The notes below the pieces were generated by a model. It was not told where the DNA came from and made no database searches. It saw nothing but the letters and a program-made list of their open reading frames with translations. A stretch of DNA of 64,000 nt from NCBI RefSeq assembly GCF_018604545.1, contig NZ_CP075896.1:5518001-5582000 (forward strand), written 5' to 3'. Origin of the DNA: Streptomyces koelreuteriae. Lineage in GTDB: Bacteria; Actinomycetota; Actinomycetes; Streptomycetales; Streptomycetaceae. A program made the translations under genes and the position numbers. The stretch's first letter is position 1; every line of letters begins with the position of its first letter. Shown piece by piece: positions 1 through 64,000 of this stretch.

Positions 1-603
1 GGTGATCAGCAGGACCGCCGTGCCCGACTCGCGGGCCGCGTGCACCAGGGCCGTCATGACCTGCTCGCCCGCGAGGGAGTCCAGCGCGCCCGTCGGTTCG
101 TCGGCGAAGACCACCTTCGGGCCGGTGACCAGGGCCCGGGCCAGTGCGGCCCGCTGGGCCTGGCCGCCGCTCAGCTCGCCCGGCCGCAGATCCTGCTGAC
201 CGCGCACGCCGAACCGCTCCAGCCACTCACCGGCCAGGTCCCGCGCGCGGGCGCGGTCGGTGCCGGCCAGCAGCAGCGGCAGGGCGGCGTTGTCCAGGAC
301 CGTCAGCTCGGGGATGAGCTGCCCGAACTGGAACACCACACCGAACTCGGTGCGGCGCAGCTCGCTCAGCCGTTTCTCGTCCAGGTCGTCGAGGCGCCGG
401 CCGTCGTACGTCACCGAGCCCTCGTCCGGGCGGACGATCCCGGCGAGGCAGTGCAGCAGCGTCGACTTCCCGCTGCCGCTCGCGCCGGTCACGGCGAGGA
501 TCTCGCCGGGGCGCAGTTCGACCGACGCGCCGCGCAGGGCGGGTGTCCTGCCGTGCGCCTTGGCGAGGCCACGGGCCGTGAGGAGAGGCACGGGTCTGCT
601 CAT
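1..603 (-). CDS. ABC transporter ATP-binding protein, MacB/LolD-like (3' end outside window)
   Basis: Nucleotide-binding subunit of an ABC exporter that would energise a membrane partner lying beyond the window edge. Reading from the ATG at 603, the protein shows a Walker A motif GASGSGKST near residue 40, a Q-loop in VVFQFGQLIPELTV, the signature LSGGQAQR and a Walker B/D-loop segment VVFADEPTGALDS, followed by the start of the H-loop strand (VLLIT) where the window ends. The short linker before the signature and the ADEPTGALDS form are typical of the MacB/LolD/FtsE group rather than importer ATPases. The start codon overlaps the stop of the upstream PadR gene by ATGA, so the two are translationally coupled and the transporter is probably repressed by that regulator. 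Substrate cannot be told; antimicrobial or toxic lipophile export is the usual inference. Confidence 0.93.
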   Translation of the reverse strand, partial: MSRPVPLLTARGLAKAHGRTPALRGASVELRPGEILAVTGASGSGKSTLLHCLAGIVRPDEGSVTYDGRRLDDLDEKRLSELRRTEFGVVFQFGQLIPELTVLDNAALPLLLAGTDRARARDLAGEWLERFGVRGQQDLRPGELSGGQAQRAALARALVTGPKVVFADEPTGALDSLAGEQVMTALVHAARESGTAVLLIT

Positions 604-1133
604 ACTGCGTCGACCTCCGCGGTCAGGGTGGTGAGCCGGGCCGCCGTGGTGGTCATCCAGCGGAGGTCGGCGTCGAGGTGGGTGACGGCGTAGTCCGCCG
701 AGAGCACGGTCGCCAGGTCGGCGCCCTTGGCGGCCTTGAGCGCCGTGAGTTCGCGCATCCGCTCCATGTGGGCGGCGCGCTGGGCGCTCAGATAGCCGGC
801 CGGGTCGCCGCCGGAGAGGATCGCGACGACGACCTTGGCGAAGATCTCGTTCGCCACGAAGGGGGCGGGTGGTGCGATCTCACCGGCCCAGCGGGAGAGT
901 TCGCGCGTCCCGTCCTCGGTCGCGCGGTACATCGTCCGCTCCGGGCCGCCGTCCGAGTCGGTGCCGTCGACCTCGGCGAGGCCGTCCCGGACGAGGCGCT
1001 GGAGGGTCGTGTAGACCTGCCCGTAGGCCAGCGGGCGCGCCTGTGGGAAGCGGTCGTCGTGGCGTCGCTTGAGGTCGTAGCCGTGGCTGGGACCCGAGGC
1101 GAGCAGGCCCAGCAGGATGTGGCGGGTGCTCAT
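600..1133 (-). CDS. PadR family transcriptional regulator
   Basis: DNA-binding repressor of about 177 aa. The N-terminal winged helix-turn-helix has the classic PadR opening (ILLGLLASGPSHGYDLK), a recognition region with YGQVYTTLQRLVRDGLAE and the wing segment ERTMYRATEDG. A C-terminal helical dimerisation half follows (AAHMERMRELTALK). The ATG at 1133 gives the usual family N-terminus; an in-frame ATG three codons upstream (1142) is the alternative, and neither has a good Shine-Dalgarno sequence. A perfect 15-bp palindrome of PadR-box type lies directly upstream, so autoregulation is expected, and the ABC ATPase gene is coupled downstream by a 4-bp overlap. The effector is unknown; PadR regulators next to ABC exporters normally answer to a compound exported by the pump. 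Confidence 0.93.
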   Translation of the reverse strand: MSTRHILLGLLASGPSHGYDLKRRHDDRFPQARPLAYGQVYTTLQRLVRDGLAEVDGTDSDGGPERTMYRATEDGTRELSRWAGEIAPPAPFVANEIFAKVVVAILSGGDPAGYLSAQRAAHMERMRELTALKAAKGADLATVLSADYAVTHLDADLRWMTTTAARLTTLTAEVDAV

Positions 1134-1143
1134 GAGGATCATT

Positions 1144-1163
1144 ATGTACTGAGTACATGTACT
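1144..1163. promoter_or_regulatory. PadR-type operator upstream of the padR-ABC operon
   Basis: ATGTACT-G-AGTACAT at 1144-1158 is a perfect 15-bp inverted repeat. A second ATGTACT half-site follows at 1157-1163, overlapping the end of the first palindrome, so two overlapping dyads are possible. ATGT/ACAT dyads are the known recognition signature of PadR repressors. It sits at once upstream of the regulator's start, where it would block transcription of the regulator and the exporter. Confidence 0.8.
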
Positions 1164-1213
1164 GAGTGAATAGTGATCGCCGAAAAGATTGCGGGCCGCA
1201 TGGGCGCGGCTGC

Positions 1214-4200
1214 TCACTCCGTGATGGCGTACGCCTCCGCCGACCACAGCGAATACCCGAACCGCGTGGCCCGCTTGTCGCCCTGCACCCGCAGGAACCG
1301 CACGTCCCGCTCGTCCATGCGGACGCTCTCCCGGCCGCCCCGGCTGTCCCGGACCGTCGCCGCCGTACGCCAGCGGCGGCCGTCCGCCGACACCTGGACG
1401 CGGTACGCCGAGGGGTGGGCGTCCTGCCAGCGCAGCACGACCTGGCCGATCCGCGCCGGGCGGGGCAGCTCGACCTGCCACCAGGCGCCGTCGTCGACGG
1501 GGGAGGACCAACGGGTGTCCGGGGCGCCGTCGTTCGCCGCCGACGCCGGGAAGTCGGGCGTCTCGTCGCCCGAGGAGCGGGCGGTGCCGGTGCGGGCCAG
1601 GTCGGGGCCGCCGGTCGGCGGGACGGCGCGGACGGTGAGGGTCCGGGTCGCTCCCGCGAAGCCCAGCCGGATGTCGTACGACCGCATCGGCGTGCCGCGC
1701 TCCACGGTCACCTCGACGGGGACCTCCGCCCGCGTGCCGCGCTCCACGGTCAGCTCGCCCTTCGGTACCCGGACCCGTACGCCCTCGGGCGCCTCGACGG
1801 TGAGCCTGCCCCGGGCGTCGGCGGGCCGCAACGAGCCCAGCCCGGCCGTCAGCCGCAGGCCCCGGCCGGTCTCGGCGTCCACCTCGTCCCGCTCCAACTC
1901 CAGGGAGGCGGCGGGGGAGTCCTCGAACCAGGGGACGAGGTGCCGCACCCGGGCCGCAGCGGGTCCGGCGACCCGCACGGCGTCCACGGGCGAGTCGACG
2001 CCCTGCGCCTCGCCCGCGCCCGGATCGCCCCGCCCGTCGGCGTCTTGGCCCTGAGCCCGCGCGTCGCCGGCGCCCGAATCAGCCGACGCCTCGCTTGAAC
2101 CGGCCCGGCCGTCGGGGTCCCGGCTCTGTGCCCGCGCGTCGCCGGTGTCCGGACTGCTCCGCGCCTTGCCCGAACCGCCCCACCTGTCGGCGCCCTGGCT
2201 CTGAGCCCGCGCCCCGCCCGCACCCGAACCGGCCCGCCCGTCGGCCTCCTGGCCCTGAGCTTCCGCCGCACCCGAACCACCCCGCTCATCGCCGGAACCG
2301 TCACCCCCGTCAGCACCCTGGCCTCCCCGCACCCGCACCCGTACCTCCGTCGCCCCCGACCCCGACAGTCGGCCGATCGGCTGCCAGCCCTGGTCGGGGA
2401 CGTGGGCCTCGACCGTGCCCTCCGTGCCGGGGTCGGTGAGGACCGTCACGGCCGTGAGGGGGCGGGGGCGGGGGAAGCGCAGGGTGCGGTCGTCGGAGGG
2501 GGCGCCGGGGTTGCGGGGCGGCTCGTGGTCGATGCCGGCCCAGGACGCGTACGCCTTCTGCGCCCGCCGCAGGAAGGGGTCCAGGACGTCCGTGCCGACC
2601 TCGGCCCGCGCCGACTCCAGCCCGGCCCGCAGGGCGCCCAGCTCGCGGTACGCCGTCCAGGCCGCCGCCCTGTCCCCGGCGCGCTGCGCGTCCAGCATGT
2701 CGAGCGCGGCCGTGCCCGCCCGGCCGTAGCGGGCCAGCTGCTCCGACCAGGGGGCGACCTCGGAGGCGAGGGCGGTGTCCGAGAGCCGCCGGGGCAGCTC
2801 GCGCAGCACGGTGAAGGCCTCGCGCAGCCGCCGCGCGGCGTCGCCGCCCGGCGCGGGGTCCCGCCAGTACGCCTCGGTCAGCGGGCGCAGATACGCCGAC
2901 TCCTCGTCGTTCAGCACCGACGACGCGTCGTTCCCGGCGAGCGCGGAAAGGGCCTGCTCGCGGCGCCGGTCCCCGCCCGCGAGGTCGGCGATGGCGGCCC
3001 GCCAGGACTCCCCGGGGCTGTAGGAGCGCGGGTTCCAGGCGTAGTCGGCGGCGGTGAACAGCGGGATGCGGGACGCCTCCGGCTGCTGCATCGCGTTGGC
3101 GAGCAGGGCGGCCGAACCGGTCGCGACGGCGGGCTCACGGCCCTGGTAGGGGCCGAGGAAGATCCGGCCGGGGTCGTAGTCGTTGACCGGGTAGTTGTCC
3201 ATCGTGACCAGCGGGTGCCCGAGCGCCTCGCGCGCGTCGGCCAGTTCGCCGCCCGTGATGGTGCGGGGCACCACCCCGACGCCCGTCCACGCCACCTCGA
3301 CGCCCTCGTCCAGCTCGCTCGCCAGCGCCCGCCGGTAGTCGGTCGTGCCGTCCTCGTAGTACTCGGTGGGCATCAGCGACAGACCGGCGGCACCGGGGTG
3401 CCGTTCCGCCAGGTGCCGGGCCACCGCGTTCGCCACCCGGGACTGCGCCTCGGCCGCCGCCCGTGGGCCGGAGCCGAACCGGTCGGCGTCCGCCTCGCAG
3501 TGCCACTCGCTGTAGCTGACGTCCTGGAACTGGAGCTGGAAGGCCCGGAAGCCCAGCGCCCACATCGCGTCGATCTTGCGCGTCAGCGCCCGTACGTCAT
3601 CGTCCGAGGCGAAGCACATCGCCTGCCCCGGGGCGACCGCCCAGCCGAGCCGCACATGGTTGGCGCGGGCCCGCTCGGCCAGCTCCCGGAACGCGGCCCG
3701 CTGCTTCGCCGGGTACGGCTCACGCCAGCGCGCCTGCCGGTAGAGATCGTCGCCCGGGGCGTACAGGTAACGGTTCTGCTTGGTGCGCCCCATGAAGCCG
3801 ATCTGCGCCATCCGCTGCCGGTGCGTCCAGGCGGTGCCGTAGAAACCCTCGGTGATGCCGCGTACGGCGGTGCCCGGCCAGTCGCGTACGACGGCCGCCG
3901 CGATCGTGCCGTCGGGACGCAGCAGCTGCCGCAGTGTCTGTACGGCGTGGAACAGTCCGTCCTCGCCCGTCCCGGTGAGGGAGACGGCGCCCCGGCCGAC
4001 GGTCAGCTCGTAGCCCCCGGAGGGGAGGGCGCGGCGGTCGTTGCGCCGGACGGGCTCCGTCCCCGCCCGTACGACCAGGGCGCCGGGCGCGGCGGAGTCC
4101 GTGACGCGGCGGGCACCGGCCTGCCGCAGCAGCGCGCGCAGGGCCTCGACGGCGTAGGGGTCCGCCGACGGGTCCGTGAGCAGCGCGACCTCGTCGGTGA

Positions 4201-4399
4201 CCTCGACCGGGGCGCCGTTTCCGCGCAGCGACTGCGGGCGCGGCCAGACGGAGAGGCCGGCTCCGGCCATGTCGGGCGTCGGTGTCGCGGCCTTGCCGGG
4301 GGCGGGCGGAGCCGCCACCGCGGCGGGCGGGGCGCCGAGGCTTCCGGCGACGACGGCGACCGCGAGGGCGACTGCCCGCTTTCCACGCCGCAGTCCCAC
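1214..4399 (-). CDS. Secreted GH84-type beta-N-acetylglucosaminidase (hyaluronidase-like) with C-terminal F5/8C (CBM32) domain
   Basis: Extracellular glycosidase of 1061 aa. The GTG at 4399 is chosen because GGAGG lies about 8 bases upstream and it starts directly at a signal peptide (GLRRGKRAVALAVAVVAGSL, cleavage near AVA/A at residue 29). Residues about 45-165 resemble the GH20/84 N-terminal domain (VWPRPQSLRGNG). Residues about 170-450 are the GH84 barrel (GITEGFYGTAWTH, then LGWAVAPG). A helical segment follows, then an Ala/Gly/Asp-rich insertion (about 689-805), and a C-terminal discoidin-like carbohydrate-binding domain with DTRWSSPVDDGAWWQVEL. In GH84 the catalytic pair is two adjacent Asp. 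Here the strand reads LQFQDVSYSEW, so the first Asp is Gln292 and only Asp293 remains. Expected role is trimming terminal GlcNAc/GalNAc from glycoconjugates, but catalysis may be altered. The gene is monocistronic and divergent from the peptide-malQ pair. Confidence 0.88.
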   Translation of the reverse strand: MGLRRGKRAVALAVAVVAGSLGAPPAAVAAPPAPGKAATPTPDMAGAGLSVWPRPQSLRGNGAPVEVTDEVALLTDPSADPYAVEALRALLRQAGARRVTDSAAPGALVVRAGTEPVRRNDRRALPSGGYELTVGRGAVSLTGTGEDGLFHAVQTLRQLLRPDGTIAAAVVRDWPGTAVRGITEGFYGTAWTHRQRMAQIGFMGRTKQNRYLYAPGDDLYRQARWREPYPAKQRAAFRELAERARANHVRLGWAVAPGQAMCFASDDDVRALTRKIDAMWALGFRAFQLQFQDVSYSEWHCEADADRFGSGPRAAAEAQSRVANAVARHLAERHPGAAGLSLMPTEYYEDGTTDYRRALASELDEGVEVAWTGVGVVPRTITGGELADAREALGHPLVTMDNYPVNDYDPGRIFLGPYQGREPAVATGSAALLANAMQQPEASRIPLFTAADYAWNPRSYSPGESWRAAIADLAGGDRRREQALSALAGNDASSVLNDEESAYLRPLTEAYWRDPAPGGDAARRLREAFTVLRELPRRLSDTALASEVAPWSEQLARYGRAGTAALDMLDAQRAGDRAAAWTAYRELGALRAGLESARAEVGTDVLDPFLRRAQKAYASWAGIDHEPPRNPGAPSDDRTLRFPRPRPLTAVTVLTDPGTEGTVEAHVPDQGWQPIGRLSGSGATEVRVRVRGGQGADGGDGSGDERGGSGAAEAQGQEADGRAGSGAGGARAQSQGADRWGGSGKARSSPDTGDARAQSRDPDGRAGSSEASADSGAGDARAQGQDADGRGDPGAGEAQGVDSPVDAVRVAGPAAARVRHLVPWFEDSPAASLELERDEVDAETGRGLRLTAGLGSLRPADARGRLTVEAPEGVRVRVPKGELTVERGTRAEVPVEVTVERGTPMRSYDIRLGFAGATRTLTVRAVPPTGGPDLARTGTARSSGDETPDFPASAANDGAPDTRWSSPVDDGAWWQVELPRPARIGQVVLRWQDAHPSAYRVQVSADGRRWRTAATVRDSRGGRESVRMDERDVRFLRVQGDKRATRFGYSLWSAEAYAITE
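1985..2335 (-). repeat. Imperfect in-frame repeat insertion inside the GH84-type gene
   Basis: About 115 residues of the glycosidase consist of four to five degenerate copies of a 17-25 residue unit with the core (G/A)ARAQ(S/G)Q..DGR.GSG, seen on the minus strand as recurring GACGCGCGGGC-type blocks. The stretch is Ala/Gly/Asp/Arg/Gln rich, has no hydrophobic core, and interrupts the segment between the catalytic part and the C-terminal beta domains. The reading frame is kept, which suggests an expanding disordered linker. Confidence 0.75.
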
Positions 4400-4656
4400 A
4401 GGCCCCCTCCAGATGTGCCCGACGGATGTCCGCCAGATGTGTCGACCGGGACGACGAGCCCACCACCCGCTCGGTGAAGGTGTCAACGAGAGTGGCCGTT
4501 GTGGCCGATTTGCCGGGATCTTGACAGAGTGGAGGGGAGTGGAATGTGAGCAGGAGCACGATGTTCGGGCTGGGACGTCTGTCATCGCCTCGACTGGGTA
4601 GGGCTGCGATAACCCGTCGAAAGTTGAACCCGACAAAGCTCGACTAGGAGGCCCCC

Positions 4657-4926
4657 GTGGCTGCGATGACTTTCCTCCCGCTCCCGGCCCCGTCCAAACC
4701 CGTGGCGGACACGTCCGCCGAACTCGACCCCCATTACGACGACCCGCGCTACGAAGACCCCCACTACTGCGTCTTCAGCTCCGAGAACACCTGCGCCGAG
4801 CCCCCGCTCACCAGCGAGCCCCCGCTCCCCGATGCCGAGCCCCTCACCAGCGAGCCGCCGCTCGCCGAATCCGCCCCGCTGACCAGCGAGCCCTCCGCCT
4901 TCATCCCGGACTTCTCAGGCATCTAG
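4657..4926 (+). CDS. Small Pro/Glu-rich repeat peptide upstream of malQ, function unknown
   Basis: Predicted peptide of 89 aa starting with GTG 4657, five bases after a perfect AGGAGG (4646-4651). There is no signal peptide or membrane segment. Residues 24-37 are acidic and aromatic (DPHYDDPRYEDPHY), Cys38 and Cys46 follow, and the C-terminal half carries three copies of LTSEP (LTSEPPL, LTSEPPL, LTSEPSA) ending in FIPDFSGI. The stop lies 8 bases before malQ, so the two are probably co-transcribed and coupled. I do not recognise the family. It could be a ribosomal peptide precursor, a small regulatory or partner protein of the glucanotransferase, or a leader peptide. The strong ribosome-binding site and clean frame support a real gene; expression is unproven. 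Confidence 0.65.
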   Translation: MAAMTFLPLPAPSKPVADTSAELDPHYDDPRYEDPHYCVFSSENTCAEPPLTSEPPLPDAEPLTSEPPLAESAPLTSEPSAFIPDFSGI

Positions 4927-4934
4927 GGGCCTCT

Positions 4935-7031
4935 ATGACCGCAGCGCGGCCGGCCGAACCACCTTCCGAGGACCTGTCCCGCCTCGCCGTACTGCACGGC
5001 GTCGCCACCTCGTACAGCCCGTCCCCGGACCGTACGGTCGCCGCCTCGGCCACCGCGGTCACCCTGACCCTGGCCGCTCTCGGCGTGGACGCGAGCACGC
5101 CCGGCGCCGTCCGCGCCGCGCTCGCCACCCGGGAGCGGGACCAGGCCGCACGACTGCTGCCGCCCACGGTGGTCGGCTGGGGCGCGAGCCTCCCGGCCGC
5201 CCTGGCCGCCCTCCCCGAGGGCACCCGGCTGCGCGTCGACACCGAGCAGGGCGAGAGGCGCGCCTCGGCCGAGCGGCTCCCGCCCGGTGTCCACCGGCTG
5301 ACCGCCACGGCCCCCGACGGCCGCACCGCGGACGCCCATCTGATCATCGCCCCGGACCGGCTGCCCACGCCGCCGGGGCGCTCGTACGGACTGCTGGTCC
5401 AGCTCTACTCCCTCCTGTCCCGCCGCTCCTGGGGCATGGGCGACCTCGGCGACCTCGCCGAACTGGCCGGCTGGGCCGGGCGGTCGCTCGGCGCCGGGTT
5501 CGTCCAGGTCAACCCGCTGCACGCGGCCGTGCCCGGCGCCCCCACCGACCCCTCCCCGTACCGCCCCTCCTCGCGTCGCTTCCCCGACCCCGTGCACCTG
5601 CGGATCGAGGACATCCCCGAGGCCGCGTACGTCGAGGACCCTCAGCGGCTGCGCGCCCTGCTGGAGAGATCCGCCCGGCTGCGCGAAGCGGTGCTGGAGA
5701 AGGGCGCGTTGATCGACCGGGACGCCGTGTGGGAGCTCAAGCGGGAGGCGCTCGGGCTGGTGTGCGAGGTGCCGCTCGGCCCCGGCAGGCGCGCCGCCTA
5801 CGGCGATTTCCTCGCCGCGCAGGGCCGGGCCCTGGAGGACCACGCCACCTGGTGCGCGCTCGCCGAGGTGCACGGCCCGGATTGGCACCGCTGGCCGACC
5901 GGCCTGCGCGACCCCCGCTCGGCCGACACCGACCGAGCCCGGGTCGGCCTCATGGACCGGGTGGAGTTCTGGTCCCGGCTCGCCTGGCTCACCGACACCC
6001 AGCTCACCGCGGCGCAGCGGGCCGGACGTGAGGCCGGGATGCCGGTCGGGATCGTGCACGACCTCGCGGTCGGCGTCCATCCCGTCGGCGCCGACGCCTG
6101 GGCCCAGCAGGACCACTTCGCCGCCGGCATGTCGGTGGGCGCGCCCCCGGACGCCTTCAACGCGCGCGGCCAGGACTGGGGCCTGCCGCCCTGGCGCCCC
6201 GACCGCCTCGCCGACTCGGGCTACGCCCCCTTCCGCGAGCTGCTCCGCGCCCTGTTCCGCTACGCCGGAGCCCTGCGCATCGACCACGTCATGGGCCTGT
6301 TCCGCCTCTGGTGGGTCCCCCAGGGCCACCCGCCCACCGAGGGCACCTACGTCCGCTACGACGCCGAGGCCATGCTCGCCGTCCTCGTCCTGGAGGCCTC
6401 CCGGGCAGGGGCGCCGGTGATCGGCGAGGACCTGGGCACCGTGGAACCCGGCGTCCGCGAGGCGCTGCGCGAGCGCGGGGTGCTCGGCACGTCCGTGCTG
6501 TGGTTCGAACGCGACTGGGACGGCGACGGCCGTCCCCTGCCCCCCGAGTCCTGGCGCGCCGACTGCCTGGCCACCGCCACCACCCACGATCTGCCCTCCA
6601 CGGCCGCCCGCCTCACCGGCGAGCACGTCGAACTCCGCGACAGCCTCGGCCTGCTGGCCCGCCCGCTGGAGGAGGAGCGCGCCGAGGCCGCCGCCGACAC
6701 CGGCGAATGGCTGTCCCTGCTCTCCCGCCTAGGCCTGCTGCGGGGCACCGGCGGCGGCGCCGACGCCTCCTCGGAGGAGGCCGAGATCCAGGCCCTCCAC
6801 CGCTTCCTGCTGCGCACCCCGGCCCGCATGGTCGGCGTCTGGCTCCCGGACGGGGTCGGCGACCGCCGCCCGCAGAACCTCCCGGGCACCTGGGACCAGT
6901 ACCCGAACTGGAGGCTGCCGATCGCGGACGCCGAGGGCCGCCCCGTGACACTGGAGGAACTGGCGGCGTCGCCCCGGCTGCACGCCCTCGTCGAGGTGTT
7001 GCGGGAAGCTCCCGGCCCGTCCGGCGGCTGA
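4935..7031 (+). CDS. malQ: 4-alpha-glucanotransferase (amylomaltase, GH77)
   Basis: Cytoplasmic disproportionating enzyme of 698 aa that transfers maltodextrin chains between alpha-1,4-glucans in maltose/glycogen metabolism. GH77 landmarks are clear: YGLLVQLYSLLSRRSWGMGD near residue 150, GIVHDLAVGV in the mid-barrel, the nucleophile Asp450 in LRIDHVMGLFRLWWVP, the general acid Glu498 in VIGEDLGTVEP and the third acid Asp552 in TTHDLPS. The N-terminal about 145 residues form the extra domain seen in actinobacterial MalQ. The length is normal for this group. It follows the small repeat peptide by 8 bases and appears to be the last gene of that unit. Confidence 0.97.
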   Translation: MTAARPAEPPSEDLSRLAVLHGVATSYSPSPDRTVAASATAVTLTLAALGVDASTPGAVRAALATRERDQAARLLPPTVVGWGASLPAALAALPEGTRLRVDTEQGERRASAERLPPGVHRLTATAPDGRTADAHLIIAPDRLPTPPGRSYGLLVQLYSLLSRRSWGMGDLGDLAELAGWAGRSLGAGFVQVNPLHAAVPGAPTDPSPYRPSSRRFPDPVHLRIEDIPEAAYVEDPQRLRALLERSARLREAVLEKGALIDRDAVWELKREALGLVCEVPLGPGRRAAYGDFLAAQGRALEDHATWCALAEVHGPDWHRWPTGLRDPRSADTDRARVGLMDRVEFWSRLAWLTDTQLTAAQRAGREAGMPVGIVHDLAVGVHPVGADAWAQQDHFAAGMSVGAPPDAFNARGQDWGLPPWRPDRLADSGYAPFRELLRALFRYAGALRIDHVMGLFRLWWVPQGHPPTEGTYVRYDAEAMLAVLVLEASRAGAPVIGEDLGTVEPGVREALRERGVLGTSVLWFERDWDGDGRPLPPESWRADCLATATTHDLPSTAARLTGEHVELRDSLGLLARPLEEERAEAAADTGEWLSLLSRLGLLRGTGGGADASSEEAEIQALHRFLLRTPARMVGVWLPDGVGDRRPQNLPGTWDQYPNWRLPIADAEGRPVTLEELAASPRLHALVEVLREAPGPSGG

Positions 7032-7095
7032 GGGCGGCGACCCTTACGGCACCCCGGGCGCGCGGCCCCGAGGGGCGTTGGATACTTTTGACACC

Positions 7096-7383
7096 GTGGA
7101 CAAGAAGAACGCCCTGCGCGCCGGCGCCCTGGCAGCCGGTACGACGCTCATGATGCTGCTCATGTCGTCCCCCGCCTCCGCTGTCAGCCGCGACGACGGT
7201 GACGACCCCGGCCCGGGCCTGAGCGTCATCGAGACGCTGGGCCTCTTCGTCGTGGCCCCCATCGTGCTGTACCTGGTCATCCACGCTCTGGTGGTGATCG
7301 GCGACAAGTCGCACAAGCAGAAGGACACGACCAGCTCCAACATCGGCACCAAGGCCCAGGCCAAGGCCGACGCCAAGGCCTGA
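7096..7383 (+). CDS. Small membrane protein with signal-like N-terminus
   Basis: Protein of 95 aa from GTG 7096. A signal sequence (residues about 8-30, ending SPASA) is followed by an acidic Asp/Gly linker, a single membrane helix (about residues 46-68, LGLFVVAPIVLYLVIHALVV) and a Lys/Ala-rich hydrophilic tail with KAQAKADAKA. The GTG is preferred over the in-frame TTG at 7078 because a -10-like TACTTT at 7083-7088 lies 7 bases before it, which would give a leaderless mRNA of a kind common in Streptomyces. The function is unknown. It stands alone between malQ and the convergent MarR gene. Confidence 0.75.
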   Translation: MDKKNALRAGALAAGTTLMMLLMSSPASAVSRDDGDDPGPGLSVIETLGLFVVAPIVLYLVIHALVVIGDKSHKQKDTTSSNIGTKAQAKADAKA

Positions 7384-7409
7384 TCAGGGGCATCGTGGAG
7401 GGGCGGTCC

Positions 7410-7931
7410 TCACCGCCCGGCCGGCCCCTCCGTCCCCGCCAGCAGTTCCCTCAGCAGGCCGGCCAGTTGGCCGGCCTGTTTCTCGTCGAGGCCGGACAGA
7501 GCCTCCGTCTGGACCGTCAGTCCCGCGACGGCCGCCTCGTCGACGAGGCGCAGCCCCTCCTCGGTGAGCGTCACCTGAAGGCCCCGCCGGTCGTGCGGAT
7601 CGGGCGAGCGGCGCAGGAACCCGGCCCGCTCCAGCTTGTCCAGGCGGCCGGTCATCCCGCCCGTGGTGAGCATCAGCGTCTCCGACAGCCGGCGCGGTGA
7701 GAGCGTGTACGGCTCGCCGGAGCGGCGCAGCGTCGCCAGCACGTCGAACTCGCCGCGCGAGAGCCCGAACCGGCCGTAGGTGTCCTCCAAGCGGTCCGCC
7801 ATCGCGCGGGCGAGCCGGGAGACCCGGCCGAAGACCTCCATCGCCCGGGTGTCGAGCTCGGGCCGGACCGCCCCCCACTGGCCGATGATCGCGTCGACGG
7901 GGTCCCTGCGCTGCTCGGGGCGTTCGTTCAT
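7410..7931 (-). CDS. MarR family transcriptional regulator
   Basis: Repressor of 173 aa with a MarR winged helix: LSRGEFDVLATLRRSG (helix 2), LSETLMLTTGGMTGRLDKLERAGF (recognition helix) and RSPDPHDRRGLQVTLTEEG (the wing with the conserved D..R). It is divergent from the EamA exporter gene, with a near-perfect 28-bp palindrome between them, so it very likely represses both itself and the exporter and is released by an exported or toxic small molecule. The ATG at 7931 is the first that gives a family-like N-terminus; frames further upstream would run through the operator. The Shine-Dalgarno match is poor, which fits weak self-limited expression. Confidence 0.93.
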   Translation of the reverse strand: MNERPEQRRDPVDAIIGQWGAVRPELDTRAMEVFGRVSRLARAMADRLEDTYGRFGLSRGEFDVLATLRRSGEPYTLSPRRLSETLMLTTGGMTGRLDKLERAGFLRRSPDPHDRRGLQVTLTEEGLRLVDEAAVAGLTVQTEALSGLDEKQAGQLAGLLRELLAGTEGPAGR

Positions 7932-7966
7932 GGCACGAGTATCGGCCGCCGCTCGGTCACCCGCAA

Positions 7967-8009
7967 GAAAGTAGCTTGACGGAAAGTAGCTTAGGACTAA
8001 GCTACTTTC
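7967..8009. promoter_or_regulatory. MarR operator and EamA promoter
   Basis: 7982-8009 is an inverted repeat of GAAAGTAGCTTA and TAAGCTACTTTC, with 13-bp arms and only the two central bases unpaired. A third half-site GAAAGTAGCTTGAC lies at 7967-7980 and a weaker one near 8017. A forward promoter can be read as TTGACG (7976-7981), 16 bp, TAAGCT (7998-8003), so the right arm of the palindrome covers the -10 element and binding would exclude RNA polymerase. The layout is what one expects for a divergent MarR switch. Confidence 0.85.
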
Positions 8010-8037
8010 TACCGACCTACTTCGAAGGGTGCCACTC

Positions 8038-8976
8038 ATGGCCTCCTCCCGTCCCGCGCTCATCGCCCTCACCGCACTCGCGTCCGTCTCCTGGGGCACG
8101 ACCTACGCGGTCACCACCGAGTTCCTCCCGGCCGACCGCCCCCTGTTCACCGGGCTGATGCGCGCCCTGCCTGCCGGACTGCTGCTGCTCGCCCTCGCCC
8201 GGGTGCTGCCGCGCGGTGCCTGGTGGTGGAAGGCGGCGGTGCTCGGCGCGCTCAACATCGGCGCCTTCTTCCCGCTGCTGTTCCTCTCGGCGTACCGGCT
8301 GCCCGGCGGCATGGCGGCGGTCGTCGGCTCGGCCGGGCCGCTCTTCGTGGCCGGCCTCGCGGCGCTGCTGCTCGGGCAGCGGCCGACCCCGCGCACGCTG
8401 CTGACCGGGGCCGTGGCCGCCTTCGGCGTCAGCCTCGTCGTGCTGCGCGCGGCCGGGGCACTGGACGCGCTGGGCCTGCTCGCGGCCCTCGCCGCCACCG
8501 TCTCCATGTCCGCCGGAACGGTCCTCACCCAACGCTGGGGCCGCCCCGAAGGCGTCGGCCCGCTCGCCCTCACCGCCTGGCAACTGACCGCGGGCGGCCT
8601 CCTCATCGCCCCCCTCGCCTTCCTGGCCGAGGGCCCGCCCCCGGCACTGGACGCCCGCGCGGCCGGCGGCTACCTCTACCTCGCCGTCGCCAACACGGCA
8701 CTCGCCTACTGGCTCTGGTTCCGCGGCATCGGCCGCCTCACCGCCACCCAGGTCACCTTCCTCGGCCCGCTCTCCCCACTGACCGCGGCGGTTGTCGGCT
8801 GGGCGGCCCTCGGCCAGACGCTGACGCCGGTGCAACTGGTGGGCATGGGGCTGGCGTTCGGCGCGACGGTGGCGGGGCAGATCGGGGCCCGGAGCAGGAC
8901 GGCCCCGCGAACGTTCAGCTTCGCCGCGAAGAGCGGACGCGAAAGGGACGCCCGGCAGACCGCCGGGCGCCCCTGA
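8038..8976 (+). CDS. EamA (DMT superfamily) exporter
   Basis: Membrane transporter of 312 aa with ten predicted helices arranged as two EamA repeats (first starting LIALTALASVSWGTTYAV, second near LGLLAALAATVSMSAGTVL). It has the usual W-G-T/S entry motif in helix 1 and the conserved GGYLYLAVANTALAYWLWFRG region in the second half. The ATG at 8038 is preferred because GAAGGG lies 8 bases upstream; an in-frame GTG at 8029 is the alternative. It is divergent from MarR and under the palindromic operator. Members export metabolites, amino acids or drugs; the substrate is not predictable here. The 3' end contains a GC hairpin (8945-8973) within the last codons that may end transcription before the convergent pepN. 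Confidence 0.93.
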   Translation: MASSRPALIALTALASVSWGTTYAVTTEFLPADRPLFTGLMRALPAGLLLLALARVLPRGAWWWKAAVLGALNIGAFFPLLFLSAYRLPGGMAAVVGSAGPLFVAGLAALLLGQRPTPRTLLTGAVAAFGVSLVVLRAAGALDALGLLAALAATVSMSAGTVLTQRWGRPEGVGPLALTAWQLTAGGLLIAPLAFLAEGPPPALDARAAGGYLYLAVANTALAYWLWFRGIGRLTATQVTFLGPLSPLTAAVVGWAALGQTLTPVQLVGMGLAFGATVAGQIGARSRTAPRTFSFAAKSGRERDARQTAGRP

Positions 8977-8989
8977 GCCGAACCGCCGG

Positions 8990-11569
8990 CTAGCGGCCGG
9001 CCGCCGCGTCCGCCTGCTGGGCCCGCAGGGCGCGCTCCACGCCCGCGCGGGACTCCGAGACCAGGCGCTTGAGGGCCGCGTTCGGGCCCGCGGCGGTCAG
9101 CCAGGAGTCGGTCTTGTCCAGGGTCTCCTGGGAGACCTGGACGGTCGGGTAGAGGCCGACGGCGATCTGCTGGGCCATCTCGTGGGAGCGGGACTCCCAG
9201 ATGTCCTTGACCACCTCGAAGTACCGGTCGGCGTAGGGGGCGAGCACCTCACGCTGGTCGGTCTGGACGAAACCGGCGATGACCGCTTCCTGCACGGCGT
9301 TCGGCAGCTTGTCGGAGTCGACGACCGACGCCCACGCCTCCGCCTTGGCCTCCTCGGTCGGGCGGGACGCCCGGGCGGTGGCGGCGTGCCGCTCACCGGC
9401 GGCCGTACGGTCACGGTCGTACTCGTTCGCGATCTCCGCCTCGTCGAACCGGCCGACCGCCGCGAGCCGCTGCACGAACGACCACCGCAGCTCCGTGTCG
9501 ACGACCAGGCCCTCGACGGTCTGCGAGCCGTCCAGCAGCGCGTCCAGCACGTCCAGCTGCTCCGGCGTGCGGGCCGTCGCGGCGAACGCGCGCGCCCACG
9601 CGAGCTGGTGGTCGCTGCCCGGCGCCGCCGCCCGCAGATGGGCCAGCGTCGCGTCGGTCCAGCGGGCCAGCAGCGCCTCGCGGGCGGCCGGGTCGGCGTA
9701 CAGGTCGATGGCCAGCTTGACCTGGCGGTGCAGCGACTGCACCACGCCGATGTCGGACTCCTTGCCGATGCCGGACAGCACCAGGGAGAGGTAGTCGCGG
9801 GCCGCGAGCTCGGCGTCGCGGGTCATGTCCCAGGCCGACGCCCAGCACAGGGCACGCGGCAGCGAGGACTGGAAGTCGCCGAGGTGCTCCGTGACGACCG
9901 CGAGGGACTGCTCGTCCAGGCGGACCTTCGCGTACGACAGGTCGTCGTCGTTGAGCAGGATCACGGCCGGACGGCGCTTGCCCACCAGCTGCGGTACGGC
10001 CGTCAGCTCGCCGTCCACGTCCAGCTCGACGCGCTCCTCGCGGACCAGCTTGCCGCTGGCGTCGTCCAGCTCGTAGAGGCCGACGGCGATCCGGTGCGGC
10101 CGCAGCGTCGGCTCGCCCTTCGCGCCGGCGGGCAGGGCCGGGGCCTCCTGGCGGATGGCGAAGGACGTCACGACGCCCTCGGCGTCCGTCTCGATCTCCG
10201 GGCGCAGGACATTGATGCCGGCCGTCTCCAGCCACGCCTTCGACCAGGACTTCAGATCACGCCCCGAGGTCTCCTCCAGGGCGCCCAGCAGGTCGGACAG
10301 ACGCGTGTTGCCGAACGCGTGCGCCTTGAAGTACGCCTGCACGCCCCGGAAGAACTCGTCCTCACCGACGTACGCGACGAGCTGCTTCAGAACGGAAGCC
10401 CCCTTCGCGTAGGTGATGCCGTCGAAGTTGACGAGCACGTCGTCCAGGTCGTTGATCTCCGCCATGATCGGGTGCGTCGACGGCAGCTGGTCCTGGCGGT
10501 ACGCCCACGTCTTCATGGAGTTGGCGAAGGTGGTCCACGAGTGCGGCCAGCGCGACTCGGGATGGGCCGCCTGGCAGGCGACCGACGTGTACGTGGCGAA
10601 CGACTCGTTCAGCCACAGGTCGTTCCACCACTCCATCGTCACGAGGTCGCCGAACCACATGTGGGCCAGCTCGTGCAGGATGGTCTCCGCGCGCACCTCG
10701 TACGCCGCGTCCGTCACCTTCGACCGGAACACGTACTGGTCGCGGATGGTCACCGCGCCCGCGTTCTCCATCGCGCCCGCGTTGAACTCCGGCACGAAGA
10801 GCTGGTCGTACTTCTCGAACGGGTACGCGTAGTCGAACTTCTCCTGGAACCACTCGAAGCCCTGCCGGGTCACCTCGAAGATGGCGTCCGAGTCGAGGTA
10901 CTCGGCGAGCGAGGGACGGCAGTAGATACCGAGTGGGACGGACTGGCCGTCCTTCTCGTACACGCTGTGCACGGAGTGGTACGGGCCGACGATCAGCGCC
11001 GTGATGTACGACGAGATGCGCGGGGTCGGCTCGAACGTCCAGACGTTGTCCTGGGGCTCCGGAGTGGGGGAGTTGGAGATGACCGTCCAGCCCTCCGGCG
11101 CCCGCACGGTGAACTGGAAGGTCGCCTTGAGGTCCGGCTGCTCGAAGCTCGCGAACACCCGGCGGGCGTCCGGAACCTCGAACTGGGTGTAGAGGTAGGC
11201 CTGGTCGTCGACCGGGTCGACGAACCGGTGCAGGCCCTCACCGGTGTTGGTGTACGCGCAGTCGGCGACCACCCGCAGGATGTTGCGGCCCTGAAGCAGC
11301 CCGGGCAGGGCGATCCGGGAGTCCGCGAAGACCTCGGCGGGGTCGAGGGAGTCCCCGTTCAGAGTCACCTCGTGCACGGCCGGGGCGACGAGGTCGATGA
11401 ACGACCCGGCACCGTTCTCGGCGGTCACATCGAAGCGCACCGTGGTCACGGACCGGTAGGTGCCGCCCTCCTGCGCGCCGGAGAGATCGAGTTCGATCTC
11501 GTACGAGTCAACGGCGAGCAGCTGCGCCCGCTGCTGCGCCTCTTCGCGGGTCAGGTTTGTGCCAGGCAC
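8990..11569 (-). CDS. pepN: Aminopeptidase N (M1 family zinc metallopeptidase)
   Basis: Cytoplasmic broad-specificity aminopeptidase of 859 aa. M1 landmarks are GAMENAG for the substrate amino terminus, the zinc motif HELAH (His299, Glu300, His303) and the third ligand Glu322 in WLNESFATY. The C-terminal about 400 residues form the ERAP1-like helical domain. The GTG at 11569 has GAGGAGA about 6 bases upstream. The N-terminus (PGTNLTREEAQQRA) closely matches that of the second aminopeptidase N at 36515-39103, showing they are paralogues. It is transcribed alone and divergent from the DUF1203 gene. Confidence 0.97.
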   Translation of the reverse strand: MPGTNLTREEAQQRAQLLAVDSYEIELDLSGAQEGGTYRSVTTVRFDVTAENGAGSFIDLVAPAVHEVTLNGDSLDPAEVFADSRIALPGLLQGRNILRVVADCAYTNTGEGLHRFVDPVDDQAYLYTQFEVPDARRVFASFEQPDLKATFQFTVRAPEGWTVISNSPTPEPQDNVWTFEPTPRISSYITALIVGPYHSVHSVYEKDGQSVPLGIYCRPSLAEYLDSDAIFEVTRQGFEWFQEKFDYAYPFEKYDQLFVPEFNAGAMENAGAVTIRDQYVFRSKVTDAAYEVRAETILHELAHMWFGDLVTMEWWNDLWLNESFATYTSVACQAAHPESRWPHSWTTFANSMKTWAYRQDQLPSTHPIMAEINDLDDVLVNFDGITYAKGASVLKQLVAYVGEDEFFRGVQAYFKAHAFGNTRLSDLLGALEETSGRDLKSWSKAWLETAGINVLRPEIETDAEGVVTSFAIRQEAPALPAGAKGEPTLRPHRIAVGLYELDDASGKLVREERVELDVDGELTAVPQLVGKRRPAVILLNDDDLSYAKVRLDEQSLAVVTEHLGDFQSSLPRALCWASAWDMTRDAELAARDYLSLVLSGIGKESDIGVVQSLHRQVKLAIDLYADPAAREALLARWTDATLAHLRAAAPGSDHQLAWARAFAATARTPEQLDVLDALLDGSQTVEGLVVDTELRWSFVQRLAAVGRFDEAEIANEYDRDRTAAGERHAATARASRPTEEAKAEAWASVVDSDKLPNAVQEAVIAGFVQTDQREVLAPYADRYFEVVKDIWESRSHEMAQQIAVGLYPTVQVSQETLDKTDSWLTAAGPNAALKRLVSESRAGVERALRAQQADAAAGR

Positions 11570-11813
11570 GCGGTCATCTCCTCGTTATGGGTGGGTTGCG
11601 CCATCTTTCCACGGCAGCTTCGCATCGGGCGACGACCTGGGCGTCTCCTAGGGATACCCCTCGGGATGCTCCTCGGGCGGCGAGGGTGTGGGCGAACTCC
11701 CGTACCGCCGCCGTCTCCCCGTCCCGGTGCCGCACCAAACCGGCGGCCGTACCGGCGAGGGGAGGGCGACGTCCGGAATCCGCCGGTACGGCGGGCCCGC
11801 GCGAGCGAGCCTG

Positions 11814-13723
<1,910 letters not shown>

Positions 13724-14278
13724 GTGCTGCTGCGTGGAAGGGCCCGGCGCGTCCGGGGGACGCACGCCGGCGACGATCCGCAGAGCGAGGCTGATCCGCT
13801 GGACGCGGCGCAGGAACGCCGGGTGCGGGCGGTGCTCGCGCTGGGCGGGGTGCCGCAGGCGGACCTGCCGGACGGGGTGCAGCAGGTCCGGCTGCGGCTG
13901 CTGGAGCGGGCCGCGAGCGGGCGGGAGGCGCCGCGGGACGTCTCGGCGTGGGCGGCGGTCGTCGCCTCCAACCTGGCCATGGACTGGCACCGGGCCAAGC
14001 GCCGCCAGGAGCGGCTCGGGGAGCGGCTGGCCGCCCTGCGCCAGCCGACGGCCCACCCCTCCGGCGAGGACACCAGCGTGCTGTCCGCCGCCGTCGCCCA
14101 GGGCCTGGACGAGCTGCCCGACGCCCAGCGCCAGGTCGTCGTCCTGCGCTTCTACGCCGATCTGCCGGTGCGGTCCATCGCCGAGCAGCTCGGCGTCCCG
14201 GAGGGCACGGTCAAGAGCAGGCTGCACACGGCGGTACGGGCTCTGCGCGCCCGCCTGCACGAGGACGAGGTGGTGTGA
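13724..14278 (+). CDS. RNA polymerase ECF sigma factor (SigE-70 type)
   Basis: Extracytoplasmic-function sigma factor of 184 aa. Region 2 is seen as DVSAWAAVVASNLAMDWHR with the RQERLGERLAALR extension. Region 4 is LDELPDAQRQVVVLRFYADL followed by the helix-turn-helix VRSIAEQLGVPEGTVKSRLH. The start is GTG 13724 after GAGGGGGG. The next gene begins one base after its stop and encodes a single-pass membrane protein that is probably its regulator, so the pair would respond to an envelope or surface cue. The tandem repeat upstream may belong to its promoter. Confidence 0.92.
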   Translation: MLLRGRARRVRGTHAGDDPQSEADPLDAAQERRVRAVLALGGVPQADLPDGVQQVRLRLLERAASGREAPRDVSAWAAVVASNLAMDWHRAKRRQERLGERLAALRQPTAHPSGEDTSVLSAAVAQGLDELPDAQRQVVVLRFYADLPVRSIAEQLGVPEGTVKSRLHTAVRALRARLHEDEVV

Positions 14279-14279
14279 C

Positions 14280-15134
14280 ATGACCGCCCGGAACGAGAAC
14301 AACGAGAACGACTCCGTCCGGCGTGACGGCAGTGACGGTTGTGGCGGCAGTGACGGCTGTGGCGGCGGCGAGTACGACGGCATGGACGCCCTGATGGCGG
14401 CGATCCTCGGTGACCCGGTGCCGGAGGGCGCCCGCCGGGACGCCGACTACCTGGCGGCCCACAGCGCGGCTGTCACCGACGTCGCGCTCCTGCGGGAGCG
14501 GCTCACGCTGCTGGGGGACACCCTGGCAGGGCCGACAGCAGGTCCACGGGCTGCCGCGAACGGCGCCGGGCCGCGGGCGCCCGTCGACACGGTGGTGAGG
14601 GAGTTGCCCGTGAGGTCGCGGCGGAACCGTCCCCGGCCCCTCTCCCTGGCCCTGCGCGGTCTCGCCGCCGCCGCGGCCGCCACCGTCGTCGTGGGCATGG
14701 GGTGGCTTGTCGTACAGGGCGGTGGCGGTGGCGGGGACGACTCGGGGGGCAACTCCTCGGCCGCCGACTCCGCGGCGAAGCCGCAGCAGGGCAGCGAGGA
14801 CGCCAAGCTCAGTCACGCCGGCTATCTCGCCTGCGCCCGGCTCGTCGTCGAGGGCACCGTCGCCGAGGTCGAACCCGTCCCCGGCACCGGACAGGACCGC
14901 GTCACCCTCGACGTGGAGCGCTTCTACAAGCCTGCCAAGGGGCAGAAGCGGGTCGTGTTCCCGATGAGCGAGGACATCGACCCCCGGCTGCGGCCGGGCG
15001 ACCACGTCCTCATCGGGATCACGGGCGGGCAGGCCGAACCGGACCACTGGAGCGTCGGAGAGAAGGAGATCGCCCACGACCGGGCCTGGATCACCGCCGC
15101 CCTGCCCGATTCGCGCACGACCACCTGCCCATAG
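14280..15134 (+). CDS. Single-pass membrane protein, probable anti-sigma partner of the ECF factor
   Basis: Protein of 284 aa whose ATG follows the sigma-factor stop by one base. The N-terminal cytoplasmic part has a Gly/Cys/Asp repeat (GSDGCGGSDGCGGGE) and a helical stretch (MDALMAAILGDPVPEGARRD), but no zinc H-x3-C-x2-C signature. One membrane helix spans about residues 123-142. An extracytoplasmic Gly/Ser linker leads into a C-terminal domain of about 110 residues (VEGTVAEVEPV...HVLIGITGGQAEP) with a beta-rich look. Position and topology suggest control of the sigma factor, although sequence homology to known anti-sigma domains is not evident to me. Confidence 0.75.
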   Translation: MTARNENNENDSVRRDGSDGCGGSDGCGGGEYDGMDALMAAILGDPVPEGARRDADYLAAHSAAVTDVALLRERLTLLGDTLAGPTAGPRAAANGAGPRAPVDTVVRELPVRSRRNRPRPLSLALRGLAAAAAATVVVGMGWLVVQGGGGGGDDSGGNSSAADSAAKPQQGSEDAKLSHAGYLACARLVVEGTVAEVEPVPGTGQDRVTLDVERFYKPAKGQKRVVFPMSEDIDPRLRPGDHVLIGITGGQAEPDHWSVGEKEIAHDRAWITAALPDSRTTTCP

Positions 15135-15148
15135 AGGCACATGAAGAA

Positions 15149-15176
15149 GGGCGGGCGCCCATCCGGACGCCCGCCC
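15149..15176. terminator. Convergent GC hairpin terminator
   Basis: GGGCGGGCG (15149-15157) pairs perfectly with CGCCCGCCC (15168-15176) across a 10-base loop, between the 3' ends of the sigma-partner gene and the convergent subtilase gene. There is no T-tract, as is usual in Streptomyces. Confidence 0.7.
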
Positions 15177-15196
15177 ACAGAGACTGTCGGCCGGAG

Positions 15197-18100
15197 TTAC
15201 GGCACGACCTTCTCGATCTTCACGCTGCCCAGGCCCGCGACCGTGCCGCGCGCGTTGACCAGCTGGACCTGACCGAAGAACTCACGCCCCTCGGGAGCGG
15301 CCGCCGCGGCGGTGACGCTGCCCGAGACCGTGGCCGACGCGCCCGTGCCCAGCTTCACCGGCACCGAGCCGTCGACACCGACGGTGCCGAGGGACGCGGA
15401 GAAGAACACGTCCTGGTAGTCGTAGGCGGTGGTGCCGGCCGGCACCGAGTAGCCGACGACCTCGACGGTGTACTTACCGGCGGCCGGGGAGGGGACGGAG
15501 ACCGACTCCTCCGAGTCGCCGTCGGCGGAGCTGCCGACCTGCGTACCGGCGGCGTTGTAGACCGCGAGGTCCAGGTCAGCGGCCGTGTCCGAGACACCGC
15601 CGATGGCGACGTCCAGGGACTTCGCGCCCGCGGGCACCTCGACCGTGGTGGTCTGCGTCTCGCCCTGCTTGATCGACGGACGGGTCGTCTTCGCCGAGCC
15701 GAGCGGGCCGCCCACCAGCTTGCCGTCGAGCGCGGCGAAGCCGTTCGTCACCTTCCAGGAGGCGGTGGCCGGGGTGCCGACCTTCGCCTCGGGCACGGTC
15801 ACGGTCTCCGGGTCGAAGGCCGCGCCGAGCACGGCGACATCCAGCTTGTACGGGTTGTCCAGCAGCGGCGACGTACGGCGCGACTCGACCTCGATCTCCC
15901 ACACGCCCGGCTGCGGGTTCGCGTACGAACGCAGGTCGGGGCGGCAGGTGTTGGCCGGGTTGGTGTAGTTCGGGTAGCAGTTGATCGTCGACGTCGGGTC
16001 GGACGGGACGCCGTAGGGGTGGATGGAGATGAACCGGGTCTGGCTCTTGTCCTTCAGCCCGCTCATCGCGACCTCGAGCGTCTTCGCGCCCTCGGGCACG
16101 GTGACGTAGTAGTGCTGCGAGCTGTTGCGCTGCACCGAACCGGAGGCGGAGAAGGTGTACTTCAGCGGCTCGGCGGCGACGACCGTGTGCAGGACCTGCC
16201 GGTCGATGCCCTCGGTCTTCGGGTCGTCGACCTCGAGGATCGCGCTCTTGATACCGGCGGACTTCGGCGCGGCCTGGACCTTGACGGTCACCGGCTGGTT
16301 CAGCGGCAGCTTCACCTCGTCGGAGCCGACGACGCGGAACGTGCCGCCCGCGTTGTTCTCGAAGTGCAGCTCGTGCCGGATCGCCTTGTCGGCGCCGGAC
16401 GTACGCGTGACGGTGACCTCGTAGGTCTTCTTCTGACCGGCCTTCAGGCCGCCCTCACGGTCGTAGAGGCCCGTGCCGAAGCCCGGGGTCTTCAGGAACT
16501 GGTCGATCGCGGTGTCGACCGGCGCCTTCACCGTGTAGGCGTGCGAGGTGGCGTCGTCGCGGATCGAGTCCCAGGCGTCCTCGATGTTCATGAGGCCCGC
16601 GCCCTCCTCGTACGCCTGCACACCCTTGATGTGGTCGGCGGTCGAGGTGAGGGCCGTGCGCAGGGTCGCCGGCGTGAGGTCGATCTTCTTCTGCTTCGCG
16701 GCGGACAGCAGCAGCGCGGCGGCACCGGCGGCCTGCGGGGAGGCCATCGAGGTGCCCTGGAGCATGCCGTAGCCGGCCGGCAGGGTGTAGCCCGCCTCGG
16801 CGACCGGGGCGCCCGGCATCCAGGTCTGGATGGTGTTGATCGCGGCACCCGGGGCGACCAGGGTCGGGGTGAAGCCGCCGTCCTCACGCGGGCCGCGCGA
16901 GGAGAACGGCATCAGCGCGTATTTCTTCTCCACGACCGAGCCGTAGTTGGCGGCCCAGGTCTCCTTGGAGACGGACGCGCCCACCGAGATGACCTTCTCG
17001 GCCAGGGCCGGGTCACCGATGGTGTTGGTGCCGGGGCCGGAGTTGCCCGCGGAGATCACCAGCTGGACGCCGTACTCGTCGATCAGGCGCGTGTACAGCT
17101 CGGCGCGCGCGTTGTTGCCGTCGTTCAGCGCCGGCAGACCGCCGATGGACATGTTGACGATGTCGACGCCGCGCTTGGTGACGAGGTCGATCATGCCCTC
17201 GGTGAGCGCGACGTTGGTGCAGCCGCCCGACCAGGTGCAGGCGCGCGAGGAGACCAGCTTGGCGCCCGGAGCGGCGCCGTCCATCTTGCCGCCGAACAGG
17301 CCGTTCGCGGCGGTGATGCCGGCGACGTGCGTGCCGTGCTCGGACTCGATGACGCCGATGTTGACGAAGTCGGCCTTCGCGCCGGACGCGGTGACGACGT
17401 CCTTGCGGATCTCGACGACGAACGGCTGCCGCTCGGCGATGTCGGTCTTCGGGTCGTCGGTGCCGAAGTAGCCGACCTGGAAGCCGTCCTTGTACGGCTT
17501 CATCGCGGTGTCGTCACCGAAGTCGTTGTTGTTGTTCAGGTCGACGCGGACCGTGCCGGACGCGGCGTCGTACAGCATGCCCCAGGCGTCGGTGGTGTCG
17601 CCGTCCCGGTTGGCGTCGCCCGCCGCGTCGCCGCCGGTGGTGTACGACTCCAGGAAGGTGCTGACCTTGTAGGAGCCCGCCGGGGCCGTCCAGGTCTTCC
17701 CGCCGTAGGTGAAGCTGGGCCCGGAGACGGAGGCGGTCATCGGGCGCCAGGTGCGGTCGCCGTCGACGACCGGGTCGGTCGCGGTGACCCAGTCGACGAT
17801 CTTCCGCTCGCCGGTGGTGGTCTTCTGCAGCGCCGGGTGGCCGAGGTCCACACCGGAGTCCAGGATGCCGATGGTGATGCCGCGGCCGTCGGCCTTCGGG
17901 TGGTCCTCGACGAAGTCGACCGCGCCCGTCTCGAAGGACGGGTTGTACGGGTTCTCCGCCGGGGTCTTCTTCCCGGGGGCCGGGTAGGTGCCCTTCGCGG
18001 CCTTGGCGCCCTTGGCGGCGTCCGCGCTCGGCGTCGGGTCGTCCAGCGGGATCTCCTCGCGCAGGTCGATGCCGTGCACGGAGGAGAGCTTGGCGGCGGC

Positions 18101-18490
18101 GGCGATGGCCGAGTCCGCCCGGGAGGTCGGGACGGTGGCGCGGACGTAGCCCAGCTTGTCGTCGGCCCGGCCCACCGTGCCGCCCTTGACCGCGTCCAGC
18201 TGCCCGGCGACCTGCTCGGTCTTGCCCGGCGCGGTGGCGATCATCATCGTGACGGTCTTGTCGCCGTCGGCCTTGGCCTCCGCGAGGAGGTCCGCGTCGT
18301 CCGAACCGAGCTTGTCGGGCGCGGACTTGACGTCCGGGTCGGCGGGGGCGGAGGCGCCCGGGCCGTCGGCGGCGAAGGCCAGGGGGATCGGCCCGGCCGC
18401 GGAGAGCGCGGCGACGAGACCGGCGGCCACGGCTATCCGGGCCACACGTCTCGGGCCCGATATCGGGTCTCGCTGGGGGGTGAGGGTCAT
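15197..18490 (-). CDS. Secreted S8 family serine peptidase (subtilisin-like)
   Basis: Large exported subtilase of 1097 aa. ATG 18490 has AAGGG six bases upstream; an ATG two codons earlier (18496) is too close to that site. A signal peptide covers about residues 13-41 (ends PLAFA). An inhibitor-like propeptide (about 60-160, VTMMIATAPGKTEQVAGQL) precedes the catalytic domain: Asp211 in GILDSGVDLGHP, His388 in EHGTHVAGITA and Ser581 in GTSMASPQAAG. The unusually long Asp-His gap (177 residues) indicates an inserted segment. The remaining about 500 residues are beta-rich domains resembling pre-peptidase C-terminal folds. It probably works in extracellular protein degradation. Monocistronic. Confidence 0.95.
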   Translation of the reverse strand: MTLTPQRDPISGPRRVARIAVAAGLVAALSAAGPIPLAFAADGPGASAPADPDVKSAPDKLGSDDADLLAEAKADGDKTVTMMIATAPGKTEQVAGQLDAVKGGTVGRADDKLGYVRATVPTSRADSAIAAAAKLSSVHGIDLREEIPLDDPTPSADAAKGAKAAKGTYPAPGKKTPAENPYNPSFETGAVDFVEDHPKADGRGITIGILDSGVDLGHPALQKTTTGERKIVDWVTATDPVVDGDRTWRPMTASVSGPSFTYGGKTWTAPAGSYKVSTFLESYTTGGDAAGDANRDGDTTDAWGMLYDAASGTVRVDLNNNNDFGDDTAMKPYKDGFQVGYFGTDDPKTDIAERQPFVVEIRKDVVTASGAKADFVNIGVIESEHGTHVAGITAANGLFGGKMDGAAPGAKLVSSRACTWSGGCTNVALTEGMIDLVTKRGVDIVNMSIGGLPALNDGNNARAELYTRLIDEYGVQLVISAGNSGPGTNTIGDPALAEKVISVGASVSKETWAANYGSVVEKKYALMPFSSRGPREDGGFTPTLVAPGAAINTIQTWMPGAPVAEAGYTLPAGYGMLQGTSMASPQAAGAAALLLSAAKQKKIDLTPATLRTALTSTADHIKGVQAYEEGAGLMNIEDAWDSIRDDATSHAYTVKAPVDTAIDQFLKTPGFGTGLYDREGGLKAGQKKTYEVTVTRTSGADKAIRHELHFENNAGGTFRVVGSDEVKLPLNQPVTVKVQAAPKSAGIKSAILEVDDPKTEGIDRQVLHTVVAAEPLKYTFSASGSVQRNSSQHYYVTVPEGAKTLEVAMSGLKDKSQTRFISIHPYGVPSDPTSTINCYPNYTNPANTCRPDLRSYANPQPGVWEIEVESRRTSPLLDNPYKLDVAVLGAAFDPETVTVPEAKVGTPATASWKVTNGFAALDGKLVGGPLGSAKTTRPSIKQGETQTTTVEVPAGAKSLDVAIGGVSDTAADLDLAVYNAAGTQVGSSADGDSEESVSVPSPAAGKYTVEVVGYSVPAGTTAYDYQDVFFSASLGTVGVDGSVPVKLGTGASATVSGSVTAAAAAPEGREFFGQVQLVNARGTVAGLGSVKIEKVVP

Positions 18491-18696
18491 CGGCATCCCT
18501 TGTTGGTAAAGGAACGAGCGGGAACGACCAGGACCGATCGACCCTGGTCGCAACGGTCCGAACGCGAGCCCGGACGATCGCACAGCTTTGCGTAAGGGCA
18601 CGCTCTTTGGGGACTGTTGACCGAAACGAGATGGATGTATGGGGAAAACCCGCGATGCGTTTTGCGGGCATCAGTCCTGAAGGCGGCGAAATCGGT

Positions 18697-18708
18697 TAAC
18701 GTCCCTGG
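18697..18708 (+). promoter_or_regulatory. Predicted -10 element for a leaderless Nudix mRNA
   Basis: TAACGT at 18697-18702 fits the TANNNT -10 consensus and ends 6 bases before the GTG start at 18709. There is no Shine-Dalgarno sequence, so transcription probably begins at the start codon. Inferred from spacing only. Confidence 0.55.
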
Positions 18709-19185
18709 GTGCGAGAGAAGTTGAGGGTGGCGGCCTACGCCGTATGCGTCCGTGACGGACAGATCCTGCTCGCCCGCTCACCCGCCCAGGACGGCACCCC
18801 CGAGTGGGTCATGCCGGGCGGCGGCATGGAGCACGGCGAGGATCCCTACGACACCGTGCGACGGGAGGTGGAGGAGGAGACCGGGTACCGGATAGAAGTG
18901 ACCGGACTGCTCGGCGTGGACTCCTCCCACCGCGTCTTCCGCGACGGCTTCGGACGCTCCGTGGACCATCACGGCGTCCGGTTCGTCTACGAGGGCCGCA
19001 TCACCGGCGGCGAACTGCGCAACGAGGTGGGCGGCTCCACCGACCTCGCCGCCTGGCAGGACCTCGACGCCGTGCCAGGCCTGGTCCGCATCGGGCTGGT
19101 CGACACGGCGCTGAGGCTGTGGCGGGAGCGCCCGGCCGGCGGGCGGCTCAACGGGGTCCCGGTGCAGGGAATGGGTCCGGAATAG
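18709..19185 (+). CDS. Nudix hydrolase
   Basis: Protein of 158 aa with a complete Nudix box: GGGMEHGEDPYDTVRREVEE continuing to ETGY, matching GX5EX7REUXEEXGU, near residues 39-62. The family cleaves nucleoside diphosphates linked to other moieties (oxidised dNTPs, nucleotide sugars, ADP-ribose and others); the substrate cannot be read from the box. The start is GTG 18709 with a -10-like element placed for a leaderless transcript. It is divergent from the subtilase and followed by the Tat-exported phosphoesterase in the same direction, with 231 bp between them, so it is probably a separate unit. Confidence 0.93.
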   Translation: MREKLRVAAYAVCVRDGQILLARSPAQDGTPEWVMPGGGMEHGEDPYDTVRREVEEETGYRIEVTGLLGVDSSHRVFRDGFGRSVDHHGVRFVYEGRITGGELRNEVGGSTDLAAWQDLDAVPGLVRIGLVDTALRLWRERPAGGRLNGVPVQGMGPE

Positions 19186-19416
19186 TTGCAGTACCCCGGA
19201 AGATGAACGCCGAGTGACCGACTCCGGGCCGTTCCCGGAGCGGTCGTCGACGCGGAGGGTGGGCCAAGATCCACGTACGGTGATCGGTGCTGCCCGTTGC
19301 CGTCGCGTTTACGTACAGGTCATCCCCGGTGCCAACGATCCAGTGTGAGCGGGGTGTTCGTTCGACGAACGCCCCGCGACCACTGCCGACGCGTTCGTAC
19401 TCGGGGAGAGAAGCGC

Positions 19417-21177
19417 ATGTCGCGCACACGCTCAGTCGCAGGCTCCGGCCAGGGCATCCACCGTCGTTCCGTCCTCGCCGCCGGCGGCGCGGTCGCCCTC
19501 TCCGCGGGCGTCGGCTACGCCCTGCGGCCCAGCGACAGCCAGGCCGCCACGCCGGCCAAGGGGGCGACCGAGGCCGTCGCCGCCTCCTCGCGCCAGGCAC
19601 CCGCCGCGCCGCTGGCCCCCTACACCAAGGGCACCACCCTCGCCTCCGTCGCCACCCCGCGCGGCGGCTCCGGCTACCGGCGCCTGGGCGACGGCCCCGG
19701 CTGGCAGCGCGTCGTGCGCTCCGACCTGGCCGCGCCCAAGTCCGGCCGCGCCGGGCGCCGTACCCCGCTCGCGGCGTTCGTGCAGCTCACCGACCTGCAC
19801 ATCATCGACGCCCAGCACCCGCTGCGCCTGGAGTACCTCCGCTCGGCCGACACACGCGCCTGGCGGCCGCACGAGGCGCTGACCGTGCAGGGCGCCATCG
19901 CGCTGGTGGAGCGGATCAACGCGCTCCGCGGCGCCCCCGTCACCGGCGCCCCGCTGCACTTCGCCATGACCACCGGCGACAACACGGACAACAATGCCAA
20001 GTCCGAGCTGGACTGGTTCCTGAAGATCATGAGCGGCGGGCGCATCACGCCCAACACCGGGGACCCGCGCACCTACGAGGGAGTCCAGAACAGCGGCCTC
20101 AAGCAGTACTGGCAGCCGGACGCCGCCCTCCGCGACAGCGACAAGCAGGCCGGCTTCCCCAAGCTCGACGGCTTCCTCAAGGCCGCAGTCCGTGAGGTCC
20201 GCAGCCCCGGCCTCAACCTGCCCTGGTACTCCACCGTCGGCAACCACGACTCCCTGCCGATGGGCTGCTACGCCTCGCACGGCGACTCCTACCTCACCGA
20301 ACTCGCCGTCGGCGGCAAGAAGCTGATGAACGTCTCCGCGGCGGAGGCGCAGCAGCTCCAGGCGCAGATCAAGAAGGCCCGGGACCCCCAGGGCGTCCGC
20401 TATCACGACTTCCTCAAGTCCCATGCGCGTGACATGCGTTCGGTCACGCCCGACGAGAGCCGCGCCCCCTTCACTCAGGCCGAGTACCTCCAGGCCCACC
20501 TGGACCCCGCCCACCGCGGCATCGGCCCGGCCGGTCACGGCTACTCCTCCGCCAACCTGGACGCGGGCACCCAGTACTACGTCTTCCGCATCTCCGACGA
20601 CGTCATCGGCATCAGCCTGGACACCACCGACGCGGGCGGCCACTACGAGGGCTCCCTCGGCACGGCCCAGATGAAGTGGCTGGAGAAGACCCTGCGGGAG
20701 AACAAGGACTCCCACGCGGTGATCTTCAGCCATCACACCAGCAAGACGATGACGAACCTCCGCAACGACCCGTCCCGGCCGGGCGAGCGCCGCCACAGCG
20801 GCCAGGAGGTCCTCGCCCTCCTCGGCGGCCACCGCAACGTGCTCGCCTGGGTGAACGGCCACATCCACAAGAACGTCATCACCCCGCACTCGATGTCCGG
20901 CGGCGGTACCTTCTGGGAGATCTCCACCGCCTCCCACGTCGACTTCCCCCAGCTCGCCCGGGTCATCGAGCTGACCGACAACAAGGACGGCACGATCTCC
21001 CTGTTCACCACCCTGGTGGAGTCCTCGGCCCCGCACCGCACGGACTTCTCCGACCTCTCCCAGACCGGCCTCGCGGCCCTCTACCGCGAGCTGTCCCTCA
21101 ACGCCCCCGGCGCGAACCCGAACCTCGGCGGCGATCCCGAGGACCGCAACACCGAGCTGGTGCTGAAGAAGGGCTGA
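19417..21177 (+). CDS. Tat-exported calcineurin-like metallophosphoesterase (TIGR03767-like)
   Basis: Secreted enzyme of 586 aa. ATG 19417 follows GGGGAG by 8 bases and gives a twin-arginine signal (HRRSVLAAGGAVALSAGVGY). The binuclear metal motifs are present in order: TDLHIID (D-x-H), TTGDNTDNN (GDxxDN), VGNHDSLP (GNHD), FSHHTSK and VNGHIHKN (GHxH). The overall organisation and length match the actinobacterial TIGR03767 metallophosphoesterases. The expected reaction is phosphomonoester or diester hydrolysis outside the membrane; the substrate is unknown. Downstream, after a triple 15-bp repeat, comes a DD-peptidase-like gene that probably has its own promoter. Confidence 0.93.
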   Translation: MSRTRSVAGSGQGIHRRSVLAAGGAVALSAGVGYALRPSDSQAATPAKGATEAVAASSRQAPAAPLAPYTKGTTLASVATPRGGSGYRRLGDGPGWQRVVRSDLAAPKSGRAGRRTPLAAFVQLTDLHIIDAQHPLRLEYLRSADTRAWRPHEALTVQGAIALVERINALRGAPVTGAPLHFAMTTGDNTDNNAKSELDWFLKIMSGGRITPNTGDPRTYEGVQNSGLKQYWQPDAALRDSDKQAGFPKLDGFLKAAVREVRSPGLNLPWYSTVGNHDSLPMGCYASHGDSYLTELAVGGKKLMNVSAAEAQQLQAQIKKARDPQGVRYHDFLKSHARDMRSVTPDESRAPFTQAEYLQAHLDPAHRGIGPAGHGYSSANLDAGTQYYVFRISDDVIGISLDTTDAGGHYEGSLGTAQMKWLEKTLRENKDSHAVIFSHHTSKTMTNLRNDPSRPGERRHSGQEVLALLGGHRNVLAWVNGHIHKNVITPHSMSGGGTFWEISTASHVDFPQLARVIELTDNKDGTISLFTTLVESSAPHRTDFSDLSQTGLAALYRELSLNAPGANPNLGGDPEDRNTELVLKKG

Positions 21178-21243
21178 TTCCGGCTCAACCCGGCCGGACC
21201 CGATCAACCCGGGCGGCGGGGCCGGGGTCCCAACCCCTGACAC

Positions 21244-21288
21244 AGCTCGATGTGACAGAGCTCGATGTGACAGAGCTCGATGTGACAG
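21244..21288 (+). repeat. Three perfect 15-bp tandem repeats upstream of the DD-peptidase-like gene
   Basis: AGCTCGATGTGACAG occurs three times without a mismatch (21244-21258, 21259-21273, 21274-21288), ending 14 bp before the next start codon. Each unit carries GTGACAG, so the sites repeat every 15 bp. It may be a regulator-binding array or a recent tandem duplication in the leader. Confidence 0.95.
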
Positions 21289-21302
21289 GGGGAAACGGGG
21301 AC

Positions 21303-22445
21303 ATGAGGAAGCAGCTGCGTACGACCCTGATGGCGGCGAAGGCCGTGGCTCTGACGGCGGCCCTGGCCGCTCCGGCGCTGGCCGCTCCGTCCAACGGTGG
21401 TCACGAGGCGACCCGGCAGGCGGTACGGGCCGCGGTCGCCGACGGCGTCCCGGGCGTGACCCTGACCGTGCGGCGGGGGCACGGCACCTGGGCGGCCACG
21501 GCCGGCGTCGGCGACCTCGAGACGGGCAAGCCGCGTTCGACGGCGGACCACTACCGGGTCGCCAGCGTCACGAAGACGTTCGTCGCGACCGTCGTCCTGC
21601 AACTGGAGGCGGAGGGACTGCTGTCGCTGGACGACACGGTGGAGGAGTGGCTGCCGGGCGTGGTCCGGGGCAACGGCCACGACGGCCGGAAGATCACGCT
21701 GCGCCAGCTCCTCAACCACTCCAGCGGCATCTTCGACTACCTGCGTGACACCGGCTTCCAGCAGAAGTACATGACCCCGGACGGCTTCATGAAGCACCGC
21801 TTCGACCAGGCCTCCCCCGAGGACGCGATCGCCATCGCCATGGGGAACAAGCCGCACTTCGATGAGCCGGGCACGTCGTTCGCGTACTCCAACACCAACT
21901 ACGTCCTGGCCGCGCGGGTGATCGAGAAGGCCACGGGCAGCGACGACTACGCCGACGAGATCGAACGGCGGATCATCGCCCCGCTGAAGCTGTCCTCCAC
22001 ATCGGTCCCCACCCGGGTCACCCTGCCCCGGCCCAGCAGCCGCGCGTACTCCAAGCTGGCCAAGACGGACACGGGCCCGACGTACGACGTCACGGAGCTG
22101 AACCCGCGCCTGGCCTACGGCTCCGGCCAGATGGTCTCCAGCTCGGCCGACCTGACCCGCTTCTACTCGGCCCTGCTCCGGGGCAAGCTGCTTCGGCCCG
22201 AGCAGCTGAAGGAGATGAAGACCACGATTCCCTCCAGCCGCGACACCAACCGCTACGGTCTGGGGCTCGTCGACCGCAAGCTTGAGTGTGGCGTCCACGT
22301 CTGGGGCCACGACGGCGGCATCTTCGGCTCGAACACGGACGTGGTGACGACCGAGGACGGCCGGCACTCCCTCGCCGTCAACTTCAACGGCGACTGGTCG
22401 GGAAGCACCGACGCGATCATCGAGGCGGAGTTCTGCGGTAAGTAG
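21303..22445 (+). CDS. Secreted serine beta-lactamase / D-alanyl-D-alanine carboxypeptidase-like hydrolase
   Basis: Exported class C beta-lactamase-fold enzyme of 380 aa. It has a signal peptide (residues 1-28, ending ALAAPALAA), catalytic Ser88-x-x-Lys91 in ASVTKTF, Tyr195-Ser-Asn in AYSNTNY and a third motif HDGG at 336-339 in WGHDGGIFGS, replacing KTG as in the Streptomyces R61 DD-carboxypeptidase (HTG). The expected activity is hydrolysis of the terminal D-Ala of peptidoglycan stem peptides or a related esterase/peptidase activity. ATG 21303 follows GGGGG/GGGG purine runs. The 15-bp tandem repeats immediately upstream probably fall in its promoter or leader. Confidence 0.93.
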   Translation: MRKQLRTTLMAAKAVALTAALAAPALAAPSNGGHEATRQAVRAAVADGVPGVTLTVRRGHGTWAATAGVGDLETGKPRSTADHYRVASVTKTFVATVVLQLEAEGLLSLDDTVEEWLPGVVRGNGHDGRKITLRQLLNHSSGIFDYLRDTGFQQKYMTPDGFMKHRFDQASPEDAIAIAMGNKPHFDEPGTSFAYSNTNYVLAARVIEKATGSDDYADEIERRIIAPLKLSSTSVPTRVTLPRPSSRAYSKLAKTDTGPTYDVTELNPRLAYGSGQMVSSSADLTRFYSALLRGKLLRPEQLKEMKTTIPSSRDTNRYGLGLVDRKLECGVHVWGHDGGIFGSNTDVVTTEDGRHSLAVNFNGDWSGSTDAIIEAEFCGK

Positions 22446-22452
22446 CTGGTCG

Positions 22453-22671
22453 CTACGGCTTCTCTTCTCGGCCTACATGGGTGAGGAACGCCGTCCACGC
22501 GGCCGGGGGGAGGAGCAGGGCGGGGCCGGTGGGGGTTTTGGAGTCGCGGATGGCTATGGAGGGGGAGAGGTGGGTGGCTTCCAGGCAGTTCTGGCCGGTG
22601 CCGTCGCTGTAGGACGACTTGAACCAGGACTGGGCGGAGGCGAGTTCGTGCGCGGCAGGGTGCGTGGGCAT
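22453..22671 (-). CDS. DUF397 domain protein (WhiJ-triad member)
   Basis: Small protein of 72 aa with the DUF397 core: WFKSSYSDGTGQNCLEATHL, then IAIRDSKTPTGPAL and a C-terminal WTAFLTHV. It lies three bases downstream of the HTH regulator gene, so it is translationally coupled. DUF397 proteins next to an HTH regulator and an HATPase protein are the common WhiJ-type developmental triads of Streptomyces. They are thought to bind or counteract the HTH partner. Confidence 0.93.
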   Translation of the reverse strand: MPTHPAAHELASAQSWFKSSYSDGTGQNCLEATHLSPSIAIRDSKTPTGPALLLPPAAWTAFLTHVGREEKP

Positions 22672-22674
22672 GGT

Positions 22675-23556
22675 CTACAGCTCTCGTTGTAGTCGGTGCA
22701 GGAAGTCGGGAGTGTCCTCGGGCGGCAGGGCTGATGCTGTCATGGCTTCGAACCGACGGATGAAACGATCGACCACACGGCGCTTGTCCGAGGTGTGGGT
22801 GGCTCCCCACGGGCTGTCGATCTGGACGCGCGGCGGCAGTTCGTCTCCGAGGTCGAGGATCGCGAAGTCGTTCGTCGAGCGATAGCCGGGGCGGAAGGGC
22901 AGCACCTGGATCGTGATGTGCTCCCAGCCCGACATCTTCTCGATCCTCGTGTACTGCTCGCGCATCACCTCGCTCCCTCCGACCGGGTACCGAAGTGCGG
23001 CTTCCCCGAGGATGACGTGCAGCTTGACGGGGCTTTCCCGGGTGAGCACCTCCTGGCGCTTCATCCGCAGCTCAACGCTACTGCGTACGAACTCCGCCGT
23101 GGTGTCCTCGATGGGCTTGTGAGCCTCCAGGAGGGCGCGGGCATACGGTTGCGTCTGGAGCAGGCCGTAGACCAGGGTCGGGTGGTACACCTTCATGCTG
23201 CGGGACTCGGGTTCCAGCCCGACGAACGCCGGCATCCCGGCGGGCATGAGCCCCCGGTACTGGGTCAGCCAGTCCTGCTGGTTGGACTCCTTGTTGAGGC
23301 TCATCAGCGACTCGATGACGTCCTCGTCGGAGACCCCGTATTTGTCCAGCAGCTTCCGCAGATCTCCGATGTTCCGGAAGTTCAGCGCGCCCTGCTCGAT
23401 CCGCAGCAGCGAGGCCTCGGAGATACGCAGCCCTTGTACCGCCTGCTTACGGGTGAGCCCGCCCCCTCGATCGCCGAGACCGCAGCTCTCCCGCAACTGG
23501 CGCAGTTGCAGACCAAGTTCGAGTCGCTGTGCCGTGCGCCCACGCTTGGCAGCCAT
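22675..23556 (-). CDS. Helix-turn-helix regulator, WhiJ/Scr1-associated family (XRE plus DUF5753)
   Basis: Regulator of 293 aa. The N-terminal XRE-type HTH (about 14-70) contains LRQLRESCGL, LTRKQAVQGLRISEASLLRIEQG and the following dimer helix. The remaining about 200 residues form the DUF5753-type domain with the hallmarks VYHPTLVYGLLQTQPYARAL, VELRMKRQEVLTRE and ILGEAALRYPVGG. ATG 23556 follows AAGGGA by 8 bases. The DUF397 gene is coupled downstream and a divergent HATPase gene lies 200 bp upstream. Members of this family influence sporulation and secondary metabolism, so it is a candidate regulator of the adjacent Dap cluster (inference). Confidence 0.93.
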   Translation of the reverse strand: MAAKRGRTAQRLELGLQLRQLRESCGLGDRGGGLTRKQAVQGLRISEASLLRIEQGALNFRNIGDLRKLLDKYGVSDEDVIESLMSLNKESNQQDWLTQYRGLMPAGMPAFVGLEPESRSMKVYHPTLVYGLLQTQPYARALLEAHKPIEDTTAEFVRSSVELRMKRQEVLTRESPVKLHVILGEAALRYPVGGSEVMREQYTRIEKMSGWEHITIQVLPFRPGYRSTNDFAILDLGDELPPRVQIDSPWGATHTSDKRRVVDRFIRRFEAMTASALPPEDTPDFLHRLQREL

Positions 23557-23757
23557 GTGCACTGTCCCTTCGATCCAGCACGCTGTGCTTGTGCCCGTGT
23601 ACCGAGTGTGACACGGCCTGTGCGGGCGCTGCAGGTGAATGTGCACATGTAGGCATAGTCCAATCCTGACTTCTCTGAAATTTCTGGGGAGTTTCGATTG
23701 CTGGTCGATCGGCCTGCTCGAGACCGTAAAGGGGCAGCTCAAGCGAAAGGGACCCCC

Positions 23758-24174
23758 ATGCCCCACCCCCACACCCCTGCCCTCCTCACCCACGACTGGT
23801 CCATGGGCTACCCCATGACCCTCCGCAGCGTCCGGCTGGCCCGGCTGCACACCCGGAGACGGCTGACGATGTGGAACTGGGCCGGAGACCTCGACGACGC
23901 CGTGCTCGTCACGTCGGAGCTCGTCGCTAACGCGGTACTGCACGGCAGGGTCGTAGGGCACGAACTGTGGTTGCGGCAAGCCGTGCTGGAGGACGGCCGG
24001 CTGTCCATCGAGGTCTCGGACCCCGTACGGGCGTTTCCGGAGGTCAGGGAGGGGGCGGGAGGAGAGACCGGCCGGGGTCTGGTCGTGGTGTCCGGGATCG
24101 CCGAGGAACTGGACTGGTTCCTGCGCGAGGAGGTCGGCAAGACGGTACGGGCACGCCTTGCGGCCGGTGGGTGA
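23758..24174 (+). CDS. HATPase_c ATP-binding protein (anti-sigma/RsbW-like, WhiJ-triad member)
   Basis: Protein of 138 aa with a GHKL ATPase core: N-box ELVANAVLHGR (residues about 57-67), a D-box in IEVSDPVRAFP and the G2-like segment GRGLVVVSGIAEEL. It lacks a histidine-kinase phosphoacceptor region, so it is of the anti-sigma/serine kinase type. The start ATG 23758 follows AAAGGGA at 5 bases. It is divergent from the HTH/DUF397 pair and completes the WhiJ-type triad. A large palindrome begins 36 bp after its stop and may terminate its transcript. Confidence 0.9.
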   Translation: MPHPHTPALLTHDWSMGYPMTLRSVRLARLHTRRRLTMWNWAGDLDDAVLVTSELVANAVLHGRVVGHELWLRQAVLEDGRLSIEVSDPVRAFPEVREGAGGETGRGLVVVSGIAEELDWFLREEVGKTVRARLAAGG

Positions 24175-24210
24175 CACAACTGTCGGGGCCGCCCGCTTCT
24201 TTGCCAGTGT

Positions 24211-24299
24211 CGTGCTGCGGCGAGCCGAGTAAAGGGCGCTGCGCGTCGCCTGCGGCGATCGGCCTTCGGCCGCCCCTTGACTCGCCTCGCCGCAGCACG
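24211..24299. repeat. 89-bp cloverleaf-like palindrome at the left edge of the Dap cluster
   Basis: Arm 24211-24238 (CGTGCTGCGGCGAG...) pairs with 24271-24299 with only two mismatches and one bulge over 28-29 bases. The loop holds two further hairpins: TCGCC-TGC-GGCGA (24246-24258) and CGGCC-TTC-GGCCG (24260-24272). It may be a REP/MITE-like dispersed repeat, a structured RNA, or a large terminator for the HATPase gene. It marks the junction between the regulatory triad and the biosynthetic cluster. Confidence 0.85.
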
Positions 24300-24662
24300 G
24301 GAGAGAAGCGAGCGAACGGCCCGGAAAGGCGGGTGGCCGAGCCCTGTGTGCGGTCATCGGCCCGTTGGCCTGCCGGGCGGCGTGGGCGTACGCGCCCGCA
24401 GCGAGCAGCACGCCGGGTGGGATCGGCGGCGATCGGAGCGTCTGGGCGCTTACGGAGGGTGTTGGTCCAGGCAGGGCGAGGTGCTGGTGGCCGAAGGGCT
24501 CCGATCGGCCATCTATGAGGCGTGAGGCATCCGGCTGGTGAGATACCCGCTCACGTTTCGAGAAGTTCGAGAAGAACGACCGGACCTTCCATACCTCGGC
24601 TGCCCGGCTACGAACCCCTAGTGAGGCAGAGCAGAAAAGTCGGCACCCGAGGGGGTTTTCTC
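24300..24662. other. Intergenic region before the Dap cluster
   Basis: 363 bp with no convincing gene. It holds dispersed GC palindromes (for example GGCGTGGGCGTACGCGCCCGC near 24384) and TTTCGAGAAGTTCGAGAAG near 24557-24575, a direct repeat of TTCGAGAAG. The promoter of the cluster must lie here. The ribosome-binding GAGGGGG at about 24649-24655 serves the first gene. Confidence 0.45.
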
Positions 24663-27149
24663 ATGGCGGGACAGCAGCTCCAGGAGGTGGTCAGGGGCTC
24701 CGTTGTCGCCGAGCGGTTCGCCGCGTTGCTGGCGGAGGTCGCTCATCTGGACGAGGTGCGGATCGACAGCGACTTCTTCGATGATCTCGGCGCCGACTCC
24801 CTGGTGATGGCGCACTTCTGCGCACGGGTGCGGAACCTGCCCGACCTGCCGGCGGTGTCGATGCGGGACGTGTACCGGCATCCGACCGCCGGGGGACTGG
24901 CGGCCGCACTGGTCGACAGCACCCCGCGACCGCCGGTCGAAACCGGGGTGCCCAGTCCATCGGGACTGCCCAGGGCACCGGTGACAACACCGGTGCCGCC
25001 GACCGGCCGCCCGCACCGTGTGCTGTGCGGGGCGCTGCAGATGCTGGCCTTCCTCGGTTACTCCTTCCTTCTCGCCTTCGTCACCGCACAGGGCTACGAA
25101 TGGATCGCCGCGCAGGAGCATCTGCTCGACGCCTATCTACGGAGCGTCGTGTTCGGTGCCGCGCTGTTCGTCGTGCTGTGTGCCCTGCCCGTGGTCGCCA
25201 AGTGGGTGCTGATCGGCCGGTTCACGCCACGGCGGTTCCGCGTCTGGAGCCTCACCTACTTTCGGTTCTGGCTGGTCAAGACGCTGATCCGGTCGAGCCC
25301 GCTGGTCCTGTTCGCCGGATCGCCGCTCTACCCGCTCTATCTGAGGGCCCTGGGCGCGCGGATCGGCAAGGGCGTGACGATCCTGTCGCGCAGCGCCCCC
25401 GTCTGCACCGATCTGCTGTCTGTCGGTGACGGCACGCTCGTCCGCAAGGACGCGCTGCTCAGTTGCTACCGCGCGGTCGACGGTGTGATCGAGACGGGGC
25501 CGGTCACCCTGGGCCGGGGCGCGGTCGTGAGTGAGGTGACGGTGCTGGACATCGGGTCCCGGCTGGGGGACGGGGCCAGGCTCGCGCACGCGTCCTCCCT
25601 GCACACCGGGCAGACGGTCCCCGACGGTGAGCACTGGCACGGTTCCCCGGCCCAGCCGGCGGACGGGGCCTTTCCGGAGGTGGAGCCCGCCCGGTGCGGC
25701 ACCGCGCGGCGAGCGACGCACGGGGTTCTGATGCTGCTCACGGCGCTGCTGGTGTATCTGCCGCTCGCGGTGGGCTGCCTGGACGTGCTGCTCTCCCGGA
25801 TGCTGGAGGGATCCGCCGTGCTGAAGGGCGGGGCGACGGTGCTCTATGTCGACCTGCTGATCGTCACGGTCGTCGTCTTCTTCGGCGGGGTGCTCGCCGC
25901 GCTGGCGGTCCTGGCCACCGTCCCCCGGCTGCTGGGTAGCTTCGTACGGCCCGGCCGGACGTACCCGCTCTTCGGCTTCCGCCACACCGTGCACCGCACG
26001 ATCGTCCTGATGACGAACAGGAAGTCCCTGACCCGGCTGTTCGGCGACAGCACGTGCATCGTCCACTACCTGCGCTGGATCGGGTATCGCCTCTCACCTG
26101 TGGAGCAGACGGGCTCCAACTTCGGCACCCAGGTCAAGCACGAGAGCCCCTTCTTGAGCGCGGTGGGTACCGGGACCATGGTCGCCGACGGGTTGTCCCT
26201 GATGAACGCCGAGTACTCCAGTACGTCGTTCCGGCTGTCGCGGACCTCGATCGGGGCGCACAACTTCCTCGGGAACCGGATCGCCTACCCGGTGGGTGGG
26301 CGGACCGGCGACAACTGCCTGCTGGGTACGAAGGTGGCGATTCCCGTCAGCGGGCCGCTTCGGCACGATGTCGGACTGCTCGGCTCGCCCTGCTTCGAGA
26401 TCCCTCGGTCGGTGGCGCGGGACAGCACCTTCGACGAACTCAAGGACGGGAACGGTCTCGGCCGTCGCCTCGCGGCCAAGAACCGGCACAACGCCGTCAC
26501 CATGGCCTGGCACCTGCTCACGGGGTGGCTGTTCTTCTTCAGTGTGGTTCTGCTGTTCGCGCTCGCCGCGAGTCAGTACCCGGTGTGGGGCACGGCGGCC
26601 CTCGCGCTCGCCAACGCCCTCCTGCTGCCGTTCACCCTGGTGTACTACGTCCTCCTGGAGCGGGCCGTCACGGTGGTGCACCGGCCGGAGCCGCTGTTCT
26701 GCTCGATCTACGACCGCCGGTTCTGGGTTCGTGAGCGGTACTGGAAGGTGCCGTCCGAGACGTATCTGCACGTCCTCGACGGGACACCGTTCAAGAGCCT
26801 CGTCTGGCGGCTGCTCGGCGTGCGGATCGGGGCCCGGGTCTTCGACGACGGCTGCGCCGTGACCGAGCGGCCCATGGTCCGGATCGGGGACGACTGCACC
26901 CTCAACGCGGGCAGCGTCCTGCAGTGCCACTCCCAGGAGGACGGCACGTTCAAGTCGGACCGCAGCGCGCTCGGCGCCCGCTGCACCCTCGGCGTCGGAG
27001 CGTTCGTGCACTACGGCGTGACGGTCGGGGACGGTGCCGTGCTGACGGCGGACTCCTTCCTGATGAAGGGCGAGACGGTCCCCGAACACACCCGCTGGGC
27101 GGGCAATCCGGCCCGCCCCCTGGACGACGGCGACGGAGGTGCGTGGTGA
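24663..27149 (+). CDS. Pls-type membrane synthetase lacking an adenylation domain (T-TM-hexapeptide tandem; TIGR02353-like)
   Basis: Membrane protein of 828 aa; ATG 24663 follows GAGGGGG. Residues about 10-85 are a thiolation domain with the phosphopantetheine Ser46 in DDLGADSLVMAHF. Three pairs of membrane helices follow (about 118-185, 355-420, 615-667). They alternate with three soluble domains rich in left-handed beta-helix hexapeptides (RIGKGVTILSRS; TSIGAHNFLGN; VRIGDDCTLNAGSVLQ). This tail is the non-ribosomal peptide synthetase terminal domain of epsilon-poly-L-lysine synthetase (Pls), where the tandem C-domains catalyse iterative peptide bond formation at the membrane. Pls itself begins with an adenylation domain, which is absent here and encoded by the next gene, overlapping by ATGA. 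The predicted role is polymerising an amino acid supplied in trans. Confidence 0.9.
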   Translation: MAGQQLQEVVRGSVVAERFAALLAEVAHLDEVRIDSDFFDDLGADSLVMAHFCARVRNLPDLPAVSMRDVYRHPTAGGLAAALVDSTPRPPVETGVPSPSGLPRAPVTTPVPPTGRPHRVLCGALQMLAFLGYSFLLAFVTAQGYEWIAAQEHLLDAYLRSVVFGAALFVVLCALPVVAKWVLIGRFTPRRFRVWSLTYFRFWLVKTLIRSSPLVLFAGSPLYPLYLRALGARIGKGVTILSRSAPVCTDLLSVGDGTLVRKDALLSCYRAVDGVIETGPVTLGRGAVVSEVTVLDIGSRLGDGARLAHASSLHTGQTVPDGEHWHGSPAQPADGAFPEVEPARCGTARRATHGVLMLLTALLVYLPLAVGCLDVLLSRMLEGSAVLKGGATVLYVDLLIVTVVVFFGGVLAALAVLATVPRLLGSFVRPGRTYPLFGFRHTVHRTIVLMTNRKSLTRLFGDSTCIVHYLRWIGYRLSPVEQTGSNFGTQVKHESPFLSAVGTGTMVADGLSLMNAEYSSTSFRLSRTSIGAHNFLGNRIAYPVGGRTGDNCLLGTKVAIPVSGPLRHDVGLLGSPCFEIPRSVARDSTFDELKDGNGLGRRLAAKNRHNAVTMAWHLLTGWLFFFSVVLLFALAASQYPVWGTAALALANALLLPFTLVYYVLLERAVTVVHRPEPLFCSIYDRRFWVRERYWKVPSETYLHVLDGTPFKSLVWRLLGVRIGARVFDDGCAVTERPMVRIGDDCTLNAGSVLQCHSQEDGTFKSDRSALGARCTLGVGAFVHYGVTVGDGAVLTADSFLMKGETVPEHTRWAGNPARPLDDGDGGAW

Positions 27150-29602
27150 TGGCGGCGACAACGACCGAGGCCCGCGTCCCCGCGAGCGACAGCCGGGCTG
27201 ACGGCGGTTTCACGGCCGTGCCCCGGTGGGCGAAGGACCCGGTGCCCGGGAGTGGGGTGCAGGTCAGCCGTGTCCCCGGCGAGGTGACGGCCGCCCTGCG
27301 GGCGCGGGCCCGTGAACTCGGTGTGCCGTTCGCCGCGATTCTGCTCGCGGCCCACGCGAAGGTGCTGGCCCTGCTCTCCGGCGATCCCGAGGTGCGCAGC
27401 GGTTACCTCTCCCCGGCGGGGGCGGGGATCTTCGAGGTGACCGTCGGGCCCGGCACCTGGGGTGAGCTGGTGCGGGCGGCGGGGCGGGCCGAGTCGGAGG
27501 TGCCTGCGCCCGGGCCCGGGCCCGGGCCTGAGGTGGTCTTTGCCCCTACAGGGCAGGAGGTCGTCGTCCCGTCGGTAGGCGACGGCGGCCCGCTGCTCGG
27601 CGTATCGGCAGGTGAGGACAACGGCCGGCTCGTGCTGCGGCTGCGGCACCGGACCGATCTGCTGGACGCCGACTGTGCCGCGCGGATCGGGGGGTACCAC
27701 CTCGCCGCGCTGGAGGCGATCGCCGCCGACCCCGACTCCCGCCACGACCTGGGCAGCCTGCTGTCCGCGGACGAACTCCGGTTCCAGCTCGACGAGCTGG
27801 GGGCTGGGCCGCGCCGGGCGCTGCCGGACCGTCGGTTCCATGAACTGTTCGAGGAGCGGGTGCGCCGGAATCCGGACGCCGTCGCCGTGGTTCAGCAGGG
27901 CCGCCGCCTCACGTACGCGGACCTCAATGCCCGGGCCAACCGGGCGGCCCGTGCCCTGCTGGCCGAGGGGCTCGGTCCTGAGGGCACGGTCGCCGTGGTG
28001 ACCGAGCGGGACCTCCACTGGGCGGTCGGTGTGCTCGGTGTCCTCAAGGCCGGTGGTGTGTATCTGCCTGTCGACCCGCATCATCCGCCCGGCCGCATCG
28101 GCGCGATGCTGACCCGCGCCGAGTGTGGGTACGTCCTCACCGAACCCGGCAGCACCGGGCGGCTGGACCGGGCGCTCGAGACGCTTCCCGGAATCCGGCG
28201 GCTGCTCGTCCCGGACCTCGCGGACGGGGCCGGCGACGGAACGGACCTCGGCCTGGACATAGCGGCGGACCGGCTCGCGTACGTCTTCTTCACCTCCGGG
28301 TCCACCGGGGAGCCGAAGGGCGCGCTGTGCGAGCACGCCGGGCTGCTCAACCATCTGTACGCCAAGATCGACGATCTGGGCATCGGCGAGGGCACCGTGG
28401 TGGCGCAGACGGCCTCGCAGTGCTTCGACATCTCGCTGTGGCAGCTGCTCGCCGGGCTGCTGACCGGTGGGCGGACCCTGCTGGTCGAGCAGGACGCCAT
28501 CCTCGACGCGGACCGGTTCCTGGACCGGATCGCCGGAGGACGCGTCAACGTCCTGCAAGTCGTGCCGTCGTATCTCGACGTCATCCTGTCCGCGCTGGAA
28601 CGCGTCCCCCGGGACCTGCCCGATCTGCGGTGTGTGTCCGTCACCGGCGAGGCGTTGCGCGGTGAGCTGGTCCAGCGGTGGTTCGCGGGCGGGCCCGCTG
28701 TGCGTCTGGTGAACGCCTATGGGCTGACCGAGACGTCCGACGACACCCACCACGAGGTGATGGACCGGGCGCCCGCCGGTGACCGGATCCCGATCGGGCG
28801 GCCCATCGCCAACGTGCACCAGTACGTCGTCGACGAGAACCTGCTTCCGGTGCCGCTCGGCGCGCCCGGTGCCATCGTGTTCTCCGGGGTGTGCGTGGGG
28901 CGCGGCTATGTCAACGACGCCGAACGCACCGCGCAGTCCTATCTGGAGGACCCCCACCGGCCCGGCCGACGGCTCTACCGGGGAGGCGACTTCGGCCGCT
29001 GGCGGCCCGACGGCAAGCTGGAGTTCCTCGGTCGCCGGGACGCGCAGGTCAAGATCCGGGGGTTCCGGGTCGAGATCGGCGAGGTCGAGAACACGCTGCT
29101 GCGGGTGCCCGGCGTCACGGACTGCGCGGTCGTGGTGAGTGGAGTGGAAGGGCACGGACGGCAGTTGGCCGCCTTCTGTGCGGGCGGCGGTGCGGTGAGC
29201 GCAGAGGAGCTGCGGGAGCGGCTCGCTGATCTGCTCCCCGCGTACATGGTCCCGGCGTCCTTCCACCGGCTGGACCGTCTGCCGCTCACCGCCAACGGCA
29301 AGACCGACCGCAAGGCGCTCGTGGCGCTCGCCGAGGACCTCGGCCCGGCCCGGGAATCCGGCGGCGCCCCGCGGACACCGGCCGAACGGCGGCTCGCGGC
29401 GCGCTGGGAGGCGGAACTCGGCCTGCCGCCCGGGCGGATCCGCCGCGACGACGACTTCTTCGACCTGGGCGGCACGTCCCTGACGGCGGTACGGCTCGCG
29501 GTCTCGCTGGACCGGGTGATCTCGCCGCGCGACCTCACGGGCCACCCCGTCCTGGCCGACCTGGCCCACCTGATCGACACCCGTACGAGTCACGAGAGGT
29601 GA
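27149..29602 (+). CDS. NRPS-like protein: condensation remnant, adenylation, thiolation
   Basis: Protein of 817 aa overlapping the previous stop (ATGA), with GGAGG nine bases upstream. Residues about 20-215 resemble only the C-terminal lobe of a condensation domain (FAAILLAAHAKVLALLSGD; LRLRHRTDLLDADCA), with no HHxxxDG motif. The adenylation domain spans about 225-725: FFTSGSTGEPKG (380-391), FDISLWQ (Asp427), NAYGLTETSDD, YRGGDFGRWRPDG, GRRDAQVKIRGFRVEIGEVE and Lys718 in ANGKTDRKAL. A thiolation domain ends the protein (Ser777 in GGTSLTAV). Manual alignment to GrsA gives the pocket code D-I-W-Q-S-T-A-D-D-K, whose acidic residues fit a basic diamino acid. It would activate L-2,3-diaminopropionate made by the neighbours and hand it to the Pls-like protein. 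Confidence 0.92.
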   Translation: MAATTTEARVPASDSRADGGFTAVPRWAKDPVPGSGVQVSRVPGEVTAALRARARELGVPFAAILLAAHAKVLALLSGDPEVRSGYLSPAGAGIFEVTVGPGTWGELVRAAGRAESEVPAPGPGPGPEVVFAPTGQEVVVPSVGDGGPLLGVSAGEDNGRLVLRLRHRTDLLDADCAARIGGYHLAALEAIAADPDSRHDLGSLLSADELRFQLDELGAGPRRALPDRRFHELFEERVRRNPDAVAVVQQGRRLTYADLNARANRAARALLAEGLGPEGTVAVVTERDLHWAVGVLGVLKAGGVYLPVDPHHPPGRIGAMLTRAECGYVLTEPGSTGRLDRALETLPGIRRLLVPDLADGAGDGTDLGLDIAADRLAYVFFTSGSTGEPKGALCEHAGLLNHLYAKIDDLGIGEGTVVAQTASQCFDISLWQLLAGLLTGGRTLLVEQDAILDADRFLDRIAGGRVNVLQVVPSYLDVILSALERVPRDLPDLRCVSVTGEALRGELVQRWFAGGPAVRLVNAYGLTETSDDTHHEVMDRAPAGDRIPIGRPIANVHQYVVDENLLPVPLGAPGAIVFSGVCVGRGYVNDAERTAQSYLEDPHRPGRRLYRGGDFGRWRPDGKLEFLGRRDAQVKIRGFRVEIGEVENTLLRVPGVTDCAVVVSGVEGHGRQLAAFCAGGGAVSAEELRERLADLLPAYMVPASFHRLDRLPLTANGKTDRKALVALAEDLGPARESGGAPRTPAERRLAARWEAELGLPPGRIRRDDDFFDLGGTSLTAVRLAVSLDRVISPRDLTGHPVLADLAHLIDTRTSHER

Positions 29603-29609
29603 GATCGAC

Positions 29610-30596
29610 ATGCTGTCGGCACTCTTCCGCAAGAACAGGGCCACCACGACAGAGACGACGGACGGTTTTCCGGTACTCGATGCCGAAGACATTCCGGATG
29701 CCCGGGCCGCGCTGCGCGAGCTCGTCGGCGAGCACGGGGCGGTCACCGTCCGGGGGCTCGGCCTGCGGACCCCGGACGACGTCGAGTCGGTCCTCCGCCG
29801 GGTCGCCGAGCGTCCCGTGACCGAGCGGGAGGCGTTCGCCGCCCGTGACCGCCACGCGGACGGCGTCTACTCGTCGTCGGCGTGGCCGCCCACCCAGCCC
29901 ATGTGCATGCACCATGAACTCAGCTACGCCGTCGAGTGTCCCGGCCTGCTGCTGTTCGCCTGCCTGGAGCCGCCCGTCGAAGGCGGTGCCACCGCCCTGG
30001 CCGACGCGACCGCGGTGCTGCGGGCGTTGCCCGGCGACCTCGTCGACCGCTTCGCCCGGGAGGGCTGGCTGCTCACCCGGGCCTACAACGAGGGGATCGG
30101 CGCGACACTCGGTCAGTCCTTCGGCACCGACGACCGCGGCGAGGTCGAGGCCTACTGCCGTGCCCACGCGATCGACTGGTCCTGGCGGCCGGACGGTTCG
30201 CTGCGGACCTGGCAGCACCGGCCCGCCGTCGTACGGCACCCGGTCTCCGGCCGGGACTGCTGGTTCAACCAGATCGCGTTCCTGAACGAGTGGACGATGG
30301 CGCCCGAGGTCAGGGAGTTCCTGATCGACGAGTACGGCCCCGACGGCCTGCCCTTCAACACCCGTTACGGCAACGGCGACCCGGTGCCCCCGGACGTCGT
30401 CGAGCAGATCAACAAGACCTACGAGACCCACACCGTACGGCGGCCCTGGGAACGCGGTGACCTGATGCTCGTGGACAACGTCCGCACCGCGCACAGCCGG
30501 GAGGCGTACCGGGGGCCGAGGGACGTCGTGGTGGCGATGGCCGACCCCGTGCGTCTTGGCCTGCCGGGACCGCGGCCGGGGAGGGAAGCGGCATGA
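29610..30596 (+). CDS. Iron(II)/2-oxoglutarate-dependent oxygenase, TauD/SyrP/AsnO-like
   Basis: Non-haem iron oxygenase of 328 aa. The iron-binding triad is visible as His101-x-Glu103 in MCMHHELSYA and His295 in DNVRTAHSREAYRGPRD, with the 2-oxoglutarate-binding Arg a few residues later. The H-x-E form (rather than H-x-D) and the MHHELSYA context match the SyrP/AsnO/VioC group, which hydroxylate amino acids free or bound to a carrier protein. ATG 29610 lies 8 bases after the NRPS stop, and its own stop overlaps the next ATG. It probably modifies the activated monomer, the growing chain, or an undetected second substrate. Confidence 0.92.
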   Translation: MLSALFRKNRATTTETTDGFPVLDAEDIPDARAALRELVGEHGAVTVRGLGLRTPDDVESVLRRVAERPVTEREAFAARDRHADGVYSSSAWPPTQPMCMHHELSYAVECPGLLLFACLEPPVEGGATALADATAVLRALPGDLVDRFAREGWLLTRAYNEGIGATLGQSFGTDDRGEVEAYCRAHAIDWSWRPDGSLRTWQHRPAVVRHPVSGRDCWFNQIAFLNEWTMAPEVREFLIDEYGPDGLPFNTRYGNGDPVPPDVVEQINKTYETHTVRRPWERGDLMLVDNVRTAHSREAYRGPRDVVVAMADPVRLGLPGPRPGREAA

Positions 30597-31666
30597 CCAC
30601 ACTGCACACCGTCCCGCAGACCGCCATGGCGGACACGGACACCCCGGTGGTGCCGTCCTTCGCCGTCATCCCCGGAAGCCAGGTCAAGGAGGTGCTCCAG
30701 GGCCGGGAGAAGACCGTCGTGGACGTCGTCGAGTCGACGTACCGCCTGCACGGCTCCGGCCGTACGGTCAATCCGCCGTCCTCCTTCCTGCGCTTCCCCG
30801 ACCGGCCGACGGCGCGGATCATCGCCCTGCCCGCCTCCCTCGGCGGTGAGGGCCGGGCGGACGGTCTGAAATGGATCTCCAGCTTCCCCGCCAACGTCGC
30901 CTCGGGCATCCCCCGCGCGTCCGCCGTCCTCATCCTCAACGACCCCGTCACGGGCTACCCCTTCGCCTGCATGGAGAGCTCGATCATCAGCGCCGCCAGG
31001 ACCGCCGCGTCCGCCGCGTCGGCCGCCGACCGGCTCAGCAGGGGACGGCCGCGCCCGGCCCGGCTGGGGTTCGTCGGGGCGGGGCTGATCGCCCGTTACA
31101 TCCACACCTATCTGGAGGGCACCGGCTGGTCCTTCGACGCCATCGGCGTGCACGACCTGTCGCCCGACAGCGCCGCGGGCTTCCGCACCTACCTGGAGCA
31201 GTCCGGGGCCGTCGGACGCGTCACCGTGCACGGCAGCGCCGAGGAACTGATCCGCCTCAGCGACCTGATCGTCTTCGCCACGGTCGCCGACCGGCCGCAC
31301 ATCACCGAGCCGGCGTGGTTCCGGCACAACCCGGTGGTGCTGCACGTGTCGCTGCGCGACCTCGCCCCCGAGGTGCTGCTCGGCGCCACCAACGTCGTCG
31401 ACGACATCGACCACTGCCTGCGGGCCGCCACCTCACCGCACCTCACCGAACGCCTCACCGGCAACCGCGACTTCCTGCTCGGCACGCTCGACGATGTGAT
31501 GGCGGGCCGGGTGACGGTCCCGGCCGGGCGTCCGGTGGTCTTCTCACCGTTCGGGCTGGGCGTGCTGGACCTCGCGGTCGGCGCCTACGTCTACGACGAA
31601 GTGGCCCGCTCCGGCCAATTGCGGGTCATCGACCACTTCTTTCACGAACTGAGCCGGCACGGCTGA
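30593..31666 (+). CDS. sbnB: SbnB-like N-(1-amino-1-carboxy-2-ethyl)glutamate dehydrogenase (2,3-diaminopropionate biosynthesis)
   Basis: Ornithine cyclodeaminase-superfamily enzyme of 357 aa. Family signs are KWISSFPANVASGIPRASAV, CMESSIISAARTAASAASAA and the Rossmann motif GFVGAGLIARYI near residue 158. The version next to an SbnA-like gene is the L-Dap pathway dehydrogenase: it oxidatively cleaves the SbnA product ACEGA with NAD to L-2,3-diaminopropionate and 2-oxoglutarate. The 2-oxoglutarate could directly feed the preceding oxygenase. It overlaps that gene by ATGA. Ornithine cyclodeaminase itself is less likely given the partner. Confidence 0.92.
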   Translation: MTTLHTVPQTAMADTDTPVVPSFAVIPGSQVKEVLQGREKTVVDVVESTYRLHGSGRTVNPPSSFLRFPDRPTARIIALPASLGGEGRADGLKWISSFPANVASGIPRASAVLILNDPVTGYPFACMESSIISAARTAASAASAADRLSRGRPRPARLGFVGAGLIARYIHTYLEGTGWSFDAIGVHDLSPDSAAGFRTYLEQSGAVGRVTVHGSAEELIRLSDLIVFATVADRPHITEPAWFRHNPVVLHVSLRDLAPEVLLGATNVVDDIDHCLRAATSPHLTERLTGNRDFLLGTLDDVMAGRVTVPAGRPVVFSPFGLGVLDLAVGAYVYDEVARSGQLRVIDHFFHELSRHG

Positions 31667-31710
31667 GGGCGAAACCCGTCCTCCGGCCGGCCCCGTACGA
31701 GGAGAACATC

Positions 31711-32697
31711 GTGCCTGTCATTTCCGTACCCCACGCCTTCAACGAGGAGGACCTGTACGTCGACCTCCAGCCGATGACGGGACACCGGCTCTTCCTCAAG
31801 TGCGAGGGCTTCAACTTCGCCGGTTCGATCAAACTGAAGGCCGCCACCGAGATGGTGGAGTCCGCCGAGCGCGGTGGAACCCTCAAGCGGGACTCGATCC
31901 TGGTCGAGTCCTCCTCCGGCAACCTCGGCGTCGCGCTGAGCATGATCGCCGCGAGCAAGGGCTACCGCTTCGTCTGTGTGACGGACTCCCGGTGCAACCT
32001 CGCCACCCGGCTGATGATGGAGGCCCTGGGCAGCCAGGTCCACGTCGTCTCCGACGAGCACGCCACCGGCGGTCTGCTGGGCGCGCGGCTGGCGTACCTG
32101 CGTGCCCTGTGCGCCTCGGACGACCGCTATGTGTGGCTGAGTCAGTACACCAACCCCGACAACTGGCGGGCGCACTACTTCCGCACGGCCCCGGCCATCG
32201 CCCGCTGGTTCCCGCGCCTGGACGTCCTGTTCATCGGCGTCGGCACGACCGGCACGCTGATGGGCTGCGCCCGCTGGTTCCGTTCCTGGCACCGGCCGGT
32301 GCGGATCGTCGCGGTGGACAGCGTCGGTTCCGCCATCTTCGGCGACCCGCCCGGACGGCGGATGATCCCCGGCCTCGGCATGAGCCTCAGGCCTCCGCTG
32401 CTCGACGACGGTTACGTCGACGAGGCGGTGCGTGTCGAGGAGGCCGACGCCATCCGCACCTGCCGGACCATGGCGAGGCAGGGCTTCCTGTTCGGCGGGT
32501 CGACCGGCACGGTCGTCAGCGGGGCGACGAACTGGCTGGCCCGGCACGGAGCTCCGGGCCTCACGCCCGTCGCGATCGCCCCGGACCTCGGCGAGCGCTA
32601 TCTCGACACGATCTACCAGAGCAACTGGGTGGAGGCCCTGTACGGCGACGAGGTGATCACGGACCCCCGCGCCGTGGGGACGGCGCCCTCCGACTGA
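31711..32697 (+). CDS. sbnA: SbnA-like PLP enzyme, O-phosphoserine:glutamate ligase step (2,3-diaminopropionate biosynthesis)
   Basis: Cysteine synthase-like PLP enzyme of 328 aa. GTG 31711 follows AGGAG. The Schiff-base Lys41 lies in NFAGSIKLKAA, the substrate loop is SSSGNLGVAL, and the phosphate-binding loop is GVGTTGTLMG with GGSTGTVVSG towards the C-terminus. NFAGSIK replaces the usual N-P-(G/T)-S-x-K-D of cysteine synthases, as in SbnA, which condenses O-phospho-L-serine with L-glutamate to ACEGA for SbnB. It is 44 bp downstream of sbnB, with a fresh ribosome-binding site. Together the two genes supply L-Dap. Confidence 0.92.
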   Translation: MPVISVPHAFNEEDLYVDLQPMTGHRLFLKCEGFNFAGSIKLKAATEMVESAERGGTLKRDSILVESSSGNLGVALSMIAASKGYRFVCVTDSRCNLATRLMMEALGSQVHVVSDEHATGGLLGARLAYLRALCASDDRYVWLSQYTNPDNWRAHYFRTAPAIARWFPRLDVLFIGVGTTGTLMGCARWFRSWHRPVRIVAVDSVGSAIFGDPPGRRMIPGLGMSLRPPLLDDGYVDEAVRVEEADAIRTCRTMARQGFLFGGSTGTVVSGATNWLARHGAPGLTPVAIAPDLGERYLDTIYQSNWVEALYGDEVITDPRAVGTAPSD

Positions 32698-32709
32698 CCG
32701 AGGACGGTC

Positions 32710-33408
32710 ATGCGTCCCGAGCGGCTGACATCCGCCGCCTGGGCCCGGCCTCCGGAGCCGCCCCGCCCCGGCCGGCCCCGCGTGTGGCTGGCCCGGGTGG
32801 AGGAACTCCGCGACATCGTGGCCCCGCTCGCCGACACACTGCTGGACGGCGGGGAACGGGCACGGGCCGCGGCACTGCGCCGGGCGGCGGACCGGGACGG
32901 CTACCGGGTCGCCCATGTGTGCCTGCGCCTGCTCCTCGGCGCCCACCTCCAAGTCGAGCCGTCGGACGTGACGTTCGTACGGCGACCCTGCCCGGTCTGC
33001 GGGGGCCCGCACGGGCGTCCCGACGTGCCCGGCGTGCCCCTGTGCTTCTCCCTCTCCCGCACCGACGGACTCTGCCTCCTCGCCTTCGCGGACACGGCGG
33101 TCGGCGCGGACATCGAGCGGCTGCCCGACGCGGACACCGTCGCCGCCCTCACGGAGACGCTGCACCCCCGAGAGGCCGACGAACTCGCCGCGTACCCGCC
33201 CGACCTGCGCCCCGCCGCCTTCGCCCGTGTGTGGACCCGCAAGGAGGCCTATCTGAAAGGGCTCGGCACCGGACTCGCACGCGATCCACGCCTCGATCAC
33301 CTCGGCGCGGGTGCGCGGGGGCCGCGCCGGATGCCGGGCTGGACGGTCGAAGACGTGACGTTGGGAGAGGAGGAGGCGGCGGCCGCCGTGGCGGTGGCTG
33401 AGCGGTAA
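32710..33408 (+). CDS. Sfp-type 4'-phosphopantetheinyl transferase
   Basis: Protein of 232 aa that would load phosphopantetheine onto Ser46 of the Pls-like protein and Ser777 of the NRPS. It has the Sfp motifs VGADIERL (Mg-binding) and FARVWTRKEAYLKGLGTGL (W..KEA..K), preceded by PLCFSLSRTDGLCLLAF, and a Cys-rich turn RPCPVCGGPHGRP. ATG 32710 is 12 bases after the sbnA stop. Last gene of the cluster; its final codons run into the 21-bp minisatellite. Confidence 0.93.
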   Translation: MRPERLTSAAWARPPEPPRPGRPRVWLARVEELRDIVAPLADTLLDGGERARAAALRRAADRDGYRVAHVCLRLLLGAHLQVEPSDVTFVRRPCPVCGGPHGRPDVPGVPLCFSLSRTDGLCLLAFADTAVGADIERLPDADTVAALTETLHPREADELAAYPPDLRPAAFARVWTRKEAYLKGLGTGLARDPRLDHLGAGARGPRRMPGWTVEDVTLGEEEAAAAVAVAER

Positions 33409-33668
33409 CTGTCATGCAGGGGGCGGTGGCTGTCACGCCCGGGACTGGTGGCTGTCACGCCGGGGACGGTGACTGCCAGGCCGGGACCGCTGACCCCCCC
33501 CCGGGGCCGGTCGCCGGACGGTGACCGGTCCCGGGGGGCCCGTTCATGCCGGGAAAGGTGGCCGCGCCGCCATCGCGGTGGCCGAGCAGTGACCGTACTC
33601 CGGACCGCTGACCGTCACGCCGGGGACGGTGACCGTCAGGCCGGGATCGCTGACCCTCACGCCGGGAC
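33402..33668 (+). repeat. Degenerate 21-bp minisatellite between convergent genes
   Basis: Units of the form GGTGRCYGTCACGCCGGGGAC recur with an exact 21-bp period at 33447-33467, 33468-33488 and again at 33607-33627, 33628-33648 and 33649-33668, with degraded copies between. The array reaches into the last codons of both flanking genes. A block at 33566-33596 resembles the 3' end of the transferase gene (33382-33412) at about 25 of 31 positions, as if that gene end had been duplicated into the array. A run of nine C lies near 33496. Confidence 0.85.
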
Positions 33669-34400
33669 GGAGATGACGCCGACCGGGTCGGTCGTGGGCT
33701 GGCGGGAGCCGCCTGATGGTTCCACCGTGACGCAGACGGCCGTGGCCCCGCCGAGGCGGCCGTCCAGGACGTACGCCTGGCGTCCGCCCGACCCTGACAC
33801 CAGTCCGGCCGGCCGGAACTGCCCCGGTCGGGCGTACCAGAGTTGGTAGACCTGGTCGTCGGTGAGCGGCGGCAGCCCGGAGGCGATGAACGCGGACTGT
33901 CCCTGCGCCCGGGAGGCGATCACACTCGCGGTGCCGCCGCGCGCGAGCTCACCCGTGCTGATCGTGGCGTCGGGCGCGGCCAGGACATCGGCGAGCTGCC
34001 GGTATCCGGCACGGTCCTGGGCGGCCTCCTCGCGCGCGGAGTCGGCCTCCGAGCTCTGCCACCAGGCGATGCCGCCGAGGGCCGCTGCCGCCGCCAGGGA
34101 CGCCGCCAGCGCCAGCCGGAGAGCCCGTTGCCCACGGCGTCGCCGCCGGGCCTGTGCCGCGACGGTCCGGTCCTGGGGTACGGCCGCGATCCGCTCCAGC
34201 ACCCGGCGGCGCAGGTCCGCAGGGGGTGTGCTCGTCTCTGTCGCCCCCATCGCGACGGCCGCCCCGGAGGCCTGATCGACCTCCGCACGGCAGGAGGCGC
34301 AGTCGGCCAGGTGCTCCTCGAACGCGGCTCTCTCACCGGCCGGCAGCGCGTGCAGCACATACGCGCCGACAGCGAGGTGGGGATCGTCGGTGAGGTTCAC
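33657..34400 (-). CDS. Zinc-binding anti-sigma factor, RskA-like
   Basis: Anti-sigma protein of 247 aa. The N-terminal ZAS domain has AGERAAFEEHLADCASC, that is His-x3-Cys-x2-Cys. A membrane helix covers about residues 97-115 (ALAASLAAAAALGGIAWW). The extracytoplasmic C-terminal part matches the RskA domain (LPPLTDDQVYQLWYARPGQ; GATAVCVTVEPSGGS). The GTG start at 34400 overlaps the sigma-factor stop as GTGA, so the pair is coupled. It holds the ECF sigma factor at the membrane until an extracellular or redox signal releases it. Its last codon lies inside the minisatellite. Confidence 0.94.
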   Translation of the reverse strand: MNLTDDPHLAVGAYVLHALPAGERAAFEEHLADCASCRAEVDQASGAAVAMGATETSTPPADLRRRVLERIAAVPQDRTVAAQARRRRRGQRALRLALAASLAAAAALGGIAWWQSSEADSAREEAAQDRAGYRQLADVLAAPDATISTGELARGGTASVIASRAQGQSAFIASGLPPLTDDQVYQLWYARPGQFRPAGLVSGSGGRQAYVLDGRLGGATAVCVTVEPSGGSRQPTTDPVGVISVPA

Positions 34401-35008
34401 GAGCCGGCCTCCATACAGTCGTGCAGACGCCGCAGCCCCTGACGCATCCGCGACTTGACGGTGCCGGCCGGCATCGAGAGGGCCTCGGCGACCTCCGCGT
34501 AGGTCAGCCCCTCGTAGTAGGCCAGCACCAGCGGCAGCCTCAGTTCGCGGGTCAGTTCGGTCAGGCAGCGGAAGACGACCCGCTGCTCCTCCCGCGTCTC
34601 GACCTCCTCGGCGACGGTGTCGAAGGACCGCTCCTGCTCCCGGACGGCGGCGCGCAGCTCGCGTGCGCGGCCCGCGGCGACGGACCGGACCCGGTCCACC
34701 GCGCGGCGGTGCGCGAGGGTGAGGACCCAGTTCCGGGCGGCCCCGCGCGCCGGCCGGAACCGGTCGGCGGTCCGCCACACCTCCACCATCACGTCCTGGG
34801 TCACCTCCTCCGCCTGCGCCTTGTCCCGGATCACGCGGGTGGCCAGTCCCAGCACCGTGTGCGCCAGGGCGTCGTACAGTTCGGCGAAGGCCTCCTCGTC
34901 GCCGTCGGCGGCGCGGACGAGCAGCCGGTCCAGGCCGGGGTCGTCCGCGGCCGCCGTCCGTCCCCCTTGGGTGTCACCTTCCCTCTGGGCTCCGGCTCCT
35001 CGGTCCAT
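34397..35008 (-). CDS. ECF sigma factor, SigK-like
   Basis: Sigma factor of 203 aa: region 2 (EAFAELYDALAHTVLGLATR, EEVTQDVMVEVWRTADRFRP, then RNWVLTLAHRRAVDRVRS) and region 4 (LTRELRLPLVLAYYEGLTYAEVAEALSMPAGTVKSRM). ATG 35008 has GAGGAGG 4-5 bases upstream. It is cotranscribed with the RskA-like anti-sigma gene. In actinobacteria SigK/RskA pairs control envelope or redox responses. The regulon here is unknown; autoregulation is likely. Confidence 0.94.
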   Translation of the reverse strand: MDRGAGAQREGDTQGGRTAAADDPGLDRLLVRAADGDEEAFAELYDALAHTVLGLATRVIRDKAQAEEVTQDVMVEVWRTADRFRPARGAARNWVLTLAHRRAVDRVRSVAAGRARELRAAVREQERSFDTVAEEVETREEQRVVFRCLTELTRELRLPLVLAYYEGLTYAEVAEALSMPAGTVKSRMRQGLRRLHDCMEAGS

Positions 35009-35205
35009 CGCGCCTCCTCGGCTCAGCTCGACACTGGCCCTCTTCCACGGGCGGCGCATCCGGTCCGAACCCGTACGTCTGACAGATTCACCTGTCTGCC
35101 GCAGCAGGCGTCCGGCCGGTCTCACGCGCGGCGAGGCGGCGCGTTTCCACTGCTAGTTCGTAGCCGTCGGCCCGACAGATCAAGATCAGGGGCCGCCGGA
35201 ACACG

Positions 35206-35240
35206 AGGAGGGGCCGCCGGAGTCACCGGCGGCCCCTCCT
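35206..35240 (-). terminator. 15-bp stem terminator after the AbiEi/DUF559-like gene
   Basis: AGGAGGGGCCGCCGG (35206-35220) and CCGGCGGCCCCTCCT (35226-35240) form a perfect stem with a 5-base loop, between the minus-strand gene ending at 35277 and the sigma promoter. It lies 37 bp after the stop codon. Confidence 0.7.
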
Positions 35241-35276
35241 CCCCCTCCTGTCCCGCCCCCGCCCCCGGGTCCCTCC

Positions 35277-36317
35277 CTACCGGGGCAGCGCCACGACATA
35301 CGCGGCCGGTTCGCGGTCGGCCGCCGCCATCAGGGCCGTGCGGACGACCGCCGCCTGCTGCTCCACCGAGTCGCGGAGCTTCCTGGGCGTGATGTGGACG
35401 ACCGTGATGCCGAGCCGCTCCAGGTGCTCGCGCTTGCGGGCGTACTCCGACCACTGCGCCTCGTCGTTCTGCCGGGGCGCCCGGGTGTCCAGCTCCAGGG
35501 CCACCGCCTGGTCGGGCCAGTAGGCGTCCAGGCCGCCGAGGTAGGGGCCGCCGGGCAGGCGCAGGTCCACGTTCCACACCGGGTCGGGAAGGCCGTACTC
35601 GCGCACCATCCGGTACAGGCGGTCCTCCGCGATCGCCCGGCCCTCGGCCAGCAGGGAGTCCACCGCGTCCACCACGTGCGGGCGGCTCAGCAGCCGGGCC
35701 TGGTTCAGCTCCCGCACCACCGCGGCCGGCTCGCAGTACGCGCCGCGCACCGCCTCCGTCATCAGCCGGCGCACGATCACGGCGTCCGCGAGGCCTGCCA
35801 CCGCGTCGGCCAGCGCACGGGCGACGGGCGCCACCGGCAGACCGGTGACCTGCTCGGGGACCGGCAGCGCCACCCCCCGGACGATGCGCGCACAGCCCGT
35901 CGAGCGCAGCCGGCGCATCCGCGGGACCAGGACGTCGATCGCGTCCAGGGACGGCAGCGGGGGAGTGGAGGAGAAGCCGTGCAGCGTCAGCGCGGCCAGA
36001 CCCGTGATCATCGCCTCGGGCGGGGCGGGGGCGCCGGAGCCGTCCGCGGCGGGCTGGGCGGGAACACCCGTGCCGCGCTCCCGTGCCGCGTACATCAGCA
36101 CCGCGTGCAGCCGCTCCTCGCTGGTCGGCGGGCCCGGGTGGAGCAGGACGACGCCGGGGAGGAACTGCTGCCAGGGGCCGCCGGGGATGCACTGCTCGGT
36201 CATCTGGGCCGTCGAGACACCGTGCGCGCGGAGCCGCGCGACCGTCATCACCCGGAGCCGGCCGCGGCCGGTCAGGTCGTGCAGGGGGCGGGGGGAGAGC
36301 GGGGTGTTGTGCGTCAT
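35277..36317 (-). CDS. AbiEi-like/DUF559-type protein with predicted nuclease-fold C-terminus
   Basis: Protein of 346 aa. The N-terminal part looks like the AbiEi-type winged domain (GRLRVMTVARLRAHGVSTAQ, GGPWQQFLPGVVLLHPGPP). The centre holds MITGLAALTLHGFSS and VLVPRMRRLRSTGCARI. The C-terminus resembles the DUF559/Vsr restriction-endonuclease-like fold: LGGLDAYWPDQAVALELDT followed by EYARKREHLERLGITVVHIT, with Asp and Glu-x-Asp in the places of a PD-(D/E)xK core. It is common in actinobacteria and often annotated as a type IV antitoxin. No toxin gene is adjacent. Function unproven. It lies 197 bp downstream of pepN2 on the same strand. Confidence 0.75.
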   Translation of the reverse strand: MTHNTPLSPRPLHDLTGRGRLRVMTVARLRAHGVSTAQMTEQCIPGGPWQQFLPGVVLLHPGPPTSEERLHAVLMYAARERGTGVPAQPAADGSGAPAPPEAMITGLAALTLHGFSSTPPLPSLDAIDVLVPRMRRLRSTGCARIVRGVALPVPEQVTGLPVAPVARALADAVAGLADAVIVRRLMTEAVRGAYCEPAAVVRELNQARLLSRPHVVDAVDSLLAEGRAIAEDRLYRMVREYGLPDPVWNVDLRLPGGPYLGGLDAYWPDQAVALELDTRAPRQNDEAQWSEYARKREHLERLGITVVHITPRKLRDSVEQQAAVVRTALMAAADREPAAYVVALPR

Positions 36318-36423
36318 GACCGGCAATTTCCCGCTTCGGACCCGCCTTTTAACCCCTGTTACAGGCCCGTCGACACATGCGGACAATCCGGCACTAAAGG
36401 ACGGATGTTCGGATGCCGAAACC

Positions 36424-36451
36424 CCCTGGTCCGTTCGGGTGCGGACCAGGG
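36424..36451 (-). terminator. Hairpin downstream of the second pepN
   Basis: CCCTGGTCCG (36424-36433) and CGGACCAGGG (36442-36451) form a perfect 10-bp stem with an 8-base loop about 65 bp after the pepN2 stop. On the minus strand it is followed by GGTTTC. Confidence 0.6.
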
Positions 36452-36514
36452 TTACGGCTGTGATTGCCTGTATTCCGTAACGGTGACGGAACCCGAAATC
36501 TCAGGCCAAAGGTG

Positions 36515-39103
36515 TCAGGGCCCTGTCGAACCGGCAGTCGCGTCGCACGCCTGCCCCCGCAGAGCCCGCGCCAGATCGTCCCGGGCCTCCAGAACCAGCC
36601 GGCGCAGGGCCGGGGCCGCCTCCCGGTGGGAGTCCAGCCAGGCGTCCGTGGCGTCGAGGGTCTCCTGGGACTGCTGGAGCGACGGGAACAGGCCCGACAC
36701 CACATGCATGCCGATCTGGATCGACCGCTCGGCCCACACCCGCTCGATCGCCGCGAAGTACTTCGCCGCGTACGGGGCGAGCAGATCGCGCTGCGAGCCC
36801 TGCTCGAAGCCCGAGATGGTCGCCTCGACCATGGCGTTGGACAGCGCGTCCGACTCCACGACCTGCGCCCACGCCTGCGCCTTGACCGCCTCCGACGGGC
36901 GGGCGGCCAGACAGCGCACCTGGTGACGCTTGCCGGAGGCGGTGTCGTCCCGGGCCAGCTCCTCGGCCAGCACCTTCTCGTCCACCACCCCGTGCGCGGC
37001 CAGCGGCTCCAGGAACACCCAGCGCAGCTCCTGGTCCAGGTCGAGGCCCTCGACCGCCACCGCGCCCGTCAGCAGGTCCCGCAGCAGCTCGAAGTCGGTG
37101 TCGGCGGCGGCCACCCGGGCGAAGAACCGCGCCCACGCGAGCTGGTGCTCGCTGCCCGCCCCGGCCGCGTACAGCTCGCGCCGCGCGCCCTCGGCGAGCA
37201 GCCGTCCGGCCGCCTCCCGCCGTCCGGGTGCCGTGTAGTGCGTGAGGGCCGACTCGGCCCACGCGTGCAGCATCTGGAGCACGCCGATCTCGGACTCGCG
37301 CCCCGCGAACCGCAGCACCAGGTCGACGAAGTCCCGCGCCGGGAGCAGCGCGTCCCGGGTCATGTTCCACAGCGCCGACCAGCACAGGGCGCGCGCCAGC
37401 GGATCGGTCACCGACCCCAGGTGCTCGCGCAGCGTCGCCAGGGAGGTCGTATCGAAGCGGATCTTGCAGTAGGTGAGGTCGTCGTCGTTGACCAGCACCA
37501 GGTCGGGGGCCTCGGCACCGGCCAGGTCCGCCACCACCGTCCGGGCGCCGTCGACGTCGGTCTCGGTGCGCGCGTACCGCTCCAGCGTGCCGCCGTCCGT
37601 CACCCGGTACAGGCCCACCGCCACCCGGTGCGGGCGCAGTTCCGGGTGCGACTCGGCGGCCTCCTGCACCACCGCCAGCTCCTCGACGCGGCCGTCCGGG
37701 CCGAGCAGCACCTGCGGGGTCAGCGAGTTCACCCCGGCCGTCTGCAGCCAGGACCGCGCCCAGGCGCTCATGTCCCGGCCGCTGGTCTCCTCCAGCACCG
37801 ACAGCAGATCGCCCAGGCGCGTGTTGCCGTACGCGTGCCGCTTGAAGTAGCGCCGGGCGCCCTCCAGGAACGCGTCCTGCCCGACGTACGCCACGAGCTG
37901 CTTCAGCACCGACGCGCCCTTGGCGTACGTGATGCCGTCGAAGTTCAGCTTGGCGTCCTGCAGATCGCGGATGTCCGCCGTGACCGGGTGCGTGGAGGGC
38001 AGCTGGTCGGCGCGGTAGGCCCAGGCCTTGCGGCGGTTGGCGAAGGTGATCCAGCCGCCCGCGAAGCGGGTCGCGCCGACGAGCGAGAACGCGCCCATGA
38101 AGTCCGCGAAGGACTCCTTCAGCCACAGGTCGTCCCACCACTCCATGGTGACCAGGTCGCCGAACCACATGTGCGCCATCTCGTGCAGGATGACGTTGGC
38201 CCGGCCCTCGTAGGACGCCTGCGTCACCCTCCCGCGGAAGATGAACTCCTCCCGGAACGTCACCAGGCCCGGGTTCTCCATCGCGCCCAGGTTGTACTCG
38301 GGCACGAACGCCTGGTCGTACTTCCCGAACGGGTACGGGTAGTCGAAGTGGTCGTGGAAGAAGTCCAGGCCCTGCTTGGTGACCAGGAAGACGTCGTCGG
38401 AGTCGAAGTGGGGCGCGAGGCCCTTGCGGCACAGCGCGCCGAGGGGGATCTCCAGCGTCGTGCCGTCCGGATACGTACGGGAGTAGGAGTCCGTCACGTA
38501 GTGGTACGGGCCCGCCACCACACACGTGATGTACGTCGAGATCGGCTTGGTCTCCGCGAACCGCCAGACGCCGTCGGCGAGTTCGCCGACGCCATTGCTC
38601 CACACCGTCCAGCCCTCCGGCGCCCGCACCTCGAAGCGGAAGGGGGCCTTGAGGTCGGGCTGCTCGAAGTTCGCGAAGACCCGGCGGGAGTCGGCCGGCT
38701 CGTACTGCGTGTACAGGTACACCTCGCCGTCCTCGGGGTCGACGAAGCGGTGCAGGCCCTCACCGGTGCGAGAGTAGGCGCACTGGGCGTCGACGACCAG
38801 CTCGTTGTCGGCAGCCAGGTCCTCCAGCGTGATCCGGGAGCCGTCGAAGACCTCACCGGGGTCCAGATCACGGCCGTTGAGTGAGACGGCCGTCACACTC
38901 GGCGCGATCAGATCGGCGAAGCTGCTCGCCCCCGGCTCGTTGCAGCGGAAGCGCAGCGTCGTCACCGAGCGGAAGGTGCGGGGCCCGGCGCCGTCGTCCT
39001 CGCCGACCGCGGACCGCAGGTCGAGGGACACCTCGTACCCGTCGACGCTCAGCAGGGCGGCCCGCTCCCGGGCCTCGTCGCGGGACAGATTCTCACCGGG
39101 CAC
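36515..39103 (-). CDS. Aminopeptidase N, second copy (M1 family)
   Basis: M1 aminopeptidase of 862 aa and a paralogue of the copy at 8990-11569. Motifs are GAMENPG, HEMAH (His307, Glu308, His311) and Glu330 in WLKESFADF. The GTG at 39103 is preferred over the GTG at 39112 because GAGGAG lies 8 bases before it and the resulting PGENLSRDEARERA aligns with PGTNLTREEAQQRA of the first copy. It is divergent from the DsbA-like gene. Substrate specificity probably differs from PepN1, since the residues around the active site vary (LKESFAD against LNESFAT). Confidence 0.96.
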   Translation of the reverse strand: MPGENLSRDEARERAALLSVDGYEVSLDLRSAVGEDDGAGPRTFRSVTTLRFRCNEPGASSFADLIAPSVTAVSLNGRDLDPGEVFDGSRITLEDLAADNELVVDAQCAYSRTGEGLHRFVDPEDGEVYLYTQYEPADSRRVFANFEQPDLKAPFRFEVRAPEGWTVWSNGVGELADGVWRFAETKPISTYITCVVAGPYHYVTDSYSRTYPDGTTLEIPLGALCRKGLAPHFDSDDVFLVTKQGLDFFHDHFDYPYPFGKYDQAFVPEYNLGAMENPGLVTFREEFIFRGRVTQASYEGRANVILHEMAHMWFGDLVTMEWWDDLWLKESFADFMGAFSLVGATRFAGGWITFANRRKAWAYRADQLPSTHPVTADIRDLQDAKLNFDGITYAKGASVLKQLVAYVGQDAFLEGARRYFKRHAYGNTRLGDLLSVLEETSGRDMSAWARSWLQTAGVNSLTPQVLLGPDGRVEELAVVQEAAESHPELRPHRVAVGLYRVTDGGTLERYARTETDVDGARTVVADLAGAEAPDLVLVNDDDLTYCKIRFDTTSLATLREHLGSVTDPLARALCWSALWNMTRDALLPARDFVDLVLRFAGRESEIGVLQMLHAWAESALTHYTAPGRREAAGRLLAEGARRELYAAGAGSEHQLAWARFFARVAAADTDFELLRDLLTGAVAVEGLDLDQELRWVFLEPLAAHGVVDEKVLAEELARDDTASGKRHQVRCLAARPSEAVKAQAWAQVVESDALSNAMVEATISGFEQGSQRDLLAPYAAKYFAAIERVWAERSIQIGMHVVSGLFPSLQQSQETLDATDAWLDSHREAAPALRRLVLEARDDLARALRGQACDATAGSTGP

Positions 39104-39179
39104 GGGCGGCACTCCTCATGTGTCGTGGGGTACTGCTGAACAGCACCGATCCTGCCATGTGCCCCTGACGGCAGGGACC

Positions 39180-39206
39180 GGGAATGACCGGAGCGAGCAC
39201 CGGCGT
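39180..39206 (+). promoter_or_regulatory. Sigma-R type promoter (GGGAAT-N18-GTT)
   Basis: GGGAAT at 39180-39185, exactly 18 bases, then GTT at 39204-39206. This equals the known Streptomyces sigma-R (thiol-oxidative stress) consensus. It is placed 35 bp before the start of a mycothiol-nitroreductase-like gene, a class known in that regulon. Confidence 0.75.
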
Positions 39207-39211
39207 TCCCG

Positions 39212-39228
39212 GAGGAAACGGTTTCCTC
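39212..39228 (+). repeat. 17-bp palindrome in the DsbA-like gene leader
   Basis: GAGGAAAC-G-GTTTCCTC is a perfect inverted repeat between the predicted transcription start and the GAGGAG ribosome-binding site. It could be an operator or an RNA hairpin modulating translation. Confidence 0.7.
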
Positions 39229-39240
39229 TTGAGGAGAGAC

Positions 39241-39879
39241 ATGTCGGACAAGACCCCCGTCGACTTCTGGTTCGACCCGCTGTGCCCCTGGGCATGGATG
39301 ACCTCCCGCTGGGTGCTGGAGGTGGAGAAGGTCAGGGACATCGAGGTGCGCTGGCACGTCATGAGCCTGGCCGTCCTCAACGAGGACAAGCTCGACGACC
39401 TGCCCCAGGAGTACCGCGAGCTGCTGGAGACCAAGGCGTGGGGCCCCGTCCGGGTCGTCATAGCCGCGCAGCAGGAGCACGGCGCCGAGGTCCTCGGCGA
39501 CTTCTACACCGCCCTCGGCACCCGCATCCACAACCAGGGCGGGGGCCCCGGCAAGGAGATCGTCGCCGCCGCCCTGGAGGACGTCGGCCTGCCCGCGTCC
39601 CTCATCGAGCACTGGGACTCCACGCCCTACGAGGCCGAGCTGCGCGCCTCCCACAAGGAGGGCATCGAGAAGGTCGGCCAGGAGGTCGGCACCCCGGTCA
39701 TCGCCGTGCCCGGCTCCGACGGCGAGCAGATCGCCTTCTTCGGCCCGGTCGTCACCCCCGCCCCGCAGGGCGACGAGGCCGGCCGCCTCTGGGACGGCAC
39801 CCTCGCGGTGGCCTCGGTCCCCGGCTTCTACGAGATCAAGCGCACCCGCACCAAGGGTCCTGACTTCTCCAACCTGTAG
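39241..39879 (+). CDS. DsbA-family oxidoreductase, mycothiol-dependent nitroreductase (Rv2466c)-like
   Basis: Thioredoxin-fold protein of 212 aa with a GAGGAG ribosome-binding site. It begins with VDFWFDPLCPWAWMTSRW, has the inserted helical domain typical of DsbA relatives and the cis-Pro loop GTPVIAVP (about residue 155). Mycobacterial Rv2466c has a Cys-Pro-Trp-Cys centre; here it is Cys-Pro-Trp-Ala, so only the nucleophilic Cys remains and the mechanism must be monothiol, probably through mycothiol. No signal peptide, hence cytoplasmic. The sigma-R promoter upstream fits a role in thiol or nitro-compound detoxification. Confidence 0.9.
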   Translation: MSDKTPVDFWFDPLCPWAWMTSRWVLEVEKVRDIEVRWHVMSLAVLNEDKLDDLPQEYRELLETKAWGPVRVVIAAQQEHGAEVLGDFYTALGTRIHNQGGGPGKEIVAAALEDVGLPASLIEHWDSTPYEAELRASHKEGIEKVGQEVGTPVIAVPGSDGEQIAFFGPVVTPAPQGDEAGRLWDGTLAVASVPGFYEIKRTRTKGPDFSNL

Positions 39880-39882
39880 GGC

Positions 39883-40110
39883 TCACTCGACGGGGGCGGC
39901 CTGGATCCGGAGTTCCTCCGGGAGCAGGCCGTCCTCGCCGCGGTTGAGGTAGCGCTGGTACCACCGGCAGCCGACAGCGGTGCAGCGCCAGTAGTCGTCC
40001 ACGAAGTGCCCGTGCCCCTTCTCCGCCAGGACAGCCGCCCGCTCGGCGGGGTTGAACCTCCGGAACTCCTGCATGGTGCCGCAGGTCCGGCACGCCCGGT
40101 TCACCGTCAT
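39883..40110 (-). CDS. Small zinc-ribbon-like protein
   Basis: Protein of 75 aa with two Cys pairs, CRTCG near residue 7 and a C-x4-C in WRCTAVGCRWY near residue 43, likely binding one zinc. No catalytic motif. Its ATG overlaps the stop of the glycerophosphodiesterase gene by one base (TGATG arrangement), so it is the coupled last gene of the ABC operon. It stops 3 bases before the convergent DsbA-like stop. Function unknown. Confidence 0.8.
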   Translation of the reverse strand: MTVNRACRTCGTMQEFRRFNPAERAAVLAEKGHGHFVDDYWRCTAVGCRWYQRYLNRGEDGLLPEELRIQAAPVE

Positions 40111-41150
40111 CAGCCCCTCCTAGCCATCACCGCCAGGTCGGGGAAGTCGGTCACGACCGCGTCGACTCCCCACCGGTAGTACAGCGCGTACTCGGCGAAC
40201 GCGTCCCCGAAATCGTTCGCTCCGCTTCCGCGCCGGAACTGTGCCGGCAGGAACTGGTTCTCCGCGCGGAAGGTGTACGGGCCCACGCGCAGACCCGCGG
40301 CATGGGCGTCCGCGAGGAGAGAGGTGCCGACGAGCGACGCCTTGTCCGGCCCGATCCAGTCCGCGTACTCCGCGATCTCCGCCAGGCCCGCCGGCGTCAT
40401 CATCTCCTTGTAGGTCCGCCCGGGCAGGTCGTACGGCCCGCCCGTCGTCCCCAGCGCCTGCCACAGCGGCACACCCAGCCCCGTCATGCGCTGGAGGCTC
40501 GTCGGCTCGAAGGACTGCACGACGCACTCGCGCCGGCCGAGCCGCTCGCGGCGGATCACGGCCGCGAGCTTCGGCTCCAACGGCAGCCCGAGGGACCGGA
40601 AGTACGTCGGATGCTTGGTCTCCGGGAAGACGGCGATCGTCCGGCCGTGGCTCCGCGACAGCCGCCGCGCCAGCTCCACGACCTCCTGGAAGGTCATCAC
40701 CTCCTCACGACCGTCGAAGACCGTGTTGCGGTTGCGGACCTGGGGCAGCCGCTCCACCGCCCGCAGCGTCTTCAGCTCGGCGAGGGTGAAGTCCTCCGTG
40801 AACCATCCCGTCACGGCCCGGCCGTCGACCGTCTTCGTCGTACGGCGGTCCGCGAACTCGGGGTGTCCGGCCACATCGGTCGTCTGGGAGATCTCGTTCT
40901 CGTGCCGGACGACGAGCACATGGTCCTTCGTCGGCACCAGGTCCGGTTCGATCCAGTCCGCGCCCGTCTGCACGGCGTACGCGTACGAGGCGGCCGTGTG
41001 CTCCGGGCGCCAGCCGGCCGCGCCGCGATGGCCGATGACCACCGGGCCCTTGCGCGGTTCGGCCGCCGCCGGTGCGGCCGTGGCCGCCGTGGCCGCCGTG
41101 GCGGTTCCCGCCGTCGCCGCGAGCAGGAGGGATCTCCGTCCGAGCTGCAT
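40110..41150 (-). CDS. Secreted glycerophosphodiester phosphodiesterase (GDPD)
   Basis: Exported enzyme of 346 aa; ATG 41150 follows AAGGGGAG. The twin-arginine signal is MQLGRRSLLLAATAGTA. GDPD barrel motifs are VIGHRGAAGWRPEHTAASYAYA, DWIEPDLVPTKDHVLVVRHE (metal and catalytic His) and FPETKHPTYF. It hydrolyses glycerophosphodiesters to sn-glycerol 3-phosphate and an alcohol outside the cell. It lies 26 bp downstream of an FGGY kinase at the end of the ABC import operon, which suggests that the operon takes up a glycerol/polyol phosphate-derived substrate. Confidence 0.93.
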   Translation of the reverse strand: MQLGRRSLLLAATAGTATAATAATAAPAAAEPRKGPVVIGHRGAAGWRPEHTAASYAYAVQTGADWIEPDLVPTKDHVLVVRHENEISQTTDVAGHPEFADRRTTKTVDGRAVTGWFTEDFTLAELKTLRAVERLPQVRNRNTVFDGREEVMTFQEVVELARRLSRSHGRTIAVFPETKHPTYFRSLGLPLEPKLAAVIRRERLGRRECVVQSFEPTSLQRMTGLGVPLWQALGTTGGPYDLPGRTYKEMMTPAGLAEIAEYADWIGPDKASLVGTSLLADAHAAGLRVGPYTFRAENQFLPAQFRRGSGANDFGDAFAEYALYYRWGVDAVVTDFPDLAVMARRG

Positions 41151-41176
41151 GCAACTCCCCTTCAGAGTCGAGTGGT

Positions 41177-42601
41177 TCACGTACGGGCCCGGGCCCGCGC
41201 CTGCGCCAGCCGGACCAGGTGCTCCTCGTAACCTCGCGTGTAGAACGCGGCCCGCCCCGGATCCGGCTCGACGACCTCCGTCGGCCGGGTCCACTCCGCC
41301 GCCTCCAGCGGCACCCCGTACCGCTCGGCCGCCGCCAGGACCGCGCCCCGCGCGCCCACCTCGCCCTCGACGACCCGCAGCGGCCTGCCGAGTACGTCGG
41401 CGAGCAGCCGCATCCAGGCGGGGCTGCGGGTGCCGCCGCCGCACACGGCCAGATTTCCGGTGAGGCCCGCCGCCTCCAGGCAGTGCCGGGCCGCGTACCC
41501 GATGCCCTCGCAGGTGGCGCGGACCAGATCGCCCCGGGTCGACTCCAGGGAGACACCGAGGAGTTCGGCGCGCAGTCGCGGCTCCACGAAGGGGGCGCGT
41601 TCACCGGAGGGCGCGAAGTACGGCAGCACCCGGACGCCGTTCGCGCCCGGCGGGGTCTCGGCCAGCAGGCCGTCCACCTCGTCGTGCCGCACCCCCGTCG
41701 TCGACAGCACCCAGTCCAGTGCCGCCGTGCCGACCATCGCGGGCATGGCGCGCAGCCAGTGACCGGGCCGGTCCGTGGAGATGTACAGGCCCGCCGGTTC
41801 GCCGCTCAGGTCCAGCTCGGTCGTGGCGACCAGGCTGGCCAGACAGGTGCCGACGATCAGCAGCCCGTCGCCCGGGGACGTCACCCCGGCGCCCAGCGCG
41901 CAGGCCGGCAGATCGTAGGGGCCGTTCGCGACCCGGGTGCCGGACGGCAGGCCCTCGCCGAGCGCCTCGGCCGTCGCGACCGGGTCGCTCACCGGGGCGA
42001 GCAGACCGCGCCGGTGGGTCAGCCCCAGCAACTCCACCACCCGGTTGTCGTACGTCCGGGTCCGCGGGTCGAGGAAGGGCATCGAGGCGTCCGACACATC
42101 CGTCGTCGGACCGGCCCCCGTCAGCCGCTGGAACACCATGTCCTTGCAGTACAGGGCGGCCTTCGCGGCATCCAGCGTCTTCGGTTCGTTGCCGTCCAGC
42201 CAGGCCAGCAGCGGCCCCGGACACCCGGGGAACATCGCGCTGCCCGTCCGCCGGAACACCGTCTCGAAGGTGCCGTCGGCCAGCCACCGGTCGACCAGCT
42301 CGTGCGCCCGGCCGTCCATCCAGGAGGCCGCGGGCCGCACGGGCCGCCCCTCGCCGTCGACCAGCCACACCCCGTCGCCCTGCCCGGTGAGCCCGGCCAG
42401 CTCGACCGGTTCCGGGACACGTGCGGTGACCTCACGGAGGACAGCCACGACCGCCCCGTACACCTCCTCCATGTCCTGCTCGACGACCCCGCCGTGCAGC
42501 GAGAGGGCCACCGACCGGGATTCCACGGCCAGTTGGCGTCCCGCCGCGTCGAAGGCCGCCGCCTTGACCATGGACGTGCCCACATCGATACCGACGTACA
42601 T
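41177..42601 (-). CDS. FGGY-family carbohydrate/polyol kinase
   Basis: Cytoplasmic sugar or polyol kinase of 474 aa. The N-terminal ATPase fold has GIDVGTSMVKAAAFD and VEQDMEEVYG, followed by LTGQGDGVWLVDGEG. The second domain has the ATP-binding ICG-like motif in NLAVCGGGTRSPAWMRLLADVLG and the FGGY-type ATCEGIGYAARHCLEA. The specificity (xylulose, ribulose, erythritol, glycerol) cannot be read by eye. It lies 19 bp downstream of the dehydrogenase in the ABC operon and phosphorylates the imported or oxidised substrate. Confidence 0.92.
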   Translation of the reverse strand: MYVGIDVGTSMVKAAAFDAAGRQLAVESRSVALSLHGGVVEQDMEEVYGAVVAVLREVTARVPEPVELAGLTGQGDGVWLVDGEGRPVRPAASWMDGRAHELVDRWLADGTFETVFRRTGSAMFPGCPGPLLAWLDGNEPKTLDAAKAALYCKDMVFQRLTGAGPTTDVSDASMPFLDPRTRTYDNRVVELLGLTHRRGLLAPVSDPVATAEALGEGLPSGTRVANGPYDLPACALGAGVTSPGDGLLIVGTCLASLVATTELDLSGEPAGLYISTDRPGHWLRAMPAMVGTAALDWVLSTTGVRHDEVDGLLAETPPGANGVRVLPYFAPSGERAPFVEPRLRAELLGVSLESTRGDLVRATCEGIGYAARHCLEAAGLTGNLAVCGGGTRSPAWMRLLADVLGRPLRVVEGEVGARGAVLAAAERYGVPLEAAEWTRPTEVVEPDPGRAAFYTRGYEEHLVRLAQARARART

Positions 42602-42620
42602 GCGGCTCTCCTCCCGGTCC

Positions 42621-43652
42621 TCAGGTCAGGCAGTGCGCGAGCGGCTCCCCGCGCACCCAGCGGCCCACCTCTTCGGCGGCGATCCGCGCGGCCTTCTCCG
42701 CCACCGCGCGCGACGCCCCGCCCAGATGCGGGGTCAGCACGACCCGGTCACCCAGCCCCAGCAGCCGGGACTCCGCGGGCAGCGGCTCCCGCTCGTACGT
42801 GTCGAGCGCCGCCGCCGACAGCCGCCCGCTCTCCAGCGCGTCGCACAGCGCGCCCTCGTCCAGCAGCGGGCCCCGGGCCACGTTCACCACCACCGCGCCG
42901 GGCGGCAGCAGCCCCAGCTCCCGGGCGCCGATCAGCCCCCGGGTCTCGGGGGTGAGCCGGGCGTGCAGGGTGATCACCTGGGAGTCGCGCAGCAGGCCGC
43001 CCAGGGAGTTCACACGCAGCCCGTGGATCTCCCCGTGCACATACGGGTCGTACACCATCACCCGCGCCCCGAACGCGCACAGCACCCGCGCCACCCGGCT
43101 GCCGACGGCCCCGTATCCGACCAGCCCGACGGGCAGGTCCTCCAGCTCCAGACCGCTCCGCTCGTACGTGTAGTAGGTCGCGCCCTCCCAACTGCCCTGC
43201 CGGGCCAGCGGGTCATGGGCCTGGGGGATGCGGCGCAGGGCCGACAGCATCAGGGCGACGGTGAACTCGGCGGTGGCGGCGGCGTTGCGGCCCGGCGCGA
43301 AGCACACCCGCACGTCCCGGTTCTTGGCCGCGTCCAGGTTGACGTTGACCGGCCCGCCCCGGCACACCACGACCAGCTTCAGATCCGGGCAGGCGGCGAG
43401 CACCCGCTCGGTGACCGGCCCCATCTGCGTGACCAGGACCTCCGCCCCGGCCAGCGCCTCGATCAGCTCGTCCTCGGCGTCACTGGCCTCCTGCACCTCG
43501 GCGACCGGCCCGAACGGCTCCAGCGGCCAGCCGAGTCGCAGCTCCCTGATCCGCGCCCGCTCCACCTCGTGTTCCACCGCCCGGGTGATCAGCGACGGCA
43601 GGACGAAGTGGTCGCCGGCGGCCACGACACGCACGTTCTCTTCGGAGGTCAT
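42621..43652 (-). CDS. D-isomer-specific 2-hydroxyacid dehydrogenase
   Basis: NAD(P)-dependent oxidoreductase of 343 aa. The Rossmann fingerprint is GLVGYGAVGSRVARVL (about 180-195). Catalytic residues are Arg in VVNVARGPLLDEGAL, Glu in DTYEREPL and His in TPHLGGAS. It reduces 2-keto acids or oxidises 2-hydroxyacids. The ATG overlaps the upstream ATPase stop by ATGA. In this operon it could act on a sugar-acid or keto-acid intermediate next to the FGGY kinase. Confidence 0.93.
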   Translation of the reverse strand: MTSEENVRVVAAGDHFVLPSLITRAVEHEVERARIRELRLGWPLEPFGPVAEVQEASDAEDELIEALAGAEVLVTQMGPVTERVLAACPDLKLVVVCRGGPVNVNLDAAKNRDVRVCFAPGRNAAATAEFTVALMLSALRRIPQAHDPLARQGSWEGATYYTYERSGLELEDLPVGLVGYGAVGSRVARVLCAFGARVMVYDPYVHGEIHGLRVNSLGGLLRDSQVITLHARLTPETRGLIGARELGLLPPGAVVVNVARGPLLDEGALCDALESGRLSAAALDTYEREPLPAESRLLGLGDRVVLTPHLGGASRAVAEKAARIAAEEVGRWVRGEPLAHCLT

Positions 43653-44749
43653 CGCAGTGAGGCTCCTGTCTCGGCGTCGAAGACATGGGTGTGGTCGGGA
43701 TCGGCGGCGACCCGGACCTGCTCGTCGTGGGCGAGCCGTACCTCGGGGTCGGTGAGGACGACCAGATGCCGTTCCACACCGTCGAGGGAGAGGGTCGCCA
43801 GGCCCGACTCCAGCAGCGGTTCGTGCGCGACGACCCGGGCGGGCAGGCCGCCTTCGGCGGTGAGTGAGACGTCCTCGGGGCGGATCCCGACGACGACCTC
43901 CCGGCCTGCCTCCACGGAAACGGTCTCGGGCAGCGCGATCCGCACCGAGCCGGAGAGCCGGGCGTGCCCGTCGCCGGTGGCGATGCCGGGCAGCAGGGTG
44001 ATCGCGGGCTCGCCGACGAAGTCCGCGACGAACAGATTGGCCGGGCTGTCGTAGATCTCGTACGGGGTGCCGAGCTGCTGGATCACACCGTCCTTCATCA
44101 CGGCGATCCGGTCGGCGAGCGAGAGGGCCTCCTCCTGGTCGTGGGTGACCAGGATCGTGGTGTGGCCCAAGTCCTTCTGAATGCGCTTGAGTTCACGGCG
44201 GGTGGTGTCGCGCTGGGCCGCGTCCAGATGGGACAGCGGCTCGTCGAGGAGCAGCACGTCCGGCTCGCGGATCAGGGCCCGGGCGAGCGACACGCGCTGC
44301 TTCTGGCCGCTGGAGAGCCCGGCCGGTCGGGCATCGAGGAGGTCGGTCAGCCCGACTCTCTCGGCGATCTCCTTCACCTTGCGGTCGACGTCACCCCGGG
44401 ATCCCCGGGCGGCCTTCTTGCGCGCCTTCAGCCCGAACGCCAGGTTCTCCGCCACCGACAGCGGCGGATACAGCGCGTAGTTCTCGAACGCGACCCCGAT
44501 GTTCCGCTGCTGAGCGGGCCGTTCGACCACCGAGTCCCCGCCGACCAGGATGTCCCCGCCGGTGACCGACTCGAGACCGGCGATCATCCGCAGGGTCGTC
44601 GACTTGCCGCACCCGGAGGGCCCGAGCAGCCCGAGCAACTCCCCGGACCGCAGGCTCAGATCGATCCCGCGAACGGCATCCACCGAAGGCCGCCCCCGCG
44701 ACCGGTACGTCTTACGCAGCTCACGAAGCTCCAGTCCCGTTCCCGTCAT
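43649..44749 (-). CDS. ABC importer ATPase, MalK/UgpC-like (first of two)
   Basis: ATPase of 366 aa with a C-terminal TOBE/OB regulatory part. Walker A is GPSGCGKSTT, the signature LSSGQKQRVSLARAL, Walker B VLLLDEPLSHLDA and the H-loop ILVTHDQEEAL. The Q-loop reads VAFENYALYP, with Glu where Gln is usual. It overlaps the DeoR gene by 29 bases and the dehydrogenase by ATGA. With the second ATPase it probably forms a heterodimer energising the MalF/MalG-like pair. Confidence 0.95.
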   Translation of the reverse strand: MTGTGLELRELRKTYRSRGRPSVDAVRGIDLSLRSGELLGLLGPSGCGKSTTLRMIAGLESVTGGDILVGGDSVVERPAQQRNIGVAFENYALYPPLSVAENLAFGLKARKKAARGSRGDVDRKVKEIAERVGLTDLLDARPAGLSSGQKQRVSLARALIREPDVLLLDEPLSHLDAAQRDTTRRELKRIQKDLGHTTILVTHDQEEALSLADRIAVMKDGVIQQLGTPYEIYDSPANLFVADFVGEPAITLLPGIATGDGHARLSGSVRIALPETVSVEAGREVVVGIRPEDVSLTAEGGLPARVVAHEPLLESGLATLSLDGVERHLVVLTDPEVRLAHDEQVRVAADPDHTHVFDAETGASLR

Positions 44750-45551
44750 GGCCGCCCTTCGTCGCGCAAACCTCGTAACGGACCTTGTGCTCGTCCAGAT
44801 CCCGCAGTGCCTCCGCCGATGCCCCGTCGTCCACCAGGAGCGTGTCGAAGCGGGAGAGCGGGACGACCCGGTGCAGGGCGACCCGGCCGAGCTTGGTGTG
44901 GTCGATCAGCAGGACGTTCCGTGCCGCCGCGTCGAGCATCGCCCGCTTCACGGACACGATGTGCTGCTCCTGGTGGTAGGCGTAACCCCCGTGCACGGCC
45001 GACGTCGACGCGAAGCACACGTCCACGCGCAGTTGCTCGACCGCCTCCACGCAGGACACCCCGAGGAAGGAGGAGTGCAGCGGGTCGTAGTCGCCGCCGA
45101 GCGCCATCAGGTGGATGCCCCGCTGGTCGGAGAGGAGGTTGATGGCCTCCAGGAAGTTGGTGACGACCGTCAGCGGTGTGACCTCGCCCGTGCGCAGCCG
45201 CCTGGCTATCTCCAGGGTGGACGTGGAGTCGTCCAGCAGGATCGCCATGCCGGGCTCCACCATGCGCAGCGCGTGCTCGGCGACGGCGGCCTTCTCGGCC
45301 CGCATGGTCTTCAGCCGGTACTGCACGTTCGACTCGAAGACCCCCGACGGCTGCGCGGTCACCCCGCCCCGGGACTTGCGGACGATGCCCTGCCGTTCGA
45401 GTTCGTCGAGGTCGCGGTGGATGGTCATCAGGCTCACCCCGAACCGCTCGGCCAGCTCCGCCGCCGTCGCCGAGCCGTCGGCCAGCACCTGCTCGGCCAT
45501 GGCGGCCTGCCGCGCCGCGGGCCCCTGCTGTCCACCACTGCTGCTGCTCAT
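44721..45551 (-). CDS. DeoR family transcriptional regulator
   Basis: Sugar-responsive repressor of 276 aa. N-terminal DeoR HTH: MAEQVLADGSATAAELAERF and SLMTIHRDLDELERQGIVRK. The C-terminal isomerase-like effector domain has ILLDDSTSTLEIARRL, LTVVTNFLEAINLL, LGGDYDPLHSSFLG and VLLIDHTKLGRVAL. It is embedded between the two ATPase genes with overlaps on both sides and very likely controls the operon in response to a phosphorylated intermediate. The candidate operator is at 49943-49971. Confidence 0.94.
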   Translation of the reverse strand: MSSSSGGQQGPAARQAAMAEQVLADGSATAAELAERFGVSLMTIHRDLDELERQGIVRKSRGGVTAQPSGVFESNVQYRLKTMRAEKAAVAEHALRMVEPGMAILLDDSTSTLEIARRLRTGEVTPLTVVTNFLEAINLLSDQRGIHLMALGGDYDPLHSSFLGVSCVEAVEQLRVDVCFASTSAVHGGYAYHQEQHIVSVKRAMLDAAARNVLLIDHTKLGRVALHRVVPLSRFDTLLVDDGASAEALRDLDEHKVRYEVCATKGGHDGNGTGAS

Positions 45552-46636
45552 GATCGTGTCTCTATCCGTCGTCCCGGGCGCTCCGGCCGGTCGGCCTCGA
45601 ACAGCAGCAGGTTCTCAGGCCGGACCGCGAGCCGTACCGGTTCGTCCGCCCGAAGGCGTGCCGCGTCCACCCGGGGCGCCACCAGCGACACCCGCTGCTC
45701 CCCGGTCCCGAGCCGGACGGTGACCTCGACGGACCGCCCGAGCACCTCGGTGACGTACACGGTCCCGGTGAGTTCATGACCGTCGCCGCGCAGGGCGATG
45801 TCCCGGGGCCGCAGACCGACGAGGACGTCCGTGCCGGGCGAGGCCTGGGCCCGGACCGGCAGCTCGACCCCGCCCTCGGCCCGCACCCCGCTCTCCGTGA
45901 CCACCCCGGGCAGCAGATTGATCCGGGGCCGCCCGAAGGCCCGCGCGACCTCCGTGTCGTACGGCTGGTACCAGATCTCCTCCCGGGTGCCCGTCTGCAC
46001 GATCCGCCCGTCCCGGATGACCCCGATCCGGTCGCCGAGCGCCAGCGCCTCGACGGAGTCGTGGGTGACGTACAGCGTGGTCGTGTGCTGCACGGCCCCG
46101 ATCGCCTTCAGCTCGGCCCGCATCTGCTGGCGGAGTTTCGCGTCCAGGTGGGACAGCGGCTCGTCGAGGAGAAAGGCCCGGGCCGGGCGGACCAGCACCC
46201 GCCCGAGAGCGACCCGCTGCCGCTGGCCGTTGGACAACTGGCCCACCGGACGGTCCAGCAGCCCGGAGATGCCGAGCAGTTCGGCGACCGCGCCGATCCG
46301 CTGCCGGGCCTCGGCGGCGGGCAGCCGGTGCCGGGGGGAGCGCAGGGGCGAGGCCAGGTTGTCGTAGGCCGAGCGGTGCGGGTAGAGCGCGTAGCTCTCG
46401 AAGCACATGGCCACGCCCCGGTCGTAGGGCTCCACGCCCCGCATGTCCTTGCCGTCGAGCACGACCGTGCCGGAGTCGGGCGGTTCGAGCCCGGCGATGG
46501 TCTTGAGGGTCGTCGTCTTGCCGGCCCCGGAAGGTCCCAACAAGCAGAAGAACTCGCCCTCCCTGACGTCCAGTTCGAGTGCGTCGAGCGCGACGGTCTT
46601 GCCGTACGCCTTCCGTATCCCGCTCAGCGTGATCAT
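45548..46636 (-). CDS. ABC importer ATPase, MalK/UgpC-like (second of two)
   Basis: ATPase of 362 aa: Walker A GPSGAGKTTT, Q-loop VAMCFESYALYPHRSA (Glu in place of Gln), signature LSNGQRQRVALGRVL, Walker B AFLLDEPLSHLDA, H-loop LYVTHDSVEAL and a C-terminal OB/TOBE region (VGLRPRDIAL). It starts at ATG 46636 overlapping the permease stop and ends overlapping the DeoR start, both by ATGA. Two non-identical ATPases in one operon are typical of glycerol/polyol ABC importers rather than of MalK-shared sugar systems. Confidence 0.95.
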   Translation of the reverse strand: MITLSGIRKAYGKTVALDALELDVREGEFFCLLGPSGAGKTTTLKTIAGLEPPDSGTVVLDGKDMRGVEPYDRGVAMCFESYALYPHRSAYDNLASPLRSPRHRLPAAEARQRIGAVAELLGISGLLDRPVGQLSNGQRQRVALGRVLVRPARAFLLDEPLSHLDAKLRQQMRAELKAIGAVQHTTTLYVTHDSVEALALGDRIGVIRDGRIVQTGTREEIWYQPYDTEVARAFGRPRINLLPGVVTESGVRAEGGVELPVRAQASPGTDVLVGLRPRDIALRGDGHELTGTVYVTEVLGRSVEVTVRLGTGEQRVSLVAPRVDAARLRADEPVRLAVRPENLLLFEADRPERPGRRIETRS

Positions 46637-47457
46637 GATTTCACCGCCCCGAACGACAGGCCCCGCACCAGATACCGCTGGATCGTCAGCGCCAGCAGCA
46701 GCGGCGGTACGACGGAGACGAGTGCCGCTGCGGCCGTCAGGTTGTACTTGGGCCGGTCCCCGCCGAGGAAGGACAGCGCGCCCACGGTCACCGTCTGGGC
46801 CTCGTTGGAGGTGAGGATCAGCGGGAAGACGAAGTTGTTCCAGGCGAAGATGAAGGCCAGCAGCGACACCGCCGCGATACCCGGCTTGACCAGCGGCAGG
46901 GCGACACGGAAGAACGCCTGCTTGCGGGTGTAGCCGTCCAGCAGGGCCGCCTGCTCCAACTCCGGTGTCAGATCGGCGAAGTAGGACCGCATGATCCACA
47001 CGATCAGCGGCAGCGTCACCAGTTGCAGCACCCACACCATGCCGACGTACGTGTCGAACAGGCCGAGCTTCTGGTACAGCACGAACAGCGGGATGATCAC
47101 GGTCAGTTCGGGTGCGAAGCGGAACGACAGCAGCGTGAACATTAGGTTCTCGGAGCCCTTGAACCGCCACCGCGCCGAGGCGTACGCCGCCGGCAGACCG
47201 ACGACGAGCGACAGCGCGACCGCCCCCACCGACACCACCAGGCTGTTGACGAAGAACCGCACGAACGGAATGCCCTCGCTGTCGCCGAGGACCGTCCGGT
47301 AGCCGTCGAGGGTGGGGGAGAAGGAGAAGTAGGTGGAGAAGAGCTGGTCGGTCGGCTTCAGCGACAGGATCACCATCCAGGCGATGGGGAACAGCGCGAA
47401 GACGAAGTAGAGGATCAGGGCGGTGTCGCACACCCACCCCACCAGGCGTTTCCTCAT
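46633..47457 (-). CDS. ABC sugar/polyol permease, MalG-like
   Basis: Inner-membrane permease of 274 aa with six predicted helices and the coupling EAA loop EQAALLDGYTRKQAFFRVALP. The conserved MalG-like opening WVCDTALILYFVFALFPIAW and the NSLVVSVGAVALSLVVGLPAAYA segment are present. It overlaps the MalF-like gene upstream and the ATPase downstream by ATGA. Confidence 0.94.
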   Translation of the reverse strand: MRKRLVGWVCDTALILYFVFALFPIAWMVILSLKPTDQLFSTYFSFSPTLDGYRTVLGDSEGIPFVRFFVNSLVVSVGAVALSLVVGLPAAYASARWRFKGSENLMFTLLSFRFAPELTVIIPLFVLYQKLGLFDTYVGMVWVLQLVTLPLIVWIMRSYFADLTPELEQAALLDGYTRKQAFFRVALPLVKPGIAAVSLLAFIFAWNNFVFPLILTSNEAQTVTVGALSFLGGDRPKYNLTAAAALVSVVPPLLLALTIQRYLVRGLSFGAVKS

Positions 47458-48332
47458 GAGGTGACCTCCGCGGCCTTCCGCTGGATCTTCCCGAGATGCT
47501 TCACCAGCACCATCGCGGCCAGATACACCACGGCCCACAGCACGATCGTGTAGCTGATCCCGAAGGAGTACCGCTGGAAGCGGATCGCTTCGAGATACGC
47601 CCGGATCTGGAGCACCACCGTCGAGTCACCCGGCCCGCCCTCCGTCAGGGCGTAGATGATGTCGAACACCTTCAGCGAGTCCATGAACCGGAAGATCACC
47701 GCGACCAGCACATACGGCCACAGCATCGGCAGCGTCAGCCGCCGGAAGGTGTACCACCACCCCGCGCCGTCCACGGCCGCCGCCTCGAACGGGGAGGTGG
47801 GCAGCGACCGCAGACCGGCGAGGGCGAGGATCGCCACGAACGGGGTGTACACCCACACGTCCACGGCGATCGACGACAGCAGCGCGCCCGTCGGGGTGTC
47901 GGTCCACTGCACCCCGCCGAGACCGAAGGGCCGCAGCAGGTAGTTGACCACCCCGACCGACGGCTGGAGCATCAGCTTCCAGATGATCGCCGCGATCACC
48001 GGGGCGATCATCAGCGGCAGGATCAGGATCTTCTCCAGGACCCGGCCCAGCAGCGTCGAGCGGTGCAGCAGCAGGGCGACGGCCACCCCGAGCACGGTCT
48101 CGACGAAGGCCGCCCCGACCGCGTACAGCACCGTCACCCACGCCGAGTTCCAGAACGCCTCCTGCGTGAAGACGGTCGAGTAGTTCTCGAACCGCACCAT
48201 GTCCGGCTGCGGCTTGCTCGCCGAGAAGTCGAACAGCGTGTAGTACAGCCCGAGCCCGAAGGGATAGAGGATCCCGCAGGTCAGCAGCAGGGCCGGGACG
48301 ATCAGGAAGTACGGGCGCAGGGCCAGGCGCAT
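47454..48332 (-). CDS. ABC sugar/polyol permease, MalF-like
   Basis: Inner-membrane permease of 292 aa: six helices, starting ALRPYFLIVPALLLTCGILY, and the EAA loop FEAAAVDGAGWWYTFRRLTL. ATG 48332 follows AAAGGA at about 9 bases; that purine run lies in an arm of the large inverted repeat between this gene and the binding-protein gene, so folding of that repeat could hide the ribosome-binding site. Confidence 0.94.
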   Translation of the reverse strand: MRLALRPYFLIVPALLLTCGILYPFGLGLYYTLFDFSASKPQPDMVRFENYSTVFTQEAFWNSAWVTVLYAVGAAFVETVLGVAVALLLHRSTLLGRVLEKILILPLMIAPVIAAIIWKLMLQPSVGVVNYLLRPFGLGGVQWTDTPTGALLSSIAVDVWVYTPFVAILALAGLRSLPTSPFEAAAVDGAGWWYTFRRLTLPMLWPYVLVAVIFRFMDSLKVFDIIYALTEGGPGDSTVVLQIRAYLEAIRFQRYSFGISYTIVLWAVVYLAAMVLVKHLGKIQRKAAEVTS

Positions 48333-48334
48333 GC

Positions 48335-48503
48335 GTAGGGGTCCTTTTACTATGAGCGTCCGATCAGGGCGCGTGGTCTGGTGCCGTGCATCGCAAGGCG
48401 CCGGAGCGTCCTCGTGGCGGAGCCACGTGGGCGTTTCGGCAACGCGGCGAGGTGCGGTGCCAGGCCGCGTGACCCGGGCGGGCATAGTGAAAGGACCCCT
48501 TAC
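48335..48503. repeat. 169-bp element with 20-bp terminal inverted repeats between binding-protein and permease genes
   Basis: GTAGGGGTCCTTTTACTATG (48335-48354) is the near-perfect inverse of 48483-48503 (CATAGTGAAAGGACCCCTTAC). The interior contains a perfect CGTGGC-GGA-GCCACG hairpin at its centre (about 48412-48426) and further imperfect pairing, so the whole segment can fold into one long stem. The right arm includes the stop codon of the binding-protein gene. It could be a MITE-like insertion or an mRNA-stabilising or attenuating structure. Confidence 0.85.
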
Positions 48504-49921
48504 CCCACCTTGTCGGCGAGGTCGTCCGCCAGCCCGTCCAGGACGGACTTCGCGCCCTGGCCGCCGTAGATCTCCTGGAGGGCCGCCGCCCAGCTCGTCG
48601 TCGCGTCGAAGAACTGCGCCTGCGGGGTGAACTGGATCTTCGTCTGGTCGACGACCGTCTCGAAGGTCTCCAGGAAGCCCGGCAGATGACGCATCTTGTC
48701 CTTGTACGCGGCGTCGTCGGCGACCGACTTGCGCACCGGGTCGATGTGGTTGTGCGTGATCGCGCTCTTGCGCAGATGCTCCTTGCCGGTCGCCCACTGC
48801 AGGAACAGCCAACTGGCGCTCTTCTTCTTGCTCTTGGCGTTCATGCCGAGCGACCAGATCCACATGTTGGTGGCCAGCGACCCGTCCGGACCCTTCGGCC
48901 CCGGATGGAAGGCGATCTTCCCGGAGGCGGGGCTCGCGCCCTTCACGGCCTGGAAGTAGGCGGCCGTGTCGGCGTCGAACAGCATCCCGGCCTTCTTCGC
49001 GCCCAGGTCGCTGGAGCACTGGTACCAGGTGTACGACGTCCAGGACGGCGGGCCGCCCCGCTTGACCATCCGCGCCCAGTCCTCGGTGAAGGCGACGGCC
49101 TCGGGGCTGTTCATGGCGGGCGTGAGCTTCCCGCCGTCGACGGTGAAGTCCTTCAGCCCGTTGCGGGCGTACATCGTCATGAAGCCGGGGTGGATGGTGG
49201 CCCAGCTCCTGGAGCCGCGTACGGCGATCCCGTACATCCCGTCGAAACCGGCGCCCGGCGCCTTCCGCTTGATGGTCTCGGCGAGTTCGGTCAGCTCGTC
49301 GAACGACTCGGCCGGCTTCACCCCGAGCTTCGTGAACACCTCGGTGTTGTAGGCGACGACGTTCGTCTCCCAGCCCCACGGCAGCGCGTACTGCCCGCCC
49401 CGGCCGAGCGGCGCGCCCGCCTTCAGCGACCACTGGTCGGCCTGGAGCAGGTTGGGGAAGAAGTCCCCCTGGTCCCATTCGGAGCCGGTCGCCGCGGAGT
49501 TGCGCATCCAGGGCCCGAGATCCTCCAGCCAGTTCGGCGGCCCGTACTGCCACACCATGTACGCGCCGAGCATGAACACGTCGTAGGAGGCGCGCCCGCT
49601 GGACAGGTCCACGGTGAGCTTGTCGAAGTAGTTGTCCTCGGGGAAGACGTCGTACTCGACCTTGATGCCGGTCTTCTCGGTGAACGACTTCAGGTCGGCT
49701 ATCAGGGCGTCCGTGTACGGGTGCTTGTTGAGCAGCGCCTTGACGGTGGTGCCCTTCTCCCGCTTCCAGTCGAAGGAACCGGTGATGTCGTCCGCCGCTG
49801 ACCCGTCGCTCTTGCTGTCGTTCCCGCCGAATCCGGAGCCGCAGGCCGTGAGCAGCGGGGCCGCGGCAGCACCGGCGGCGAGGGCGAGGAAGCGCCGGCG
49901 GTCGTGCACGTGCGTGTCCAT
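48500..49921 (-). CDS. ABC extracellular solute-binding lipoprotein (family 1)
   Basis: Substrate-binding lipoprotein of 473 aa. ATG 49921 follows GGAGGT at 5 bases. The signal combines a twin-arginine motif (DRRRFLALAAG) with a lipobox LTAC/GSG, a frequent Streptomyces arrangement. The mature part has the family-1 pattern (FTEKTGIKVEYDVFPEDNY; YALPWGWETNVVAYNTEVF; LATNMWIWSLGMNAKSKKKS). First gene of the operon, separated from the permeases by the 169-bp inverted repeat, so it can be expressed at a higher level than the membrane components. Confidence 0.95.
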   Translation of the reverse strand: MDTHVHDRRRFLALAAGAAAAPLLTACGSGFGGNDSKSDGSAADDITGSFDWKREKGTTVKALLNKHPYTDALIADLKSFTEKTGIKVEYDVFPEDNYFDKLTVDLSSGRASYDVFMLGAYMVWQYGPPNWLEDLGPWMRNSAATGSEWDQGDFFPNLLQADQWSLKAGAPLGRGGQYALPWGWETNVVAYNTEVFTKLGVKPAESFDELTELAETIKRKAPGAGFDGMYGIAVRGSRSWATIHPGFMTMYARNGLKDFTVDGGKLTPAMNSPEAVAFTEDWARMVKRGGPPSWTSYTWYQCSSDLGAKKAGMLFDADTAAYFQAVKGASPASGKIAFHPGPKGPDGSLATNMWIWSLGMNAKSKKKSASWLFLQWATGKEHLRKSAITHNHIDPVRKSVADDAAYKDKMRHLPGFLETFETVVDQTKIQFTPQAQFFDATTSWAAALQEIYGGQGAKSVLDGLADDLADKVG

Positions 49922-49942
49922 CCGTACCTCCACGTGGAGCCT

Positions 49943-49971
49943 GGTTAACACGTCGAGTCGACTCGTTAACC
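49943..49971. promoter_or_regulatory. Candidate DeoR operator / divergent promoter region
   Basis: GGTTAAC (49943-49949), the 12-bp palindrome CGAGTCGACTCG (49954-49965) and GTTAACC (49965-49971) sit together between the divergent binding-protein and kinase genes. The two GTTAAC boxes flank the central palindrome slightly off-centre. It is a plausible binding site for the operon's DeoR protein. Confidence 0.55.
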
Positions 49972-50069
49972 GAGGGTGGAACGGCTGAAGTTGGGCGTCA
50001 ATCCCTCGCGCACGGGAAAATCTCAGGGCAGAGTGTGAAGTTCACGGATTCATATGTGCGGGAGGCCGT

Positions 50070-51536
50070 ATGACGCACGAGCACGAGGCCTGGCTGGGGA
50101 TCGACCTGGGCACGCAGAGCGTCCGCGTGCTGCTGGTCACGGCCGACGGCACGGTCCTCGGCAGCGGCTCGGCCCCGCTGACCGGGCGCCGCGAGGGGGT
50201 GCGGCACGAGCAGGACCCCGTGCGCTGGTGGGAGGCGCTGTGCACGGCGTCCCGGGCGGCGCTCGCCCGGGCGCCCGGTGTGCCGATCGGCGGACTCGCG
50301 GTGTGCGGCACCTCCGGCACGGTCCTGCTCACGGACGGCTCGGGCCGCTCGGTGAGCCCCGCGCTGATGTACGACGACGGACGCGCGGCGGCGGAGGCGG
50401 CCCGGGCCCGGGAGGCGGGGCTCGCGGTGCAGGACACCTGGGCGCTGCCGAAGGCGCTGTGGCTGCTGGGGGAGTACGGCCCCGGCCTGCGCCTCGCCCA
50501 CCAGCCCGACCTGATCGTCTCCCGCCTCACCGGCGAACCGCCCCCGGCCGACTCCAGCCACGCCCTCAAGACGGGCTACGACCTCCACCGCGAGGCCTGG
50601 CCGGAGACCGCCCTGGCCCAACTGGGCATCCCAGAGCGTCTGTTGCCCGACGTCGTACGCCCGGGCACCCGTCTCGGCGAGGTCAGCGCGCAGGCCGCCG
50701 ACGCCACCGGCATCCCCGCCGGCACCCCGGTGCTCGCCGGCATGACCGACGGCTGCGCGGCCCAGATCGCCTCGGGCGCGCTGCGGCCCGGCGCCTGGAA
50801 CTCGGTGCTCGGCACCACGCTCGTGCTCAAGGGAGCCGCCCGGGACCCGGTCCGGGACCCCACCGGCGTGGTCTACAACCACCGCGCACCCGACGGCACC
50901 TGGCTGCCCGGCGGGGCGTCGAGCGTGGGCGCCGGGGCCCTCGCGGCGCACTTCCCGGACGCCGACCCGTCGGCCATGGACGAGCGGGCGGCGGCCTTCG
51001 AACCGGCCCGTGCGATCGCCTACCCGCTGGTGTCGCCGGGGGAGCGGTTCCCCTTCCGGGCACCCGAGGCCACCGGGTTCCTCCTCGGCGACCCCGCCGA
51101 CGACGCCGAGCGGTGGGCCGCCCTGCTCCAGGGCGTGGGCTTCGCCGAACGCCTCTGCCTGGACTACCTCCACCACCTCGGCGCCCCCCTCGACGGCCCG
51201 CTCACCTTCACCGGCGGCGGCGCCCGCAGCCCCTACTGGAACCAGCTCCGCGCCGACATCCTCGGCCGCCCGGCTCGCGTCCCGGAACAGACGGAACCCG
51301 CCCTGGGCATGGCGGCGCTGGCCGCGTACGGGGTGTCGGGAGCCGGAGCGCTCGCCGATGTCGCCGAGCGCATGGTCCGCGTCCGAACGGTGCTCGAACC
51401 CCGCGCCGAGCACACGGCCCGCTTCGCGGAGCCGTACGCTCGCCTCGTCGACGCACTGGAGGAACGCGGCTGGCTGCCCGCCGACGTCGCGCACACCGCC
51501 CGTACCCGCCCGCACTCGGACCACGGAAAGCCATGA
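50070..51536 (+). CDS. FGGY-family carbohydrate kinase, second copy (xylulokinase-like)
   Basis: Kinase of 488 aa, ATG 50070 after GGAGG. Motifs are GIDLGTQSVRVLLV, LAVCGTSGTVLLTD, LAGMTDGCAAQIASGA (catalytic Asp in MTDGC) and the ATP-binding FTGGGARSPYWNQLRADILG. It differs clearly from the kinase in the ABC operon. Divergently transcribed from that operon across a shared promoter region, so probably under the same DeoR control. Its stop overlaps the phosphatase start (ATGA). Confidence 0.93.
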   Translation: MTHEHEAWLGIDLGTQSVRVLLVTADGTVLGSGSAPLTGRREGVRHEQDPVRWWEALCTASRAALARAPGVPIGGLAVCGTSGTVLLTDGSGRSVSPALMYDDGRAAAEAARAREAGLAVQDTWALPKALWLLGEYGPGLRLAHQPDLIVSRLTGEPPPADSSHALKTGYDLHREAWPETALAQLGIPERLLPDVVRPGTRLGEVSAQAADATGIPAGTPVLAGMTDGCAAQIASGALRPGAWNSVLGTTLVLKGAARDPVRDPTGVVYNHRAPDGTWLPGGASSVGAGALAAHFPDADPSAMDERAAAFEPARAIAYPLVSPGERFPFRAPEATGFLLGDPADDAERWAALLQGVGFAERLCLDYLHHLGAPLDGPLTFTGGGARSPYWNQLRADILGRPARVPEQTEPALGMAALAAYGVSGAGALADVAERMVRVRTVLEPRAEHTARFAEPYARLVDALEERGWLPADVAHTARTRPHSDHGKP

Positions 51537-52159
51537 CCCCCACCACCCTTCTCCTGGCCCGGCACGGGCAGACCGTCTGGCACGCCGAGAACCGGTACGC
51601 CGGGGTCAGCGACATTGACCTCACCGACACCGGCCGCGCCCAGGCCGAGGCCCTCGGCCGGTGGGCCGCCGCCCACCCCGTCGACGCGATCTGGACGTCC
51701 CCGCTGTCCCGGGCCCGCGCCACCGCCGAGCCCGCCTGCCGCGCCCTGGGCCTCGCCGCGGAGGTCGAACCGGGCCTGCGGGAATGCGACTTCGGCGTGG
51801 TCGAGGGGCGGACGCTCGCCGAGTTCGAGTCGGAGGACCCGGAGTGGGCCGCGGCCTACCGCGCCGACCCGGTCGCCCACTCCTTCCCCGGCGCCGAGGA
51901 TCCGCTGGCGGCGGCGGCCCGGGGAATCCGCGCCCTGCGGGGCATCGCCACCGCCCACCCCGGCGGCCGCGTCCTGGTCGTCGCCCACAACACCCTGCTG
52001 CGGCTGGTGCTGTGCACACTGCTGTCCATCCCGCCCCGCGAGTACCGCAGAGTGCTCCCGCGGCTGCGGAACGCCGGGCTCAGCGAACTGCGCATGAACT
52101 CCGACGGTTCCGCCGCACTCCTCTCACTCAATGTGCCCTGCGAGACCGAAGTGCCGTAG
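51533..52159 (+). CDS. Histidine phosphatase superfamily (phosphoglycerate mutase-like) protein
   Basis: Phosphatase of 208 aa with the catalytic LARHGQTVWHAENRYAG (RHG, residues about 9-11), the acid donor Glu in LRECDFGVVEGRT and the second His in LVVAHNTLLRLVL. It is coupled to the FGGY kinase by ATGA. The expected reaction is removal of phosphate from a small phosphoester, perhaps a sugar phosphate made by the adjacent kinase. Confidence 0.93.
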   Translation: MTPTTLLLARHGQTVWHAENRYAGVSDIDLTDTGRAQAEALGRWAAAHPVDAIWTSPLSRARATAEPACRALGLAAEVEPGLRECDFGVVEGRTLAEFESEDPEWAAAYRADPVAHSFPGAEDPLAAAARGIRALRGIATAHPGGRVLVVAHNTLLRLVLCTLLSIPPREYRRVLPRLRNAGLSELRMNSDGSAALLSLNVPCETEVP

Positions 52160-52171
52160 CACCATGGGCCC

Positions 52172-52948
52172 ATGACGCAGATCGACACCTCGGTGCCGCA
52201 CTCGGCCCGGATCTGGAACTACTGGCTGGGCGGCAAGGACAACTACCCGGTGGACGAGGCGGCCGGTGACGCCTACACCGCCGTGTTCCCGGGCATCGTC
52301 ACCATCGCCCGCGGCAGCCGCGCCTTCCTCGGCCGCACCATCCGCCACCTCGTCCAGGAGGCGGGCGTACGACAGTTCCTCGACGTCGGCACCGGCCTGC
52401 CCACCGTCGACAACACCCATGAGGTGGCCCAGCGCCTGGCCCCCGAGTCGCGTGTCGTCTACGTCGACAACGACCCCCTGGTCCTCGCGCACGCCCGCGC
52501 CCTGCTCACCTCCACACCGGAGGGCGCGACGGCGTACGAGCCCATCAGCCTCTACGAGCCGGAGCGCATCATCGAGGCGGCCGGGAAGACCCTCGACCTC
52601 ACCCGCCCCACCGCCCTGATCCTCAGCGGCATCCTGGGCCACGTGTCCGACTACGACGAGGCCCGCGACCTCGTCCGCCGCCTCCTGGCCGGTCTGCCCT
52701 CCGGCAGCTTCCTCTCCCTCAACGAGGGCTCCCGCGGCACCGACCCGGCCTACGAGCGGGCCCAGGACGCCTACAACGAGACCGGCGCCGTCCCCTACTT
52801 CCTGCGGCCCGTCGAGCGGATCGAGGCCTTCTTCGAGGGCCTGGAACTGGTGGAACCGGGTGTGGTCTCGGTACCGCTGTGGCACCCCGAGCCGGGCGCG
52901 TCCACGGAGGCGATCGGCCAGCACGGCGGTCTCGGCCGCAAGCCCTGA
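52172..52948 (+). CDS. SAM-dependent methyltransferase (DUF574 / Methyltransf_19)
   Basis: Protein of 258 aa with the actinobacterial DUF574 opening (PHSARIWNYWLGGKDNYPVDEAAG), a SAM-binding glycine motif in LDVGTGLPTVDNTHEVAQRL and VVYVDNDPLVLAHARALL for the acidic strand. The family is abundant in Streptomyces and its substrate is unknown. It starts 12 bp after the phosphatase stop and may be cotranscribed. It is followed by a hairpin terminator. Confidence 0.92.
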   Translation: MTQIDTSVPHSARIWNYWLGGKDNYPVDEAAGDAYTAVFPGIVTIARGSRAFLGRTIRHLVQEAGVRQFLDVGTGLPTVDNTHEVAQRLAPESRVVYVDNDPLVLAHARALLTSTPEGATAYEPISLYEPERIIEAAGKTLDLTRPTALILSGILGHVSDYDEARDLVRRLLAGLPSGSFLSLNEGSRGTDPAYERAQDAYNETGAVPYFLRPVERIEAFFEGLELVEPGVVSVPLWHPEPGASTEAIGQHGGLGRKP

Positions 52949-52971
52949 CCCGCCCCCCCGGCACGGGAAAA

Positions 52972-52998
52972 CCCCCGCGAGTCATGTCCTCGCGGGGG
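52972..52998 (+). terminator. Rho-independent-like terminator after the methyltransferase
   Basis: CCCCCGCGAG (52972-52981) and CTCGCGGGGG (52989-52998) form a perfect 10-bp stem with a 7-base loop, followed by CTTCCTTC. It lies between convergent genes. Confidence 0.8.
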
Positions 52999-53066
52999 CT
53001 TCCTTCAATCCGCCTGCCAGGTGAAGGGTGAGAAGACGATCACGAGGCAGGACGCTTCATACGGCC

Positions 53067-53714
53067 TCAGGGGGCCAGCAGCAGCACATCCGCGCGGGAC
53101 TTGGCGGCCTCGTAACGCCGGGCCACGTCCTGCCAGTTGACGACCTGCCACATCGCCTCGATGAAGTCGACCTTCTGGTTCTTGTACTGCAGATAGAAGG
53201 CGTGCTCCCAGGCGTCGAACACGAGGATCGGGGTGGCGCCCTGGCCGACATTGCCCTGGTGGTCGTAGACCTGCTCCACGATCAGCCGCCCGCTCAGCGG
53301 CTCATAGGCCAGCACACCCCAGCCCGAGCCCTGCGTGGTCGCGGAGGCCTTGGTGAGCTGCGCCTTGAAGCCCGCGTAGGAACCGAAGGACTCGATGATC
53401 GCGTCCGCCAGGTCCCCCACACCGTCCGCGGCCAGCGGCTCCCCGCCACCGTCCTTCGGGCCGGTCATGTTCTGCCAGTAGATGCTGTGCAGGATGTGCC
53501 CGGACAGATGGAAGGCCAGATTCTTCTCCAGCCCGTTGATCGCCCCCCACGTCTCCTTGTCCCGCGCCTCGGCGAGCTGCTCCAGCGTGTCGTTCGCACC
53601 CTTCACATAGGCCGCGTGGTGCTTGTCGTGATGCAGCTCGATGATCTCGGGGCTGATCACGGGGGCGAGCGCGGAGTAGTCGTAGGGGAGCTCGGGCAGC
53701 GTGTAGACGGGCAT
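53067..53714 (-). CDS. sodF: Iron (Fe/Mn-family) superoxide dismutase
   Basis: Cytoplasmic dismutase of 215 aa converting superoxide to hydrogen peroxide and oxygen. Metal ligands are seen in [13 protein letters not shown] (first His, residue 28), [14 protein letters not shown], and [13 protein letters not shown] (Asp and His). ATG 53714 follows GGAGGG. Upstream is a perfect Nur box, so nickel-loaded Nur should repress the gene while the nickel enzyme SodN is in use. Standard length, monocistronic. Confidence 0.97.
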
Positions 53715-53739
53715 GGTGGGGAACCCTCCGGACCTCTTA

Positions 53740-53756
53740 TTGCAATGCGCTTGCAA
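53740..53756. promoter_or_regulatory. Nur box (nickel-dependent repressor site) of sodF
   Basis: TTGCAA (53740-53745), five bases, TTGCAA (53751-53756). This is the known tTGCaa-N5-ttGCAa recognition sequence of the Fur-family nickel regulator Nur, located 26 bp before the sodF start codon, where it would cover the promoter. Confidence 0.9.
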
Positions 53757-53804
53757 CTGCACGCTAGCAGCAGGATGGCGACGGTGGGTGCCCAGGGCAC
53801 AGGA

Positions 53805-53833
53805 AAGGCCCCCGCTTGTGTCGCGGGGGCCTT
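53805..53833 (-). terminator. Terminator of the amino acid permease gene
   Basis: AAGGCCCCCGC (53805-53815) and GCGGGGGCCTT (53823-53833) form a perfect 11-bp stem with a 7-base loop. On the minus strand it is followed by TTTCCTGTG. Confidence 0.85.
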
Positions 53834-53858
53834 CACCAGGGGATTCCTGCTGCCGGGG

Positions 53859-55238
53859 TTACTGCCGGGAGCGCGCCTTCTGCCACCCGTACCCGACGGC
53901 CGCCAGCACCAGTGTCATCGCGCCCGTCGAGTACAGCTGCACCCGCGTGTCCGCTTCCCGCGCCATCAGGACGAAGACCGTGGCCATACCGGCCAGGGCG
54001 ACCCACGTCAGCCACGGGAAGGCCCACATCCGTACGGCCAGCTTCTCCGGCGCCTCGCGCTCCAGCCGGCGGCGCAGACGCAGCTGCGAGACGGCGATGA
54101 AGATCCAGACGACCAGGATGACCGCGCCGATCATGTTCAGCAGCCAGGCGAAGACGTCGTTCGGCCGCCAGTAGCTCAGCAGCACGCACAGGAAGCCGAA
54201 GACGGAGGAGGCCAGTACGGCGATCCGCGGCACTCCGCCCGAGACCCGGCCCAGCACCTTCGGGCCCTGGCCCCGCTGCACCAGCGAGTAGCCGATGCGG
54301 GAGGCGCCGTAGACGTTGGCGTTCATGGCGGACAGCAGGGCCACCAGCACGACGACGTTCATCAGCTGCCCGGCGCCGGGGATGCCCAGCTCGTCCAGGG
54401 CGGCGACGTACGGGCCCTTCTCGACGACCTCCTCGGAGTCCCAGGGGACCAGGGTGACGATGACGGCCATCGAGCCGATGTAGAACAGCGCGATGCGCCA
54501 CATCGCCGTACGGACCGCGCTCGCCACGCCCTGGACGGGGTTCTCCGACTCGGCCGCCGCGATGGTGACCGTCTCCAGGCCGCCGTAGGCGAAGACCGAG
54601 GCGAGCAGGCCGATGACCAGGCCCTCACCGCCGTTCGGCATGAAGTCGGTGAGGTGGCTCGCGCCCGGCGAGTCCGTGCCGGGCAGGACACCGGCGATCG
54701 CCAGGACGCCGAGCACCAGGAACAGGGTGATCGCGCCGACCTTCAGCGCCGCGAACCAGAACTCGAACTCGCCGAAGTTCTTCACCGCCGCGAGGTTCGT
54801 GCCGCAGAAGACGACCATGAACAGCGCCACCCACGCCCACTCGGGGGTGCCCGGCAGCCAGCCGCTGACGATCTTCGCGGCGCCGATGCCCTCCAGGCCG
54901 ACGGCCGTACAGAGGAGGACCCAGAACGCCCACCCGACGGTGAACCCGGCCCAGGGGCCGAACGCCCGCTCCGCGTGCGCCGAGAACGAGCCCGACGAGG
55001 GATACGCGGCCGACATCTCGCCGAGCATCCGCATCACCAGCATCACGAGGAGACCGGAGAGGGCGTAGGCGACCACGATCGACGGACCGGCCGCGGCGAT
55101 ACCCGCACCGGAGCCGACGAACAGACCGGCGCCGATCACCCCGCCGAGGGCGATCATCGACAGGTGGCGCTGCTTCAGGCCATGGGTGAGGGAGGCGTCG
55201 TCCGTGCTGGGCGGCGTCCCGGTGGTGGTGCTGGGCAT
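53859..55238 (-). CDS. Amino acid permease (APC superfamily, GABA/aromatic permease type)
   Basis: Membrane transporter of 459 aa with twelve predicted helices. APC hallmarks are LKQRHLSMIALGGVIGAGLFVGSG, RMLGEMSAAYPSSGSFSAHAERAFG, the WAFWVLLCTAVGLEG helix, and NFGEFEFWFAALKVGAI. It is similar along its length to the permease at 59595-61094, so the two are paralogues. Substrate uncertain (GABA, lysine, aromatic or similar amino acids). It is transcribed alone and terminated by the hairpin at 53805-53833. Confidence 0.94.
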   Translation of the reverse strand: MPSTTTGTPPSTDDASLTHGLKQRHLSMIALGGVIGAGLFVGSGAGIAAAGPSIVVAYALSGLLVMLVMRMLGEMSAAYPSSGSFSAHAERAFGPWAGFTVGWAFWVLLCTAVGLEGIGAAKIVSGWLPGTPEWAWVALFMVVFCGTNLAAVKNFGEFEFWFAALKVGAITLFLVLGVLAIAGVLPGTDSPGASHLTDFMPNGGEGLVIGLLASVFAYGGLETVTIAAAESENPVQGVASAVRTAMWRIALFYIGSMAVIVTLVPWDSEEVVEKGPYVAALDELGIPGAGQLMNVVVLVALLSAMNANVYGASRIGYSLVQRGQGPKVLGRVSGGVPRIAVLASSVFGFLCVLLSYWRPNDVFAWLLNMIGAVILVVWIFIAVSQLRLRRRLEREAPEKLAVRMWAFPWLTWVALAGMATVFVLMAREADTRVQLYSTGAMTLVLAAVGYGWQKARSRQ

Positions 55239-55641
55239 GGGCGCGGCTCGTCCAATGCGTGAGAGGCGTAAGAGGGCAAAAACGCCGCCAGTCTGTGCGG
55301 TCCCCGAGCCCGGGAGGGAGGGGTGTCCAGCATGCGGACACCTGGAACGCGCGCCGTGAGGCCCCGGGAACGGAGGGTGGACACCCGTCGCGGAAGCCGT
55401 CGGGAACAGCCCTGGCGGGCATTTGGCGAAACCCTACAGTCCGCTTCACCGCCGAGTCCGTGATCGAAACCTCGCTGCCAGCGTGACCGGTATCACGTCG
55501 ACCTCGGTGTAACGCTCACCCTTTGTCAGGAGCCAACCAACCGTACGTTCGCGCCTTTGTCGATCGCTGACGGTGATCAGGGCGAGGGCGCTGGGATAGC
55601 GTCACCGTGTCCCGACCGACCCTCACCCTCGCGGAGTCCCC
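55239..55641. other. Divergent intergenic region permease/bioY
   Basis: 403 bp without a credible gene. The notable site is CGTGA-CCGGTA-TCACG (55482-55497), an inverted repeat resembling a GntR- or TetR-type operator, 145 bp before bioY; GGTGTAACGCTCACC (about 55505-55519) is a second small dyad. No known biotin-operator sequence was recognised. Confidence 0.45.
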
Positions 55642-56223
55642 ATGAGCACCGCCGCAGCCGTCCCCGTTCGCACCGGGCAGGTCCTCGCCGACCTGCTTCC
55701 CGCCTCTCGTGTCCGGGACGTGGCCCTCGTGCTCGGCGGCGCCGCGCTCACCGGCCTCGCCGCACAGATCTCGGTGCCCGTGCCGGGCTCCCCGGTGCCG
55801 GTGACGGGCCAGACCTTCGCCGCGCTGCTCGTCGGCACCTCCCTCGGCGCCGGCCGGGGCCTCTTCGCGCTCGCGCTCTACGCCGTGGCGGGCATCGCCG
55901 GTGTGCCGTGGTTCGCGCAGGGCACCTCGGGCATCGCCCCCTCCTTCGGCTACATCCTCGGCATGATCCTCGCCGCCACCGTCGTGGGCGCCCTGGCCCG
56001 CCGCGGTGCCGACCGCTCGATGCTGCGCATGGCGGGCACGATGCTGGTGGGTGAGGCGATCATCTACGCCATCGGCGTGCCCTACCTGGCCCTCTCCACC
56101 GGCATGTCCGCCAGTGCCGCGATCGCGGCCGGCCTCACGCCGTTCCTGATCGGCGACGCGCTGAAGGCGGCGCTGGCGATGGGGGCGCTGCCGACGGCCT
56201 GGAAGTTCGCCGACAAGGGCTGA
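55642..56223 (+). CDS. bioY: Biotin transporter BioY (ECF S component)
   Basis: Membrane protein of 193 aa with six helices. BioY signatures are LAAQISVPVPGSPVPVTGQTF, GRGLFALALYAVAGIAGVPWF and SFGYILGMILAATVVGAL. It captures biotin, alone or with an energy-coupling module encoded elsewhere; no EcfA/EcfT genes are adjacent. ATG 55642. Followed by a 20-bp stem hairpin. Confidence 0.94.
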   Translation: MSTAAAVPVRTGQVLADLLPASRVRDVALVLGGAALTGLAAQISVPVPGSPVPVTGQTFAALLVGTSLGAGRGLFALALYAVAGIAGVPWFAQGTSGIAPSFGYILGMILAATVVGALARRGADRSMLRMAGTMLVGEAIIYAIGVPYLALSTGMSASAAIAAGLTPFLIGDALKAALAMGALPTAWKFADKG

Positions 56224-56256
56224 CACGCGACGGTCGCGGCCGACGTATCGGTCGCG

Positions 56257-56302
56257 CACGAGAGGCTCGCCGGGTTTCCCACAACCCGGCGAGCCTCTCG
56301 TG
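56257..56302. terminator. 20-bp perfect stem between bioY and the surface-protein gene
   Basis: 56257-56276 (CACGAGAGGCTCGCCGGGTT) pairs perfectly with 56283-56302 over a 6-base loop. It lies between convergent 3' ends and is probably a bidirectional terminator. The stem is longer than usual. Confidence 0.85.
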
Positions 56303-56340
56303 TGTCATGGCACCGAACTTCCGCCGCCGTCGCGGCCGGT

Positions 56341-57102
56341 TCAGCTCTCCTGACGCCCCGGCACCCGCTGCCGGGACCACCACATTCCGGCCGCGCCCGC
56401 CGCGAGGAGCGCCGCACCGGCCGCGCCCAGCGGCAGCACCTCACGCGCCGAGCCGGTCTCCGCCAGCTCCTTGCCGCCGGGGGACTCCTTGTCACCCGGG
56501 GACTCCTTGCCGCCCGGCGACACCGGCTTGTTGTCGGTGCCGAGCAGCAGGGGCGTGGCCGGGGCGTCCGGCGAGGGGTTGTTCGTGCCGAACGGCACCG
56601 GGCCCTGCTGCCAGAACGTCTTCTTGCCGTCGGCGGTCTGGACGGGCAGACAGATCTTTCCGGCCTTGCTCAGGTCGTACGTCGCGTCGACGGCGTACGA
56701 CTTCGACTTACCGGCCGCGAGATTGTCGAGGGCGCAGGCGAAACCGCTGTTCGAACCCTCCGGAAGGCCGTTCTCGGGTATCGCGGAACAGCCCTCGACG
56801 TTCTTGACCACAAGCCCGTCGAATCCGACGACCAACAGCCTGATCTTCCCGCTGTCCTTGCTCCCCTCGTTCTTCACGGTGGCGGTAATGGCCGTCTTTT
56901 TCGAACCGTTGTCGACCGAGATCTTCTCAGGCAGCGTCGTGGTGAGCTTCACGCCCGCCGGTGCCGCGTCAACTGCCTTTCCCCCCTTGCTGCTCGCGGG
57001 CCCTCCGTCCTCCGCCCCGGCTGTGCCGGACAGGATCAGCACCGCCGAGAATGATGCCGCGACCAGCGGCCCCACGACCACGGCCGTACGACGAGAACTC
57101 AT
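56341..57102 (-). CDS. Secreted surface protein with class E sortase signal LAETG
   Basis: Protein of 253 aa; ATG 57102 follows AAGGGGGG. A signal peptide (residues about 1-30, ending GTAGA) precedes a beta-sandwich-like domain with two Cys (VEGCSAIPENGL...SGFACALDNL). Then comes a low-complexity stretch with SPGGKE/SPGDKE/SPGGKE, and the sorting signal LAETG at 213-217, a hydrophobic helix (VLPLGAAGAALLAAGAAGMW) and a basic tail (RQRVPGRQ). LAxTG is the motif cut by Streptomyces class E sortases, so the protein is expected to be anchored to peptidoglycan. The ligand or function is unknown. Confidence 0.88.
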   Translation of the reverse strand: MSSRRTAVVVGPLVAASFSAVLILSGTAGAEDGGPASSKGGKAVDAAPAGVKLTTTLPEKISVDNGSKKTAITATVKNEGSKDSGKIRLLVVGFDGLVVKNVEGCSAIPENGLPEGSNSGFACALDNLAAGKSKSYAVDATYDLSKAGKICLPVQTADGKKTFWQQGPVPFGTNNPSPDAPATPLLLGTDNKPVSPGGKESPGDKESPGGKELAETGSAREVLPLGAAGAALLAAGAAGMWWSRQRVPGRQES

Positions 57103-57255
57103 GTTCGCCCCCCTTGTGTCCCCCTGGCTGCGCCTGAATTCGCAGCACTGAAAGAGGTACCACAAAATTTCGCCGCACTATCCTGGTACGGCGCGAAGTG
57201 TGACCGTTGTGTTTCACTGGAGGCGGTCGCGGCGTCGTGGAGGGGGTGCAGCGGA

Positions 57256-59481
57256 TTGCCGGGGAATGCGAATAGCGGCGGTGTTCCAGGGATATTGGTG
57301 ACGGGGCGCTATCGGTTGGTCGAAAGTATCGGCCAGGGGGGAATGGGGCGGGTGTGGCGAGCCGCCGACGAAATACTCGACCGGCCCGTTGCCGTCAAGG
57401 AAATGCGGATCGACGGTCTCGACGCGGAGGACAACAGGACGCGCCGCGAACGCACCCTGCGCGAGGCCAGGGCCACCGCCCGCATCGACCATCCCAACGT
57501 CGTACGGGTCTACGACGTGGTCGACGAGGGTGAACGCCTGTGGATCGTCATGGAGTTGGTGGCCGGCCGCTCCCTCGAACGGATCCTCGCGGAGGACGGC
57601 CCCCTGAGCCCCTGCGAGACGGCCCGCATCGGCCTCGGCCTGGTCGCGGCGCTACGGCAGGTGCACGCGCGGGGCGTCCTGCACCGGGACATCAAGCCGG
57701 GGAACGTCCTCGTGGAGAACGCGGCCGGAACAGCCGGACCGGGCGGACCGGGACGTCGCGGGGGCACGGTTTCCGGCCAGGCCCCGGGCGGGGGCTCCTA
57801 CGAACGGCGGGTCGTCCTCACGGACTTCGGCATCGCCGCGATCCAGGACGCCAAGGCGCTCACGATGGTCGGGATGCTGGTCGGCTCGCCCGACTACATG
57901 GCCCCCGAGCGCATCTCCGGCCGCCCCCAGGGCCCGCCCTCCGACAACTGGTCCCTCGGCGCGACCCTCTGCGCGGCCCTGGGCGGCCGCTCCCCCTTCT
58001 CCCGCGACACCACGCTGGCCACCCTGCACGCGGTCCTCTACGAGGAGCCCGAACTCCCCGCCGCCTCGGGCCCGTTGCGCGACATCCTGACGGCCCTCCT
58101 GGAAAAGGAACCGTCGACCCGCCCGACCCTGGAGGACCTGGAAACGGCCCTGGAGGCGGTGGCGTTCCCGGTGCCCACGCCGACGGTGTCGGTGGGGTGG
58201 GGAGCGGCGGGCGCGGCCGGCCTTGCGGAGACCTTGGGGGGAGGGGGACTTGAGCAGGGGTTGCAGGAGAGGGGAGGGGAGCCGGAGCAGGGAGCCGTTG
58301 ATCCGGGGCGGGACCGGGTACCGGAGCGGGTACCGGAGCGGGGCGAGCCGGGGCCGGACCTCGACACGGAATCGGAACCGGCATCCGAGAAGAACCAGCA
58401 ACCCGCCCCGGAACCGGCACTGGAACCGGCACCGGAACCGGCACCCCGGACATCGGCACCGGAACCGGCACCCCGGACATCGGCCCCGACGGCGACCCCG
58501 CCACCCCTCACGACCCCCACCCCACATCAACCACCCACCCCGGCCCCCGCGCAAGCCGCACCCCAGGACCCCCGCCAACCGGCCCCCGCCCCCGCCCCCA
58601 CCCCCGTCCTGGACGCGACACCACTTCAACCCCACAACCACCACCCCACAGCCGAGGCCACCACCGCTCCCACCAGGGAAGCCGCCGCACAGGCACAGCC
58701 CCACGCGGCACCCCGCCCCGACAGCCGCGCCACCACCATCCCTCGCCCGGGCCCCGTCTCCCTCACCCGCGCACAGGCGGCAACCGAGTGCCGCCCCCAC
58801 CCCATGCCGCCGGGCGAACTCCCCGGCCCCGCCGTCCCGGCCGTGTCCCGCCCCCGCGCAGGTCACCGCCGTAGGATGCTCGCCGCCGCGGCGGCCACGG
58901 TCGCGACGGCCGGTGTCGTCGTGGGGATCATCCTGGCGACGTCGTCCGGCACCCCGGACGACGACACCCGCGCGGGCTCGTCAGCCTCCGCACCCCCCAC
59001 CACGACGTCCGCCCCTTCCCCCACATCCACCGTCGAGGGCACCTCCCGGCCGCAGAGCCTGCCGCCGGGCACCCGCCGGGAGGCCGGTGGGTTCGCCTGG
59101 GCGACTCCGGAGGGCTGGCGGCGGGACGTGAAGACGGGCGCGGAGGTGCACTACACCTCCCCGGACGGCACCCAGGAACTGGTCGGCAAGTCCGCCCTGG
59201 CCCGCGGCGACCTTCTGAAGACCTGGCAGACCTCGGAGCGCAACGCCCACCAGGGCCAGGACTACAGCAAGGTCCGCCTGGAGGAGACGACATTCCGCGG
59301 CCACCCGGCGGTGATCTGGGAGTACACCTTCACGCTGGAGGGCGTCCGCTGGCACGCCCGTCTGCTCGGCTTCAACGTCGGCGGAAAGTCGTACCAGATC
59401 AACACCTGGTACCAGTCAGGGATCGAGGAGGAGGCTCTGAGCACGTACGAGAAGGTCAAGGACAGCTTCACGGTGCTGTAG
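57256..59481 (+). CDS. Serine/threonine protein kinase, PASTA-less, single-pass membrane
   Basis: Hanks-type kinase of about 741 aa. The glycine loop is IGQGGMGRVW, the ATP-binding Lys48 is in VAVKEM, the catalytic Asp145 in HRDIKPGNVLV, Asp190 in DFGIA and the activation-segment end GSPDYMAPE. A Pro/Ala/Glu/Thr-rich linker with repeated PAPEPA and RTSAPEPAP units (about residues 360-530) leads to a membrane helix (about 539-562) and an extracellular C-terminal domain (GGFAWATPEGWRRDVKTGAE to the end) that may sense a signal. The start is uncertain: TTG 57256 has GGAGGGGG at 9 bases, while GTG 57298 is the next choice. Transcribed alone. Confidence 0.92.
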   Translation: MPGNANSGGVPGILVTGRYRLVESIGQGGMGRVWRAADEILDRPVAVKEMRIDGLDAEDNRTRRERTLREARATARIDHPNVVRVYDVVDEGERLWIVMELVAGRSLERILAEDGPLSPCETARIGLGLVAALRQVHARGVLHRDIKPGNVLVENAAGTAGPGGPGRRGGTVSGQAPGGGSYERRVVLTDFGIAAIQDAKALTMVGMLVGSPDYMAPERISGRPQGPPSDNWSLGATLCAALGGRSPFSRDTTLATLHAVLYEEPELPAASGPLRDILTALLEKEPSTRPTLEDLETALEAVAFPVPTPTVSVGWGAAGAAGLAETLGGGGLEQGLQERGGEPEQGAVDPGRDRVPERVPERGEPGPDLDTESEPASEKNQQPAPEPALEPAPEPAPRTSAPEPAPRTSAPTATPPPLTTPTPHQPPTPAPAQAAPQDPRQPAPAPAPTPVLDATPLQPHNHHPTAEATTAPTREAAAQAQPHAAPRPDSRATTIPRPGPVSLTRAQAATECRPHPMPPGELPGPAVPAVSRPRAGHRRRMLAAAAATVATAGVVVGIILATSSGTPDDDTRAGSSASAPPTTTSAPSPTSTVEGTSRPQSLPPGTRREAGGFAWATPEGWRRDVKTGAEVHYTSPDGTQELVGKSALARGDLLKTWQTSERNAHQGQDYSKVRLEETTFRGHPAVIWEYTFTLEGVRWHARLLGFNVGGKSYQINTWYQSGIEEEALSTYEKVKDSFTVL

Positions 59482-59504
59482 AGGGCGAGAGGGCGAGAGG
59501 GCGC

Positions 59505-59560
59505 GAAAAAAGGGGCCTGCGGTGCGCGTCCTGAAAGAAGGAACACGCACCGCAGGCCCC
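59505..59560 (-). terminator. Strong terminator of the second amino acid permease gene
   Basis: GGGGCCTGCGGTGCGCGT (59512-59529) pairs with 59543-59560 with one mismatch in 18. On the minus strand it is followed directly by six T (the AAAAAA at 59506-59511), giving a classical intrinsic terminator, rare in such GC-rich DNA. Confidence 0.9.
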
Positions 59561-59594
59561 ACAAGATGAACGGGCGAGCGCCCGCCGGTCGGCG

Positions 59595-61094
59595 TCAGCC
59601 GGCCGAGACCTCGTCCCGGCCCTGCTCCGGAACCTTGGCCTGCGCGACGTCGGCGTCCCGCGAGCCGCGGCCCCTGTGCTTCACGAAGGCGATGGCGAGC
59701 ACCACGGCCGCGACGAGCAGCGACAGCAGGATCGTCCTGCGGCCGTCGTGCTCGGTGTCGGTGAGCATGTAGCCGAGGATGAAGACGATCAGTCCGGCCG
59801 TCGCGTAGGTCAGATACGGGTACAGCCACATCTTGACCACGAGCTTCTCCGGCGCCTCCGCCTGGATGATCTTCCGCATCCGCAGCTGGGAGAAGCAGAT
59901 CACCAGCCACACGAACAGGGCGACCGCGCCACTGGAGTTCACCAGGAAGAGGAAGACGGAGTCCGGGAACTTGTAGTTGAAGAAGACGGCGACGAAGCCG
60001 AACGCGACGGAGGCGAGAATCGCCGTCCGGGGCACGCCGTTGCCGGTCGTGCGGGCGAAGGACTTCGGCGCGTCGCCGCGCTGGCCGAGGGAGAAGGCCA
60101 TGCGGGAGGCGGTGTAGAGACCGGAGTTGAGACAGGACAGCACCGAGGTCAGCACGATGAAGTTCATGATCTGACCGGCGTGCGGAATGCCCAGGGAGTC
60201 GAGCGCGGCGACGTAGGAGCCGTCGTCGGTGATGGACTTGCTGTCCCACGGGAGCAGGGCCACCACGACGAAGATCGAGCCGAGGTAGAAGACGGCGACA
60301 CGCCAGATGATGCTGTTGGTGGCCTTGGTGACGGCCTGCTGCGGGTTCTCGGACTCGCCGGCGGCCAGGGTGGCGATCTCGCTGCCCATGAAGGAGAAGA
60401 CGACGAGCAGCACACCGGTGAGGATCGCGCCCGCGCCATGGGGCAGGAAGCCGCCGTGCTGGGTGAGGTTGCTCAACCCGGCCTGCTCACTGTCCACGCC
60501 GGGCAGCAGCCCGAAGACGGCGAGCCCGCCGATGACGATGAACGCGGCGATCGCGACGACCTTGATCCCCGCGAACCAGAACTCGAACTCGCCGTACGAC
60601 CCGACGGAGACCAGGTTGGTCGCGGTGAGCACCAGCATCACGATCAGGGCCCAGGCCCACTGCGGCACGGCCGGGATCCAGCCCTCCAGGATCACGGCAC
60701 CGGCGGTCGCCTCGACCGCGAGCACCACGACCCAGAAGAACCAGTACAGCCAGCCGATGGAGAAACCGGCCCAGGGACCGAGCGCCCGGTCGGCGTGCGC
60801 GGAGAAGGAACCCGAGGTCGGGTTGGCGGCGGACATCTCACCGAGCATCCGCATCACCAGCACCACGAGCGTGCCGACGAGGGCGTACGACAGGAGAATG
60901 CCGGGGCCTGCGGTGGCGATACCGGAGCTGGACCCCACGAAGAGTCCGGCTCCGATGACGCCACCGATGGCGATCATCGAAAGATGCCGGTTCTTGAGCC
61001 CGGCCTGCAGTCCGGAGCTGCCGTCCGGCCCGCCGGGTTCTCCGGGGCCTCCGGGGTCGTTTCCGGTCGTCTTCAGTGTCGGCTGCGAGGTCAT
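59595..61094 (-). CDS. Amino acid permease, second copy (APC superfamily)
   Basis: Membrane transporter of 499 aa. ATG 61094 is the likely start, with AAAGGAA about 10 bases upstream; this gives a Gly/Pro-rich N-terminus (NDPGGPGEPGGPDGSSG) before LKNRHLSMIAIGGVIGAGLF. Twelve helices; RMLGEMSAANPTSGSFSAHADRALG and SYGEFEFWFAGIKVVAI align with the permease at 53859-55238. The extended hydrophilic C-terminus (HRGRGSRDADVAQAKV) distinguishes it. Substrate uncertain. Confidence 0.94.
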   Translation of the reverse strand: MTSQPTLKTTGNDPGGPGEPGGPDGSSGLQAGLKNRHLSMIAIGGVIGAGLFVGSSSGIATAGPGILLSYALVGTLVVLVMRMLGEMSAANPTSGSFSAHADRALGPWAGFSIGWLYWFFWVVVLAVEATAGAVILEGWIPAVPQWAWALIVMLVLTATNLVSVGSYGEFEFWFAGIKVVAIAAFIVIGGLAVFGLLPGVDSEQAGLSNLTQHGGFLPHGAGAILTGVLLVVFSFMGSEIATLAAGESENPQQAVTKATNSIIWRVAVFYLGSIFVVVALLPWDSKSITDDGSYVAALDSLGIPHAGQIMNFIVLTSVLSCLNSGLYTASRMAFSLGQRGDAPKSFARTTGNGVPRTAILASVAFGFVAVFFNYKFPDSVFLFLVNSSGAVALFVWLVICFSQLRMRKIIQAEAPEKLVVKMWLYPYLTYATAGLIVFILGYMLTDTEHDGRRTILLSLLVAAVVLAIAFVKHRGRGSRDADVAQAKVPEQGRDEVSAG

Positions 61095-61374
61095 GGAACG
61101 GATTTCCTTTGCGCCGGGGAGCTGTTCTTCCGTACGGAGCCGCACGAGCTGTACGACGGGGGGTGTGTCGCGGCATGACGGTGTACGGGTCCTCGTACGA
61201 GCGGGTGTACGAGCCGGTCCAGTGAATCTGAGGCGAACGTTTTCGAGAACCTTTGAATCCAGATTGTTACTTGAGGTTTTCCTGAGGTTCCGTAATGCGG
61301 CTCACATTCGCCTCACGTTTTCATGAGCGCCACCCCGCGCGCCTTCCCCGAAACACCCGTGTCACACTCATCCC

Positions 61375-61872
61375 ATGCGCGTGTACCTCGGCTCGGACCA
61401 TGCCGGCTACGAACTCAAGAACCACCTCGTCGACTGGCTGAAGGCGGCGGGTCACGACCCCGTCGACTGTGGCCCGCACATCTACGACGCCCAGGACGAC
61501 TACCCGCCCTTCTGCCTCCGCGCAGCGGAGCGCACGGCCGCGGACCCCGACGCCCTCGGCGTCGTCATCGGCGGTTCCGGCAACGGCGAGCAGATCGCCG
61601 CGAACAAGGTCAAGGGCGTCCGAGCGGCCCTCGCCTGGAGCGCGGAGACGGCGGCCCTCGGCCGCCAGCACAACAACGCCAACGTCGTCGCCGTCGGCGC
61701 GCGCATGCACTCCCAGGACGAGGCGACGGCCTTCGTCGAGACGTTCCTCGCGACCCCGTTCTCCGGTGACGAACGTCACATCCGCCGCATCGACATGCTC
61801 GCCGAGTACGAGACGACCGGAGCCCTCCCCCCAATCCCGCCGCACCACCCCCAGCAGGGCCCGGACGCCTGA
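61375..61872 (+). CDS. rpiB: Ribose-5-phosphate isomerase B
   Basis: Isomerase of 165 aa interconverting ribose 5-phosphate and ribulose 5-phosphate in the pentose phosphate pathway. RpiB/LacAB features are MRVYLGSDHAGYELK, the catalytic DCGPHIYD region, GGSGNGEQIAANKVKGVRAAL and QHNNANVVAVGARMHS. It starts with ATG 61375 and has the Pro-rich C-terminal tail common in actinobacterial forms. Followed by a 624-bp repeat-filled intergenic region. Confidence 0.96.
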   Translation: MRVYLGSDHAGYELKNHLVDWLKAAGHDPVDCGPHIYDAQDDYPPFCLRAAERTAADPDALGVVIGGSGNGEQIAANKVKGVRAALAWSAETAALGRQHNNANVVAVGARMHSQDEATAFVETFLATPFSGDERHIRRIDMLAEYETTGALPPIPPHHPQQGPDA

Positions 61873-62496
61873 GCACCTGACCCCGGCCCCCGATGCCCAG
61901 GTGGGATCGCCCCCAACCTGCGGCTTCGAACCAGGGATGACGGCCGGGCCCTGAACGCTTCCGCCTCGGGCATGGCTGCGGGCACGCTGCGATAGCAGGG
62001 CTGAGTCGTTCGCAGGCCCAGGGCCCGGGCCCGCGCGGGGCACGGGCCCCAGCCGCCTGGTGGGCGAGGCCCTGGGGTGCAGGGACGCAGTCCCATGGGG
62101 TAACCCTGCGGGGTGTAGGGACGCAGTCCCACGGGGTGCAGGGGCGGAGCCCCGCGAGGGGTGCAGGGGACGCAGTCCCCGCTGGGGTCCGGGGCGGAGC
62201 CCCGATGCCTTTCGACCTCAGCCCCTTGGCCAACTGCTTCGGGCGGGTGGGTGGGCAAGCCCCCTGCGAGGGGTGCAGGGGACGCAGTCCCTGCCGGGGT
62301 CCGGGCGGAGCCCCGATACCTTTCGACCTCAGCCCCTTGGCCAACCGATTCGGGTGGGTGGCTGGGAAGGCCCCCGCGACGGGCGCAGAGGACGCCGTCC
62401 CCGCCGGGGCGCGGGGCGGAGCCCCGAGGGTCCAGCCTCTTGACCGACCGAGTCGGGCGGGCGGGTGGGCGAAGGCAACGATCACAGGGAGAACCC
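61873..62496. repeat. Repeat-filled intergenic region with three tandem ~111-bp units
   Basis: From 62154, 62266 and 62376 three copies of a roughly 111-bp unit follow each other. Each has GCGAGGGGTGCAGGGGACGC, GTCCCC, the hairpin GGGGCGGAGCCCC, CTTTCGACCTCAGCCCCTTG and GCGGGTGGGTGGGC. Shorter partial copies occupy about 62071-62153. The last copy ends about 22 bp before the glycosylase start. No protein-coding gene fits; the many small palindromes can form RNA hairpins. 61873-62070 shows GC-rich sequence with no recognised feature. Confidence 0.85.
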
Positions 62497-63309
62497 GTGC
62501 CAGAAGGCCACACCATCCACCGCCTGGCCCAGGACTACGCCGCCGCCTTCCTCGGCACCACCCCCGACACCACCAGCCCTCAGGGCAAGTTCACCGACGC
62601 CGCCTCAATCCTCACCGGCACGGAACTCACCCACACCGAGGCCCACGGCAAACACCTCTTCCTCGGCTTCCGCGACACCGACTGGATCCACATCCACCTC
62701 GGCCTCTTCGGCAAGGTCACCTTCGGCCCGGCCCCCGCACCCCCACCCACCGACACGGTCCGCCTCCGCCTCGCGAACGACACCGCGTACGTGGACCTCC
62801 GCGGCCCCACCACCTGCGCCCTGATCACACCCCCGGAGAAGCAGGCGATACACGACCGTCTCGGCCCCGACCCCCTCCGCGACGACGCCGACCCGGACAC
62901 CGCGTACCGCCGTATCGCCCGCAGCCGTACGACGATCGCCGCCCTCCTCATGGACCAGAAGATCATCGCGGGCGTAGGAAACGTCTACCGCGCGGAGGTC
63001 CTCTTCCGGCACCGCATCGACCCGTACCGCCCCGGCAAGGACCTCACCCCACCCGAGTGGCACGCGATCTGGACCGACCTGGTCGGCCTCATGCACGAGG
63101 GCGTCCGCAACAACCGCATCGACACCGTCCGCCCGGAACACACCCCGGAGGCGATGGGCCGACCACCCCGCGTGGACGACCACGGCGGCGAGGTGTACGT
63201 CTACCGCAGGGCCAACCAGCCCTGCCACCTCTGCGGCCACACCATCCGCACCGCCGACATGGCCGCCCGCAACCTCTTCTGGTGCCCCACCTGCCAAAAC
63301 CGCCCCTGA
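62497..63309 (+). CDS. Fpg/Nei family DNA glycosylase/AP lyase
   Basis: Base-excision repair enzyme of 270 aa. GTG 62497, six bases after AGGGAG, places Pro2 and Glu3 (PEGHTIHRLA) at the N-terminus as needed for Schiff-base catalysis. The helix-two-turn-helix contains LLMDQKIIAGVGNVYRAEVL, and the C-terminal zinc finger is CHLCGH followed by FWCPTCQ. PEGHTIHR is the Nei/endonuclease VIII-like opening rather than PELPEVE of MutM, so removal of oxidised pyrimidines is likely. Its promoter must lie in or before the tandem repeat block. Confidence 0.95.
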   Translation: MPEGHTIHRLAQDYAAAFLGTTPDTTSPQGKFTDAASILTGTELTHTEAHGKHLFLGFRDTDWIHIHLGLFGKVTFGPAPAPPPTDTVRLRLANDTAYVDLRGPTTCALITPPEKQAIHDRLGPDPLRDDADPDTAYRRIARSRTTIAALLMDQKIIAGVGNVYRAEVLFRHRIDPYRPGKDLTPPEWHAIWTDLVGLMHEGVRNNRIDTVRPEHTPEAMGRPPRVDDHGGEVYVYRRANQPCHLCGHTIRTADMAARNLFWCPTCQNRP

Positions 63310-63334
63310 GGAACAGGAACGGGAACAGGAACCC

Positions 63335-63376
63335 CAACCTCAGAAGCCCAACGTCAGAAGCCCAACCTCAGAAGCC
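63335..63376 (+). repeat. Three tandem 14-bp repeats covering the stop of the Eis-like gene
   Basis: CAACCTCAGAAGCC (63335-63348), CAACGTCAGAAGCC (63349-63362) and CAACCTCAGAAGCC (63363-63376). On the minus strand each reads GGCTTCTGA(G/C)GTTG, that is the last codons Gly-Phe-stop of the acetyltransferase; the gene end has been triplicated downstream of itself. Confidence 0.9.
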
Positions 63377-64000
63377 GTACGGCAACCACGGCTCAACCCC
63401 ACCCGCCCCGAACCCCAACGACGCCTCCGCCAACGCCCCCCGCCGTACCTCCCGCACCCGCCCCGCCGCCCCCAACGAGCCCAGCGACACACCCCCGAGA
63501 TACGCCGCACTCAACTCCCGTACGGACAGGGCGACATCAGCCGCATCCACAGTACGCTCGCACGACGCCCCCTTCGCATCCCCGCTGAGCCGCCAACGCC
63601 CGGCGTTCCAGGGACAGAACGCGTCCTCCACCTCGAACACCACGTCCACCGGCGCCTGATACGTCCGCGCCTCCAGCGCGGCCCCCAGCTCCACCGGCCG
63701 TACGTACAGCGAATCCCGCAACCACGGCCTGCACCGCCGGATGTCCGACACCCAGTTCCGCCACGCGTCGTCCACCGGCCGCCCCCGCCCCCGCACCACC
63801 AGCGACGACGTCAGGTCGATCCCGAACAGGAACCGCCACAGCGCCGCGTCCGCCGCGGGGTCCAGCGCGGCCGATTCCTCCAGGATCACCGTGCCCTCGG
63901 GCCCGGCCGTCTCCCAGCCCGGCTTGACGCGATACCGCGCGTACCCGACCGTCTCGCCGTCCCGCTCGGCGAGGACGCACTGCAGCGGCGACGCCCCCTC
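63368..64000 (-). CDS. Eis-like GNAT acetyltransferase, C-terminal part (5' end outside window)
   Basis: The 210 C-terminal residues of a protein entering from the right edge. They resemble the second half of the Eis family: an acetyltransferase lobe (VGYARYRVKPGW, LDPAADAALWRFLFGIDLTSS) followed by the sterol-carrier-like domain (RRCRPWLRDSLYVRPVELGAAL, LRGD-like WRLSGDAKG, LSVRELSAAYLGG) and a terminal Phe (WLPYGF), whose carboxylate acts as catalytic base in Eis. It would acetylate amines such as aminoglycosides, polyamines or protein lysines. The acetyl-CoA motif lies outside the window. Confidence 0.88.
   Translation of the reverse strand, partial: EGASPLQCVLAERDGETVGYARYRVKPGWETAGPEGTVILEESAALDPAADAALWRFLFGIDLTSSLVVRGRGRPVDDAWRNWVSDIRRCRPWLRDSLYVRPVELGAALEARTYQAPVDVVFEVEDAFCPWNAGRWRLSGDAKGASCERTVDAADVALSVRELSAAYLGGVSLGSLGAAGRVREVRRGALAEASLGFGAGGVEPWLPYGF

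Follow-up and report, generated by a model that had tools for sequence, protein, structure and literature searches.

A six-gene operon on the + strand (24663-33408) of the 64,000-nucleotide stretch of Streptomyces koelreuteriae DNA analysed here (the window) encodes a Pls/PosA-family membrane synthetase without an adenylation (A) domain, PlsT, followed by an adenylation-carrier protein, AT, a TauD-family dioxygenase, SbnB, SbnA and a phosphopantetheinyl transferase (Table 1). With a probability of roughly 0.6, the best explanation is a two-protein 2,3-diaminopropionate (Dap) synthetase in which AT loads PlsT in trans, TauD oxidises Dap bound to the carrier of AT (T2), and PlsT polymerises. In this mechanism, SbnA and SbnB would supply L-Dap, and the A domain of AT would activate it and load both its own T2 and, in trans, the carrier of PlsT (T1). 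Dap on T2 would be oxidised by TauD, and the membrane beta-helix part of PlsT would form isopeptide bonds from T1-bound units, as in Pls, possibly also using modified units from T2.

Table 1. Genes of the operon in the window, with the parts of PlsT and AT
Feature	Position	Strand	Domains and evidence
PlsT, A-less Pls/PosA-family synthetase, 828 aa	24663..27149	+	PF00550, TIGR02353
PlsT parts			T1 18-83 (Ser46), then three times a TM-helix pair plus a left-handed beta-helix (AlphaFold2, Foldseek)
AT, 817 aa	27149..29602	+	Remnant C-domain C-lobe ~1-225, adenylation ~228-730, T2 748-809 (Ser777)
TauD/TfdA-family Fe(II)/2-oxoglutarate dioxygenase	29610..30596	+	PF02668, 143 bits
SbnB-type dehydrogenase for 2,3-diaminopropionate	30593..31666	+	TIGR03944; best solved relative 4m54
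SbnA-type PLP enzyme for 2,3-diaminopropionate	31711..32697	+	TIGR03945; best solved relative SbnA 5d87
4'-phosphopantetheinyl transferase	32710..33408	+	PF01648, 50 bits

PlsT opens with a PP-binding domain at residues 18-83 (Pfam PF00550, 34.8 bits, cut-off 20.8; active Ser46), which directly precedes the membrane part, as in Pls/PosA synthetases. The TIGR02353 model 'Pls/PosA family NRPS' spans residues 121-817 (733 bits, cut-off 423; model positions 1-695), and Pfam and TIGR profile searches of the chain gave no match to an AMP-binding domain. The original prediction, that the membrane chain starts with a thiolation domain and has no A domain, was thus borne out, and position 46 is Ser in 101/101 covered relatives. 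The nearest in-frame stop 5' of PlsT, at 24516, rules out that an A domain ahead of the gene had been overlooked or cut off by a frameshift, in line with what had been read from the sequence earlier.

The A domain expected in the next gene, with its own thiolation domain, was located by Pfam in AT (AMP-binding 234-587, AMP-binding_C 645-718, PP-binding 748-809), and position 777 is Ser in 89/89 AT relatives. At its N-terminus, AT shows similarity to NRPS condensation (C) domains over their C-terminal lobe only (McyA 207-453, E 1e-21), and the HHxxxDG condensation motif was found in 0/88 AT relatives within the first 260 residues. Unlike a canonical NRPS C-A-T module, AT has the C-lobe only, the catalytic lobe of condensation being absent. 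Neither this C-lobe nor the extent of the operon to 33408 had been part of the original prediction. No TE domain is present in the window AT. Among the 74 named relatives having AT, a TE with intact GHSSG ends the protein in 44, and 29 are without TE by a length test; a degenerate TE core (GDGSG, GDGEG, GYGSG) is seen in ATs nearer to the window lineage.

The stop of PlsT and the start of AT share one base (TGATG at 27147-27151), the stop of TauD and the start of SbnB share four, and AT and TauD are seven bases apart. Because of these overlaps and this short spacing, the operon is very likely co-transcribed and partly translationally coupled. Its phosphopantetheinyl transferase, a gene found at 9 of the 80 named loci, likely primes both T1 and T2. 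Adjoining the operon at 33657-35008 (- strand) are genes for an ECF sigma factor (SigK-like) and an anti-sigma factor. Similar sigma and anti-sigma gene clusters were detected in 29 and 26 of 100 loci examined, mostly at the 3' end, and since they recur beside such loci the pair may regulate the operon.

The distribution of the genes was surveyed in 199 Streptomyces genomes, and gene order was compared across 80 named relatives, most of them Streptomyces, alongside Actinacidiphila, Actinomadura and Pseudonocardia. A-less PlsT was found in 67 of the 199 genomes at 54-86% identity, and the fused A-T-Pls enzymes stand clearly apart at ~30% identity. This frequency rules out that the A-less PlsT arose from a chance splitting of the gene in a single strain. 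The co-occurrence is obligate: both AT and TauD are present in all 67 PlsT-bearing genomes, and PlsT and AT occur together in 67 genomes where 27 would be expected by chance. The oxygenase constantly, and the SbnA/SbnB Dap genes usually, accompany the PlsT-AT pair. All five genes lie in the fetched stretch at 70/80 named loci and are collinear as PlsT-AT-TauD-SbnB-SbnA at 67/80, contig ends truncating some of the loci without the complete order. AT is also found without PlsT in 14 genomes, where its neighbours are ordinary NRPS genes, together with TauD as a rule and often also with SbnB and SbnA; these ATs keep the pocket of the PlsT-linked ATs, with one exception in L193. At three loci (L178, L179 and L180), AT-TE-TauD-SbnB-SbnA lies beside an NRPS gene, a fused ligase-reductase-carrier gene, a second dioxygenase-like gene and genes for an ABC transporter; this appears to be a separate peptide cluster containing the same Dap module.

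The two proteins have different origins. In the tree of Pls domains, nearly all A-less proteins cluster together, and their nearest outgroup consists of the fused enzymes L049-L051 (pocket DFECLSVVTK) and L052 (DFWCLSVVTK). One outgroup enzyme adjoins genes read from the sequence as ectB-like and aspartokinase-like, a neighbourhood that would be expected for poly-diaminobutyrate. Poly-Dap/Dab synthetases have been reported to carry Phe as the second pocket residue (PMC10522769). The fused enzyme L169_12 of Pseudonocardia branches within the A-less group, but its branch is long, so that its placement is unsure. Pseudonocardia xinjiangensis (G199; L169, L170) has ~10 full-length Pls paralogues, A-less and fused, some of them in tandem. 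The window genome has a fused A-T-Pls paralogue as well (L001; G000:C1:6860533-6865563); its A domain is spread over two reading frames that overlap, suggesting a frameshift or a sequencing error.

In the A-domain tree, a split supported at 100/98 divides AT from the A domains of fused Pls, and within a wider AT family the members linked to PlsT form one clade (97/94). In the carriers of close fused Pls, the T1 profile scored 99-109 bits and the T2 profile 16-26 bits, so that T1 is a Pls-lineage carrier and T2 an AT-family carrier; both A and both T lineages are of separate descent. The A-domain tree and the carrier profiles indicate that PlsT lost its A domain and that an existing NRPS module took over. 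By descent, PlsT is a Pls from the branch of fused, poly-diaminobutyrate-like enzymes and has retained its own carrier; AT is a recruited NRPS module with decayed C and TE, and its relatives work in ordinary NRPS clusters. The same comparisons contradict the view that adenylation was 'moved' to a partner protein, or split from an ancestral Pls: it was replaced by a recruited module. With each carrier coming from its own lineage, the notion of two carriers for one monomer finds no support either.

The substrate was approached through the pocket of AT and the Dap genes. The ten-residue pocket DIWQSTADDK is present in 88/89 ATs. The PvdL pocket aligned to it (9lcq and others), DIWELTADDK, differs at 2/10 positions and belongs to a module that we take to be diaminobutyrate-activating. 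A further string, DVWQMIGDDK, is listed among Dab codes (PMC12283262). SbnB scored 405 bits against TIGR03944 (cut-off 327) and SbnA 370 bits against TIGR03945 (cut-off 350); because both exceed the curated cut-offs, L-Dap is most likely the monomer. Several PlsT-free AT clusters are without SbnA/SbnB, and the one examined, L192, encodes an SbnA-like enzyme, an argininosuccinate-lyase-like enzyme and an ATP-grasp protein, a set presumably associated with 2,3-diaminobutyrate. In AT relatives of such clusters, the same pocket may accept 2,3-diaminobutyrate, which counts against the Dap reading.

The triad H101-x-E103...H295 of TauD and R304 are invariant in all covered relatives. TauD accompanies AT in 80/81 genomes and is fused to it at four separate loci (L042, L177, L188, L193), and a fusion of TauD to PlsT alone was never found. 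Based on this co-occurrence and these fusions, TauD is mainly a companion of AT, which favours action on the T2-bound residue, and Dap held by the A-T carrier is its most likely target. Since hydroxylation of Dap at either of C2 and C3 yields a hemiaminal that is unstable, the chemistry may be desaturation or another reaction. The original prediction of a monomer modified on one carrier before polymerisation on the other may therefore hold, a modifier at the A-T carrier being plausible. That oxidised Dap moves on from T2 to the membrane synthetase, so that ~1/3 of Streptomyces would make an oxidised-diaminopropionate polymer, is a tentative extension, which we consider rather doubtful.

Several features of T2 count against the two-protein synthetase as proposed. 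T2 is retained throughout the AT relatives, although T1 would be loaded directly, and because the C domain is without its catalytic lobe, the system has no known enzyme for T2-to-T1 transfer. In addition, the intact TE of many AT relatives suggests that T2 may release its residue, which it could do instead of handing it over to PlsT. A possible, if clearly minor, alternative is accordingly a separate T2/TauD branch, in which modified Dap released by AT serves as an end cap or free acceptor and T1 receives plain Dap in trans, yielding a capped or mixed oligomer. The intact TE (GHSSG) in 44/74 relatives would allow such release, and the PlsT-free AT-TauD-SbnB-SbnA sets beside other NRPS genes and the restriction of TauD fusions to AT are consistent with it; however, the window AT has no TE and that of its nearer relatives is degenerate, so that release would need another enzyme.

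Whether PlsT polymerises at all was considered in the light of its predicted fold. The AlphaFold2 model (pLDDT 80, pTM 0.79) contains six long helices as three pairs (116-184, 347-425 and 596-672) with a beta-rich segment after each, and in Foldseek the beta-rich segments matched left-handed beta-helix, hexapeptide-repeat acyltransferases, e.g. maltose O-acetyltransferase. This fold agrees with the published model of PosA (PMC10522769). The earlier description 'six-helix tandem C domains' is broadly correct: six helices are present, and the segment after each pair resembles beta-helix acyltransferases. These matches would also suit a non-polymerising PlsT that transfers a single residue or caps a lipid or cell-wall acceptor, as beta-helix acyltransferases might. 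This is unlikely, since PlsT retains all three repeats and matches the Pls/PosA model over its full 695 positions, and characterised Pls/PosA members polymerise (PMC4668381, PMC10522769). An isopeptide homopolymer is the putative product.

Loading of PlsT by AT in trans is suggested by PlsT copies that have no AT nearby. These were found at 6/80 loci and at L048, with AT elsewhere in the genome in 7/7, and two of them (L048_7 and L113_6) have two tandem carrier domains each. On contig 87 of G144, TauD comes directly after PlsT, without an intervening AT. PlsT:AT copy numbers, some of them counted in draft genomes, are 3:1 in Actinacidiphila (G200), 5:3 in G276, 3:2 in G222 and 2:1 in G328. Given the orphan PlsT and the uneven copy numbers, trans-loading by AT is the simplest reading, and the predicted role of the A-T partner is likely, PlsT never occurring without AT. 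A single 2286-aa chain with the order T-Pls-(C lobe)-A-T-TauD is encoded at one locus (L047_5). That T1 is instead loaded by another genomic A domain, such as that of the fused A-T-Pls paralogue in the same genome (G000:C1:6862033), to give a two-monomer heteropolymer, is very improbable, because PlsT tracks AT in 67/67 genomes, the sole Pls match in G105 is a chain carrying its own A-T, and gene order and start/stop overlap tie PlsT to AT.

Characterised Pls-type enzymes select their monomer by a built-in A domain (PMC4668381, PMC10522769); here, the polymerising part is separate, is found as additional A-less copies within one genome, and acts beside a dioxygenase. The small soluble A-T protein makes carrier acceptance by a Pls membrane domain directly testable. 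The open-access papers searched gave no match for the exact AT pocket string or the gene set and no account of the arrangement, and an oxidised-diaminopropionate polymer, if it is made, would be of a type without description in the searched papers. The presence of the PlsT-AT pair in ~1/3 of the sampled Streptomyces points to a common, uncharacterised polymer family.

Among known systems, streptothricin is reportedly made with chain growth by a stand-alone A domain (Maruyama, 2012). Its ORF18 and ORF19, a carrier and a separate adenylation protein, likewise build a cationic isopeptide, but unlike here the accessible part of that account describes no Pls membrane part (PMC9606270). In capreomycin biosynthesis, CmnA-A1 loads CmnI in trans, so that an A-less NRPS component is served by the A domain of another protein; as far as the available portion of the source goes, CmnI is a conventional NRPS module and not a membrane polymerase (PMC12400406). 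The epsilon-poly-L-lysine Pls and PosA share with PlsT the three TM-pair plus beta-helix repeats, but have a fused A domain with an Asp-x-Glu pocket (PMC10522769), whereas the AT pocket starts D-I-W and belongs to another A-domain lineage. The PDAP synthetase of Streptomyces albulus PD-1 resembles the present system in its Pls-type membrane part, its activation of L-Dap and a monomer supply from cysteine-synthase-like and ornithine-cyclodeaminase-like enzymes; according to the accessible sections of its report, its A, T and membrane parts form one chain of 4,338 bp, with no dioxygenase mentioned there (PMC4668381). Here, by contrast, the A domain is on a separate, non-Pls protein, accompanied by a second carrier and by TauD.
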